From Carex sylvatica (lineage: Eukaryota; Streptophyta; Magnoliopsida; Poales; Cyperaceae), in the NCBI GenBank assembly GCA_964058845.1, contig CAXKVR010000066.1:186001-250000 (forward strand): a DNA stretch of 64,000 bases. The letters run 5' to 3'. Positions 1-64,000 of this stretch are shown here, piece by piece (position 1 is the stretch's first letter; each line of letters opens with the position of its first letter). The position numbers were made by a program, and so were the translations under genes. Under the pieces are notes generated by a model. The model ran no database searches. It had not been told where the DNA came from and worked only from the letters and a program-made list of their open reading frames with translations.

Positions 1-470
1 AGCTACGGGCTAAAATTGCGCTAATCAAGCTACGGTCGCTATAGCGATAATAGCAGTTTTAATGGGTCTTAATGTCCAGATTGTTGTTTTTTACTTTATC
101 AAGCTATATCAATACAATGGAACATATGCGGACTATACAGCTATATCAATTAAATTTTGTATCATGCATTAATATATGGTAGTGGTATATTTTGAATATA
201 AAATATATCGATAGTTTTTGAATTAGGGATATTTTGAATGACAATTTAAACTTTGTATTGGTTTAATATGAATATTATAACTTCTTAATTAATTTGATAT
301 TTTTTTTCTTGATGAGACATTTTTACTATTAGTAGAAATATAAAATATAATTTTTGAAATAAAAAAATATTATTTATAATAACTTTCGCTATAGCTCCGC
401 TATTCGCTAAAGCCTTTTTTTTTTGTCTCCCCACTATACCGCTATAAACGCTATTTAGAACCTTGAAAAA
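1..470. repeat. Degenerate GCTATAGC-rich transposon fragment, cut by the window start
   Basis: Short palindrome-like words built on GCTATAGC and CGCTATT cluster at about 15-55 and again at 385-460, ending in a CGCTATTTAGAACC-type boundary. AT-rich DNA lies between them. Such clusters are typical of the ends of non-autonomous plant DNA transposons. The left end is outside the window, so class and duplication cannot be read. Confidence 0.35.
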
Positions 471-1560
471 AATTCAACAACTTAATTTTTAACAAAAGTT
501 CAAGTTTTATATTGGTCATATTCGTACTATCCTTTGAGCTTATTTGCGGACAATATATAGAAGAATTAAATGAGTATAGACGCATAGTTGATATTAATGA
601 GTTATTTATTTGTTATTAGAAATCAAATGATCTTTTAATTATTTGTTGTGTTAAATTCAAAGAAATGATCTTTTATATTGAATTTTTAATATTGCTTGCC
701 AGGCTCTGCAGATAAAGTTATAAAAGGTTTTAATTTTTGAAGTTATTGGATTTAATTATATCTATCAATATCGTAATTAATTGACTTTTTTGGGGCTGAA
801 AGCGTGTTCAAGGAGCTAGAATCTCGACCTTTAGACTTCTTCATTTTTGAAGTACACAAAATTGCCTCGGTTGACGTGTTTGACAGTAACGTGACATTTA
901 TTAATGTGGATCTCCCCACCTAAATACAATTTAATTATTATATTTATTTTATTAATAAAATATAGATGAACATGTTTTTCTCTAGTAGTGACATCTATAA
1001 GGAGAGAGAATCCTCTATTTCCACAATTCTATACTTTTTTCAAGAATTAAATTGTTGGTGGGGAATTTGAAAGAGAAGAGTACTACGGACTTGTAATCAC
1101 CAAAAACAAAGAAATTAAAATTACAATGGTACTGTTTTTTTGTTTAATGAAATATTAATTGATATTTAAATTTATATGAAATTAATATACAATCAAATTA
1201 TGAAGCAGCTGCACCCGTATAAAATATTTTCTGTTTTAAAATCTTTTATTGATTTAAAAATATTAATTTATCAAGTTAATTTATTTTGATGAATTCTCAT
1301 GCTAGCCATAATAAAAGTTTAGGAGGCCTGACTAAAAATAATATCTCTGATTTACTTTTTAAATATAATTTTGCCTCTCTTAACCTTACTATTTACAAAC
1401 AAACAAATCATGTATATAAAAGACAAATCAACAGCTGATTAAAATGTTGAAATGAGGAATTAGTAATTGAAGTCATTAATTAAGAAATATAAAAGTATAG
1501 ATAAATGAATAAATTTTTATATAATTAATAAAGAATAATCTTTCAAATATTTAATACTGT
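471..1560. other. AT-rich intergenic DNA
   Basis: No reading frame, domain, RNA gene or clear repeat boundary was recognised here. Confidence 0.5.
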
Positions 1561-1890
1561 CGGTCAGACTTAATGTCCCGGCAATATTTGCAATGAAGAT
1601 ACTGTACCTGAAACTTGTTTATTATTCAATGATGATTTTTTTTTTTAGGCTGTCCATATGAATAAGCCTATTTACCTAACATTATTGATACATAGATACA
1701 TACACGCATGGATATGGATTTCAATTAATGTGTATTCAATCATGCAGAATCAGGTTCCTTCTCGTGTGAGCATAAGCAATATATATATATATATATATGT
1801 ATGTATACTTGAAGGAAATAAAATGTTACGTTGTCGCCGCAAGTGGCGCTGTCTCTGAAATGTAGCTCGGGGACTCCATGCCGGAACATT
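1561..1890 (+). pseudogene. Polygalacturonase (GH28) exon remnant, copy 1
   Basis: Two exon-like pieces resemble the C-terminal part of plant polygalacturonases, the cell-wall enzymes that hydrolyse pectin. The first (about 1,566-1,620) reads CPGN.CNEDTV, like the segment after the family's NPIIIDQ.YC motif. The second (about 1,748-1,885) starts after a CAG acceptor and reads VPSRVSISNI, then degrades through a TA microsatellite before the equivalent of the C-S-x-G-T-P-C stretch. A frameshift and missing catalytic exons make it non-functional. The same two pieces recur at 2,575, 7,875 and 15,408, which supports the assignment. Confidence 0.55.
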
Positions 1891-1959
1891 TAATTTCTGC
1901 AGGCTCAGATCCTTCAACAAATGCTTATTGGGCCTAGATCACGAGTTGTCTGAATAATT

Positions 1960-2300
1960 AGTGGGCCCAAAATTATCCAGTGCCTTCCGATCAAAATTAA
2001 TTAAATGCTTGTGGGTTTCTTATTCTTGACAAAACAAGATAAAGATTACTGTAAAAGTATTTTGAAGAAAATTTTCCATTTTAAGAAGTGCGCACATATA
2101 TAATATATTATTTAAGAGTTCTTTTCATTGCAGAAAATCATTAATTCCACCGAACTTATTAATATTACCTTAAGTAACTTGATGATCATTAATAATTTTT
2201 TTGACGTAACATTTGGCATTTATCTATATATTTTGTTTAAAGTTTAGTTGAGTAGCTGGAAACTCATGATTTTGTTTTAGGTTAGAAACTGCAAAAGTGT
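1960..2300 (+). repeat. Block R1, copy 1 of a diverged duplication
   Basis: About 330 bp resemble 9,160-9,440 and 14,870-15,090. Shared landmarks in order are a run ending in AGAAGTGCG, TATTATTTAAG, CTTTTCATT.CAGAAAA, GGCAT...TTTGTTT and AAACTCATGATT. It is part of the ancestral unit that carried the polygalacturonase pieces. No coding content was recognised. Confidence 0.6.
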
Positions 2301-2574
2301 GGTTAAATGAAATCCTTGTGACACAAAGCTCATCCTACGTACTATTTAAAAATTGATCCCATATCATTTGTTCGTGTGTAATTTCTAATAAATGGTGCTA
2401 TTACTAGGGATAACCAAACAACATTTATATCGTTCATATGTGCTCATTTAATTAAGATATTTGAGAAAACCAAACAACATTTTATATCTCAATTATGACT
2501 AAAATGAAAAAAACTAAAATCAATCATTCAAGTAGTACTTCGGCCACCTGCATAATCTCTATAAACTGTGAACA

Positions 2575-2930
2575 ATCGTATCATGAAAGATCAGACTTAC
2601 TATTCGAACAATATTTGCAATAAAGATTATGTATGCAAAAACTCTTTCTATCTATTGAATGAATATGTTTATTTTAGGCTGTTTGTAGAAATCTGCCTAT
2701 TTAGCTAACAAATTTAATTGGTACATTGATATATACGTGGATATGGATTTGAATTAATAAAAAAATTTGGTTTTTGTGTAATTAATCAGGTTCCTTCACG
2801 TGTAAGCATAAGCGATGTATACATCAAGAAAATAAACAGCACAGCGGAGTTGAAAGTGGTCGCGACTTTAAATTTTAGTCCGGGGACTCCATGCTAGAAC
2901 GTCAATGAAGATGATATTCTGCTCAAGAAT
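2575..2930 (+). pseudogene. Polygalacturonase (GH28) exon remnant, copy 2
   Basis: This is the best preserved terminal exon of the array. From about 2,788 it reads VPSRVSISDVYIKKINSTAE, then VVATLNFSPGTPC, a stop codon, and NVNEDDI. The family pattern here is V.ISDV.FKNIRGTS...AV.L.CS...PC..I.L.DI. The in-frame TAG after GTPC and the missing catalytic exons mark a pseudogene. The upstream piece near 2,592 (YYSNNICNKDYV) matches the preceding family segment. Confidence 0.6.
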
Positions 2931-3031
2931 ATTGGCGGAAAGCTACCAACTGGTCTCATGCTCACTTTTCCCTGCAATTAGTTCTTGTGGATTCTCAGTT
3001 AGCTCAACCTTGGGTTCATTTTGTTTCCGAT

Positions 3032-3180
3032 ATCTTTAATAAGAAGAGAAAGGGGAGGTAGGACAGTTGGCTAGAAAAATGTGCTAGAGTTGTTATACCC
3101 AAAGGTCGAGAGTTCGATTCCCCTTCACGACTTTGTAGCCTCTGCAAAAATTTTCAAAAAAAAAAAATCTTTAATAAGAA
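3032..3180 (+). mobile_element. tRNA-derived SINE with 14-bp target-site duplication
   Basis: The element (about 3,046-3,166) has an A-box-like TGGCTAGAAAAATG, a B-box GGTCGAGAGTTCGATTCC and an A-rich 3' tail. It is flanked on both sides by the identical 14 bp ATCTTTAATAAGAA (3,032-3,045 and 3,167-3,180), the hallmark of LINE-assisted retroposition. Identical flanks suggest a fairly recent insertion. It is not a functional tRNA gene: no cloverleaf fits around the two boxes. Confidence 0.88.
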
Positions 3181-4047
3181 TGCTTTTTAATTAGAGATGT
3201 TGCTTTGTGGATTTTGTGACCTCTTTAATGGAAGCTTATCAAATCGTTGAATTCAAATGCAATGAAGTCGCCACGTGATTGCTATTTTAATCAATTTTCT
3301 GTGTTGTTTGCCTTATAATATTGATGATATGTAATTTTTCTGATTTTTTTTTCTTATATTTAAACTTTAGACAACAATTGTAAAATTTTGTTTGTCTTGA
3401 TAAATGAATTATTTAACTTCCTGGTGATGGCCAGCTGACTTTATCGGAACAGATTTGTTTTTGCAAATAATGAAACTTAGTGTTGAAGTGTCAATGCTAG
3501 CATTTTTCACATATCAGTCCATAACTTTGCTATATTAAACTCGTGACAGAACACGGTAGTCAAATTCGGAGACAAGTCTACAAGGATCCAAATAGTATTT
3601 TTTAAATTAAAATTGCAGGTCAAGTCATCCTAATAGGAGGGAGCACACACCTACAATTATTAAGAGAACATATATACTAGTTCAAACAGTTCAATAACAA
3701 CGCTAACAACTCTACATAGATAACTAATTAAAAAGCATGCTTAAACTGTTCTATCATCCAGAATCAGAATAGACCGATACTCGGTACCATGCACCCAACA
3801 TCAGTGCCCAAGAAATAAAAAGAACAAACAAACAGGTCGGGCTAAAATTTGCTTACATTTTTTCTTGAATTATGAGGACCGTTAATCTTTCATGGGGCAA
3901 TTTCTTTGTTTCCTTGTATTGAGCCTTTGAGCCTCTCACTTATTTAATTTATTTATTTTAAGAAAAGTGCTACTATAATTGGTATAATACTACAAGTCTC
4001 TTTCTCTCAGCTCCCGATATATTTACCTAACAAAATTTTGGTGTCTG
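3181..4047. other. Intergenic DNA, nothing recognised
   Basis: AT-rich sequence between the SINE and the third polygalacturonase remnant. No reading frame with a recognisable product was found. Confidence 0.45.
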
Positions 4048-4180
4048 TGTAATCCTATGTTGAGCATCAGCGACGTATAATTCAAGAAAATGAACGGCAC
4101 ATTGGCATAGCTGGCAGTCATAACCATGAACTGTAGTTCAGGGACTCCATGCTAGAATATTAATATAGAAGATCAAACAG
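4048..4180 (+). pseudogene. Polygalacturonase (GH28) exon remnant, copy 3
   Basis: Only the terminal exon is seen. It reads LSISDV, stop, FKKMNGT, and later AVITMNCSSGTPC, stop, NINIED. The C-S-S-G-T-P-C stretch followed by NI.IED is the clearest match to the GH28 C-terminal pattern in the window. Several in-frame stops show that it is dead. Confidence 0.55.
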
Positions 4181-4988
4181 GAACATATTCAGTTCAATAT
4201 TGTCAACGACCAGCCACCGTCAGCACGTACGTCGATAAATGTTTCTCTATTCCTATGCTTTCTTTGCCGTGCAACTAATTCTCAAAGATTTTCGCAAGTC
4301 CGACATAATTGAAACAAGGCACCGATGAAATTAATTCATTGTTATGCGTAATTTTAGTAAGAATCCATCAAATTGAAACTATAAGGCACCCATCAAATTA
4401 TAACTTTTTGTGTTAGAACTATGGCTTAATATAGCGTCACGAGCTCTCGTTTCTCTATGAGGAACACAGGTTCAATTATCAAAAATTACATCTAAAAGAT
4501 ACAATAGTGTACCGGACCTTTTCACAATAAAAAAACTTGTATAACTTGATTGCATTGAAAGATTCATTTTAAACGTACTCTGAATAATCTTTCATACATT
4601 TACTGTTGTCCAATTAACCGTGTCGCCACATGTCCCTCTTAAATCGCTCCGGAAACATCCCCTTGTACATCCTTGAAAGTTTTATTCAGAGTAACTCTTC
4701 TCAGTTTTAACGTTTCTATTTAATTTCCCTCTAATTCAACATTCTGAGCAAGTTCTTTGATTTTTATCGGACGGTCCGTATCTAAACATAAATGTTTGTT
4801 GCCTCAGAGGATACGGGCTCGAGCTTAAAAGTTTAACCAGGAAATTGTCCACAGGTTTTTGGATATATCTTATTAAAAAAAAAGTTATATCCATTGTTGA
4901 AGTTATTAAACAGCACCATATTTTTATTATGAAAGAAGGCCCAAAGCCCATTAATCAATTCTAAAGTATTCAAGATATATAGCTGGCT

Positions 4989-5335
4989 ATGTTGAAAAAG
5001 TGGATTATTTTAGAAAGTACAATACTTTTAGATAGTATCATGTACTCTCTAGAGAAATTAGTCAAAGTCGGTGGTGATAGGTATATTCTAGTAATTTGTA
5101 GATTGGTGTATAGTGTAAAATCTAGAATATAATAATGGACTAAAACTGACATATACAAAGTTGGTAGAGATAGAAAATATATTTTAGAAATATCCTAACC
5201 GACTTTAGGATCTTATATATATAGATGTAGAGTTTATGGCATAGTGTTGAATCAAGAGAATCAGATAATAAAGAAAGTGAAGCGTGAAAATATATTCAAA
5301 GCTTTGTACTTCAATCACTTGTACTCTTCCTCCAA
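4989..5335 (+). repeat. Possible solo LTR of a Ty1/copia-type element
   Basis: The segment starts TGTTGAAAAAGTGG. It contains a TATATATATAGA promoter-like run near 5,215 and ends near an AATCACTTGTACT stretch after an AAAGAAAGTGAAG sequence, an arrangement common in short copia LTRs. No target-site duplication or second LTR was confirmed, so this is a weak call. Confidence 0.3.
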
Positions 5336-5837
5336 GTAATAAAAAGAAGTTTAGAAGTATAAACTCCTCTCCAATACCATCCACAATCCGAGTCAGAATT
5401 TCTAACATCCATTCCATCCGCAACAAGATTCGTGCGGATAGACGTTGTACTTCCAATTTAAACTGTTTGCAAATCGGATGGTTGAGGTCCAATTTTGAGT
5501 GAAGGCTCTGTCCAGTCCGCTTTGGACAAGAAACCTACCCAATAATTAAACACAGAATCGCCCACAAATGTGCGAGGAGTCTGATCAACAAACCAGTGAA
5601 AGAAAAATATTACAAAGAAACGAGAAAAATGATTTCTTCCTCTCCGCCTCTCCGTACATCTGTAAATCATTTTCAATTAAAAAACCTAAAGAGGTTTTGT
5701 CATCTCCATCCTAACCTTACAAAACCCACGACATTTCATCAAACACCTTACACGCATATCATCTGCACCACACATCTAGACTAGCAGAGACTAAGAACTT
5801 TTATATAATTAAACCAATGTAAAGAAGCCTTGGAGTT

Positions 5838-6010
5838 GCATGGAGAAATGAGAAACTTGGACATGAACCCGGTGTCGTGCTCGAAACCATGCTGGTTGAT
5901 TTGCTTGTGAAGTCTGATCAAACTGGACATGCATTTGAATTATTGTTCGATAAAATGCCTGAGAGAAATGTTGTCACGTGGACCGCAATTATATCTGGGT
6001 TGCAGTTTTG
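5838..6010 (+). pseudogene. Pentatricopeptide-repeat (PPR) gene fragment A
   Basis: A short open stretch (from about 5,877) reads LETMLVDLLVKSDQTGHAF, then LFDKMPERNVVTWTAIISGL. The consensus MPERNVVTWTAMISGY is diagnostic of the PLS-class PPR proteins that bind organellar RNA in plants. Only about one and a half repeats remain, the frame ends at 6,095, and no further repeats follow. It is a fragment. A related fragment lies at 9,430. Confidence 0.8.
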
Positions 6011-6509
6011 GATTGGAACGGTACGAGCAGGGACTAAGAACTATTTAGATAAAACAATATATCTAACATACATTTTTATTTTAATCTTAAACTAAGATAA
6101 AGTGAACAACTATAATTGTTTTATGTAATTATATTTAATTTTGTTAATAATTTACAAGCTAAAAGTAGAACTCATGTTCTTTAACCAAAACTATAGAGTT
6201 TAAAGTAATAAAATAATTAAAAAAAAGTTGTTCATATTAACAATTTTATTTTTAATTAATACAACAGTAGATTATATAAAAAAATAATTTGTATCCACAT
6301 AATTAATATCATAAATCCCGTATAGAACATTCACATGCTTCACATCGTTGTTGTACAGAAAATAAACTTCAACTTCTTAATCATGTCAGAAGCTTGTCAG
6401 ATTCAGCCTGATAGACCAGTCCACAACCCGCTCGATACACAAAATTGTGATAACATTTGTGAATTTCATCATGTAGTTTACATCAAATTAACGTAAAATA
6501 ATAGAACCA

Positions 6510-6790
6510 TCAAATTAATTGATGCATTTTCAGTATTCTCCACCATCACATATTAAAACCTCTCAAATCCACTTATGCGAAAGAATAAAGTTTGATATTT
6601 TAATTATTTCTCATTGCATTGTAATAATAAATTTAGTAAATATCAACTCATATTTTTCTCATCCCATATACTTTCGTTATGAGTTTACTTATTGAACAAT
6701 AAAATAACTATTTATGGGAGATGTAACTTCAAATGTATGATTTTACACTTAGTCGTGAATGATTGTACATTTTAAATAAATGATTTTTCA
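6510..6790 (+). repeat. Block R2, copy 1
   Basis: About 270 bp are similar to 10,205-10,445 and 16,315-16,565. Landmarks are TTCTCCA.CATCACATATTAAA, CTTGTGCAAAA-like, TCATTGCATT, AATATCA.CTCAT, GAGTTTA.TTAT and ACAATAAAATAACTATTTAT. It is non-coding and part of the triplicated unit. Confidence 0.7.
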
Positions 6791-7870
6791 CATTGAAAAC
6801 ATACATTAAAAAAACAACTAACGACAGAAGATAAAGTTGCATACAACTGTCCTAAAATATAATAAAACAATAAAAATTAATAAAATTAATTATAAAATTG
6901 AAAATCAAGTTAGACCAAGCGTTGTTCTACAAAGGGCTTCTATTGCTTCGAGACCATGTAAATCGATGAACAATTTGCTATTAACTGGTATTGTTGATCT
7001 TAAATATTTCCTCCGATGGAACCGTATATATTTTTCCGATCTCATTCGACTAGATTTGAATCTGTTATATTTTAAGCTAGCGAGCCAGCTTATAAGAGTC
7101 CAGCAACATTTTTTGTTAGTTCTTTCAATTTAATAAGAATTGAGATATAATATGTTATTTGGTCTTCTCCTATATCTTAATTTACTCAGCATATGAACAT
7201 TATGAAACATTATTTTTTAGCAACAACATTAGAAATTATATGAAGAAATGAAATGGAGTTCGTTTCTTAAATAGAAGGATGAGTTTTGTACTATATATCA
7301 CAAGGAACCCATTTAATCACACTATTGCAGCTTTTAACCTAAAACTCAATCATGAGTTTCCAACTTCTCAACTAAACAGTAAACGAAAGATATATAAATA
7401 AATACCGTTTCCTCAAAAAGGAATTATTAACCTCATCAAGTTAAGTTAATATTTTTCTGGCGTGCGACTGTTGACTAAACTCCAGAGTACAAAAAAAGAT
7501 GCATGCCTTGCAGCATGTGTGCAATTGTTGACTAAAGTAAAAAAGAAAGTCGGTTTAATGTTGAATGTGCATGTGCCTCCAGTAGCATTAATATTGTAGC
7601 ACTCGCGATTGAATAAAAGGAGAAAAAAGATTTGATCAAAGTGAATGTTTCACTTTAATGGATTCAACAAAAGTTAATAATTTTGGGTTGTATAAATTGA
7701 AACCGCTGATGATGAATTCTGTAGTGGCTGGAAGCAGCTGAAAACCAAAAGTTGACAATGAAATTCCCATTCTCTTAACGACCGAAGGGGAACCCGCAGC
7801 ATTTGCTAAGATTGACTTTGGCCAAAGGCTTTGAGTCAGTCAATTGGGAATTCTTACAATTGTACTCAAA
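6791..7870. other. AT-rich spacer
   Basis: No gene or repeat boundary was identified. The short open frames here have no recognisable domain. Confidence 0.4.
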
Positions 7871-7874
7871 GCAA

Positions 7875-8215
7875 GAAACTTCACAAAGAGTACTTACTGT
7901 CCCGGCAATCATAATTTGCAATGATGATACGGTTCCTGAAACTTGTTTATTAATTAATGATGAATCTTTTTATTTAGGCTGTACATTTTAATATGCCTAT
8001 TTACCTAACAATTTTGATACAGATACAAGTATGGATATGGATTTGAATTAATATGAATTTTAGTGTTTGTGTATTCAATATATTAGGTCCATTGTCGTGT
8101 GAGCATAAGCAATGTATGTTTCAAGGAAATAAATGGCACATCAACGTTGCTGGTGGCCGTGACTTTGAACCATAGTTTGAGGACTCCATGTTGGAACATA
8201 CACATTACTCAGATC
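7875..8215 (+). pseudogene. Polygalacturonase (GH28) exon remnant, copy 4
   Basis: Two pieces occur as in copies 1 and 2. TYCPGN is followed by a frameshifted ICNDDTVPETC stretch near 7,890-7,945. A terminal exon at about 8,090-8,205 reads VSISNVCFKEINGTSTLLVA, then VTLNHSLRTPCWNI. The second conserved cysteine pair is partly lost (NHS where the family has .CS). It is embedded in block II, ahead of R1 copy 2 and PPR fragment B. Confidence 0.6.
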
Positions 8216-9159
8216 CAAAAAAATATAAAATATTTTCTAAGAAGGTACTTTGTGTACAACAAAATGGGTGAAGTGTCTTTTTTTCCGTAAATGAACAAAA
8301 TGTAAATTTAGTTAATCTGGAACCCCTCCAGATAACAGCGCCTACATGACCTCAGGATGGGTGAAGTGTGATTCTCCCTGATATGTCGGTGAGGAGCTGC
8401 CTACTGCTGTCCGCATATTCCGATACACATTACTCAGATCCTACGCTCCCTGATATGCAACTAGCTCTTCATTTTACAAAAATATGAGGCTGAAAGCCAG
8501 ATCGCCATAACAACGTCCCAACAGGATTGGTGTAGATAAGTGCAGATTGAATTTCAGTCATGTTAGGAAAAGTAGAAAATTGTTGTTTAATGTAATTGGA
8601 AATTGGTAGTAATTTATGTAAACGAGGACGTTGTACCAGTATTAGTATGTAAATCTTTGAAACATGTTTGTTTATTCAAAACAAGTAGGTGCAGAAATTG
8701 GGAATATTTTTTATATCGCAGTTCTGTATAATTTGGGGCCAACCAAAATTTAGTGATAACACTTTTTGCAATCAATGACCAAACCAACTAGACCAAAGTT
8801 AATCCACAAAAATATTTACAAATTTCCAAATTAGTGTTTCATATTTGTCGACTATGCTTTATTCTAGTATATATGATATCTGAAGAATATGGACGTGCTA
8901 AATTAATTAAAAAAACGATCAAGTATTTTCATAACTCTACCCCGATTCTGTTAATGTACCTTTTGTACATATTTAGGCGATGTTTATAGGTTCTTAGTTC
9001 TTAGCCTTGAACAGATTCTTGCATTGACTCTTCTTATTGGGACTAGTTCAAGATATTCTTTGACATATCCATAATTAAAAATAGATGGACCTGGCGTATT
9101 TTATCAAAGGATATTTTTTCCTTGAATTATGTCACACAGGCAAATCATGAGTAGTCTCA
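8216..9159. other. Intergenic DNA, nothing recognised
   Basis: No reading frame with a recognisable product and no repeat boundary was found. Confidence 0.4.
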
Positions 9160-9440
9160 AGATTTGGTGGGCCAACAAACCAGTGCCTTGGGATAAAAAT
9201 TAGTAATGCTTATGTGTTTCTTATTCTGGAGAAGAAGACCAAGATTACATTTTCAGAAGTGCGTCCATATATTATTTAAGGTGTCTTTTCATTTCAGAAA
9301 ATCAGTTGGCCGAACTTATTAATATGAACTTTAAGTAACTTAATTATTGCAGATAATAGTTTCTTTTTGAGGTAACAGTTGGCATATCTTTTGTTTACAG
9401 TATAGTTGAAAAATTGTAAACTCATGATTCTGGCTGATTT
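9160..9440 (+). repeat. Block R1, copy 2
   Basis: Diverged copy of 1,960-2,300 and 14,870-15,090. Unlike the other copies it runs directly into PPR fragment B at its 3' end. Confidence 0.65.
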
Positions 9441-9740
9441 GCTCATGATGTATGATGAAATTGAACATGCATTTGAATTATTCAACATAATGCCTGAGAG
9501 AAATGTTGTCACGTACGTAGACCTCGATTAAATCTGGGTTGGTTTGAATTGGATGGTATGAGGCTGGGCTTCCTCTGTTTGTTTCTGAAATGCTTGGTTC
9601 TGGTATTGCACCAAGTAATTTCTCATTAAATATGGCAATCAAAGCTTGTACCGGTGTGACCTCAATTGATACCGGAGAACAGGTCCACTCATTAATGGTA
9701 CGGCTAGGGAACATGGTAGATACGTACATGGACTGACATC
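9430..9740 (+). pseudogene. Pentatricopeptide-repeat (PPR) gene fragment B
   Basis: The segment reads LADLLMMYDEIEHAFELF, then MPERNVVT, followed by a disrupted stretch with stops. In another frame it continues with FVSEMLGSGIAPSNFSLN, then MAIKACTGVTSIDTGEQVHS and LMVRLGN. This order (MPERNVVT, SEM..SGI.P..F.L..AIKAC, L..G.QVHS) is that of PLS-type PPR proteins. Stops and a frameshift near 9,515-9,560 inactivate it. It overlaps fragment A in its first half, so both derive from the same parent exon and this copy kept about 60 more codons. Confidence 0.85.
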
Positions 9741-10204
9741 GCTTAATTGGTATATGAAAAAGATAAACAAAGATCGGTCGATGATGGATACAAATAATTG
9801 CGAGCTACCTCTTTTCGGCAAAAGTAATCACACGACATAAGTCGCTAAAATCAAAATTCTTACCAAAATAGTCATGTGATGTCTAATTTGTTGGAGATAC
9901 ATTTGCAGAAAGTTAAAAATACAATGATAGTTGTGTGATATTGGTATCATATTAAACTCAAAATTAGATAAATTAGTCAACAACTAAGATTTTATTTATG
10001 TAATCTAGCTTCATTTAGTTAAGTAAATAATTTTACAAGCTAAAAGAAGATGTTATGCTCTTTAGACAGAAATAGAAGAGTATAAAGCAATGTAACAATT
10101 AAAAAAAAAAAAAAACATTGAACTAGTACAACAGTATAGAATTGTCTCAGTTCATTTGTGCAAAAGAACAGAAAATTTGGTAATTGTTACATACACTTCT
10201 AGAA

Positions 10205-10445
10205 ATTAATGTGTTATCAGTTTTCTCCATCATCACATATTAAATTCTCACATTCACTTGTGCAAAAAAATAGAAAATTTGATATTCTAATTGGTTTTCA
10301 TTGCATTTTAACATGTAAGTAAAATATCAGCTCATGGTTTTGTGACACCCTTCTGATAAGAGTTTACTTATGTTACAATAAAATAACTATTTATTAGAGA
10401 TGAAACTTCAAATGAATGATGTCACACATCATATGAATGATTAAA
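10205..10445 (+). repeat. Block R2, copy 2
   Basis: Diverged copy of 6,510-6,790 and 16,315-16,565, with the same landmark order. Confidence 0.7.
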
Positions 10446-10746
10446 TTTACAATGTTAACTTTGGATTCATTGCTAAATTGTGAGAAAGTAATGTAATTAA
10501 GTATTGTGATAATTAGTGTCATAAAACACTTGTGACCTAGCTAGGTATTATGATAATTAGTGTCATTAAAAACTTGTGAGCATGCAATTCTCTCCTTAAT
10601 TAAAATAGTAAACGATGGTAATTAGATCATAATACGGTTTTAATACTTGCAACTTTATTCATTTATTCCTGTCTAATTAACCTACATGCATAATTTTCAT
10701 GAGCTGGTTGAATTAAAAACAAAAAAAACGTTGAACAAAATCCAAT

Positions 10747-11120
10747 AATTTTTTTTTGAAAAAAAACAGGAATTTTCTTCCTGTTTACTTTATTGATTAT
10801 AGGTTTCAGTGAGAAACCTATGGTAATTTACAAAAGATTCAACACCTGTTGAATGTAAAAAACAAAATAAAAAACAAAGTAATCAAAACAAAATAAGAAT
10901 TTTAAGCAACGACTGTCTCTGTGTCTTAGTGTAAATAATCCCATTGCTCCTTGACCTCTTCCAGTAACTTCATTATGGTTTTCTCACTGTCTGTGAATAT
11001 TCTTGAATATCTCTCTCTTCAACAGATAAAAATGGCCAATAATAAGAGTTCTCTTGATTTTCCTTCGCCCTTCTTGTGAACTATCCAAAATTGTGCTTGC
11101 TCCTTCAATATGAACCTCCA
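10747..11120 (-). mobile_element. 5'-truncated LINE (L1 type), 3' end
   Basis: On the minus strand the segment ends in an A-rich tail (T run at 10,749-10,757). Upstream of this lie remnants of the ORF2 C-terminus: FICWRE...RIFTDSEKTI, then LLEEVKEQW. The IWRERN.RIF...EELI..I..QW pattern is typical of the end of plant L1 reverse-transcriptase ORFs. The same module is found at 23,749 and 24,283. Frameshifts and the missing RT domain show it is dead. Confidence 0.65.
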
Positions 11121-12250
11121 GTTCAAGAACTTAATTACAACTAATTAACAATCAAGCAAACAAGCAAACAACAACATTAAACAAGCAATGGAATTGACAA
11201 GAAAACAACAACAATAAAATTAGTTAGAGGAATTTGAGAATAACTCGAAACCCGCACCTTAACACTATTGAGACGATGAAATCAGCATGTTACTACAGTG
11301 TCGACATCTTCGATTATCCTTCTAAATCCAGCTACGAAGAGTCTACGCCTCTCGCAAATTATCTAAACTGAGTCAATAGTTTAATATATCCCTTTGTTAA
11401 TTCCATTCACCATACCGGTCAAAACTTACGAATTTAATTTTTTTTTTTCAAAACATTATATTCCAATTTTCTTCAAAAGAATGATACAAGTATAATAATC
11501 ATAAAAATGAGATAATCAGAGATAGCATAACATTATGAAATTGATATTAAAAATATATCAATTGAGGTCTATGTTTGGATCTTCCTACTCACTAAGTTAC
11601 CCAAACCCAATTATCTCAAATTCATGACTTCAAGCTAAGTATTGTTTTACGTGTCTCACAAATTTGCCTAAAGACATAGGTTCAATTAAAATTCAACTCT
11701 TGTAAATTTCATCAATATTAGTTTCAAGTTACTCATAACAGTCACAAGCTCAAGCATCAGAACAATGATGTTAAAAGATGAGAAGGTTCGATCCTAAATA
11801 CCGGGTTAAAGCGGCAATCAACACCAGGGAGAGAGAAAGGGAATTGAAAAGCTCCATTAGTTGCGATCTTGTACTCCGTCTAGCTAATTTCACCAAGGAC
11901 CAGCTCCTTCTCGTTTGTTCCTCCCTGTTGCAAGGCTACCAACACCACCACCTTAATTATCTCCTCTATCCTCTCTTTCTCTCTCATCTCTCTTTTTTTT
12001 TTAATGTCCGATATCTCCAATATTGGTGGGCGGTCTTCACAAGGAAACAAATTAACAGAATATGGGGCAAAAGGAATATATTTTGGGAAGAAAGAGGATG
12101 GTGTTAGAGATCTTTAATTAACTTAGGTGAGTGGCGTACACGTGTTGGCTTTTATGAAAGTGAAAGATTATCAATTGTTTCTATTAAATTAATTAGCTTA
12201 GAGAAATAAAAAAAAAATGGATTAGGTGAAAGAATTAATTAATTACAATA
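11121..12250. other. Intergenic DNA with one unsupported open frame
   Basis: A 109-codon open frame at 11,778-12,107 (+) has no recognisable domain and contains a CT-rich low-complexity stretch. I do not call it a gene. Confidence 0.35.
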
Positions 12251-12420
12251 ACAAGATAGGCACTTTTTGCTAGAGTAAAAAGTGGTTTTTTGCGATAGAA
12301 TACTGTCATAAACATATTTTTTCTATTAGTGACAGTAATTTTCGCGACAAAGTACCGTCATAAATTAATGCACTTTTTTTTCGCGAAAAGTGTCTACTTT
12401 GTTGTTGTCAAAATGCATGA
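12251..12420. repeat. Hairpin-rich repeat with CACTTTTT / AAAAGTG arms
   Basis: Two short hairpins (near 12,261-12,283 and 12,371-12,391) and repeated TACTGTCATAAA / TACCGTCATAAA words surround CGCGACAAAG. The arrangement resembles the subterminal region of a DNA transposon. The ends were not located. Confidence 0.3.
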
Positions 12421-13104
12421 CATGTATCTCTACCATCATATTTGAGATTTTATTTTATAAAAAAAATATATATATATTTGAGATATTAAATCATTAATTA
12501 TATATAACTTGAATTGAAAGTATTAATCAAGTCTATTTCAATTAATAGAATGCTACAAATAAATTTTAAATAGTTTTTCAATTTGGTTAGCAAAAGTTCA
12601 AGGCGAATTCGAACATGCTACAGTATTTTTATGATTCCTAATAAAATTGTTCCTATTTTTTGTAGTGTATTAATTAAAATTACGATCAAAAATATATTTG
12701 GCAATCCAAATTTTTATTTAAAATGCACTTTACTTCAAAGTAGATAAATCTCGAAGTGTTCGAAAACTCGGATGTTACACATAAAGATTTAATGAAATAA
12801 CGCCAAAAAATTTTGAGACAGACAATTTAACTTAGACTCTGGATCATTAACGCCAACCTATATAGATTTAATCAAATAAATCTGTCATAACAAAATAAAA
12901 ACGTTCCAAGTAATGCATAAATAATCTAGTATATTCTTTATTGATTTTGGTAAAGGTCAGATGCTTTTCTGATTGATAATATATATATCATTAATTCTAG
13001 AGCTTCTGTGATATCCGGAGACAAATTGGATTGCTCTCCCTTCTAATTTCCATTGATGAGCACGATACATATGTCTTCTAATTAATGCGATACCTAATTA
13101 AATT

Positions 13105-13410
13105 CATTGTTGTGGTCAATTTAATTTGGATCTTTTCCCCCCCCTTCAATTTTGAAATTATATGCTCATGTAATTGTTTGACGTTGTATTTTAGTTTGTA
13201 CTGTTTCAACAGGTAATGTTGCTTTGGGATTCTTTGCTGCATAATACCATCTAATTAAGATAAGAAGATTAAGAAGACTTAATAAGGAGATGAAATGTTA
13301 AGGAAAATGTTAAGAACAACAAAATTTAATCTAGATGCGAAGGAAATTAATACTAAACAACAAGCATAAATATTTTAATTGTATCGAGAAAGCTAATAAG
13401 TACTATTTCT
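13105..13410 (+). repeat. Direct repeat shared with 58,263-58,560
   Basis: About 300 bp match a segment 45 kb downstream in the same orientation. Shared words include AATGTTGCTTTGG and CTAATTAAGATAAGAAGATT followed by AAGAAGACTTAA. It is non-coding. A dispersed repeat or an old segmental duplication would both fit. Confidence 0.7.
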
Positions 13411-13977
13411 ATATTACTACAATTTATGTATTTTTTAGAAGGGGAGTCAGACTTTCATCTTATGGGAGTCAAATATATAAAAAAAGTTGCTGCAAATGAA
13501 GATCAATTTTATACTACCTATTATATTTTACTTTTAATTATATAAAAAATAAGATAAAAATATAAAAAATTTGAAAATAAATGGCGAATAATTGACTCTT
13601 TCTTTTTCAGCATAATTCGTCAGATTGGAGACTAAGGCCGCAAATTTCACATTTTGACAGTAACGAGGTCTCTAACTCAGAACAATTTCTGACAATGATG
13701 TATAGACTAAGACACCGTACTATTTTTTTCTCAAATAGTACAAGTGTTCAATCAACATCACGTAGTAACTACTCTCCCATTCTCTCTCCCACTTCCTCTC
13801 CAATATCTCGTGCACAATCTTTCTACTGAATTCATGACTGATTCTAGACCTCAACACCTCTGACCCGTCTTGCAGGGCCGATCGTGAAGATTTCGGGGTC
13901 TGGAGAGGGAGAAAATTTGGGTTCGGATTATTTTTGCATTTTCCAAGTCCAAACGGTCTATCCGAACCTTTCAATAT

Positions 13978-14215
13978 AATAGCAATATTAAAATATGATT
14001 ATAGATTATATTTTTTTGGAAATTTTTTTACTATCTTTTAAGATAGATAGAAAATTCATTGATTCAGAAGATTCTTAACCATAAAAAAAATAATGATTTT
14101 CTACTTACCTTAAAAAATAGTAAAAAAATTCAACAAAAAATGTAAATTAGGTCTCCAAGCACATTTTAATATGGATATCATGTATGGTTCGGATCGACTA
14201 TTTGTACTTTTAAAA
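13978..14215. mobile_element. Foldback MITE, diverged copy
   Basis: Imperfect inverted arms (GGAAATTTTTTTACTAT on the left, ATAGTAAAAAAATTC on the right) surround a central AAAATCATTATT-type loop. The right arm carries GGTCTCCAAGCACATTTTAATATGG..ATCATG, the signature shared with the foldbacks at 47,969 and 48,390. Confidence 0.6.
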
Positions 14216-14269
14216 CGCAAAAAATACTTATATGCATATGATATTGAAGTATTTATGGAAGCGATTAGC

Positions 14270-14700
14270 GATGTTCATTGGTTCGGTTCGATTTCAACTG
14301 AACCGAACTACGCAAACCAAAGTTATAATTTGGTTTCAAAAATATAACCGAATTGGACCGATTTAGCATTGCAACCAAACTAAACTGAACTAAAGTTTTA
14401 TTTCGGTTTGTTCAGTTTCTTCGGTTCAAACTGAAATTTATTAATTTTTTATTTAAAGCAATTTATTTATAATAAACCGAAGTATATTAAGAAATAAACC
14501 GGGATATTAAGAAATAAATCAAAAGTTTTTAAAGCAATTGATTAAGAAATAAAGCGGAGTATTAAGAAATAAATCGGAACAGTCTTGATCAAATTCATAA
14601 TATATAAAAGTTCGGTTGGTTCGAGTATTTCAATTTAAAAAATTTTCAAACTAAAGTTATAATTCGGTTTTAAAAAACAAACCAAACCAAATCATTAAAT
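14270..14700. repeat. GGTTCGGTT / AACCGAA-rich degenerate repeat
   Basis: Many copies of CGGTTT/AAACCG and CCGAA words in both orientations span about 430 bp, with inverted GGTTCGGTTCG / ACCGAACC near the left side. Such tracts are usually internal parts of non-autonomous DNA transposons. No ends were defined. Confidence 0.4.
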
Positions 14701-14869
14701 TGGAAAAATATAACTGTTTTCTTAAATTTCCAACTTCAAAAATTCTTAGTTACTCTCGCACGTGTCATTTGTATGAAGTATGAGTGCAACATGCAGGGTA
14801 TTTTTCTACTTGAAAATGGACGTGCTCAAAATAAATGATCAAATGTTTTCTGAGGCCATATATATTGAG

Positions 14870-15090
14870 CGGGCTGTAAAACTCGACAAAAAGTTTTATG
14901 ATGAAGAAAATTTTGCATTTTCAGAAGTACGTGTGCAGATATATATTATTTAATTAAGGTGAATGTCTTTTAATTCAAGAAAACTTAATTGATGAATTAT
15001 AATAATTTCATTTTGAGTTAACTGTTGGCATGTCTTTTGTTTTCACTTTAGTTGAGAAGTTGTATACTCATGATTCTGTTTTAGTTGAGA
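14870..15090 (+). repeat. Block R1, copy 3
   Basis: Diverged copy of 1,960-2,300 and 9,160-9,440, placed just ahead of polygalacturonase remnant copy 5. Confidence 0.6.
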
Positions 15091-15407
15091 ATGTTGCTGC
15101 CCCTGTCACTAGGTAATGTGTCTTGTCATTTATGTGTTGAGTACATTAAGATATTTGAGAAGACCAAATAACATTTTTTATCTTAATTTTTATTAAAATA
15201 GAAGAAATAAAATTAATCAATGTGGCAAGACACAACCAATAATTAGTATATAGTAGAAAAAACTCAACATATTACATATCTTCATCCTGCCACTCACATT
15301 CTGCTGCTCAGCTACCGCCAGGTCTACTTAATATGCATCACAAAAACTAGTGCTACTGTAAATATCGTAAATATGTGAACCACGACTAGGTCGGCTGCCA
15401 CTAAATT

Positions 15408-15745
15408 TTGCCTGATGTTTCCATCTCAGGCTGCATTGTAAATGGCCTCAAGTGCCTACAAAAAGTATCTACGGAGTTCTTCAAAGAGACAAGAATCTCA
15501 TTTGCCACCATCCAAATGAGAAACGTCAAGAACCCTATTATAATTCATCATGCTTATTGTCCTGACAACCTGTGTAATAAAAATACTGTACTTCTGTTAT
15601 CTATTTATTAATCTTAATTTGTGTACTAGATATATAAATCAATATGGCTTCCAATTTCTCTCAAAAAAAAAATGGTTTTCAATTAATGCGAACTTCGATG
15701 TTTGTGTAATCAATCAGGTGCCTGCCTTTCTATGTGAGTATAAGC
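15408..15745 (+). pseudogene. Polygalacturonase (GH28) gene fragment, copy 5 (longest)
   Basis: A continuous open stretch from 15,408 reads PDVSISGCIVNGLKCLQKVS, then RISFATIQMRNVKNPIIIHH and AYCPDNLCNKNTV. The family equivalents are V.V..C...GT.NGLRIK, ..I.F..I.M.NV.NPIIID and Q.YC. This is the core segment just before the C-terminus of pectin-degrading polygalacturonases and anchors the identity of the shorter copies. The frame runs to 15,611. A degenerate terminal exon (VPAFLCEYKQ) follows near 15,717. The catalytic NTD, DD and GHG motifs lie in upstream exons that are absent. Confidence 0.75.
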
Positions 15746-16314
15746 AAATACTAAATATTTTAAATGGATATTTGAAGACCTTGTTATGGATAATATATTA
15801 TTGTACGAAATTGAAACACTAAGGCACCCATGAAATTAATTTCAAATAAAAAACATTTATTTGTATAAATATTTTACATTGAAATACTTATTAAAAAAAA
15901 AAATGAATTACCGACTCGAGTACAAAAATTTAAGTTCCATACAACTGCCATAAAAATAATAAAAATAAACTTAGAGCTTGCATCTTTTCATTTCTTTTGC
16001 TGGGAATTAATAAGTGATTTCTTTTAAAGAAATTAAGCTTGTTAATTATGAATATTCTCACACATTCCAGAAATTGAAAAATAGATTTTCACGTTGGATT
16101 AGAAACTAGAATACAAATTTCACATATACTTGTCAACAAGAGAAAATGAGAGGATAAAATGAGATCGGAGAAAGAAATATGTGTCAACAAGAGATCAGTA
16201 AACCGCATCGCTGCACAATATACTTAATTTTCCTTCTTGATCAAGAAGTGAAATGGTTCGGAATTAAACTCCCAATTAAACGATCATAGAATTATCAATA
16301 GAAAATAATAAACC

Positions 16315-16565
16315 ATCAAATTTGTGCATTTTCAGTTTTCTCCATCATTTCTCAGATTAAAATTAATCTTACATATACTTGTGCAAAAATTTGAAAATTT
16401 AATATTAAAATTAGTTATCATTGCATTGGTAACATCTAAGTAAATATCAGCTCATATCTTGTTACATACACTTTCAATATGATGAGTTTATTTATTTTAC
16501 AATAAAATGACTATTTATTAGAGTTTATAGATGAAACTTTAAATGCATGATTTTTCAATTCAAAA
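16315..16565 (+). repeat. Block R2, copy 3
   Basis: Diverged copy of 6,510-6,790 and 10,205-10,445. It closes the third duplicated block. Confidence 0.7.
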
Positions 16566-18639
16566 GAATGATTTGGATAAATGGAGTGAGCGTTTATCAA
16601 TACGAGAAGTGGACGTTCAATTCATAAGAATAATATATATATTTTTTTTTTTGCAAAAAACTTCAATAAAATAATGATCTCTACAATATCGCCAACATGC
16701 AAGACAAGTTGTCATGCAGTATGAGTTCCCCAATATTTTATATCTTTTCAAAAAACGTTTTGAGTACGTTTATGAGTACGAGAATTTAAAATTTATTAAT
16801 AATAACGTTAATTATAATTATAAAATTGTAATAGTCGAATGTAATCTAAATTTTATATAAATCATATACATGAAAAATATATAATAAAAGTTAATATAAG
16901 CTCTATTATAATATTAATAACAGTAATTTTAAATTTTCAACCAACGGTAGTCACAAAACTTGTCAAGATTTGTCAAAATTTGAGTTTGTCAGGAAAGAAT
17001 TGCAACCGTCTAAATTTTTAAAGCAGAAATTTTGAAGCTATCTTAATAAAAGAAAGTATATAGATCCTCTTGCATAGTAAATGATGCGTAATTTCATAGT
17101 TTGCTTATAGGGTGTGCTCCTCTAAGGTCCAACAGGATAATAGCCCGGAGTGTGAATACTTTGTCATGAAGAAAATCAATACAAATTAAATGCTAAATCT
17201 TATTTCATTTGGTGTTTTTTTACGTCAGCGTTGCAAGAAGAACATCATGAATTACATGCGTTGATTGTGGGTTATGTTATAATATTTGTAATTGACACTT
17301 TAATTATTTTATCAAATTAAATTAAGCATGTTGTATCAAATTAAAATTAATGCATTATGTATTTTGTATTACATCCTTATATTGTGTTGTTTAATTTCAG
17401 TTTATGTTCAGTGTAGTACAGTTTGGTTGTGAATGAGATTATTTTGTTTATGGCTATTCCATTATAAACAGCATTCTAACAGTTCAAATATATATTCACC
17501 ACCGGTTATTACATTATAACATGCACTATGTGAATTTACAAAGAATATTCTTAAACTAAAAATATTTGTACTAGTCAATATAACTTTGTAAAAATTATTT
17601 TACATAGTACATTCTAATTACATCCAGAGTGACCACTACATTTTGTATAAAAAAACATACTTTAAATTTTGTATAAAAAAACAAACATATTTGTACTGGT
17701 CAATATAACTAGCAACTTTCAAAAAAAGAAATTAAACATGGCACCTTAAGAGAAACTGGAAGTAGCTTAAACCTGTCAACTGGAGAGGAGATAGAAGGGA
17801 GACTTAACTGAGACAGTATGCGGGGGTTTTGAAGAGAGTTAAAGTCTAATTAATGTTAGTACTGATTTTCACATTAATTTTCAGATCAACATTTATATTG
17901 AAATGTCAAATCTCTCTGTCTCGCTTGTTAGTTTCTCTGCATCTTTCCAAGGACACTTTGACCATGATTTTACTGTTGCTTCCTTCCATTTATTCTTTTT
18001 ATGTTTTCACATCATTCCAACGAGAAAAGGCAATGACGGAAGGAATAAAAGAGGCATTCAGTTGGAAATGGCCGAAGAAATAAGAGAATGTGTAAACAAT
18101 AGGACTGAAAGAAAAAATAAAGGGCCGAAGAACGGGCCGAAGAGTGATGCAAGAGGGAGATAAATGTGATCATAACTGGACTGCCAGTTTTACTGTTACA
18201 GATTATTTTAACTCAACTCCTATTACTTGTTACAGACAGATGGGTCCTACAGGCAATACTTCGTTACGAAGTCCACTGCACCCAAACTTGAAAACCACCG
18301 AGGAAATGTACAATTTACCTCCTCTTTTTCAAACCAACAAACAAAATATTCTTGTGAGCCTCATTTTCCCCTCCCTTTTCCTTCCCTCTCACTTCTCCTT
18401 ATTTATTCTTACAATTTTTTATTTGAAATGAAAGATTAATACTATTTGGAAATTTGGTGAAATATATACTTGACTTTTTAATGCAAATAAGAAATAACAA
18501 ACAACTTATGTAAAAAGAAATTTTAATCCCTCGTCTTCACTTGCTATTATCTAATAATATACTTAAGAAAAGACAAATTTATTTTTTTATTTAAAAGAAA
18601 TATGCCACTTATCTTACAGGAATATACTGATGAATGTCA
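16566..18639. other. Intergenic DNA before the CACTA element
   Basis: About 2 kb of AT-rich DNA. Two overlapping open frames near 17,850-18,165 have no recognisable domain. No promoter, RNA gene or repeat end was defined. Confidence 0.4.
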
Positions 18640-18930
18640 CACTAGTGGAGAATGTATAATTAGTGTCGCCTCAAAAAGTCAACACTAATACTTTAGTATC
18701 TGTCGATTACAAAAAGCCGACACTAATACTATTAATGTCGGCTGTTTATAATTAGCTGACACTAATAACTAATACTTAGTGTCGGATTTTAAATTTTGGC
18801 CGATACTAATACTTAGTGTCGGTTGTTTATAAACAGCTGACACTAATAACTAACAATTAGTGTCGACTAATAATAAACAGCCGACACTAATAATATTAGT
18901 GTTGGCTTTTTAAATCAACCGACACTAAGT
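18640..18930. repeat. CACTA left subterminal repeat array
   Basis: About ten copies of an AGTGTCGG(C/T) motif or its inverse occur at roughly 20-35 bp intervals, often as facing pairs. The matching right array is at 25,395-25,546. Confidence 0.88.
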
Positions 18931-18959
18931 TGAAAATTTTTGCGCATAACCCCACGCAC

Positions 18960-19256
18960 CATTTTTATTTTCAGTCGCGCTACTTCTCTCTCTCTCTCTC
19001 TTTCTCTCTCTCGCAATCTAGGGTTTTTTCAAAACGAGATTCTCTCGCTCTTTCTCTCTCTCTCCACCCCGCTACCACTTCCAAGATCTACTTCGCTCTC
19101 GGCTCCGTCTTCCCTCTTATCGGTGTCTCTCTCCCTCCATTTCACTCTCTATTTCTCTCTCTATCCCTCGTGCGAGTCAAGAGGCAGCTCATGTGGCCGC
19201 TAGCCAGGTGCAGTGTTCCCCGGTGTGGTCAGGCGAAGCGAGATACGGACGTGTAG
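18960..19256 (+). other. CT-rich 5'-UTR-like segment inside the CACTA element
   Basis: Long CTCTCT runs are followed by AGGGTTTTTTC and more CT runs, which resembles the transcribed leader of a plant gene. It may be a captured promoter-leader piece. The overlapping open frames here are low-complexity by-products. No parent gene was recognised. Confidence 0.35.
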
Positions 19257-19557
19257 AGCTAGACAAGAGAGGCGGGGCTAACAAAGTGCGCTCAGCCTAG
19301 GTGCAGGGCTGGACGACTGGTGTGGTGCCCTCAGGCGAAAGGGGGCTCAGGTGACTTGCTTAGTATATTTATCATTAAATTTCTTTTATTTCTACCTAAT
19401 GTTTAGTATATTTATCATTTATGAGCCTAATTTTGTCCCTATTGTTGTTTTCAGCTTCTCTTGTTGTGTTTTGACAAGTTAGGCACCAGAGCCAGTTGTG
19501 GCCTCCATGTGGCCTCAATCAGCACAAGTCCGAGAAACACAAATAAATTTCAGGGGA

Positions 19558-22335
19558 TGTTACGTTACGAAATTTTTTACAATTTATTTTCAAGAGATTT
19601 AAAAAGCAAGAATCGAAAATCGTGCTAATAAAATGAAAGTTTAAAACCTTAATTAAGGTTTTCCTGGATAAATAAATCAAGTGTGAATCGAAACCGCATC
19701 GAAAATACGAGTTTCTGGAACCTTATAGGCTCAGTGCGTCCGCACTGGTGGTGAGTGCGGATGGATGATCCGCACTGACCCCAGCTAATTTTCTGAAAAT
19801 TGGCTGAGTCCTGAGTGCGGGTGTCTCGACCCGCATTGAATTTCAATGCGGATGCATTAGGCTCGGACTTTTCTTGATTCAGTGCTGTTTTGATGAAAAA
19901 TTTGACTAAGTACTGGGTGCGTCCGCACTCATGAATTCCCTATGATTTTTCTGAATCCTAAAATCTGCCAAAGTGATGAGTGCGGGTGACTGACCCGCAC
20001 TAAAAATTAGTGCTTCCGCACTCAGAGGGATTTTTAACCAAAAACCCAGTTTTTTCTCTTTTTCTTCTTTCTCTCTTTCTCCTCCGTCCCTTTCCCCTCT
20101 GCCTTGTGTGTTCCGCCCAAGAGAGAAGAAAAGAGAGAGAGAGCTCTATCTCCCTCCAAAGTGCCTCAAAGCCAGAGAAATCGAAAGTAGAAGCGAGAAA
20201 TTGATCGTAGATCTCTCCTAGCCCTTCCGTTCGGTAATTATTTCTTTCTTTCTCTTTCTCTTGAAACCTCGAATTCTCTCAATTGTTCGGGTTTTCATTT
20301 TAAACCCAAAATTTTATGTTTGAAACTCTTGTAGACTGGTTCTTTGAGCTTCCTTGTTAGTTATTTGCCAATTTTTCTCTCGATTTCGTCTCAATTTTGG
20401 GATTTCCAGTTTTAGGGTTTTCGGTACTAAATTCAGAAATTTGAAAATGTGGTTGATTGATTAGGCTAACCCGACCAAATAGACTTGTAATCGGTAGGGT
20501 TATCTTTCTATCTCGAAATGCTAGCACGTGTATCGGTTAATGTGAAATCGACCAAATCAGGATTTAACCAATCGGTAAATTGAATTGTTACAGGAACCAA
20601 ACTAGTGAACTAGTAAATGAATTGTTACCAAATTGAGATGGTATATGGTTCAGGGAACCGAATTGCAAAGTGCGTGATGGTTAAGAAGTGTTAAGTAAGA
20701 AAACCGATAAAAGGTATACAAATTCGATTAAGAAAATATAAAATAACTCGTGTCTGCCAACTGAATCTCTCGACCATTGAACCAAGCCTAAACTAAATGA
20801 ATACGTGTAATATAGGTGTAGGCTCGGTCGAGCAAGACTTTGCGGAGCAATTCGAGATGCCTGATCCATAACCTTGTTGTACGCTCGTCGTAATCAGGTG
20901 CGGGATTCTTGGACTTGTTTGATATTTTTTTTTCATAAATTAGATTATTTCTTGATTGTCATGTTGAATGCTTGCTTGTTGCATAAACATTGGAATTCAT
21001 GTGGTATGTTGATCGTTGCATAATTGGAATGGTGTGAGTTATATGCATACCCCAATCAGATTAGAACCGAATTCTTGTGATATAGTTGATTTGCATATTC
21101 ATCTGGTTACCGAATTGAATTGTTATTTTGTGATTTGATTATGGTTGAAAGTCACCACAAATTGTCGATTGTGAAAATTATTGTGAATGAATTGGTGAAG
21201 TTGAGCTATATAGCTGACTTTGACTCTGTGAACAAAATTGCAAAGTTGAGCTGTATAGCTGACTTTGATTCCAGGATCCTTCTGGCGTATTAAGTGAATG
21301 GCCCTCATGGTTTCTCAGTACCGGTTGGAACGAGGGGTGGGTGACTATATAGATTTATATGTTAATTGTGATTGCGATTGTGATTGTGGGTGACTCGTGT
21401 GTAACGTCTATGGCTCGAAAATATTATCCTACATGATAATGCATTTGGAAGGTCAATTGAATATTACGATATCTTGAGTTTCGAAGTGAATTGTCATGAT
21501 ATGATTTCAAACTAGACTTTAGAAAACGGTTAAGCCAAAGCATTGCAGATGAGTGTCAGATAAAGGGTCTAGCTAGGTGGAACATCTATAGGTGTCAATA
21601 ACCCTACAGACAAAGGTCAGATAAAAAAGGTCCAGTTCGGTGGAATATCTGTAGGTGCTACTAGCCTTATTAAAATGAGTTAAGCCTGTTATGTTCTCGT
21701 TTGAACTTCATTTTGGAAATTTCATTAGCTGTATTTCATTTGATTATCTGTTGTTAAGCATATGCATTCATTTATATATATATGGTGGTAGAATTGTGAA
21801 TGTGATTTCGTATGGATTTTATTTTGTGAAAATAGAGTCTGATTACAAGTCCAATAACTTGATTGTGGCAAATTCGCACTGAGAATAAAATTCTCACCCC
21901 CACCCTTTGGGTTCTTTTACAGGTTTTGGTGCGACTGGGTCTAGGGAGGCACGCGAGTAGTAGGCCCCTAGTATATGTCACATTTACCATAGTCGTTATT
22001 TTTGTTATTTGACTAGAGATGTGTATATTTATATGTATTGATTTTGTTGTATAGCTCTCTATGTCATACCTAACGATTGGTATCCGTATGAGATACATTT
22101 GATATGTTATACTTTTACCAGTCTCGTGTACTTGGATTATTATATATTACTTGTTTATATATATTTTTGTCGTGTATTTCTGAATGTATGTTGAACTGCC
22201 TTATAAGCATACACGGAGTTGTATGCTTACGGCGGGGAACTGTTGTGACCCGTAGCAGCGGGGTGTGATAGGGGAAAGCCATGAGGTCAACTGTACCCAA
22301 CTGGTATGGAACTATACCAGGTATAATGTACAAAG
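19558..22335 (+). repeat. Probable Ty3/gypsy LTR (Tekay/Del-like) inside the CACTA element
   Basis: An A-rich, G-ending run AAATTTCAGGGGA resembles a polypurine tract. It is followed by TGTTACG, the usual start of this LTR class. The next 2.7 kb are non-coding and contain a CT-rich transcript-leader-like part (20,045-20,260), GTTGCATAA words and a CTCACCCCC...TTTACAGGT segment, features I associate with long chromovirus LTRs. The right end is unclear and no flanking duplication was seen. A solo or truncated LTR is the best reading. Confidence 0.35.
19730..20030. repeat. Cluster of GTGCGG...CCGCAC hairpin motifs
   Basis: At least seven short inverted repeats occur in 300 bp. Examples are CAGTGCG-TC-CGCACTG at 19,732, AGTGCGGAT-5 nt-ATCCGCACT at about 19,754, AGTGCGGGT-6 nt-ACCCGCATT at about 19,814, and AGTGCGGGT-5 nt-ACCCGCACT at about 19,979. 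Tight and looped forms alternate. They lie in the 5' part of the presumed LTR. Confidence 0.8.
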
Positions 22336-22436
22336 AAAAGCCTAGAACGTAAATCAGTGAGATACTGGTAAGTAAATCTGAGTAGATAATTACTACAAAT
22401 TATTGTTTTTGAACTAAATAGATTTGTCCTTCGCAG

Positions 22437-22649
22437 ATCGTATCAGAACTGACACATACAAAGCTGCAATCATGCGCCATCATAATTTAATTGCAGACAA
22501 AGTAATTATTTATCTCTTCTTAAATTTAGAAAAACAATGATATAATAATCAGAATTTAATTGGAAGTGTGAAATTATCAGGTTGTGATGGATGTAGGATG
22601 TGGAACAGGCATCCTCTCCATTTTCTATGCTCACGCTGGTGCTAGTCGG
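22437..22649 (+). pseudogene. Captured PRMT6-like arginine methyltransferase exons
   Basis: Two exons keep their splice sites. 22,437-22,501 encodes DRIRTDTYKAAIMRHHNLIA then DK. 22,581-22,649 encodes VVMDVGCGTGILSIFYAHAG then ASR and is followed by GTAAAC. VxDVGCGTGILS is motif I, the S-adenosylmethionine-binding loop of protein arginine methyltransferases. The preceding helix matches the YxxAI..H..LI.GK of the PRMT6 type. The retained intron shows DNA-level capture, not retroposition. No further PRMT exon follows, so no enzyme can be made. Confidence 0.88.
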
Positions 22650-22783
22650 GTAAACTAAGTCACATTAGGTGCATATATTTTTTTAGCTGTGTACATTTTG
22701 TTTAAATTTTAATTTAAAGTCATCTCAAGTATCTAGTCCTAACCAAAACTTAGATGCCACATTAGGTGTGTATTACTATGCAG

Positions 22784-23193
22784 AGAGCAATGGACAGCTG
22801 CTGAACCTGCTGCTCGCCTTGAAATGGCCCCCATGGTTTGTTCTCTCTCTTTAGATACCTCTTTATACATTTTTTGTTATGAATATACTTTCATAGTGTG
22901 GAGACAGATGCGCAAGTGTTTGTATTTGAGCATGTATGTGTGGTGTATATGCATATATATGCAGCTATAAGCATAGGTACGTGTGTGTTTGTTTGGGCAC
23001 TTATATATTGGGATCCATATGCTCATAGTAGAAGTACTTGCACCAACTTATCTCCAACTTTTTTCACAAATGCATAGATCTTTATTTGCAGTCTATATCT
23101 GGGGGCAAATCTTTTGCTGAAATTCTTCTTAACAACTCAAGAGGTGATTTCAATCCATCTGATAACTCTTTTAGAGCCACTTCATTGCTCAAA
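22784..23193 (+). pseudogene. Two captured exons of an unrecognised gene
   Basis: An AG acceptor precedes 22,784-22,835, which encodes EQWTAAEPAARLEMAPM. Its GT donor joins in phase to 23,092-23,193, which encodes SISGGKSFAEILLNNSRG then DFNPSDNSFRATSLLK, followed by a GTATGA donor. Phases agree across the intron and codon use looks genic, so I take these as real exons. I do not recognise the family, and it is not part of PRMT or beta-galactosidase. Confidence 0.55.
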
Positions 23194-23251
23194 GTATGAT
23201 TCACTATCTTATTTTAGTAGATTATTGTTTCTGCCTTTTTAACTTTGCTGA

Positions 23252-24485
23252 AAGTATCAATTCTTTTTTTTTTTTTTTTGAGGAAAAATAGAAGTCAAGC
23301 CTCTATTTGATTTTATTAAAATGTTACAAGAGTCTTGTAACGATAAATTACAAAAAGGTTCAACTCATGAGTTTTGAGTTGTTTTAGATGAAAACAGAAT
23401 CAAAGAAAAAAGCAAAAGGCTCTAGTGCCCGTGAAAAAAGCAAAAAACTGAAAACTGAAAAACAAAAAAACAACAATTTTGCAATAAGGCCCCTGATTTT
23501 TCTATCCTTTGTACGAGGCAGTAAGTGTACCAGAATTTTGTGTTTTCTTCATCTCTTTACCAGCATCATTATCACCATTTCGGTCATGCATGTTACATCT
23601 CTATTGAGTGATTTTGGCCCCTTTTTCCTCTTTTGCCCCTCGCTATTACTCTTGCAGTAATGTAGACTCCCTTGTCTGGGCTGTTGGTACCGCGCCTCCG
23701 TACCAGTCCGCTCACAAGTATCACCCTCCTCCAACTGTTCTTCTTATGTCAGTGTGCATAGCTCCATTGGTCTTGAACTTCATCAACCAATTCTTGAACA
23801 TTTTGAGATTGATCTCTAAAAATTCGATTGCATCTTTCTCTCCAACAAATAAACATGGCTAATAGAAAAATCTCCTTTGACTTCAAAAGCAATTTTTTCT
23901 GTACAATCCAGCGATGTGCTCCTTGTTCCTTCTGCACAATACGCACATATCTTCTTGTCAATGGGTATAATGCACTGATTTGGTCCTCCACCTTTAGTTT
24001 TTATGCTTCTCTTCACCACACCTCTGAATATCTGTTATGCCACACCTGTTGCGACATCTTTAATGTACCCCTCTCTCAAATTTTCGTAACAGCCTTATGA
24101 TTTCCATACCATTTTGTGTAGCCATAAGTCATACATGTACCAGTAAGTCTATTTTAAACAACAGTATTCCTGTCTCCACTGTTAACGACCGATCATTCCC
24201 TGAAATCCTCACTGCTGGCTTACCAGAACCCGATTTCAGTACCAGTAACTCTGGAGCTATCTTCCATTCATATCGTAGGCCTTTAGTGTAAGTGCATCCA
24301 TTGTTCCTGTATTTCCCTGATTAACTCTTCGACAGTTTTGATCTTATCCATGAATATCCTCGAGCATCTTTCTCTCCAGCAAATGAACATTGCCAATAAC
24401 AATAATTCCCTTGATTTCATTTCTCCTTTTTTGTGTAACAATAATTCCCTTGATTTCATTTCTCCTTTTTTGTGTATCAATTCTG
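23252..24485 (-). mobile_element. 5'-truncated LINE insertion inside a captured intron
   Basis: The insertion is bounded by TATCAATTCT on both sides (about 23,253-23,262 and 24,476-24,485). On the minus strand it ends in a long A tail (T run from 23,262). Two diverged copies of the ORF2 C-terminal module occur. 23,749-23,991 reads LLAMFICWRERCNRIF, then NVQELVDEVQDQW. About 24,283-24,440 reads LLAMFICWRERCSRIF, then TVEELIREIQEQW. Two copies suggest a nested or rearranged insertion. A direct duplication of about 38 bp lies near 24,395-24,475. No RT domain is present. Confidence 0.75.
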
Positions 24486-24515
24486 ACTTGTATATATTGT
24501 TGAATATACTGACAG

Positions 24516-24852
24516 ATGGCCCATGGTGGCACAAATTTCGGATTTTTAAGTGGAGCAAATACTGATTCAAATGACGAATCTGCTTACAAGCCTGACCTTA
24601 CATCTTATGATTATGTGAGTATTTATCCGGAGTTTCAAAGTATCTTAAGCATAGCTAATTTCGATGTTCTAATTTCAAAGTATCTTACAAATATTGAATC
24701 TGGTTTCAAATGTCTTGGTTGCAATTATTTTATTCCAAATGTTTTCTGATATTAATAGTTATGATAACATTGTTGAAAAGGTCTTCTTATTTGGTTTATT
24801 TAGGATGCACCAATTAAGGAGTATGGTGATGTGAACAATGCAAAATACAAAG
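24516..24852 (+). pseudogene. Captured beta-galactosidase 17 (BGAL17-like) exons
   Basis: Exon 24,516-24,614 encodes MAHGGTNFGFLSGANTDSND, then ESAYKPDLTSYDY. Exon 24,804-24,852 encodes DAPIKEYGDVNNAKYK. GT-AG borders are intact on both. MAHGGTNFGF..GAN and TSYDYDAPI.E.GD are signatures of family GH35 near the active-site barrel, and the NAKYK ending fits the BGAL17 branch. Only about 50 codons of a roughly 700-residue enzyme are present, so it is a captured fragment without catalytic capacity. Confidence 0.88.
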
Positions 24853-25394
24853 GTATGTGAAAATATAATGTTAATCTTCTCATGTTGGCTGAGAAAAAAA
24901 ATGGGTTAGTTTAGTTCTAAGGTTGACATTTTCATTCAAATTTAGAATTTCTTTCTTCTAGTAAGGTATGAACTATGAAGTTTTATAATTAATTTTGTCA
25001 TGAATTGTAGATTCATGATAGAGCCCAGGTGTGTTTGTGTCTTGTTCAGAAGGTGAGAGAGCACTGTCGTTGGATTATTGACTTTTGCTTTTATATGATA
25101 TGTTGATAAAGTTCATTTGTGATTAGAGGTGAGAGAGCTTGATACTGGGTTGGGGTTTTGTGCAAGATCAATCTGTTCTTGGGTTAGTATTTGCTTAATT
25201 CTTTGGATCTGTTCTTGTGAATGTTGAATAATAATGAAATACTTTGATGTGTAAATTACCCGATACTTAGATGTGTAAATTAGGATGTGTTATTTGATAT
25301 CTTTATTTCCAAATGCTTGTTTTATATATAGGCCAGCAAAAATATATGGTAGCTGGCCAAATATTAAAATTTATTTATTTATTTAAAAAATATC

Positions 25395-25546
25395 TAGTGT
25401 TGGCTAATTGATAAAAAGCCGACACTAATGCTTTACTTTTAGTGTCGGTCAATTATAAGTATTAGTATCAGCTCCATTAGTGTCGTCCAATGTCCGACAC
25501 TAATACCCATAAACAGCCGACACTAATTTCAAGTTCTCCACTAGTG
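25395..25546. repeat. CACTA right subterminal repeat array
   Basis: Several AGTGTCGG / CCGACACTAAT motifs in both orientations precede the terminal TTCTCCACTAGTG. They mirror the array at 18,640-18,930. Confidence 0.88.
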
Positions 25547-26136
25547 TCATTATTTTTTATATATAGACCAGGTTGTCAAATGTTATAAATAATGAGCTTG
25601 AAACAGTACTTTATTATTATTTCATGAAAAAGACAAAGGTCACTGTGCATTATTCAAATAATACAAGTTAGAACATAATTGTCTAATTAAAATTCTCATT
25701 CAACCATCCTTATAGTTATATATCCTTACCTATTTTGAGTTGTAAATTTGTTAATACGGATATATTACTTATCTGGATACATCACTTCAACACCATTTTC
25801 ATTAAATGTAATATACGGTACATCATTACAAATAAATATGATTCAATTATTGATGATCTTACTTTATTAATTTACTCATAGCCCATCCAAACTGTTTAGA
25901 TTTTCTCGCTCTTTTTGTTTCTACAGTTTAAAAGTTTGTGCTATGCTCTAGCTTTTTGTTGTTACAAAATAGTACTGCGAGAGTAATTTGAAAAAAAAGA
26001 CTTTCAAATTCATACTATGACCCTAAAATTATTTTTTTATTCCAAAATTATGGACTGAACTTGAAACTACATCGGTCCCCTTATTTACCTCCTTCCCTCA
26101 GCTCCTACGAACCTCTTTTATCCCTTTTAGGTTTCA

Positions 26137-26400
26137 ACTTTGACATCCGTTGTGCACTTACTCTTTCTATGTCTAGTGGCAGTGAAGGTTTGGTTTCATA
26201 CTCAACAAATCCTGGGATATAAATTAATATACAAGCCACGAGGAACTATGAATGAGGTATGGCACGCCTCGTGGATCGTGGTCCATTACAAGATCAACTT
26301 CTCATCTATCAAAACAAGAATGGGCGGTGAGGTTTACATATGTGGCCCGGCAGATTTGGAAGCTACGCGCAATTCTATTACTTTCAGGGAATAAAGCAAA
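26137..26400 (+). mobile_element. LINE C-terminal (zf-RVT) remnant
   Basis: An 84-codon open frame contains SVVHLLFLCLVAVKVW, which resembles the E..HLFF.C..A..VW zinc-binding segment at the end of plant LINE polyproteins. In a shifted frame ARQIWKLR and then RNSITFRE follow, like the IW..RN...F tail. Both frames are needed, so it is frameshifted. A chance open frame cannot be excluded. Confidence 0.4.
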
Positions 26401-26875
26401 CCTCCGAGATTCATAGCTCAATTTGTTGTGAATGAGATGAACTTGTGGTTGAAGTTTTGCTAATTAATTTGTAATCACTGTAGTTGCATAGTACCATTTT
26501 GTCCCGATTGATGTGATCTTGACTTTTATCCAATACAACTCTGACAGTTTCTGTCAGCTTATCAAAAATAAACATCGAAATAACAATATTCTTCACTTAT
26601 TCCTACTATGAAGTTTTGTCCTTGTAATTTGGAGGGAGCGTTAGAATATTTAAGGGAGAGAGCAGCACATTGAAGAATTAACAGACACTATATATAGCTA
26701 GTAATGAAACGTTCACCATACTTATTATACACTAGCTAGTAAAGAGACAACATTCATCAGCCATTTACAGTGCGGTACGATTCAATACGGGCCATTGTTT
26801 ATTCTCTTTTTAGCCTAAACTACTTCAAATCCGTTGGTACGATTAGGAATTTCTTTATTTTTAGAAAATAAAAAT
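26401..26875. other. Spacer, nothing recognised
   Basis: AT-rich DNA between the LINE remnant and the inverted repeat. Confidence 0.4.
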
Positions 26876-27922
26876 TATTGTACAATCTGTTTTAAAATTC
26901 GTACAATTTTTTTTAAGTTAAATGGTCCGGATCTAATTCGACAGAATCATATACTTCATTTGATCTCAGAAACCAGGACGATCACTATATATATATTATT
27001 AATTTGGAGGTAATTCGCTCTATTAATTTAGATGGAACCTAGCTAATTAAGAATCGTCTATATATAGTTCAGCCATCTCAGTACCAAATTCGGATAATAC
27101 CTATATATATAATTTATTTTCAAACGCCGGAATGCTTTATTTTGTCTAATTTGATCAAGAATGTTTCAAAGTCAACTATTCGTGAACATTCTGTGACGAT
27201 TGACGAGGTTTCTGTTTATTTTATTTATTTATTAATATTTTCATGGATAAGATGAAGGTTTAATTATGCCATTTTGACGAAGTCATTGATTGCACATTCA
27301 ACATATCATAGTATTGTTTATTACCTTGACAATTTGTATTAAAAGAAAAACAAAAACTTAATTATAATTTTTTATATCATGTTGTCTGTTAATTATAAAG
27401 TACATCCTACGAATTAAATAGTCGTGTTTGCTTATAGAGATCCATTTCTACTTGTATAAGAATAAAAAGAAACGAAGAGAACATATGTATAATTAAGCGC
27501 TAATTATGATCCATTTTCTTCTTCCTTTCTCTTTTCTTTGTTTCTTCGAGTTTTTCAAACGTAGGAGAGAGAGGAAAGAGACTTGGGAGGTGGACTGGGA
27601 AAAAAAAGGACTGTATTTTATTTTTACTTTAACACCCGTGACAAAAATATATTATGATATATTAATTTTTGCTGATTATTATATATTTGTTTCCAAATTT
27701 ATTTATATTTCTCTGTATTTAAACATGTTTATATGTATTCGTGCTAGATGTGTCATGTTGTGCTGTGTTAAATTTCACTAGAATGAACAAAACACACCTC
27801 TATGAACACGGCACAGACACAACACAGAGTATGATGTATATCCCTCAAGAATTTTGAAATTACGTATTTTCGCCTTCATAATTCATAATATAGTAGTTTT
27901 CCTTCAAAATTTAAAATACTCA
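26876..27922 (+). repeat. Left arm of a 1-kb inverted repeat (partner 40,950-42,003)
   Basis: From 26,876 to about 27,822 this is the reverse complement of 40,960-42,003 in intron 1 of the receptor-kinase gene. Matches include the ATTGACGAGG/CTTCGTCA, TGCCATTTTGACGAAGTC and CACGGCACAGACACAA regions. At 27,835-27,922 a second stretch matches the reverse complement of 40,013-40,095. Open frames inside it have no domain. Confidence 0.85.
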
Positions 27923-28007
27923 CACATTGACCTATTTTATTGTATTTTTTATTAAAACTCATTTAAAATTAATAAAAGTACTATTATCTTTCATTAAGAA
28001 TAAAAAA

Positions 28008-28163
28008 GGGGAATTTCATATATACCACTCAAATTTTATAAAATTATGTATTTACCATTACAAATTCTATAATTACGTATTTACCATCATAAATTCTAAT
28101 AACTCACATATTTATCCAATTAATTAAAAATTAAGATTAAGTATGTTTAATACAGATATAATT
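28008..28163 (+). repeat. Left terminal inverted repeat of a Mutator-like unit
   Basis: About 155 bp beginning GGGGAATTTCATATATACC are the imperfect reverse complement of 38,898-39,053. Long inverted ends of 100-500 bp are typical of Mutator-like elements. TAAAAAA adjoins both outer edges (28,001-28,007 and 39,054-39,060). It is only 7 bp and A-rich, so the duplication is not proven. Confidence 0.65.
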
Positions 28164-28180
28164 ACGTGCATATAAGCATA

Positions 28181-28210
28181 CTAGTATCGTGCCCGTGCGT
28201 TGCAACGGGA
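28181..28210 (-). mobile_element. Helitron 3' terminus (minus strand)
   Basis: On the minus strand CCCGTTGCAACGCACGGG is followed by CACGATACTAG and then T. The short hairpin about 11 nt before a terminal CTAG, with T beyond, is the Helitron 3' signature. The same end, in + orientation, is at 49,534-49,562. The 5' TC end was not located; it would lie to the right. Confidence 0.6.
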
Positions 28211-28980
28211 TCACATTATAATCAATAATTATTCAAAAATTAAGAGACATGCTATTAGAGAATTTATATAATTCTGTATTTTAATTATTTTGAACCATGA
28301 TCTCGAATAATAATTTAATAATGTGATAATTTGGTATTTCTAAATACCAATGGGTATTTAGAAATAGGTATGATTATCAACAATTTAAATTCATCATTTG
28401 AAATCAATTTGATAGATTTTAAAATTGAGTTCACAAAGAGACTTAATGAACTTAGGAACACAATAATTCTACTCCTTTTTTTATATATAAGTTTCTAGGT
28501 GACGAGTAACTTGAATGACTGATACACAACTTCAAATGATCACGCTCCTGATTTATTCAAACATTGTGGTAACTCTCCAAATTGGAGGATGGTTCAAATG
28601 GCTCTATTTTATTTGGCCTCTAACATATTTCTATTTCTTATTTTTCTAGATAACAAATATTTAAAAAAAAATATGTCAAAATAAAACTGTTATAAGCAAT
28701 CTATATTATTTTCTCTACATTTGCATAAAAAATTATCACTCTTTAATTTTTATTTATATGAATCAATGAGTTGAAAAATCAACATTCATAATTTATCCAC
28801 ATCAATGTTAATATTTATAATTAATCAACATTCATAATGAAGTGTTGCTAAAGCCAATACAAGGCTTTTAAATTTAATACACTCAACATTGAGAAACAAA
28901 AAAAAAAAACCCTATATTAATTGATAAAAAATTGGTACATAAGATTAAAAACATAGATAATTTATGAAGTTGCTATCAGC
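28211..28980. other. AT-rich DNA left of the LTR retrotransposon
   Basis: No coding content was recognised. It may be the body of the minus-strand Helitron whose 3' end is at 28,181. Confidence 0.35.
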
Positions 28981-30426
28981 TGATATCTCCATATTATATC
29001 TGAATTATGGCCCTAATGTACACTGAAACCTGTGCTTTAAAGCCTAAGAATGTGGACTTTTTACTTATATTTCGATGAAATGTGGTACTGCTATGCTTCG
29101 TTTGGTATTTTGCAGGAAAAATGGCGAAAAACTGGTTCTGACTACTTTTCATACGGCCCGTATGATATTCTGTACGGACCGTACAAGTTCTGCCCAACCA
29201 CACAAAAGGATCCACAACAGAGGCATAGAGTCTCCAAGACAAAGCCCAAGCATACGGTCCGTACGGGATTCTGTACGGGCCGTACAACGCTGATTCGGAA
29301 AATCCAGCTGGAATCTGAATTGAGCACGATTTGAGGAGCCGATTAGGAAACCCCTGGAGACGTGATCTGGGGCATTAAAGGAGATATTTGACAGCAGAAA
29401 AGGGGAGATCAATCAATAACTTTCCATCATTCATTCTTGCTAGGCTTGGATAGGAAAAAAAGAAGAAGAGAAGGGAAGAACGCAAGTTTTGCAACGGATC
29501 TTCGGATTTTCCACTGTTTTATCATGAACTCTTTTATTTCTTGTTATTTGTGTTATCTTATGAACATGAGTAGCTAATTTACTTTGTTTCTAGGGTAAGA
29601 TGTAGTTTCTAGTTTAGCTTTGCTTGTATGCTACTTGGATTTTGTGTTGAACGCTTGGTTTTTACTTTGTTATGTAGTATTTTTATTGCTCTATTTGTGC
29701 TTACTTGAATCTGATTAGTCATCCCGTTAGATGAATGCGCACATCTAAGTGTTAGGAGCCAAGTCTATGAAATTCATTCCAACCTAATAAAGTATATGAA
29801 GTAGGGTGAAACCAAGGAGTACCCGAAAGACGAAACTTTCCTTGAGGCGAAAGTCCTTGGATACTTTTAGTAAACTAACAAGTAACTTAGATAAATTAGG
29901 CCAAAAAGCGAAAGTTGAGGTTTAACGCATCTAAGAGGGAAGTACTTGAGTCCGGTAATCGGGTATTAGGCCAAAATGCGAAAGTTGAGGTTAGGTATCT
30001 AGATCTGGTCAAAAGAAACCCTAAACACAGTATCAACACAGGAAACAGTAGCTGCAACATTAACTCGAGGTCCCATACGGACCGTACGGGAATATGTACG
30101 GGCCGTATGCCTTGAGGCTGAACAGAAATGAAATCTGAACCCTGGAAACTCCTTTTTATCAATTGAAAACAACTTTAATTATCTTTTACTGTCTTTTAAT
30201 CAGTAGAATTGTTAGAACTAAAACCAAACCAACTTCTCTCACTTCTAGAATCTTAAGTGATTTTAAGATAAGTCCAGTGTTTTTCTTCCGTCCCTGTGGA
30301 TCGATACCTGAGCATACTCAACGACAGGATAGTGCACTTGCTATCTGAATTGACAGAGTATAACAAAGGTTTAAGAAGTATAGCTTGCTATACTGAAACT
30401 TTTTAGCATATATTCTCGTGCGATCA
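28981..30426 (+). repeat. 5' LTR
   Basis: It begins TGATATCTCC and ends CGATCA. It contains three pairs of the CATACGG-N-CCGTACR palindrome (centres 29,157/29,178, 29,258/29,279 and 30,081/30,102). It also has a 70-bp-spaced direct repeat (29,896-29,922 and 29,966-29,992, AGGCCAAAA.GCGAAAGTTG). Short open frames in it are by-products of the palindromes. Confidence 0.96.
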
Positions 30427-30432
30427 AGTTTT

Positions 30433-30450
30433 TGGCGCCGTTGCCGGGGA
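30433..30450 (+). other. Primer-binding site, tRNA-Asp
   Basis: TGGCGCCGTTGCCGGGGA lies 6 bp after the 5' LTR. It is the exact complement of the CCA-end 18 nt of plant tRNA-Asp and would prime minus-strand cDNA synthesis. Confidence 0.93.
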
Positions 30451-30710
30451 CGGCAACTAAAATTCTATACTTTTTCTTATTTTTGCTTGATTCTAGATTT
30501 TAATTTTAATTTTTCGTATTCCATCTTTGCAGGAACATACTGGAAGAGTCACTGCCCAAGAACCACTACCAACTTAGAAGCAAAGGGCAAACTTCCAACT
30601 CATTTATTCCAGCACCACCACATCTGTCACCTCTCCGTACGGCCCGTACAAAATTCATACAGGCCGTACAACCTGACAACAGAGGCCAGACAGATCCAGA
30701 ACGAAGCAAA

Positions 30711-33227
30711 ATGAACAACCACGGTACTGAACAAGATCCACTCAATGATGGTACTGGACAAGGTCCAACCGCCGAGGATCAATTCTCTGATGACGAAGGA
30801 GCAAACTTAGCGCCAAGGACGTTGCGAGAGTTCAATGTCCCGCGAGCTAGAGATGTTAGAGATGTTAGAGGAGCAATCCGATTGCCAAGGATTGTAGGCA
30901 ACCAACCCAACTTCAATCCGGGCGTTGTCAACATCTTTCAGCAAAACACATTCCATGGCATGGATCATGAGGATCCGCATGCCCATGTTCAAACCTTCCT
31001 TGAATGCTGTGCCACCATTAAAATTAATGGCGCAACAGCTGATTATATTAGACTTGCTTTATTTCCTTTCACTCTTAGGGATAAAGCCAAGAAATGGTTA
31101 GGGTCATTACCAAGGGATTCAATCACCACTTGGAGGGAATTGTCCAAACTGTTTTTGACCAGATTTTTCCCCTATAAAAGAACTGCCAAGGTTAGGACCC
31201 AACTGACCAGTTTCAAACAAAGGTCTGATGAACCACTGAATGAGGCATGGGAAAGGTTTAGGGAATTGCAATACTCTTGTCCACATCATGGTATTCCCGA
31301 ATGGTTACTTATTCAATCTTTTTATGCTGGTTTAACTGATACCACTCGTACTTCTGTAGATGCAGTTGCAGGTGGAGCTCTCATGGATCGAGATGCTACT
31401 GAGGCAATGAACTTAATCGACAATATGGCGACTAACCAACAGTGGTCCGGCCGAGAAGGCAATCGAGCAACTGGAGGTGGCCGACTTGAGCTCGATCAGA
31501 TCACCGCTCTCACCGCCAAGTTTGACGCCATGCAGAAGGCTTTTGACAAGATGAGTGTCAAAGCACTTGGTAATCAGCAACCACAGCCTTGTGTTATGTG
31601 CGGAGACGAAGGGCACGAGTATGAGAATTGCCCGCTTGCGCAAAGGGATGAAGGGCCCGAGCGAGTTAATTCTCTCAACAGTGAACCATCCTACTTCCTA
31701 AAACCTCCTTTCAGCCGAACCTATTCCAAGGACCCGATTGAACAACAGAATTGGAGGTGGGAGCAAAACAATCCCACACAATTCAACAACAACCCTTCTG
31801 GCAGCAACAACAATAACAACCACAACTTCTACAACAATGCTGCATTCAATAACTCAAACAACCAAGCACCATATCCTGGACCATCCAAGCCCTATGTTGC
31901 CCCTGCAGTAGAAAACTTCATGCATGAACAAGGGAAGATGAATCAAATGATTTTCGAGCAAATGCAAGCGATTAGTGCTCAATTGGTCAGTTTGGCCCAA
32001 AACAAACCTCAAAGTGGGAGCCAAACCGCACCACCACAACCTGGAATGCTACCAAGCCAGCCAGAGATCAACCCCAGGGGAGAGGCCAAAGCAGTAACAT
32101 TGCGAAGTGGGACACAGTACCAAGGACCAGCCATACCTGTCGAGCCAGAAGCCGACCATACGGTCCGTACGAAAACCGTACAGCCCGTACAGAATGAATC
32201 CGACAGACAGAAAAAGAAGGTGACCGAGAAACCACCGCCCTACCGGCCACCAGTACCATTTCCACAGAGACTAGCCGAAACCCGACTCAATGAACAGTTC
32301 TCAAACTTTCTTGGAATTCTCAAGCAATTGCACATTACCATCCCATTCACCGAGGCTTTGACCCAAATGCCAACCTATGCTAAGTTTCTCAAAGATATCC
32401 TATCCAATAAACGAAGCTTGGGGGGGCGTGAGACGGTGAAACTCACAGAGCAGTGCAGCGCAATCTTGAGTAGCGAGCTCCCGCCAAAACTAGAAGATCC
32501 GGGCAAATTCTCCATTCCTTGCCAAATCGGGAAAGCTACCATTAAGCGAGCACTATGTGACTTAGGTGCCAGCGTGAGTCTCATGCCACGCACTATCTTT
32601 GAGCGCATGGGAGTAGGCGAGCTCAAACCCACGCGCATGACTTTACAGCTTGCTGATTCTTCTGTCAGGCTACCACTTGGGATAGTGGAGGATGTGCCAG
32701 TTCTGGTTGGCAAGTTTTATGTACCTGTTGACTTTGTTGTCATGGAGATGGAGGAGGACAAGGAAATCCCTATCATTCTGGGACGACCATTTTTAAAGAC
32801 AGCTCGAACACTCATTGACGTGGAGAATGGAACCCTGACTCTGCGGATTGGAGACGAAAAGGTCCAGTTCAACCTCAATCGAGCTATGAAGTACCCATCT
32901 GAACCAGACGAACCAGAAACATGTTGCGCGATCGACGTGGTTGACCAATTGGTCAAGGAACAAAGCCGTGAGGATTATGGTAAATTTTTTAAAAAATATC
33001 CTGATTATTTATCTGAATTGCAGGAGATGAAAGCTGCTCAAGAGAAGCTGCTTGCAACAGAAGCAAAGTCTGACACTCTGGAGGACCTGACACAAGGACT
33101 GCATGCATCTCACACGGTCCGTGCACCACAATCAGAGAAGATGGAGATGGCACACGGGGCGCACAAGGCTCACACAGGGGCAGTACACGGATCAGACTCA
33201 TCTCATACGGCCCGTACCCCAGCCTAG
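30711..33227 (+). CDS. Retrotransposon gag-protease polyprotein (838 aa)
   Basis: The frame is intact from ATG 30,711 to the TAG ending at 33,227. Domains in order are an acidic N-terminus; a retrotransposon gag domain (about residues 80-230, with KKWLGSLP, FLTRFFP and a SDEPLNEAWERFRELQ-type stretch); a CCHC zinc knuckle with C294, C297, H302 and C307 for RNA binding; an Asn/Gln-rich linker (about 340-400); and a retropepsin-like aspartic protease with D617-LGAS and the ILGRPFL flap-side motif near 689. The product should form particles and cleave itself. The element lacks polymerase and integrase, so these must come from an autonomous relative. In-frame copies of the palindrome encode HTVRT-type stretches near codons 482-493 and in the last 40 residues, so those segments are young additions. 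Upstream ATGs in the leader are few and no better start is seen. Confidence 0.93.
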   Translation: MNNHGTEQDPLNDGTGQGPTAEDQFSDDEGANLAPRTLREFNVPRARDVRDVRGAIRLPRIVGNQPNFNPGVVNIFQQNTFHGMDHEDPHAHVQTFLECCATIKINGATADYIRLALFPFTLRDKAKKWLGSLPRDSITTWRELSKLFLTRFFPYKRTAKVRTQLTSFKQRSDEPLNEAWERFRELQYSCPHHGIPEWLLIQSFYAGLTDTTRTSVDAVAGGALMDRDATEAMNLIDNMATNQQWSGREGNRATGGGRLELDQITALTAKFDAMQKAFDKMSVKALGNQQPQPCVMCGDEGHEYENCPLAQRDEGPERVNSLNSEPSYFLKPPFSRTYSKDPIEQQNWRWEQNNPTQFNNNPSGSNNNNNHNFYNNAAFNNSNNQAPYPGPSKPYVAPAVENFMHEQGKMNQMIFEQMQAISAQLVSLAQNKPQSGSQTAPPQPGMLPSQPEINPRGEAKAVTLRSGTQYQGPAIPVEPEADHTVRTKTVQPVQNESDRQKKKVTEKPPPYRPPVPFPQRLAETRLNEQFSNFLGILKQLHITIPFTEALTQMPTYAKFLKDILSNKRSLGGRETVKLTEQCSAILSSELPPKLEDPGKFSIPCQIGKATIKRALCDLGASVSLMPRTIFERMGVGELKPTRMTLQLADSSVRLPLGIVEDVPVLVGKFYVPVDFVVMEMEEDKEIPIILGRPFLKTARTLIDVENGTLTLRIGDEKVQFNLNRAMKYPSEPDEPETCCAIDVVDQLVKEQSREDYGKFFKKYPDYLSELQEMKAAQEKLLATEAKSDTLEDLTQGLHASHTVRAPQSEKMEMAHGAHKAHTGAVHGSDSSHTARTPA

Positions 33228-34501
33228 ACAGAGCAACCAACTCCTGAACCCAAACCATTTCCAGCCAACCCCAACCTCTTGGATGATTTGAAAGCTCTTC
33301 AAATGAGGATTTGGAGTTTTATAATGCAAGCTCAGCAAACTGTGATCGGAGATTTGATCGAGAAGTTCACATGCACGAAACCAGCCACCTGCCATACCAG
33401 CAGAATCAGCGCCAGTTCACACGGACCGTACAGATATCATCCGGGCCGTGCAGACCAGCACACCATCCGTGCACCTCAGAGGTGGGCGCTCCGCCCAGAT
33501 CCACCCGACCCACCTCCCACCAATCGGTGAGGCACCCCCGCTTCACCCCTCACTCCATGTCTGGTTAGTTTCCATATTTTCTTCTATTTACTTTTTCTTG
33601 TGTGAATTCAAGCATTGAGGACAATGCTTCATTCAAGCTTGGGGGGGTGGAATAGAAGAAGAAAATTGTATCTGCATTTTAGGTCATGTTTATTTTTCAA
33701 AAATTTGCGTGAATTGCGAGAATTAGGGTCAATTTGAGAAATTTTGGTTGTGACATGGTTGAATTTGGGAAATTGGAAATAACCACACATTTGGTTGAAA
33801 GAATTATAAACGATAGTCTGTTTTGGGACTTTGTGGGATTGAATTGAATTGTGTCAAGAAAGCATTTGAAACCGGACTATGCCTTGTAAAAATAGAAAAA
33901 TGGGATTTCAAAGTAATAGAAAGATTGGGACATCCATTGGTATGAATGAATATCATTGGATATGTGTATTCATGATGTATACGAAGGGAAAAGATGGAGA
34001 ATATAAGAGTACTGGCAATAAGCCGTGTTAGGCGCCTTTGAGCTCGTCTCCCATACGGACCGTACCCAGATCATACGAACCGTACACCTATAAAAAAAAA
34101 AAAAAAAAAAACCAAAAAGAGCCTTTACAAACATCAACACACGAAGTCCGTGACTTTCTGACCTAAGCTTGTTCCAAGCTTGGGGGAATTTCCAACCACA
34201 AATGAGGGCATAAATTTGGTAAAGAATGAACTATTGATACGTTTGATTCCTTAATTCTTACAAATAGCAATACATTCTTGAAGTTAGGGTTTGATCAATT
34301 GAGTTGTGGGATGAATTAAAGTTGACCAAAGGAAACCAAGTTACTATCTGAAATGACTCTATTAGATCTCTAACGAACGCAAGATCATGCATCTTTTTCC
34401 TCTTAGTAGATTAACTTGCATTTAGGTAAGTCCAACGACCCGAACCACACCTAAGTTAGAATTTTTGCTTGAGGGCAAGCAAAGTTCAAGCTTGGGGGAT
34501 T
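33228..34501 (+). other. 3' non-coding internal region of the retrotransposon
   Basis: About 1.27 kb hold no long frame and no pol or env signature. They contain two more palindrome pairs (centres 33,425/33,445 and 34,059/34,079), a poly-A run at 34,091-34,110, and AAGCTTGGGGG-type purine tracts at 33,635, 34,176 and 34,488. The last is the functional polypurine tract. Confidence 0.8.
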
Positions 34502-35947
34502 TGATATCTCCATATTATATCTGAATTATGGCCCTAATGTACACTGAAACCTGTGCTTTAAAGCCTAAGAATGTGGACTTTTTACTTATATTTCGATGAA
34601 ATGTGGTACTGCTATGCTTCGTTTGGTATTTTGTAGGAAAAATGGCGAAAAACTGGTTCTGACTACTTTTCATACGGCCCGTATGATATTCTGTACGGAC
34701 CGTACAAGTTCTGCCCAACCACACAGAAGGATCCACAACAGAGGCATAGAGTCTCCAAGACAAAGCCCAGGCATACGGTCCGTACGGGATTCTGTACGGG
34801 CCGTACAACGCTGATTCGGAAAATCCAGCTGGAATCTGAATTGAGCACGATTTGAGGAGCCGATTAGGAAACCCCTGGAGACGTGATCTGGGGCATTAAA
34901 GGAGATATTTGACAGCAGAAAAGGGGAGATCAATCAATAACTTTCCATCATTCATTCTTGCTAGGCTTGGATAGGAAAAAAAGAAGAAGAGAAGGGAAGA
35001 ACGCAAGTTTTGCAACGGATCTTCGGATTTTCCACTGTTTTATCATGAACTCTTTTATTTCTTGTTATTTGTGTTATCTTATGAACATGAGTAGCTAATT
35101 TACTTTGTTTCTAGGGTAAGATGTAGTTTCTAGTTTAGCTTTGCTTGTATGCTACTTGGATTTTGTGTTGAACGCTTGGTTTTTACTTTGTTATGTAGTA
35201 TTTTTATTGCTCTATTTGTGCTTGCTTGAATCTGATTAGTCATCCCGTTAGATGAATGCGCACATCTAAGTGTTAGGAGCCAAGTCTATGAAATTCATTC
35301 CAACCGAATAAAGTATATGAAGTAGGGTGAAACCAAGGAGTACCCGAAAGGCGAAACTTTTCTTGAGGCGAAAGTCCTTGGATACTTTTAGTAAACTAAC
35401 AAGTAACTTAGATAAATTAGGCCAAAATGCAAAAGTTGAGGTTTAACGCATCTAAGAGGGAAGTACTTGAGTCCGGTAATCGGGTATTAGGCCAAAATGC
35501 GAAAGTTGAGGTTAGGTATCTAGATCTGGTCAAAAGAAACCCTAAACACAGTATCAACACAGGAAACAGTAGCTGCAACATTAACTCGAGGTCCCATACG
35601 GACCGTACGGGAATATGTACGGGCCGTATGCCTCGAGGCTGAACAGAAATGAAATCTGAACCCTGGAAACTCCTTTTTATCAATTGAAAACAACTTTAAT
35701 TATCTTTTACTGTCTTTTAATCAGTAGAATTGTTAGAACTAAAACCAAACCAACTTCTCTCACTTCTAGAATCTTAAGTGATTTTAAGATAAGTCCAGTG
35801 TTTTTCTTCCGTCCCTGTGGATCGATACCTGAGCATACTCAACGACAGGATAGTGCACTTGCTATCTGAATTGACAGAGTATAACAAAGGTTTAAGAAGT
35901 ATAGCTTGCTATACTGAAACTTTTTAGCATATATTCTCGTGCGATCA
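34502..35947 (+). repeat. 3' LTR
   Basis: It has the same length as the 5' LTR and is about 99% identical. The palindrome pairs are preserved at +5,521 bp. It is followed by the TCAGC target duplicate. Confidence 0.96.
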
Positions 35948-35952
35948 TCAGC

Positions 35953-36223
35953 CTCTATAGAAAGCTATCATACGCCTCCGTAATTTATTTGCGGTTGCAC
36001 CCTTCAAGAACTCACTTTAAAATGACACTGCTAAATCGATCAGATACACAATTCCAATAAGTTAAGAGAGAGAGGGGGGTTGAGAAAATGTGGTAGAGAG
36101 AGAGAGAGAGAACATTGCACCTTATGAACAGAAGGATGCATTTGCAAATAGAACCTCATTTAGGTGCAAATGGAAAAAATTTGAAGCAACTGAAGTTATG
36201 GTTTGATGATTCACAAATGAGTT
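35953..36223. other. Short spacer after the retrotransposon
   Basis: GAGA-rich low-complexity stretch near 36,065-36,115. Nothing else was recognised. Confidence 0.4.
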
Positions 36224-37490
36224 TCAAAACACAAAACCTTCTTGCCCCAATTCTTCATTGTCCCAATTAAAAACTGCATCCAAATCATCTTCATTTGACG
36301 CAGAGTCGTGTTTGCCAGAATTATCCAAATCATTAGGGCAAGTTTCAAAATTTTCATCTATTTCTTCATTCTTCCATTGATCAGCCTTATTTTAATAAGA
36401 AACAATGCACACTGATAAGAAATCAATATTATATTATTGAAAAATAGGTATTATTGAGTTAGAGACGAACGTGATATGACGGTTCCGATTCTTCTGGTGC
36501 AACTTTATCCGCTTGGATCTCCAAAATCTCTATAACCTTCTCAAATTGTGAATTATCTACACCCAAAAAAAATTGAGAAATAAAATACAGTAAACACTTA
36601 ATAAACAAAGTAAAAATGAAAAGAAGAAGAGCTAACCAGTGAGTCTATGTGTGATGGCATCACGTACACGTGTCGGGTGCTTCTTATCTTCACTCTTGAA
36701 TTTTAATTTTATTTGGTGTCTTGTTCGATTTGGGAAAAGCTGTTGTATCATCACAAAATCCATACCAACTGTCGTATCCCCTATAACATAAACAACCAAA
36801 TAAATAGAAACAATAGATTTAGACAAAAGAAATGGCAATCAAAAAGCGGGAGGGGCTGGATCCTCTGAGATGCTTCAAGTGGTTATATTTTTTATTTTAT
36901 TTTATAATACTCCATAGATATATTTTAGCAACCTTGTAAAATTTTCGTTATATTTTAGCAACCTTTCCCACTCTTTAGAGATAGTCTAATGTTTTCTGGT
37001 ATACTATTTCAGTTTTTTTCCAGTTTTCTGGTATACTGTTTTCTGTTTTTAGCATTTCTGTAAGATGCTTTCAGTTTTTCAGATTGTGATTTTTGGTATA
37101 CTGGTCTCAGTTTTTCAGTTTCATACTTTCTGGTAAACTGTTTTCAGTTTTGCAGTTTTTTCAGATTGTGTTCTGATGTAAAAATTTGTACTGTAATCTC
37201 TATGTGCACAATCTTTTGTATAAATGCATATTGTAAACTCTATATGTAATGTTGTAAACTTTATTGATATCAATAAAAAAAAAAAAAGAGTAACCTTGTA
37301 GAACAACTCGGTTTCAGATTAGGTCCACCGACTGGAGGAGGTTCTGTTCATATGGGTGTGATAGTTCAACTTTTTAACGGTTGCTTGAAATGTCTCTTGT
37401 GGGGCTGAGTCTTGCCGGTTGTGTTCTTCTTGATCCCCTTCAAAATAAAAAAACTCGAATTCGTCCTGCTGTCTCCTTCTCGGTATCGAA
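36224..37490 (-). pseudogene. BDP1 (TFIIIB subunit B'') gene fragment
   Basis: Minus-strand exons with preserved splice borders run from right to left. 37,295-37,490 includes VKKLNYHTHMNRTSSSRWT, stop, SETELFYK. 36,638-36,780 encodes GDTTVGMDFVMIQQLFP, then NRTRHQIKLKFKSEDKKHP. About 36,470-36,558 encodes DNSQFEKVIEILEIQ. 36,224-36,386 ends in a stop codon after an acidic tail. The G.DF.MIQQLFP.RTR.QIKLKFK.E...P stretch is the SANT/Myb domain of BDP1, a subunit of the RNA polymerase III initiation factor TFIIIB. The in-frame TAA at 37,319-37,321 in the SANT domain and the missing 5' exons make it a pseudogene. Retained introns argue for DNA-level capture. Confidence 0.82.
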
Positions 37491-37599
37491 CTGTTTCACA
37501 TGAAATAATTGAAATTGATATGCCAATTTTGTAAGACACTCATGAAAATATAATGCAAAAAATTAATTAGACTAAAAAGCAAAATGAAAAATCAATTAC

Positions 37600-37965
37600 A
37601 AATACCTTGCATCACCATTCCCTGAGGCTGCCTCTTTGTTTTGCATAAGTAAAAATGCAAGAAAAAGAATATATTACCAAGGGCCCACACAGATTTCTCA
37701 AAAGCCAATACAAAATCAAGTAAAATCGAACGAGATAGAGAAGAAAACCATACCCATTTCTTCTCCAAATCATTATATTGGTATTTCTAAATCACTGTCA
37801 GCCCCCGCTTCGTCGTCCATCACTCCGGTGCCCTCGTCCACCATAGGGTCCAGACAGGGCGAAGGCGATTTCTTCTGACACTTGTGACACCGGTGTCAGA
37901 GGCTGCAAGTGAGACGGCGACCACCCGAAGAGACTGTGCGACGCCATCACGCTTCTATCTCGTAC
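37600..37965 (-). pseudogene. Possible 5' exons of the same BDP1-derived fragment or of another captured gene
   Basis: The minus strand shows NKEAASGNGDAR before a GT donor (about 37,605-37,650). Further upstream, a stretch after an ATG at about 37,945 is rich in Ser/Pro and then reads DDEAGADSDLEI. The frame breaks between them. This could be the N-terminus of the parent gene or unrelated captured DNA. Confidence 0.35.
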
Positions 37966-38897
37966 TGTGTTTCTTCCCTTTTACTCTCCTTCTCACTACT
38001 GGTATCGATAAAGAGATGTAAATCCTACGTTGGGGCAAAACCTAGGGTTTGGTAGTGATAATTGGAGAGGTCGGTGTGGGGGAAAAATAGATCGATCGGG
38101 GAGGGGAACTGGGAGAGGCGCCTCTAAATCTTCAGCGAAAAAAATTACATTTGTTGGATTTGATCTGCACGAATTTTGATTCAGATCCAACGGTGCAGAA
38201 TAGAAATACATGTGATAATTTGTGTGGCATTACGTGTGGCGGATCTAATTTTCACTAAGTTTAGACCTCTACACATAAAAAGGATGTATTTCATCAAAGA
38301 AAAACAAATTATGTGTGATCTGAAAATTCAATGGCTGATTATTCTTCCACCCAAAAAATAATAAATCAGGACCCTTACAGGATCTAGATATTATACTCCT
38401 TATTAGAAGAGAGATTATCTCAAATTTTGTATTCTCCTTCGCCAATATCAAATTTCACAGGATTTCACAAAAAAATCCAGCGACAACCTAGCAACAGTGT
38501 GAGAAATTTATTGAATTGGCGGAGAAGATCGAAGAACGGTCTGTACAGCGGGACTGATTTGTAAGTTATCTCAAAGATTAAAAAGCTTACTCGACTGTGG
38601 GTGAGTGATTTAATTTGAGATCCATTCTAGATTTTAAGATTTGTTAATCTTTGTATACCATAGTTCAAGGAAGAAGGCGGAAAAGATGAGATCATATTTT
38701 AGCATCAAAATACGAGAGAGATGAGTAGCACATGGAAGAATTGCTCCAAGAAAAGATTGGGAGTCATTATGGTAGCACAAGAGGGAAGAATTGTGTCAAA
38801 AGAAAAGCGCAAGTGGTTCTGGAAGGGGAAGGGATTAGTTAATGCGATAATTTATCATATTAGTATATTTAACATACTTAATCTTAATTAAGTGATT
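37966..38897. other. Interior DNA left of the right Mutator-like end
   Basis: No coding content was recognised. It may belong to the unit that carries the BDP1 fragment. Confidence 0.35.
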
Positions 38898-39053
38898 AAT
38901 TATATCTGTATTAAACATACTTAATCTTAATTTTTAATTAATTGGGTAAATATGTTAGTTATTAGAATTTTGAATGGTAAATACGTAATTACACAATTTA
39001 GAGGGGGAAACATATAATTTCATTTTTTTGAGTGGTATATATGAAATTCCTCC
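38898..39053 (-). repeat. Right terminal inverted repeat of the Mutator-like unit
   Basis: Ends ...GGTATATATGAAATTCCTCC, the imperfect reverse complement of 28,008-28,163. Shared internal words include AATTACGTATTTACCAT and TTAAGATTAAGTATGTTTAA. If both ends belong to one element it spans about 11 kb, of which 6,967 bp are the later LTR retrotransposon. Confidence 0.65.
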
Positions 39054-39158
39054 TAAAAAAATATGCATAAAAAAATATCGGTCTTCTAATTGATCAATTT
39101 TTTAGAGCAAATGAGTCATTTCTCTTCTTTTGACAAATACACAATGACATTTAGGTAG

Positions 39159-39547
39159 AGTGTGCTATGCTCACAAAAGTGTATGCTGAGTATATATCCA
39201 AAATCTATCAAATTGGCTTCAAACATCAAATTTAAACCATTGAAATAGATATACTTTACGATTGATGTGTGTTTATACAAAATTATCAAACTTTCAATTA
39301 TTTTTAATATAAATTGAAGGGGTAAAAAGAATTAAAGTTTTATAAGTTATTATAATGCATTAATTTTTAATCATTTTTCTACACGCTGACTTTGTACTAA
39401 TTGAATTTGAGAATTTTAAAATTTTGCATGTACATGCATCACTTGTGAAGTAGTTCAGTTTCAATGGTTTTATTTCACCGTTTTAAGTCAATTCCATAGA
39501 TTTTGGATTAATGCTAACCAAACCCTCTTGATGAGCATAGCACACAT
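39159..39547. mobile_element. Foldback/MITE with GTGTGCTATGCTCA ends
   Basis: GTGTGCTATGCTCA at the left (about 39,159) is matched by TGAGCATAGCACAC at the right (about 39,547). Beyond this, imperfect inverted similarity continues through ATCCAAAATCTAT / ATAGATTTTGGAT. There is no coding content. Confidence 0.75.
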
Positions 39548-39790
39548 TACTAGAATATGGTTTATTAGCATGGGTACCTAGACACAATTGCATATTTAAG
39601 TGAATCTCCATGTAATTGATATTTTTTGTATGGGGGCGCTAACTGAATTCTATATATGGGCTAAAATTTTCGGCCCATACAATTAGTATTCTCATACAAT
39701 TGGTATAATTACCCATGCTAATTGATTACTGACATGCCCATGTAAATATAATTAGTAGTTATTTTAATTTTAAAATTAAAAACTAAACTG
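39548..39790. repeat. Possible truncated CACTA-type end
   Basis: TTACTAGAAT is followed by repeated CATGGGTA / TACCCATG and CCCATAC words in both orientations. This resembles a CACTA subterminal array. No partner end was found. Confidence 0.3.
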
Positions 39791-40012
39791 TATGAAGAGC
39801 CACCCCTCAAATCTCATTTCATTCTCTTTTCAGAATTCCCTCTCTGTGAACCCTAGATCTGCCTCCTTGCTATTTCTCCCTCTCTCACTCATCTCCCCTG
39901 AGGCTCTGACACTCTCTACATCGCGTCGCACAACGTCATACTAGAGTTCTGAGCACGAGTCCATGTGAGTTTTAATATAAAAAACAATACAATTTGTAAA
40001 TTTTTGAATTTT

Positions 40013-40095
40013 TGAAAATTTGAAGGGTAAATATGATATTATGAATTTTAGAGGAGGGAATACATAATTTAGAAGTTTTGAGGGGTGTTTGTGAA
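40013..40095 (-). repeat. Inverted partner of 27,835-27,922
   Basis: The reverse complement reads CCCCTCAAAACTTCTAAATT..., then AAAATTCATAATAT, matching the left arm. It ends GAAATTCCCCC, like the Mutator-type end at 39,053. Confidence 0.6.
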
Positions 40096-40278
40096 ATTCC
40101 CCCAATATTTAAAAGGTGAAACAACGATCAAATCCACCGAAAATTAGGCGGTTTTGACCATGTTTCATTACGTCACAGACATTACCGTTCACCTTTCAAT
40201 TTGGTAGGAGCCAAAATTTCATATTTATTTTGAAAAATCAAATAAATATTCTTTAGACTTAGTTTAACAGTTGTGCCT

Positions 40279-40287
40279 TATAAAAAG
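40279..40287 (+). promoter_or_regulatory. TATA box of the receptor-kinase gene
   Basis: TATAAAAAG lies 38 bp before ATG 40,326. A start about 30 bp downstream would leave a leader of only 10-20 nt before the first ATG. A second in-frame ATG at 40,347 is an alternative start. Confidence 0.5.
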
Positions 40288-40325
40288 AGTTTCTGTCCCC
40301 GTTGGCACTTCAGAGGAAAACAAAA

Positions 40326-43300
40326 ATGGAAGTCACCTCTAAAGGAATGAATTTATGGTTCTTAGTTCTTGTGGTAATATCTATGTCTACTGTACGGGTA
40401 GATAGCCAGCCTGATTCTAAGGGTAAGCTGAATGCAATGCTTCAAATTTACAATCACTTCATTCTCTATCTACGGTATGTTGTTTGTTGCATACTCCTTT
40501 TTTTTGTACCTTCTCTCAAGAAAATGATATATGCATATATATAGAATTGTTGCTCGTTGGATAGCTTTTTATACTGTTTGCTGTTATCTGTCCCTCATCA
40601 CTCATCATGTCTTAATTTCTTGATTTGCTTAAATATTTATGGACGTTCTTGACATAATTTATAGAGATAGTATCTCCATCTCCCAACCTCATGTTCCCCA
40701 ACATCTTCCAATCTCCTCTCGCACTTTGATTTCTATTTTTAGAAGTCTAAGAATTCGAAAAAAAATATTGGCTCTCTTCCATTCCGACTCCGATCTCCTC
40801 TCATCCGCGATATTGCTCAGACGATCTCAATCGCGCCACGCAGTTACTACCTCGTCGGTTTTATCTTCTCAGATCCTATCACTGCTACCTTTTTTAACAT
40901 CGTTGCAATACGGCATGTCGGATATGAATGTCAGTACGTATGGATAATTAAGGACACACACAATACAGCACGACTTGTAACATGTGCTGTGTCAGGTTTG
41001 TGTCTGTGCCGTGTTCTTAGAGGTGTTGCGTTCATTCTAGTGAAATTCAACACAGCACAACACGCCACATCTAGCATGGATACATATAAATATGTTTGGA
41101 TACAGAGAAATATAAAGAAATTTGAAAACAAAGATATAATAATCAGTAAAAATTCATATATACTAATATATTTTTGTCACGGGTGCTAAAGTAAAAAAAA
41201 TACAGTTTTTTTTTTTCAGTCCAGCTCCCAAGTATCTTTCCTCTCTCTCCTCTACGTTTGAAAAACTCGAAAAAACAAAGAAAAGAGAAAGGAAGAAGAA
41301 AAGGGATCATAATTAGCGCTTAATTATACATATGTTATCTTGGTTTCTTTTTATTCGTATATTAGTAGAAATGGATCTCTATCAGCAAACATGACTATTT
41401 AATTCGTAGTATATACTTTAACAGACAACATGATATAAAAAATTCTAAGTTTTTGTGTTTCTTTTAATACAAACTGTCAAGGTAATAAACAATACTATGA
41501 TGAGCATAAGAGCATTGCTCATGATCAGTTGACTGTGCAATATATCAATGACTTCGTCAAAATGGCATAATTAAACCTTTATCTTATCCATGAAAAAATT
41601 AATAAATAAATAAAATAAACAGAAACTTCGTCATAGAATGTTCACGAATAGTTGACTTTGAAACATTCTCGAGAGAAGCATTCTTGAGAGAAACATTCTT
41701 GATCAAATTAGACAAAATAATGCATTCCGGCGATTGGATTTTTTTTTATAAATATAGGTACCTCAAATTCAGACCCAATTTATATATATACCATATAATC
41801 CGAATTTATACTGAAATTAATGGCTGAACTATATAGACGACTCTTAATTAGGTTCCATCTAAATTAATAGAGCGAATTACCTCCAAATAATAGTGATCGT
41901 CCTGGTTTCTGAGATCAGATGAAGTATATGATTCTGTCGATTTAGATCCGGATCGTTTGACTTAAAAAAAATTGTATGAATTTTAAAACAGATCGTACAA
42001 TATTTTAGATAGGCTTCGAAAGACATTGACTTGATCATTGTCTGGGAATATTATATATCCATACTCAAGAAAGAGGACATTATCTTTTGATAAGGATGAA
42101 ACAATAGCACATCTCATCCAGTGTAAATTACAACACAGAGGTTCTCATAATTTCATTTCAAAGAAAAAATCAAATAGAAGAAGATCATAGTTTTAGGTTT
42201 GCAAAATTTCCTCATAAATTGAAGAAAAAAATGAACAAGAATATTGAATAGATGAAAAGTATATGATTTTATGAAATTTTAGCAAAACAAAATTGTAGAC
42301 ATATTGTTGGACTTTTGAATTGGTTGTGTATTAAATTTCATAAAATCATATAGTGTTATTTGATATTTAAACAAAGACCACAGTTCTATCAATTTCATGT
42401 GCATTATATTAATATAGTACGAATCATATATTAAAGGTCGTAATTACATATTGTTTAACATTATTAAGATCGATTAAGATTATTAAGTTAATATATTGTC
42501 AATAAAATTGTATCCTAAAAATAATGCTTACATATCATCACAGGGTTGTAATGTACATTTTTCATGTCGAAAGTTAATTGGGAGGATAATTAAGATTATT
42601 GTACGGTAAGAACAATTAGTTGTTCGATCCTTGGTCAATATCTTGACATCTTCCGACTTGTGTATTGTATGGGAATGGGATGATATAAGCAGGATGTTGT
42701 AGGCAAGGTACAAAAACATTTTGATAATAAATATTTCCTTATCAATCCAATCAACATCGAGTAGAGTTGACATTCCTTGCCAATAAATATTTTATAATAT
42801 TGATAATACACTTATTTAATGTACTTTTGATCATAAATATACTTTTCACCTATTTAAAATATTTATTGGCAAGGAATGTCAACTCTACTTAGGGGTGCAA
42901 ACGGGTTGGATATTATCCGACCGTATTCGACTCCGTATCCGAAAATTTAATATGGATATTCGATATCCGAATATCTGTGTGGATACCAATACGGATATGG
43001 TTTTGAATTTTAATTATCTGTATCCGAATAGTAGATATATTATATAGTTTAATATATATTATAAAAAAAATTATGTTATTAACTATTATAAGTCCGGAGA
43101 TTGTTTTTTTTCTTTTTTTTTTATGCAAATTTGCTTGCTTTTATTATTTCCGAATTACATCCTTTTAATTACATTACGCAGTTAATAAGTAAAAAAATCC
43201 AAATGTCGATGGCCAGAGGTAGGCACTCAATGGGCTAGGTATTCGGTTCCTTTTTTATTTCTTATTACATTTTTTTTTATTTACGGCATCAACATTATTT

Positions 43301-46300
43301 ATCCGAATTACATTTTTCTTTTTTAAGGAAACATTTCAAATTAATTACCAACACTATTTTTAATTATACAAATTATATTTGTATTTGAATTTGTATGATT
43401 TGTCTGATATCCTATCCCTATTTGTATATGTTTAACATCATATTCGTATTTGTATTTGTATGCGTATTCAAAAAGTTTAATTACATACACCTCTATGTAT
43501 CTGTTCCTACAGTGTGTTGGATTCCATAAATATTTATGGATGATGTCTGACTTGTTCAATAATATTGTCAGTTGTGAAGCATGTGTTGGAATATTTAATT
43601 TCTTATTTTCTTTACAATTTTTTTTTTAGTAATTTGTCATCACTTTCTCTTTACAGGTTTTATAAGCATTGATTGCGGACTTGCTGCAAATTCTACCTTG
43701 CTTGATAGAGCGACTAAGTTGACTTACGTGTCTGATGATCAATTCATCGACACTGGAGTGAGCTACGATATCTCTTCAGAATACGCCACAAATGACATAT
43801 ACGAGAAATATCTAACAGTCAGAAGCTTTCCCAATGGAAGCCGAAATTGCTACACCTTAAGATCCTTAAAACTAGGATCAAAGTACCTTATAAGAGGATT
43901 ATTCAAGTATGGAAACTATGATAAATTAAATAAGCTTCCAACCTTTGATATTCATTTGGGTGTCAATTATTGGAAAACAATGAAAATATCCAATGCGAAT
44001 AGTGCATTCTTCACTGAGATTATCACCACAACCACTTCTGACTACCTACAAGTTTGCCTTATTAATAAAAATCTCGGCACTCCTTTTATCTCTACGCTAG
44101 AATTGAGGCCATTGACAACGAGCATCTATTCATGGACAAATTCTACACAATCATTGGTTCTCTTCAGTAGGCAGAACATAGGAGCAAGCGATCAACTAAG
44201 GTAAACATGCTAAATTATCTCAAAAAAAATGAGAAGTGTCTAATTTACCAATTATTTAGTGGTTAAATATTGTTTGTTGTAGGAATACATCTTAATTTTT
44301 AAGTTCATGCAACAAGTTAGAGAACTATGATATAATCTTAATACGTTTTGGCTAATTGGAGATGGACAAACGGTACCAAACCTCTATGATTTAACTGGGT
44401 TGATTTTGTTCTCTACTAGGTCCAAACTCAAAAGAAAGTGCAAATGTACCATATAAAATTAGAAAAGAGGAGGCCAGGTGATAAAGATATTATTCAGTAC
44501 TCAACCAGTATGTAATACATAGGTCATCATTCAATTCTTCCATTGCTTTGTTAAAAAACCAAAATAGGTACCCTGACGATCCATATGACCGGATTTGGAG
44601 GGCCTACGCGCAGACGACATGGAGAAATATCTCAACGAGCTCCAAAGTGGACCCAGACGCAGACTATGCAGTCCCCTCTCTTGTCATGCAAACTGCTGCC
44701 ACTACTTTAAGAATTACAGAACCCCTTGAGCAATACTGGACCAGCGACAATACGTCCACAAGATTTGCTGTAATCCTTCACTACAAAGAGATCGAGAACA
44801 TACCATCTAATGGTAGTAGGAAGTTCGATGTATTTGCTAACGATTTCCTACTAAATTCGAGATATGAAATTGCTGCAGGATGGTCATATGGTGACTCAGG
44901 TAAGAATAGTTATAATGTGTCCCTTAAGGCTACTTCAAGCTCAACTCTCCCGCCTCTTTTGAATGCATTTGAGGTGCATATCATTACACCCTCCACTGGG
45001 ATTACCACCAATAATGAAGATGGTATGTTTCATTCTGTGTACTTCAAACTATTTGTTCATGCTATGAAATACACCCGCAAAAAGGAAGGCATTTTATTTA
45101 ATTGAATAAATGAAAGGTTTTTCCAAAGAAACTATACCAAAAGTTTCCATCCCACTTTTTTTTTTCCAGAGTTAAGCTCTCCTTCCATTACTCACAATAA
45201 AATATTTAATAATAAATTTTATTTCAAACTTTTATCTGAAGGACAAAACTAACTATAACTAGTACCTTTGCTTAATTAACATGCCATAATGTGTTTTATT
45301 GCAATTGAAGTTGCTGCCATGAATGCAATTAAAAAGAACTACAAAGTAAACAAAGATTGGAGTGGTGATCCTTGTGCTCCTAAAGAATTCTTGTGGCGTG
45401 GTGTCACTTGCACTTCTGATTCCACCAAAGCTCTCAGGATTACAACTTTGTGAGCATTTCAATACGTCATACATTTTACTTTTGGTAAAACAGAGAAGGT
45501 ACAAAAACTCTTGACTAATAAGATATCTTTTCCAGAAACCTATCATCAAGTGGACTGACAGGTGCCATAGTATCCTCTTTTGGAGATCTAAGCGCCCTCC
45601 TGTTATTGTATGTTTCTGTAAACTAAGACCAAATTATTTTCCTGAGACTGATGTTTTAATCTTTCACTCAAATTGTATGTTTTTCTATAATCTTTGTGGA
45701 GCTATGACTGAAAATCGTATTATTTTCATTTTTTGTTACACAAATTGAATGTTTACTATTTCATTTCCTTTTTGGCACATCATGAATTCAGTTTTGTGTT
45801 CTCATGCTAACTTCAGCTATTGCTTGCTACCTTTGTTTTTCAGGGATATATCTTATAATGACTTGTCAGGGGATCTTCCTACTTTCCTTGATCAATTATC
45901 TGCTCTTACATACCTGTATGTTTGCAATCTAACCTCTATTTTTATCAAAAACAAAGATATCACAAATTAGATTATAATTTTATTGAAATTTCAGGGACAT
46001 AACAGGAAATAAAAATATTTCAACCACCCTTCCTCCAGGTCTTCATAGTAAAAAACAGGACGGGAAGCTAATCTTTAGGTATGTTTATATTTTTAAGTGT
46101 TATTTTTTATAATTATTTGTTTCTCCTATACATTAAAATGACAGGACTTTGTTATCCTGGGACTTCATTAATTATTTATTATAGTTCGTTAAAAATTAAA
46201 CTAAACATAAAATATAAGTACAGGTTGGACTACTGCACAAGGCATTATAATTACACAAATAAAAAAAACTATTTAATGTGAAAGAAAACATAATCATCCT

Positions 46301-48765
46301 CATCCCCCAGTTATATAAGTGCATATCATTTGGTCGAAAATTATCAAACTGCAATGCGATTATCACCAGAAATTTGGTCAAATGGCTTGTGTCTGCTGAA
46401 GAGAATACACCAGAGTAACGTTTGAAAAGGACAAATAAATACAGTCTATTTTTGTTAAATAAGAAACCCCCAACAAGGGATAGAACCGTACTGTCTCTAC
46501 ATCTCTTGATTCATTAGCAGTAATAACTCTTGCTAAGGACTAAGGTAAAATCTTAGCTCGATGCCTTCTTTTCAAATACTATTTTCTACTTAGGTTTGGA
46601 ACGACGCCTCCACCTCCATCTACAAAAAACAAAAGTCCAGTACTTATTATAGTGATCGCTGTTGTTGTTGGGCTCCTTCTCATTGCTGCTGCTATTATAA
46701 CTGTGGTGGTGTGTTTGAGAAGGCGCAACTGTAAGTCTGCCTTTTCTTTGTTTTTATTGTCTTTCTAGATAAATAAAGTCACTGTTCTCCATTGGATTGT
46801 AATTTAGACAATGGGGTTCATTAATTGCATAGTGTTGAGGGCTCTTATTTGCTACATTTATCTAAATGTATAGGATTGTTTACAAGAAAAGACTGATATG
46901 TTGGATTTAAATCTAAAAATTCTAGGTAGTGCAAACCAATACCAGTTGGGATCTCTGTTTGAATCTAGTCATGTTAGGCTAAATGGAGTTCATTTCTTAT
47001 TTTTGAAAGAATACTTGCTGTGGTATACCTTCAGTAAAAACAGACAGCTCATTTCTCTAGCGCCACTCTTTGTTATATTCTCTCTTCAATTAATTTTTTT
47101 TTATAACAATAAGATGCATAATGTATCTTTCTTTTTATCAATCAAAGGATGGAAAGACATAACTCTGATTATTTTATCTTACAGATAACCAATCAAACAT
47201 TAGAACAACCCCTGAAGCATATAATCACCAGCCAAACTATGCAAATACTCCAAGACAAAGTGAAACCCACGGAACAACCCCTGAAGCATATAATCACCAG
47301 CCAAACAGTGCAAATACTCCAAGAAAAATTGAAAACTACGGAACAACCCCTGAAGCATATAATCACCGGCCAAACTATGCAAATACTCCGGAAGCAAACG
47401 CTCCTTTTAATATTGCTGGCCAAAATTATGCAAACATATCTAATCCAAATGAAAAAGGAGAAGGAATATTGGATCTTGATCAGAATCGTCGATTCAGTTA
47501 CAATGATCTCATAAGAATTACTAAGAAGTACCAGAATATTATTGGCACTGGAGGATTTGGAAATGTATATTTGGGCGCCCTGGAAAATGGAACTCAAGTT
47601 GCAGTGAAAATGCGCAATCACTCATCTTCACAAGGAGTCAAAGAGTTCTTGGCTGAGGTAACCATTTATCTTGCACATTTATACCTTAGCTCAAACAAAA
47701 CCAAAAATTAGTTAATACTAGTTATATATATAGAGTTTTGCTAGTATAACATCAATGTCATTTCAGCCTATATAACACTAACTCTAAAACCTATTAAATT
47801 GACTTCAAACGACTAATCCAAACCGTTCAAACCAATTTACATTATATGTGATGCGTTTATATATAAATTTTTTATATTTTCGAGTTATTTTAGTATCAAA
47901 TCAAGCGGTAAAAATATTAAAAAATTAATGTATTAAAATTAACATAAAAACTCACATATTTGACCGCTGGGCTATGGTAAATTGCAATGCATAGGCATTT
48001 TTGTGCATTGGACCATAAATCACCGATTCAAAATTCAAATGACTGATCCAAACTGTTCATCTTGTTCTCCATATTAATATGTGTTTGGAGACCAAATTTT
48101 ACATTTTTTGAAATTTTTTTTACTATTTTCTTAGATTTATTGAAAATCGCTATTTTTTATGATTCAGATTTGTCTGAAAACAGCGATTTTCAATAAATCT
48201 AAAAAAATAGTAAAAAAATTTCAAAAAATATAAAATTTGGTCTCCCAACACATTAATATGGAGAACAAGATGAACAATTTGGATCGGTCATTTGAATTTT
48301 GAATCGGTGATTTATGGTCCAATGCACAAAAATGCCTATGCATTGCAATTTATCATAGCCCATATATATATATATATATATCAAGGTTGACAACACGTTC
48401 CATTTGAAAAATATAAATAACCGGTTCAAACCTTCTAACATATTCTCTATATTGAAATGTGCTTGGAGACTAAATTTTATATTTTTTTTGAAATTTTTTT
48501 ACTATTTATTAAGTCACTTTGAAAATCACTGTTTTACTGTGAATAGTAATAAACAGTAATAATTTATGGACCACCGGATCAACGATTTTTAAAGTGGCTT
48601 AATAAATAATAAAAAGTTCCAAAAAATGTAAAATTTGGTCTCCAAGCACATTTCAATATAGAGATCATGTTGAGCGGTTCAGATTAGTTGTTTGAATTTT
48701 CAAAATAAAAATATAGTGCCATGGAGCAAAAACTTGTTTTACTCCATAGCTCACTTTAACCTATA

Positions 48766-48796
<31 letters not shown>

Positions 48797-51700
48797 CTCC
48801 ATTCTTATATTATGCACGTAGTTGTTCTGATCCGCCAACGACTGAGATTGAAAGATGAACTTTCAAATTGAATATCAACTCTTCAATCACATAATCTATT
48901 TTCTTTTGATAAAATACATCTATTTTATGTGTAAAAGTCTAAATTTAGTTAACAATAAGCTCGCCACAAGAACTACTACATGGCTTATATCTATTAAAAT
49001 TGAATGAATCCCTAGGGATTCGTTTCCTTATTTCTCTATTTCCTCCATTTTATTTCTCCTTCCTACATAGTTTCGATAATGAAATTGGAAACTATAATAT
49101 ATTTTCAGATTTTTTTTAGGCCTACCGTATCTTTTGTCAATAGATGAATAACAAATATTGTGCTGATGGAAACAATCATATATTTCATATGTGAATATAT
49201 ATGTAGAGAAAATCCTTATTTGAATCATTTAATCATATTTTTCCCAATTTTATCTATTTATATTATTTCTCCTCTTAATCGTTTAATATAACATGTCTTG
49301 CTTGTGAAAATTAGATATTAAATCGCAATAATACTTCAAGAATTTTTTTCACATTATATTTTATCCTCTTTTTTTCATTTGTTGTTGTTTCTTTTATTGT
49401 TTCTTTATTATTTGGATATCTATTTTTTCTCATTTGTGTCTTTTATTTTCATTTAAATATATATTTTTCTTAATTTTGTGTGAATGTCAAACAAAAAGGT
49501 CTCTTTATATTCTACTCAATATAACAACATGTTTCCGTTGCAACACACGGGCACGATACTAGTATATATATATATATATATATGTATATGAATATGCACT
49601 GTTTGGTATTTGATGAAGATTTAGATGTTGGTGAGGCTATCAAAAACCATCTTGTGAAGGTAACTCAAACAAATACGATAATTTGCTCTATTTCCAGGCG
49701 CAAAATTTGGCAAGGGTCCATCACAGATATTTGGTGTCACTAATTGGCTATTGCATGGATGCAGATTGCATGGCACTTGTATATGAGTACATGCAAGAAG
49801 GGACTCTGCAAGATAAGCTCATGGGTGATTATTATCTTTAACTCAAATATTTTCTCAAAACCGGGTTTATTAAACTATTTTCAACTCTAAGTATTTGAAT
49901 TTTAAGGTCTTCCATCTGTCAATTTCAGATAATGCAAGGCCTCTGAGTTGGAAAAAACGGGTTCAAATTGCATATGAATCCGCACTTGGTACAAAACCTT
50001 TCTAATATCTAGAATTATTAAGGATTTATTCCTCGTAGTATCCATAATTAACATGAAGTGCCTAGTAGAAAATAACTACAGGACCCTCCATAAAGTTTGC
50101 AATATATAAATTATCACAGTTTTTTTTTTGGAAAGTACCAGACAGTGGCTGTCAGGTTTGTTTATATATAAAAAGATGGGTTACAGGATCACTAAGTTTA
50201 CATCCACCTGACCAGGAATGGTCTACTTTGCATAATGAAACAGCCCCACAACTAAGTTGGAGTTAGTATTTTTCTATATAAATTATCACAGTTGGAGTTA
50301 GTATTTTTCTCCGAACATATATGCTTATAGGTTTCTAGCATACGAGACCAAAAATTTGAGATACCATACCATGAATCCATTCAGCGATATCCCATGCAAA
50401 TTGGAAAATATTTACATCATAGTTAAGTCAATTGAAATGTCGTTTTCTTATTGCTAAAAATGGGAAGAAAAAGTCAATTGAAATGCCATTATCTAAGTAT
50501 ACATCAATAAAACAATGAAGGGTTGGATTATTTGCACAAGGCGTGCAATCCGCCACTAATCCATAGAGACGTGAAGACTAGCAACATTCTTTTAAATGGA
50601 AATCTTGAGGCAAGAATCGCTGATTTTGGGCTCTCCAGGGCTTTTAACAATGCTGCAAGCAATCCTGTTTCAACTGCAGTGGTCGGCACCCCAGGCTACC
50701 TAGATCCTGAGTAAGACCTCTTTTCTTTTGTCCTTTCTTTTTCATAATTATTTCTCAATTAGTCATAGTTTATTATCCTCTGGTGATAAAAGACCTGTTT
50801 GTCAATGAATTATTCTTAGCAGTTGCATGCCAATAATAACGACAAATTAAATATTTATATGGTCAACTGATATAGCAAAAATAAAGGTTTAGGTTTTGTA
50901 TACTGACAGAATTAATTGAAAAGAAAAATTCAGTTGGATGCCTTTTTTTGTTTACAGTAGCATAAAAATAACCCGTGGTATGAAAATCGTGAAACTTAGA
51001 AATCTAGCACTACCAATGCAGTCTGCAGTCTGCAGTCTACAGCGACTGAGCCGCTACCATCTGTAGCGGTTTAGTGCTGAGAAATAAGTATATCATGATA
51101 AGGTAATCCTTGTTTAGCAGTGACCAACTTAAATACAGTGAAATTTTTAATGAAGACAAACTTTGGATAAAATACAGTCAAAACTCAAAACCAAACACTT
51201 GTCAAAGCAGTGCAAAGTCTTCTCCAGATTTCTCATTTAAATTACCCAACAAGCAATGGAATCTTCCTTTGCTCCCCTATTCAAGGGCTCTTTTCACATG
51301 CTTTCTCATGCCTCAACACTCTTCTTACATATTCACTTATCCTGCACCAAACAATCTGGTATTGCCTAATTTTAAAATAAACCTCTAAATCATACACGAG
51401 ATTTCTTTCCTAGCTCTGTCAAGAGATCTTTTTCATGCTTTCCTCATGCCTCATCATTCTTCATGTGTATCTCATTAATATCTAGCAAACAATCCAGTCC
51501 TTGCCAATTTTTAAACAAACCTCTCAGATTGAAAAATAGAAAATTACAGTTAAACATACGAAAAGATCAATGAGAGGCAGGAGAATTTCGAGGATGATAA
51601 TCTCAAAATCTCAGGCCCCTTGCAGTTGTCCACTATTCATTGTTGAGTGACTGGCTACTTAACTTTTGGAACTTAGGCAAGAAATATAAGCAATAATAAC

Positions 51701-53433
51701 AAAATAGATAGATGTATTCATGTATATGGTCATTTCTAGGTGGTCTGGATACAAATGCGTGCGAGCAGCTTTCTTCAAAAGAAGAGACTAAGTTATAGTG
51801 GAAGGCTTTCTGTTTACAGTGTTCTGGTCATGGTTCTGAAATTCAGAATCGGAATCGAAATTGGAATTGAATTTTTGACTGTGAGACTAGAATCAGATGA
51901 ATCGGTCGGAATTGAAAGAATCGGATCGGTAACTCGAGTATTTTTGGCAGAAACCTTGTTTTGCAGTCAAAAAGTAGAAAAAATTGGTATAAATAATTTG
52001 TAAAAAAAACTATGTTAATTAAGATAATATTATACTCAAATAATCCACTAATTATATAATGTATTATAAATATTACAAATAGAATATATTTTTATTGTCA
52101 AAAACTTTGCCGAGCTAATTGAATCATCTCATCGTCCTATGTAATAAAGCATGACCACTAACTAAATGAAAATTTCGTATATAATTATCAAGCTAAGTAA
52201 TAAAGCATGACCACATCTACTGAACTTATCAAATTTCGTATATAACTTTTGAGAAAAAGTAAAAGAGTGGGTCCCACATGCAAATAAAAAAGGCACATGC
52301 AAATCTATTGAGGATCTCACTCGCTGCTCTCCCTCTTATTTTGTGATTTATCTTTCGCAATTACTGAACAAAGTGAGGGCCTATCTGTAAAATACTCTTT
52401 CTTCTTCTGACAGCGAAAAATTTCCCCCAAATCAGAGAAGCGAAAATATTTCTCCCAAATCAGCGTTCTTTCTTCTTCGACTGAGACTCGGTCCAACGAC
52501 AGTTTCTTTGGCAGTTCCTTCGCAAATGCTGAGACTCGGTCCAGGTCAGTGAGAATCTCTAATTTTTTGCTTGAATCGGCGAGAACTCGGTTGACTCGGC
52601 TTGACTCGGTTTAAAAATTGGCTAACTCGGCCGAGTCAAGCACTGTTCATCTGAGTTTTGCCGAAAAACTCGCATGGTGAGAAACTCGGGTGAAACTCGG
52701 ATTGGACAAGACTCGGAATCGGCCGATTTTCGGAACCATGACTTCTGGTTTACACGCCTTTCTTTAACTAATTTCTTGGCAGTGAGCTTCTGCAAACAGT
52801 AATTGGGAACTTCTGCAGTCTTGAACGGCTGAAGCCGCAGCAGCATGATAGTGCTAAATATTAAACTTAGCTTTGGAATGCATGTGTTAGATGTTAGATG
52901 TTTAAAATAAAACGGAACACTTCTATAAAATATTAAACTAATTAAATCAATGAAACTTTAGGTACTATTCCTCATTCCAGCTAAGTGAAAAAAGCGACGT
53001 GTTCAGCTTTGGAGTTGTTCTGTTAGAGATCATTACAGGACAACCTTCTGTCACTAGGGGTCCAGAGGGATTCCATCTGAAGCATTGGGTGAATCAAAAA
53101 CTATCTAGAGGAGATATTGAAAGCATTGCAGACCCGAGAATGCATGGCCAGTATGACATAAATTCTGTTTGGAAGGTTACCGATCTGGCACGCAAGTGTA
53201 CTGATGATAGCTCTGCTCATAGGCCGACCATGAGTGCAGTAGTCATAGAACTCAAGGAAAGCCTCGATCTGGAAATCTCCACTGAGGGAACCCGTGGAAG
53301 GAGTACAACTTCTACCAATTCCAATAATTATGCAAGGAAAGACGGATATGGAAGTGATGTTACTCAGAACAGTGTTGTCGAGATGGCTAACAACGTACGT
53401 GGCATGTCTGCAACAGGTCCCATAGCGAGATAA
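40326..53433 (+). CDS. Malectin-like LRR receptor-like serine/threonine kinase (LRR-RLK subfamily I), 13 exons, 973 aa
   Basis: Exons: 40,326-40,422; 43,657-44,200; 44,568-45,022; 45,311-45,449; 45,536-45,607; 45,844-45,915; 45,995-46,078; 46,594-46,730; 47,185-47,657; 49,698-49,824; 49,929-49,988; 50,521-50,710; 52,962-53,433. All introns are GT-AG and phases agree to the TAA. The protein has a signal peptide (1-28), a malectin-like domain starting GFISIDCG (about 33-365), WSGDPC (382-387), two to three LRRs on 72-bp exons, one membrane helix (504-528), a repeat-bearing juxtamembrane region (541-609) and a kinase. Kinase motifs: G-loop GTGGFG (654-659), K675 in VAVK, E691, HRD (768-770), DFG (788-790) and GYLDPE (to 817). 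All catalytic residues are present. It should act at the plasma membrane; Arabidopsis relatives (FRK1, IOS1, MEE39 group) function in immunity or growth. Ligand and exact role cannot be read. Large repeat-filled introns 1, 9 and 12 are unusual for the family. Confidence 0.93.
40950..42003 (-). repeat. Right arm of the 1-kb inverted repeat, inside intron 1
   Basis: Reverse complement of 26,876-27,822 with small indels. The arms are about 13 kb apart and flank the Mutator-like unit and exon 1 of the receptor-kinase gene. Confidence 0.85.
42004..42759. other. Intron 1 DNA, nothing recognised
   Basis: AT-rich intronic sequence without repeat boundaries that I could define. Confidence 0.4.
42760..42889. 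repeat. 130-bp hairpin with 35-bp perfect arms in intron 1
   Basis: AGTAGAGTTGACATTCCTTG and the next 15 bp (42,760-42,794) are matched exactly, inverted, at 42,855-42,889, with a 60-bp AT-rich loop. Perfect arms imply recent origin or gene conversion. It abuts the hAT-like end at 42,890. Confidence 0.9.
42890..43560. mobile_element. hAT-like non-autonomous element with CGGATATCCG repeats, intron 1
   Basis: It begins TAGGGGTGCAAACGGG, a frequent start of plant hAT-type elements. It is filled with GTATCCG / CGGATA words and later ATTCGTATTTGTATTTGTA repeats. The right end and duplication were not resolved. Confidence 0.45.
47203..47409 (+). repeat. Three 69-bp tandem repeats in the receptor-kinase juxtamembrane exon
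   Basis: Units start at 47,203, 47,272 and 47,341 with GAACAACCCCTGAAGC. They encode [17 protein letters not shown] plus six variable residues, in frame, at residues 541-563, 564-586 and 587-609. The third unit diverges after ANTPE. The repeats add Thr, Ser and Tyr residues just inside the membrane. Confidence 0.95.
47969..48361. mobile_element. 393-bp foldback MITE in intron 9
   Basis: The entire segment is a near-perfect hairpin. GGGCTATGGTAAATTGCAAT at the left is matched by the inverse at 48,361, and pairing continues almost to the centre near 48,165. The signature GGAGACCAAATTTTACATTTT links it to copies at 13,978, 48,390, 53,680 and 56,260. Transcribed as part of the intron, it would fold into a stem of about 180 bp. 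Confidence 0.92.
48390..48757. mobile_element. Second foldback MITE in intron 9, diverged
   Basis: Inverted arms share TCTCTATATTGAAATGTGCT with the inverse AGCACATTTCAATATAGAGA, then continue through GGAGAC.AAATTTTA and ACTATTTATTAAG. The outer parts are less well paired than in the neighbour at 47,969. Confidence 0.85.
48766..49562 (+). mobile_element. Probable non-autonomous Helitron in intron 9
   Basis: The 3' end has CCGTTGCAACACACGGG, then CACGATACTAG, then T, the Helitron hairpin-CTAG|T signature. The 5' end is set at A|TCTCTCTC (48,766) only because TC after A is expected. The microsatellite there makes the start uncertain. No Rep/helicase coding is present. Confidence 0.55.
50103..50291 (-). 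mobile_element. Short LINE 3' end in intron 11
   Basis: A T run (50,120-50,129, the A tail on the minus strand) and about 130 bp of LINE-like 3' end are flanked by ATATAAATTATCACAG (about 50,104-50,119 and 50,276-50,291). TTGGAGTTAGTATTTTTCT occurs once inside the right border and again outside it, which suggests template switching on insertion. Confidence 0.6.
51827..52742. mobile_element. Non-autonomous DNA transposon in intron 12 with GTCATGGTTC ends
   Basis: GTCATGGTTC at 51,827 is matched by GAACCATGAC ending at 52,742. Similarity extends inward (CGAAAATCGG / CAGAATCGG). TTCTG flanks both sides (51,822-51,826 and 52,743-52,747). The interior is filled with AATCGG / ACTCGG words near both ends. 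The superfamily is uncertain because the duplication is short. Confidence 0.65.
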
Positions 53434-53645
53434 TTTGCTTGTTTGTTTCGTTGGTTGATTTCTTTGTTGTATTTTGGGGAGTCACTTGTGGATATAAATT
53501 AGTAGTTTTGTGTGACGTCAACAATGTTGGGTTGAATTATGTGTGATAATAGTTTCTGTATGTATATATGTATGTTGAATATTTGTTGAATTATGGATGT
53601 ATATGTATGCTCAATGTTAAATATTGTGTTCTGTATATATAATAT
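53434..53645 (+). other. 3' flank / UTR of the receptor-kinase gene
   Basis: T-rich, TGTATGTATATATG-rich DNA after the stop codon. No canonical AATAAA was found; plant genes often lack one. Confidence 0.4.
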
Positions 53646-54780
53646 CTAATGAATTATTGATGTATATGGCTGTGGTGCATTACAATGTATAGGTTACAAT
53701 GTATAGGTCCTCTGGTGCATTGGATAGTAAATTGTTGGATTACAAGTCTAAACAGTTGATTCAAACCCTTCAATATGATATTCATATTAAAATGTACTAG
53801 CTAGGAGACCAAATTTTACATTTTTTTTGAAATTCTTCGTTATTTTTTTTGGAATATTTGCATGACGACAAGAGTTCAAGTACAAAATTTTGAGAAAAAT
53901 AGTTTGATTGAAATGAAAATACTTTTTTAGAACACACAATTATTCATAACAAAATAGTTCGTGTGACTAGGCACCGTTTTGTGTTGGATTGGAAATATTT
54001 AATCATGCTAGTAAGAGATACCACCCGATTTTTGAACTTTTTAACTCCTTTATATCAATTATTTCAATGAAATAAGTAATTTTCTCTCATTTCAACCATT
54101 AAAAATAATATTTAATCAAGTTTAATTTAAATTTTGATGATTTAAAGCAATGCAATTAAACTTATTTTCTCAAAAAAACTATGTAATATTAACAAAATTA
54201 AATCAATCTCAATTAGAGAATTCTCCTTAATCCACTTTCCAATAGCTCCAGAAAAAAAATGTAATTATCCTATAAATGAGAAAAAGTTATTTTGCTTTTT
54301 CATTAAAGATCATATTAAATTCATAAAAAAAAAACTAAATTCAAACTAGAAATTAATAATATACTTGACTATCTATCAAGATAAAGAATAACAACTCATC
54401 TATTAAAATTATGATCAATATATGAAGCAATAGCGACGTATAGTTCGGTATACAGTCTAGGTAGCCACCAGGATTACCATTATTGTGGTAGAGGTCGCCA
54501 TGTAGACTATGCAAATATCATTTTGCCAACTTCTATGAGTCAGTCTCACTCGAAAAACTCTACAATATTTTATTTATAACTCAAATCGTTATTGATAAAA
54601 TATTTGGTCTCATTCATGACATAAAGGTTAGACTATCCGTTAAAAAAAGTAAATGTCAATATAAATATAATATTAAAACATAATAAAAAAAAAGTTAAAA
54701 TGAGAAATCATATTAGAGAGATTTAAAAAGTATGAATAATACATTTAGTATTTTCCGATATCATAACCTAAAAAAATAAA

Positions 54781-55814
54781 GAATAATTATTTGAGTACCC
54801 GCGCTACAATACCCCCTCTACAGTACTCGCACTTAGACGAATAATGTATTATGGTCCCCACTAATTCTTATTCTAAAAAGATATTATATAGTCTTAATTA
54901 ATTATTATTCTAAAATTCCAGTAGTACCATTTCTTTATGGTCCCCACTAATTATATAGTTTCTCTTTTACAGTATCCGCATCAACCTTTCTCTAATAAAA
55001 ATAGTTGACTTCATAGGAATAAATACTTCAGTGTATAGATATAAATACTTTCAGTACTTAGATAATTATACTTCCAATGACATATATAAAAATTACTTAG
55101 ATATTTATACCTTTATAGTTATAAATATTTAGAAGATAAGATATTAACACTTAAAAAGAAGATATTAATACTTTAATGCGTAACTTGTTATGATTATCCC
55201 TTTTCGAGTTCTCCAATCATCTCCGCGTCAGCCTTCCTCTAACAAAAATAGTTGATCTCATACGTATAAATACTTCAGTGTATAAGTATAAATATTTTCA
55301 ATCTTAGATATTAATACTTTCAGTGTCATATATAAAAAATATTTGCAAGTATAGGTACAAATACTTGTACGGCGAGGTAAAAATACCTGGGCGACGACGA
55401 GTCTGAAGGTACGTCATCATGGATCTCATTTAAAAGAAAAAATTGCGTATGTATTAATAATTTAGAAATAAAATAAAATTGTGGAGATTTTGCAGTCCCT
55501 ACAGGAAGTTATCTTTCTGCATTTAATTTTCAGTTGTCCCCCCCGCGGGTACAGTGCGAGTATAGTACTGTGGGTACTATTATCTTTGCGCTGCAGTATC
55601 TGCACAATAAATAATTGTTCATCTCATAGCTATAAATACTTTCGTACTTAGGTATAAATACTTCTGTGCATAGGTATTAATACTTCAAGAAAAAAAATCG
55701 AATTGTAGAGTTTTTGCAATCCCACAAAAAGTTATTGTTTCACATTTAATTTTCGGTGATCCCCACTACAGATACAATGTGGGTACTGTAGCGCGGATAC
55801 TGTTATCAGCTTTC
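54781..55814. mobile_element. MULE-type non-autonomous transposon with 9-bp target duplication
   Basis: The 1,034-bp element has imperfect 34-bp inverted ends sharing the core AGTACCCGCGCTACAATACC / AGTATCCGCGCTACAGTACC. It is flanked by AAAAATAAA on both sides (54,772-54,780 and 55,815-55,823). The paralogous copy 2 near 57,333 has no insertion. The interior is non-coding, with repeated TATAAATACTT words. The 9-bp duplication fits the Mutator superfamily. Confidence 0.85.
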
Positions 55815-55881
55815 AAAAATAAATATAAGAATGTTTCTATTATTAATGTCTAATTATTAAACAAAACTTAAAATCATATAT

Positions 55882-56029
55882 TTTTTAGTAAATGTTTGGA
55901 GGTCAAGCCACCCAACTATTTAATACCTTTGTAATACAACGAAGGATTTCCTCCATCTGGGTTTCAAACCCATTACCTTCCTAATGAAGACCATGTACCT
56001 TTGTCACTAGACCAAATGCTAGTTCTTAA
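55882..56029 (-). mobile_element. tRNA-derived SINE (minus strand)
   Basis: The minus strand shows an A-box-like TGGTCTAGTGACAAAGG and a B-box GGGTTTGAAACCC with an A-rich tail (TTTTTT at 55,881-55,886). AAATCATATAT / AAATTATATAT flank it imperfectly. It is absent at the matching position of copy 2 (about 57,390-57,405). Confidence 0.75.
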
Positions 56030-56225
56030 AAATTATATATTAGTATGATCGATTGATATTTAAAGACCACTTTCCCATTAACATGTTGCATGAATAAATG
56101 GTGCATCTAGTACTACACTCACGCAAGTAATGTTTAGAAAACGCATCCCTCGTGAAGGAACAAGACACATGATTTTGATGTATATGTGTGTTGTATATTG
56201 AATTTTTTTTTTTGACAATGAAGTA

Positions 56226-57537
56226 TATTGAATTATTGATGTACGTATATGGCTGTGGTGCATTACAATGTATAAGTCTTCTTGTGCATTGGATAGTAAA
56301 TTGTTGGATTACAAGTTCAAACAATCGATTCAAACCCTTCAATATGATATTTATATTAAAATGTGCTAGGAGACCAAAATTTACATTTTTTCTGAAATTC
56401 TTCACTATTTTTTTGGAATATTTGCATGACGACGAGAGTTCAAGTACAAAATTTTGATAAAAATAGTTTGATTGAAATGAAAATACTTTTTTAGAACACA
56501 TAATAATTCGTAACAAAATAATTCGTGTGACTAGACACCGTTTTGTGTTGGATTGGAAATATTTAGACACGCTAGTAAGAGGTACCCACCCAATTTTTGA
56601 ACTTTTGAACTCCTTTTTATTAATGATTTCAATGAAATCGATGATTTTCTCTCATTTTAACCATTAAAAATAATCTTTAATCAAGTTTAATTTAAATTTT
56701 GATGATTTAAAGCAATGCAATTAAACTTATTTTCTCAAAAAAACTATATAATATTAACAAAATTAAATCAATCTCAATTGGAGAATTCTCCTTAATCCAG
56801 TCTCCAATAGCTCCAGAAAAAAATGTAATTATCCTATAAATTAGAAAAAAGTTCTTTCACTTTTTCATTAAAGATCATATTAAATCTATATTCATAACAA
56901 TATCTAAATTCAAAATAGAAATTAATAATATACTTGACTATCTATCAAAAACAAGGATAAGAACTCATCTATTAAAATTATGATCAATATATAAAGAAAT
57001 AGCGACGTACAATTAGATAGACAATATAGGTAGCCCCCCAGGATTACCATTATTGTGGTAGAGGTCATCATTTAGACTATGCACTTTTGCCAACTTATAT
57101 GAGTTAGCCTCACTCAAAGAACTCTACAATATTTTATTTATAACTAAAATCGTTATTAGTAAAATATTTGGTCTCTGCTGATTTGTGACATGAAGGTTAG
57201 ACTATCCGTCAAAAAGAATAAATTTCAATATAATTATAATATCAAAACATAATAAAAAAAAATGAAAAAACATATTAGAGAGATTTAAAAAGTATGTAAT
57301 AATATATTTAGTATTCTCCGATATCATAACCTAAAATAATAAATATAAGAATGTTTCTACTATTAATATCTAATTATTAAACAAAACTTAAAAAAAATCA
57401 CATTTTAGTATGCTCGATTGATAATTAAAGACCACTTTCCCATTAACATGTTGCATGAATAAATGGTCATCTAGTACTATACACCACTCACGCAAGTAAT
57501 GTTTAGAAAATGCATGAAGGAACAAGACACATGATTT
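56226..57537. repeat. Tandem duplication, copy 2 (uninterrupted)
   Basis: Paralog of 53,646-56,178 without the MULE and the SINE. It preserves both empty sites. Confidence 0.92.
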
Positions 57538-57919
57538 TTATTAAGATTTGGGGGAGCCACATAGGCCTAGGGAGAGGCACGAACTTTTCTTGGTCCAATA
57601 AAAATTTCTCAAACATGCCTTTTTTTAATTATAAAAGTATGTTTGTATTTATAATAATTATAAAGTTATGCCATAGTCTAGTATTTTTGTTTCACTTTAT
57701 TCTATTTTCTAAAGTTATCCTGATTTATTTAGACTAACATTATTAATAATGACAACTTATGTTGCGACTGTAAATAACAAAGAAAACGAAAAATCTATTA
57801 GCAAAAATATTATATTACAACTCCGACGATCCTTTCCTTTAAATGGAGTAGGAAAATCAACAAAATGAAATTCATCTTTAAGTTACATATACATTCATTT
57901 TTCAGAATTTTTAACTTTT

Positions 57920-57965
<46 letters not shown>

Positions 57966-58262
57966 GTCAGAAAGGAGAATGATATGAAATTTTATTAAGA
58001 AATTGAATTAATATATGCTTCATTCCTTTAAGCAATCATGCAAGTATCCAATTGTTGTTATAGAAAATTCGAAATTTTGAAAAAACAAAGTTTTAGTTCA
58101 GTTTCTTTAAATATTTCTAAAAATCTTCCATTGCAGATATATTGATATTCTGTGACGAAGATTGAAATGTTTAGGGGACATATGCATCGGAAAAAAAAAT
58201 TCTATCTTCGTACTTTTCAATAATTTATTCAATATATATATTTTTAGAGATATATTAATGTG
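57538..58262. other. Intergenic DNA with a (TA)n microsatellite
   Basis: A TA run of about 44 bp lies at 57,922-57,965. Nothing else was recognised. Confidence 0.5.
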
Positions 58263-58560
58263 ATGTACAAAATTAATTTGGATTTTTTTCCCCTTGAATT
58301 AAGAAATTATATGCCCATGCATGTAATTATTTTACCTCGTTTTATAGTTCATACCGTTTGAACAGATAATGTTGCTTTGGAATTATTTGTTTCATAATAA
58401 CGTCTAATTAAGATAAGAAGATTAAGAAGACTTAAAAAGGATATGAAATGGTAAGAATAATGTTAATATAACGACAATATAATCTAGAGGCGCTGGAATT
58501 AATATTGAACAACATACGTAAATATTTTATATCTAGAATGCTGATATATACAATTTCCAT
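58263..58560 (+). repeat. Direct repeat shared with 13,105-13,410
   Basis: See 13,105. Same orientation, with many substitutions. Confidence 0.7.
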
Positions 58561-58865
58561 TTTATTCTTACTCCAATTTTTTTTTTTTTCAAACATAATT
58601 AGTCACATTGAAAAGAGCATCTCATTGCAAAAGATTCTAAATTTCTTGACAAATAAAGTGAGTCGTCTGGTCTGGTGCAGTCCTTTTTAAGCTAGACACA
58701 CTTTTATTTCCTTTAATCACAATCAAATAAATAAACTAATTTAATACCAGGTATGTAATGGAGTATACCTGAAATGTACCACCTTGTATATTTTTATTTC
58801 CTCTAATCACAATTAATTAGGTGGTGGTACATACCAGGTATATACGAGAGAAACAAGTACTCATG

Positions 58866-59345
58866 GCTGTTTTTTTATTTCCTCTAATCACAATCAAATA
58901 AATTACAGTCCTTTTTTTCGAAAAGTAGTATTAATAATTAGTTCCATAATCCATATACGTACTATATGAACTTCAACTCTTTCAGTAAAAGTTCATATAT
59001 GCGATGGCAATATTATCGGGTGTAGAGTGACATCGTCTCATTTATTTTGGATGCTTGATCGATCTAACAAATAAATCATGCATATCTTGTCTTCCATCCT
59101 CATTAATTTTATTATTATTTGAAGTTTCTATATTCTTTTAATTAGCGTCATTGATCATCCATTTTAATTCGTCAAGTAATGCCGTAGTGAATACCAACAA
59201 CAAATGTTCCAACTTAATTATAAGCACGGCAAGGAAGTAAAATTTGTATATATATATAGTAGGCTAAACATCATGTTTAAAAGTTGTTTTAATAATAAAT
59301 AAAAATTTATATTACGTACAAGATAAAAAATCTTCACTCTGAATT
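58866..59345 (+). repeat. Block R3, copy 1
   Basis: Matches 60,473-60,930 closely and 62,430-62,870 more distantly. Landmarks are AATAAATTACAGTCC, TTTAGTTCCATA, CATGCATATCTTGTCTTCCA, AAGTAATGCCGT and TTATATTACGTACAAGA. It is non-coding. Confidence 0.88.
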
Positions 59346-60330
59346 TTAATCAATCAATTTTTTAATTGGTCAAGCAGATAGGTTCCAGAGGTCTGAGTAT
59401 CTTAATTACTATGATACTAAAAGGGGAATTATATATATTTTAGATCCTCAACATAGAACCAATTAATGTGCAAAATTAAACAAAAACCGTCCTAATTAAC
59501 TACTAATTAACTCTGGTCCTGGAAGTTTATGTTTTCAATTTGATTATCCAACTAACTGTCCTTTCATATACCTACCTATACCTAAGCATAAATTTTAAAA
59601 AAAAAGTTTAAATGTATAAGACAAATTAAAAAGAAATCTGACGGTACCTAACTGTACCTCGATCACTATTGAAGAACCTACACCGTCCATCAAGATTATA
59701 GAAGCAATTCTAACAAGATATACCTAAATGAATTCAGAGGCTACCACCGACCTCACACCTGAATTAATGAACCGGCCATCTCCAAGTGTAATTGTGACCA
59801 TATCCAGCATGGCCATGGTCACAACTATTGAAGATACTCTTCAATCTTTGTTAATTCTTTTTCACTCTTCTTTTGTTATTTGTAATGTTTTATTTACTTA
59901 GTTTCCATTTCTATTCTTTTTTTGTTTGTGATTTTATTGACTTTTTTCTTGTAGTTGTGCTGCATCCGACTTGCAGATTCAGTACTTACCAGGTATATGT
60001 ACTCCATTACTAGACCTTATCCGTTCACCAAACAAGAAAAAGAAAAAAGCTGACTTTTAGGAGTAATTAGCACAGAAATTAATTTGAATAATTTTCTCTA
60101 AATAATCTTGCATGTGACTTTTACTTTTCACGGTGTTGTCGAGCATGGAGTGCATGCAGCTTGAAATTAATACGTGGTTGTCGAGGTCATGGAAGCACGT
60201 TCCTCTATATTAAGTGCTACATCGATTGATATGAAGATGAAAACTGGGGAAATTCCTGAGTGTGTTCAGTACTTGTTCGAAGAAAAATTGTAGTGTGAGA
60301 TATAGTTTTTTACCAAATTCTTATCATGCA
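59346..60330. other. Spacer between R3 copies
   Basis: No gene was recognised. A 39-codon open stretch near 60,175-60,292 has no identified family. Confidence 0.4.
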
Positions 60331-60349
60331 CAAATCACAATCGAAAGGG

Positions 60350-60472
60350 GTTCCTTTCCTTGTCTTTGCCGTTAACAGCCCTGTAAAGCCCTGTTTGTAC
60401 TCTCACAAAAAAGGAGCTCTATTCAATGAAGAGTTCAATTCTCCTCACGATTTTGCAGCCTCAGAAAAACTG
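60350..60472 (+). mobile_element. Degenerate SINE-like segment
   Basis: GAAGAGTTCAATTCTCC, then TCACGATTTTGCAGCCTC, resembles the B-box and 3' part of the SINE at 3,046 (GAGAGTTCGATTCCCC, then TCACGACTTTGTAGCCTC). No flanking duplication was seen. A 61-codon open frame overlapping it is a by-product. Confidence 0.45.
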
Positions 60473-61060
60473 ATGGTTGTTTTCTTAATTCCTCTAATCA
60501 CAATCAAATAAATTACAGTCCTTTTTTTTTTTAAAATAGTATTAATATTTAGTTCCATAATTAATCCATATACATACTATATGAACTTTACCTCTTTTAG
60601 TAGAAGTTTATATATATGTGCCATGGTAATATTAGCGGTTGTAGAGTGACATCGTATCATTTAATTGGGATGCTTGACCTAACAAAGAAATCATGCATAT
60701 CTTGTCTTCCAGCCTCATTAATTTTATTATTATTTGAAGTTACTATATTCTTTTAATTAGCGTCATTGATCATCCATTTTCGTCAAGTAATGCCGTACTG
60801 AATACCAACAACAAATATTCCAACTTAATTATAAGAACGACACGGAAGTAAAATTTGTATATAGTATAAATTATTTTAATAATAAACAAAAATTTATATT
60901 ACGTACAAGAAAAAGAATCTTCACTCTGTGTTTTTATAAATAATATTTTTTTTACAATGTTGCATAGAAATAACGGAAAACTAAAGAATTTAATTAACAC
61001 GCCAAAAAATGCAAGTAGAAACCAAAAGTAAAATAAAGATTTAATGCATACAAAAAAGGT
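60473..61060 (+). repeat. Block R3, copy 2
   Basis: Near-identical to copy 1 over about 450 bp. Beyond that it shares GTTGCATAGAAA...AAATAAAGA with copy 3, so copies 2 and 3 retain a longer unit. Confidence 0.88.
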
Positions 61061-61329
61061 TGTAGATTCCCATGTGTAAGAAGTCAACCATGCACGCATA
61101 GTTTGCCAATACCTTCATTGTAACAAATGAAGTGAATCTACAAGACAAGGAATGTAACAAATTAGATATTTATATTCAAATAATGTGTATTCAGATCAAG
61201 ATTCAACATTTTTATATGGCTACTTGTTATTTCTGGTCAATCTACATTAATCTAATGATTTGATTGAATGTCAAGCATTTGCAAAATACAATATATGGAC
61301 AAGTTATGCTTTGGAATATATTAAAAGCA

Positions 61330-61550
61330 AGGTGGGGGGTTTTGTGTAAACGGTTTTTTGGACAAAGTCTCATTCAAAGTCGGATTTAAACCGTCCAATT
61401 TGTATTAAAATTCCTACAAACATTTAGATTCAAGGAGCCATTTGAATTTATTAAGTTTTAATATGTTTGCATGAATCTCAATGCAAATCAGACGATTTAA
61501 TTTAGCTTTGGATGAGACTCTGTCCAAAGTCAGTCCCAATCCCTTAAAAG
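61330..61550. mobile_element. Palindromic MITE
   Basis: GGACAAAGTCTCATTCAAAG near 61,360 is matched by the inverse CTTTGGATGAGACTCTGTCC near 61,523. Pairing continues through ATTTAAACCGTC / GACGATTTAATT. It is about 200 bp and non-coding. Confidence 0.75.
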
Positions 61551-62429
61551 CAAGTATATATGGACCTCAAATTTTCTAATTAAGCAAAGGAAACAATTTC
61601 ATAACAATTCTTCTACAAATAAATATCCTAAAAAAAGAAAAAAATTCATACTAATTATTAGGTACAAACAGTGCCGTACCTATGATTTGTGTCAGAAGTA
61701 GATAAAAATATTTATGGTACAGTTAAATAGGAGGATGGTTGCCAAAAAAAAAAAATACCGGTACATATCATAATTTAATTAGGAGCCTTCACGTACATAT
61801 ATTGATCAATTTCAAAGTTTTTCAAGAGTCAATACCAATTACCTAATAACCGTATATTAATTGGTACACAATATGAATTACCAAACAGTGAATTGGAAAC
61901 TAATTATTAACCAAATAACAATTAATTCAAACTAACCATTAAGCAATACTAATTAAATCTTTCAATAGCATAAGTGCTCAAACATTTTGTATCTTGTTTC
62001 CTTAGCAAACTCTTAGCTTATGGCTTGCTGATTTAGATATCTCTAAATTGCTTTATAACTAGAGATCTGTTGTAATAATTAAACTACTGCTTGATTGCGT
62101 TTGTTTTGTATGGACAAACATGTTTATAATGAAGCAGATGGTTTTATACCACTTTTATCAAAAAAAAAAAATACTAATTAAACTAATAAATTACCAAACA
62201 GTGGTTTAGTATTTGGAAACTAACCATTACCAAAGAGTTAATAAATAATTGTGATGAAAAATAGAAAGAGAAATGGAAAAGGAGATGAAAGGAACCTTTG
62301 CGATCAGGTTTGTGACAACTCTTCACGATGCCAAAATAATAAATCGATCAATATAATTCATATTAATGCCTACTGATATATGCCATTTCTAAACTACTCT
62401 AATCTGTTTTTGGTTTACTCCAATATCGC
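61551..62429. other. AT-rich spacer
   Basis: Nothing was recognised beyond short repeats of ACCAAACAGTG / TACCAAACAGTG near 61,880 and 62,190. Confidence 0.4.
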
Positions 62430-62980
62430 AAACAAAGTAAATTACAGTCCCTTTCTGCTAAAATAATATCATATAATAATAATAATAATATTTAGTTCCA
62501 TATACTATTTGAACTTGATCTCTATTGCTAAAAGTTTCTCTAAATGGTGTATTTATAAGCTGCTAGCTAGAGAGTGGGCATCTATATAATTGGGAAGTTT
62601 TACCTAACAAAGAAATCATTCATTTTTCGTCTTCCATTATTCTTCATAAATTGTATGGTTAGATTATTTTCATATTATTTTTTTTAGTTAGGGTCATGCA
62701 TTTTAGTCAAGTAATGCCGTTAATAAGTTACAAAAATAGATGTTTCAAACTTAATTACAACTATTGAGAGGAATTTGAATACAGAGAGGCTAAACATCAT
62801 TTTTTAAATTTCTTTTAATATAATATAAATTTTATATTATACAAAATAGGATTTTTCATTATTTGATTTCACACAAAAAATTACTGTGTTGCATAGAAAA
62901 GGAAAATCATAGAGTTTATTAATCAAACACAAAATACTAGTATATATCAAAAATAAAATAAAGAGCTAACAGATACCAAA
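62430..62980 (+). repeat. Block R3, copy 3
   Basis: The most diverged copy. It shares TTAGTTCCATATACTAT.TGAACTT, AACAAAGAAATCAT.CAT and AAGTAATGCCGTTA with the others. Confidence 0.75.
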
Positions 62981-64000
62981 AAAATCAATTAAAATTCAAT
63001 ATATCTATAAATAATGTTTTAAAAATTAACAAACTATTTGGTGCACATCCTTAATGTTTACTATTTGTAATCTCGTCAAATAAAGATAGTTAATTATATA
63101 GTCTAATTTCTATTTAGATTGTTTGATCTGAAATAAACAAGGCAAATTTACAAGGATCAATGGACCAACCAATGAGATTCATGGGCTTTGGTTTCGACCC
63201 GGTATTAACGGGAGCACTAACCTAAATTTTGTTTTATTTATTTTTGTAATTACTCTTCTGTTATCTTTGGGAAAGTAAAACTGCAGTAATAGTAAAATTT
63301 GTTGGGAAACCGTCAAGTTTGTCAGTTTGACCGCAAGTAAAAAAATTGATATTTTTTTATTTAAATAACATTCAATCATTTAGCTTGCATAATGCATGTA
63401 GTCTTGTAAAAAATTATAATAAAAGATTAATTCATTTGAAATATATAATTCGATATAATTAATAATGATAAAATAAGGAAATAGTCTCTTTATTATTATA
63501 AAATAATCAATATACTATTATATTTATATTTTTACGAAATAAACAAAGATTCATAATGTTCATGAATAATTTGAAATAAATATAATGTTGTTCGTACAAT
63601 TTGTCAAATTTTTCAAAAAAAATCAGAGACCTGTTTGGAAAAAATAATGATTATGTGATATACGTATTAGTCAATTCCTTCATTACAATGTTTTAATGGT
63701 ATATCAGTTCTAGAGGCCATCGCATAGCAACAACCTTAAAGTGAAAACAAATTAGCTAACAACAGGATCATTTGATGGGTTAATGGAGGTAATAATGTAT
63801 GCCTTCCACCATAAATTCAAATCTCAATATACAATTAAACTGATTAATTACGATGGGAGAATTGGAACTCTATATATACGAACTGAAGGATAAAGGATGA
63901 AACAAAGCAGTGCATTAGACTAGCTAGTAATAAAATAAAGGTTTTTAGTCACATATATATTTGTCAAAACTTTGAATTTTTCTATTTTTTTTCATAAAAA
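62981..64000. other. Right flank, nothing recognised
   Basis: AT-rich DNA without a supportable gene. A TCTATATATACG-type promoter-like run near 63,870 may belong to a gene outside the window, but this is speculative. Confidence 0.35.

Follow-up and report, generated by a model that had tools for sequence, protein, structure and literature searches.

Palindromes paired two helical turns apart in an Athila-type retrotransposon of Carex sylvatica: a candidate array of protein-recognition sites

Why would a retrotransposon carry the same short palindrome in pairs, at an almost constant distance, in its LTRs, its leader, its reading frame and its 3' tail? The question is raised by a locus in a 64,000-nucleotide stretch of Carex sylvatica DNA (contig CAXKVR010000066.1, positions 186,001 to 250,000; this whole stretch is called the window here, and coordinates are those of the window). 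The element concerned is a young, pol-less Athila-type (Ty3/gypsy) retrotransposon flanked by TCAGC target-site duplications (28,976–28,980 and 35,948–35,952). Its 5' LTR (28,981–30,426, plus strand; 1446 bp, TG...CA) differs from the 3' LTR (34,502–35,947, plus strand) by 10 substitutions, none of them within a dyad. Between the LTRs, on the same strand, lie a primer-binding site, TGGCGCCGTTGCCGGGGA (30,433–30,450), which we take to be of the tRNA-Asp type, an ORF for gag and aspartic protease (30,711–33,227; 838 amino acids from the ATG, in a frame open from 30,510) in which no reverse transcriptase or integrase domain was found, and a polypurine tract, AAGCTTGGGGGATT (34,488–34,501), adjoining the 3' LTR. 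The Athila assignment comes from the domain order and a PF03078 match in an autonomous relative, the C42 copy (1949 amino acids). Its order gag-protease-RT-RNaseH-integrase fits the Athila lineage of Ty3/gypsy, with protease matches close to the curated cut-offs, and an ATHILA-family ORF lies downstream of pol (PF03078, 56.3 bits against a cut-off of 20.2); the stretch bearing this ORF is missing from the window element. Similar pol-less Athila elements, with LTRs and a gag ORF, occur in Arabidopsis, where pol-bearing relatives have an additional ORF, and mobilisation of the pol-less ones in trans is presumed (PMC2410132); a term search of the main text of that paper finds no occurrence of 'palindrome'.

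How many pairs are there, and where? Counting the LTR once, the initial annotation described seven pairs of YRTACGGNCCGTAYR dyads, and all are present at the centres it gave, 21 bp apart in the three LTR pairs and 20 bp apart in the other four. The LTR pairs occupy 29,150–29,185 (centres 29,157/29,178), 29,251–29,286 (29,258/29,279; starting 101 bp past the first) and 30,074–30,109 (30,081/30,102). The others lie in the leader/gag N-terminal region (30,636–30,670; 30,643/30,663), in the gag-protease linker (HTVRTKTVQPVQ, 32,157–32,191; 32,164/32,184), beyond the ORF as a degenerate pair (33,418–33,452; 33,425/33,445) and in the 3' non-coding part (34,052–34,086; 34,059/34,079). The 3' LTR, absent from that list, repeats all three LTR pairs, at 34,671–34,706 (34,678/34,699), 34,772–34,807 (34,779/34,800) and 35,595–35,630 (35,602/35,623). 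Two further 20-bp pairs are less intact, one decayed (33,091–33,125; family D3) and one half-decayed (33,184–33,218; intact dyad at 33,204); the dyads annotated as single or decayed at 33,211 and 33,118 do exist, each with a decayed partner 20 bp upstream, while the one reported near 33,158 was not recovered. A stricter filter passes 10 of the 14 dyads, those at 30,663, 33,425, 33,445 and 34,079 being too degenerate. Searched with CATACGGNCCGTAYG at up to three mismatches, the window gives 44 rows over both strands, against a mean of 1.76 and a maximum of 7 in shuffles.

Are the pairs simply copying themselves? The number of pairs varies between copies of the element, and their reported spread over LTR, leader, coding linkers and tail holds. 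At the gag-protease linker the C42 relative has two pairs, 102 bp apart, against one in the window element. Such pairs of pairs occur at three places, 101, 102 and 102 bp apart, with unrelated intervening sequence; tandem duplication of a 102-bp unit was considered and rejected, as the sequences adjacent to the pairs are just 17–30% identical in register. A selfish, functionless double palindrome of 35–36 bp, copying itself within the element by template switching, would agree with the breakpoint of the C42 difference, which falls within the pair. Two features described below argue against it, namely the constraint on the cores and the way in which the sequence shifts in concert under a constant geometry, and we consider it unlikely.

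Is the spacing peculiar to this locus? Among neighbouring exact TACGGNCCGTA cores in 64 Mb of the genome, 400 of 428 stand 20 bp (127) or 21 bp (273, a count got by subtraction) apart, 27 stand at 42 bp (triples) and one at 19 bp; within the range of 11–51 bp no further spacing occurs, and the reversed control gives 0. The single core is found 1166 times in its own genome against 23 for the reversed control, and the core pair with gaps of 8–12 is found 401 times against 0. When three genome places were checked for kinship, one was clearly of the family, one was partly similar to diverged copies and the third (C85, with the 19-bp pair) was not similar to the elements compared. A scan of prokaryote genomes, nominally 257 billion bases, found 17 instances of this paired pattern, with spacings of 19 (1), 21 (4), 22 (4) and 23 (8) bp and no preference for 20/21 bp. 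Viral contigs searched for the pair and for the Carex pol yielded nothing; GATGCGANTCGCATC singles occur in 97 stretches of them, at one place each among the 80 listed. The two-helical-turn spacing is thus a property of the whole family. The initial annotation had named random spacing in other family members, or equal abundance in unrelated DNA, as grounds for giving up the paired-site idea, and the genome counts and the prokaryote scan provide neither.

What could such pairs be for? We think it probable that they form an array of double-stranded DNA recognition sites for a dyad-symmetric, oligomeric protein. One 15-bp dyad would be occupied by one two-fold symmetric protein unit. Spaced 20–21 bp, or two helical turns, two or more such units would line up along one side of the helix, and the working form of the protein would be a tetramer or a larger oligomer. 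In the Athila lineage the site would have multiplied across the LTRs and the linker segments of the reading frame, and selection on the cores would maintain it.

Variation among copies bears on this proposal. A whole-locus alignment of 30 copies was misaligned and local alignments were used instead. Core diversity is below flank diversity at all seven sites of the C42 reference (L148) with enough copies, a further 13 sites having too few to test. Means over 15 alignments, among which LTR copies recur, are 0.031 for the core, 0.072 for the flank, 0.139 for the spacer and 0.188 for the centre; the core exceeds the flank in one alignment, which mixes two neighbouring pairs, and the centre exceeds the flank in only 12 of the 15. 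A constrained core and a centre freer than the flanks on average are therefore supported, and exchange between pairs could account for part of the core conservation.

Might the selected object be RNA and not DNA? Packaging, dimerisation or kissing hairpins would draw support from folding, as each of the seven pairs folds as a single hairpin, five of them better than all 200 shuffles and the other two matched by 11 of 200. But the copies vary in the wrong way for stems. Among 92 distinct dyads 65 core changes are one-sided and none is two-sided, left-right pairing is lower than expected at all five variable positions, and the commonest outer combination, A2-C14, cannot pair (173 of 361 dyads; 32 of 87 distinct ones). 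The lack of compensatory core change speaks against RNA stems, and one hairpin per pair is ill suited to the triples and to the tandem array and 21/19-bp ladders of diverged copies. The packaging or kissing role suggested earlier is accordingly set aside on covariation, though the pairs can fold, and we regard it as very improbable.

How does the site change over longer distances? In the C42 copy positions 3/13 are T/A in all 26 paired dyads. In four diverged copies they are C/G in 28 of 33 dyads, 14 of these 28 belonging to one tandem array, and the steps between these dyads, whose outer TACGG has become CACGG, are still 19–21 bp; a fifth diverged copy has no dyads under the same filter. In one diverged copy, 14 TACACGAC(C/T)CGTGTA dyads follow one another in tandem at period 21, and further copies show dyad ladders with 21- and 19-bp steps. 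For other plants, 14 of 142 proteins, picked for their scores, were back-translated. Back-translation of single dyads is weak by itself, and high-scoring offsets are no more frequent in relatives than in others, so the comparison is confined to dyads that are repeated and spaced. At 20 bp Asparagus P0015, Carex P0007 and P0004 (GATGCGA) and Rhynchospora P0036 (ATTTCGG) and P0070 (CTGGCGA) exceed 30 of 30 relabelled controls. For P0070 the control is also beaten at 19 bp (0/30) and all but beaten at 22 bp (1/30), and we attribute this to a repeat effect. At 21 bp there is no clear win over relabelling for Silene P0017 (7/30) and P0099 (2/30), P0031 (9/30), P0027 (9/30) or Carex P0018 (3/30); at 20 bp P0027 beats its control (0/30) by a different palindrome. 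These proteins alone suggest that relatives in Asparagus, Carex and Rhynchospora carry other palindromes at the same spacing. The spacing would then be the fixed feature and the sequence the changing one: within the genome the outer bases shift jointly, and in other plants the entire palindrome seems to be replaced, a pattern that coevolution between the sites and a protein acting in trans would produce. Counted over distinct dyads, however, the outer-base association weakens greatly (Fisher p 0.02 and 0.03).

The same comparison weighs on a magnet for methylation or small RNAs, in which the host targets CG/CHG-rich palindromes that recombination, not use, maintains. The core does contain CG and CCG sites, and maize Sirevirus palindromes are reported to be small-RNA hotspots (PMC5311732). 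Yet a magnet predicts neither a fixed 20/21-bp spacing nor cores less variable than their flanks despite their CpG content, and the palindrome deduced for Carex relatives has no CGG/CCG, which tells against the general CHG-methylation magnet that had been put forward; we judge it improbable.

Is there a precedent? The initial annotation knew of no plant regulatory site of this form. PMC2829016 describes one, a repeated palindromic motif with a CGG-CCG signature in the LTRs of Sireviruses (Ty1/copia), called Sirevirus-specific among the Ty1/copia elements compared. The dyads of the present family likewise have a CGG...CCG core, and that paper also describes palindromic boxes, mostly with a CGG/CCG core, whose sequence varies by element, copies in LTR and internal regions, and multiple PPT-like tracts, as here. 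The Sirevirus criterion given there is at least eight copies per element, with LTR copies mostly in the upper half; the window element reaches that number, but of the six dyads in each LTR four fall in the upper half and two near the end, and coding linkers contain more. The sections consulted report no helical spacing, whereas fixed 20/21-bp pairs and gag-pol linker sites occur here, in a Ty3/gypsy Athila. The Sirevirus palindromes are the closest known case, and the present family differs from them in its superfamily, its helical phasing and its coding-linker sites.

Who, then, is the binder? It may be a host factor. Half-sites CCGTAC/GTACGG are common, which makes the presumably GTAC-binding SBP/SPL protein a candidate. 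At least one GTAC half-site is kept in 328 of 366 dyads, and the GTAC-less combination A2-T14 falls short of chance expectation (11 of 361 against about 41 from the margins). If the pairs were LTR or enhancer boxes read by a transcription factor of the host, they would have a parallel in the Sirevirus palindromes, for which a possible cis-regulatory role has been proposed (PMC2829016). This reading overlaps with the preferred one in supposing protein binding, and needs no coevolving partner. However, GTAC is missing from the palindromes suggested for Carex and Rhynchospora and from dyads of the CACGG type in the diverged copies, and many pairs sit in coding linkers, distant from the LTR. We find it rather doubtful, and back-translated relatives without GTAC weaken SPL as a general explanation.

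The protein bound to the array may instead be a regulator coded by the element and working like the VANC anti-silencing proteins of VANDAL transposons. VANC targets are likewise short, element-specific motifs multiplied within one family and quickly diverging between relatives, but those of VANC21 and VANC6 are non-palindromic and described in non-coding tandem repeats (PMC5735166, PMC10398659). One candidate is the 435-amino-acid ATHILA-family ORF, in which no recognised DNA-binding domain was found. PF03078 matches 14 of 14 members, and five other families have one weak member match each (best E 0.0035); DUF1985, which VANC has, was not found in the 14 members searched. The predicted structure, from an alignment of 13 of the 14 homologues, has a mean pLDDT of 47 and no usable fold. 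The most likely job of the array would be element-specific control of transcription or chromatin, with anti-silencing as a possible role. A tentative extension, which we hold less firmly than the binding itself, is that Athila elements of several monocot lineages possess an anti-silencing or activation system of their own that evolves quickly: an oligomer encoded by the element, perhaps the ATHILA ORF product, would act on phased dyads in LTRs and gag-pol linker codons, each lineage with its own palindrome on a shared 20/21-bp geometry, and pol-less copies that retain the sites would benefit from it too.

What would this mean for Athila? Should the binder prove to be encoded by the element, the long-unexplained extra Athila ORF, and the persistence of Athila in plant genomes, would gain a directly testable role. 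An LTR retrotransposon would, if this is true, be shown able to hold protein-binding arrays within its own reading frame, and Sirevirus palindromes and Athila dyads would be one strategy in two superfamilies. The palindrome would then also offer a convenient marker by which copies, autonomous and parasitic alike, could be grouped according to the system they respond to.

The window carries an LTR retrotransposon of 6,967 bp (28981-35947), delimited by its LTR pair and by a target duplication, TCAGC, on both sides. The LTRs, of 1446 bp each, start with TG, end with CA and differ by 10 substitutions (0.7%); a primer site (TGGCGCCGTTGCCGGGGA) and a polypurine tract (AAGCTTGGGGGATT) are present. 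The single open frame encodes gag and an aspartic protease, and a polymerase domain looked for in the element was not found. Pol-bearing copies do occur in the same genome. In one of them, the C42 copy, gag, protease, RT, RNase H and integrase share a gag-pol frame of 1949 codons, and an ATHILA-family ORF (PF03078; 435 aa) lies downstream of it. Since no polymerase domain was found in it and it has a pol-bearing relative with a PF03078 ORF, the window element is a pol-less Athila-type element, a kind already reported from Arabidopsis (PMC2410132). In the gag search, several copies were 87-97% identical to it over the protease half and most pol-length copies only about 70%, so the pol-less type looks, by sequence identity, like a separate family. 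About 800 bp of the window element (about 32908-33700), including its decayed pairs, are unmatched in the autonomous C42 copy. The polypurine-tract-like AAGCTTGGGGG occurs three times (33635-33647, 34176-34188 and 34488-34501, the last adjoining the 3' LTR), similar to the multiple PPTs described in Sireviruses. On the minus strand, and thus antisense to gag, 31188-31294 matches the Rfam plant snoRNA snoR71 with 48.2 bits (gathering 40); perhaps the family was seeded with retrotransposon sequence, or the snoRNA is of retrotransposon origin.

The initial annotation had placed seven pairs of 15-bp palindromes (dyads; 7-nt arms, 1-nt centre) in this element, centred at 29157/29178, 29258/29279, 30081/30102, 30643/30663, 32164/32184, 33425/33445 and 34059/34079, and all seven were confirmed; the 3' LTR repeats the three LTR pairs. 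A search of retrieved copies (19-22 bp spacing, 4 mismatches allowed) gave 183 pair sites with the consensus YRTACGGNCCGTAYR, 110 of them spaced at 20 bp, 72 at 21 and one at 22. Where do the pairs lie in a complete element? Coded dyads of the C42 copy are found at the gag N-terminus, in the gag-protease and protease-RT linkers (two pairs each) and in the RNase H-integrase linker, as a run HTGRT-HTACT-HTDRT-HTDRI with 21-bp steps; compared with Pfam matches, they fall between domains and none inside. Further dyads lie in its LTR and 3' tail.

How strict is the spacing? Over the 63,982,083 bases of the own genome covered, the core TACGGNCCGTA occurs 1166 times, against 23 for the reversed control. 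Two exact cores stand at gaps 8-12 in 401 cases, 127 of them at gap 9 alone and, by subtraction, 273 at 21-bp spacing; gaps 0-8 hold one pair, at gap 8. All 27 pairs at gaps 11-40 have gap 31 (42 bp), and a third, damaged dyad usually lies halfway between. Thus, of 428 exact neighbours 11 to 51 bp apart, 400 keep a distance of 20 or 21 bp and 27 one of 42 bp; the reversed controls of these spacing searches gave 0. The paired pattern occurred 17 times in prokaryote genomes, where 20/21 bp was not preferred. In the C42 copy, neighbouring pairs are 101, 102 and 102 bp apart in three instances, with unrelated intervening sequence; gaps 61-90 hold 170 additional core neighbours, which among the matches listed (about the first fifty) are mostly these LTR and linker pairs. 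A locus on another contig (C85:73200-73800), which resembles none of the eight sequences it was compared with, holds two weaker dyads beside a TACGGNCCGTA pair spaced at 19 bp; it is maybe a different transposon with the same motif.

Constraint was assessed in local alignments of copies retrieved with the pair masked, against 90-bp flanks; 13 sites with too few copies were left out. With the C42 copy as reference, the core was less variable than the flanks at 7/7 sites with sufficient copies, despite CpGs in every core, while the centre base was more variable at 5/7 and the spacer at 6/7. Across all 15 alignments, in which LTR copies recur, the core varied less than the flank in 14 and the centre more than the flank in 12; the single exception for the core mixed two neighbouring pairs. 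None of the 10 LTR-LTR differences of the window element falls inside dyads.

Is the constrained unit a DNA site or an RNA stem? Every pair is able to fold as a hairpin, and selection for RNA stems should give compensated changes. Yet, of the 361 dyads with a purine and a pyrimidine at positions 2/14, 173 have the unpairable combination A and C there (32/87 distinct; 366 dyads in total), core pairs of 92 distinct dyads were changed on one side 65 times and on both sides never, and at 5/5 variable positions left-right pairing across the dyads of a pair stayed below independence. These three observations argue against the RNA-stem reading, and hairpin folding alone is no evidence for it. We read the dyad, from its substitution pattern, as a putative double-stranded DNA site.

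Diverged copies in the same genome keep the arrangement with another sequence. Eleven places were noted whose identity to the first half of the query is 68-73%, and sequence was taken for five of them. In four, dyads occur in pairs and their arms are mainly CACGG/CCGTG; the fifth has none by a strict filter and a few by a looser one. Positions 3/13 are C/G in 28/33 dyads of the four copies (14 from one array) vs 0/26 in the C42 copy. That array (C328:75000-82000, about 219-527), upstream of gag, comprises 14 tandem TACACGAC(C/T)CGTGTA dyads of period 21, plus one additional dyad at its edge; it is satellite-like, with a 21-bp unit based on the dyad TACACGACCCGTGTA. Other diverged copies have dyad ladders with 21- and 19-bp steps.

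Outside the own genome only proteins were used, so palindromes were inferred by back-translation. For every spacing between 16 and 27, the score was that of the palindrome best shared by three pairs, computed for 142 proteins (the window's and 141 relatives) with one shuffle each; a lone dyad score has little meaning by itself. Scores above 60 bits were reached by 6 proteins vs 0 shuffles at 20 bp, by 16 vs 1 at 21 bp, and by 0-3 (shuffles 0-1) at the remaining spacings, some high-scoring matches being plain low-complexity repeats. A further control relabelled amino acids while preserving repeats (30 each, 14 proteins chosen by score). At 20 bp, 0/30 controls reached the score for the window, Asparagus P0015, Carex P0007 and P0004, and Rhynchospora P0036, P0070 (0/30 at 19 bp too) and P0027, whose palindrome at 20 bp differs from that at 21 bp. 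At 21 bp it was 0/30 for P0007, P0036, P0042 and P0038 and 1/30 for P0028; P0018, P0031, P0027 and two Silene proteins were not clearly above control. The inferred arms are CACACGG in Asparagus, GATGCGA in Carex, and ATTTCGG, AACTCGG, TGTTCGG and CTGGCGA in Rhynchospora. P0015, an annotated protein of Asparagus officinalis, repeats the same stretch at both ends and contains several peptides of the dyad type; perhaps it is a retroelement translated across its repeated ends.

Palindromic boxes, mostly with a CGG-CCG core, are described in the LTRs and before env of Sireviruses, to which the motif was limited among the Ty1/copia elements compared, and a regulatory role was proposed (PMC2829016); in maize, Sirevirus palindromes are small-RNA hotspots (PMC5311732, citing Bousios 2016). 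None of the titles and abstract openings listed, from literature with few subscription journals, concerned pairs of palindromes in helical phase in Athila or any other Ty3 element.

What would such pairs do? The fixed two-turn step, freer centre, constrained cores and dyad symmetry without pairing logic fit an oligomeric DNA-binding protein that would occupy dyads spaced two helical turns, and the concerted sequence change at constant geometry fits putative sites and protein coevolving. The ATHILA ORF product, element-coded and unexplained, is a natural candidate binder. A domain search found no recognised DNA-binding domain in it. Its structure model is poor as a whole; a long helix at the C-terminus (368-428), one of the parts predicted best, with block pLDDT 69-79, would lend itself to oligomerisation. 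As for function, anti-silencing ranks first, tentatively, by analogy with what is reported for VANC (PMC5735166, PMC10398659): the dyad pairs may possibly serve these elements in escaping silencing.
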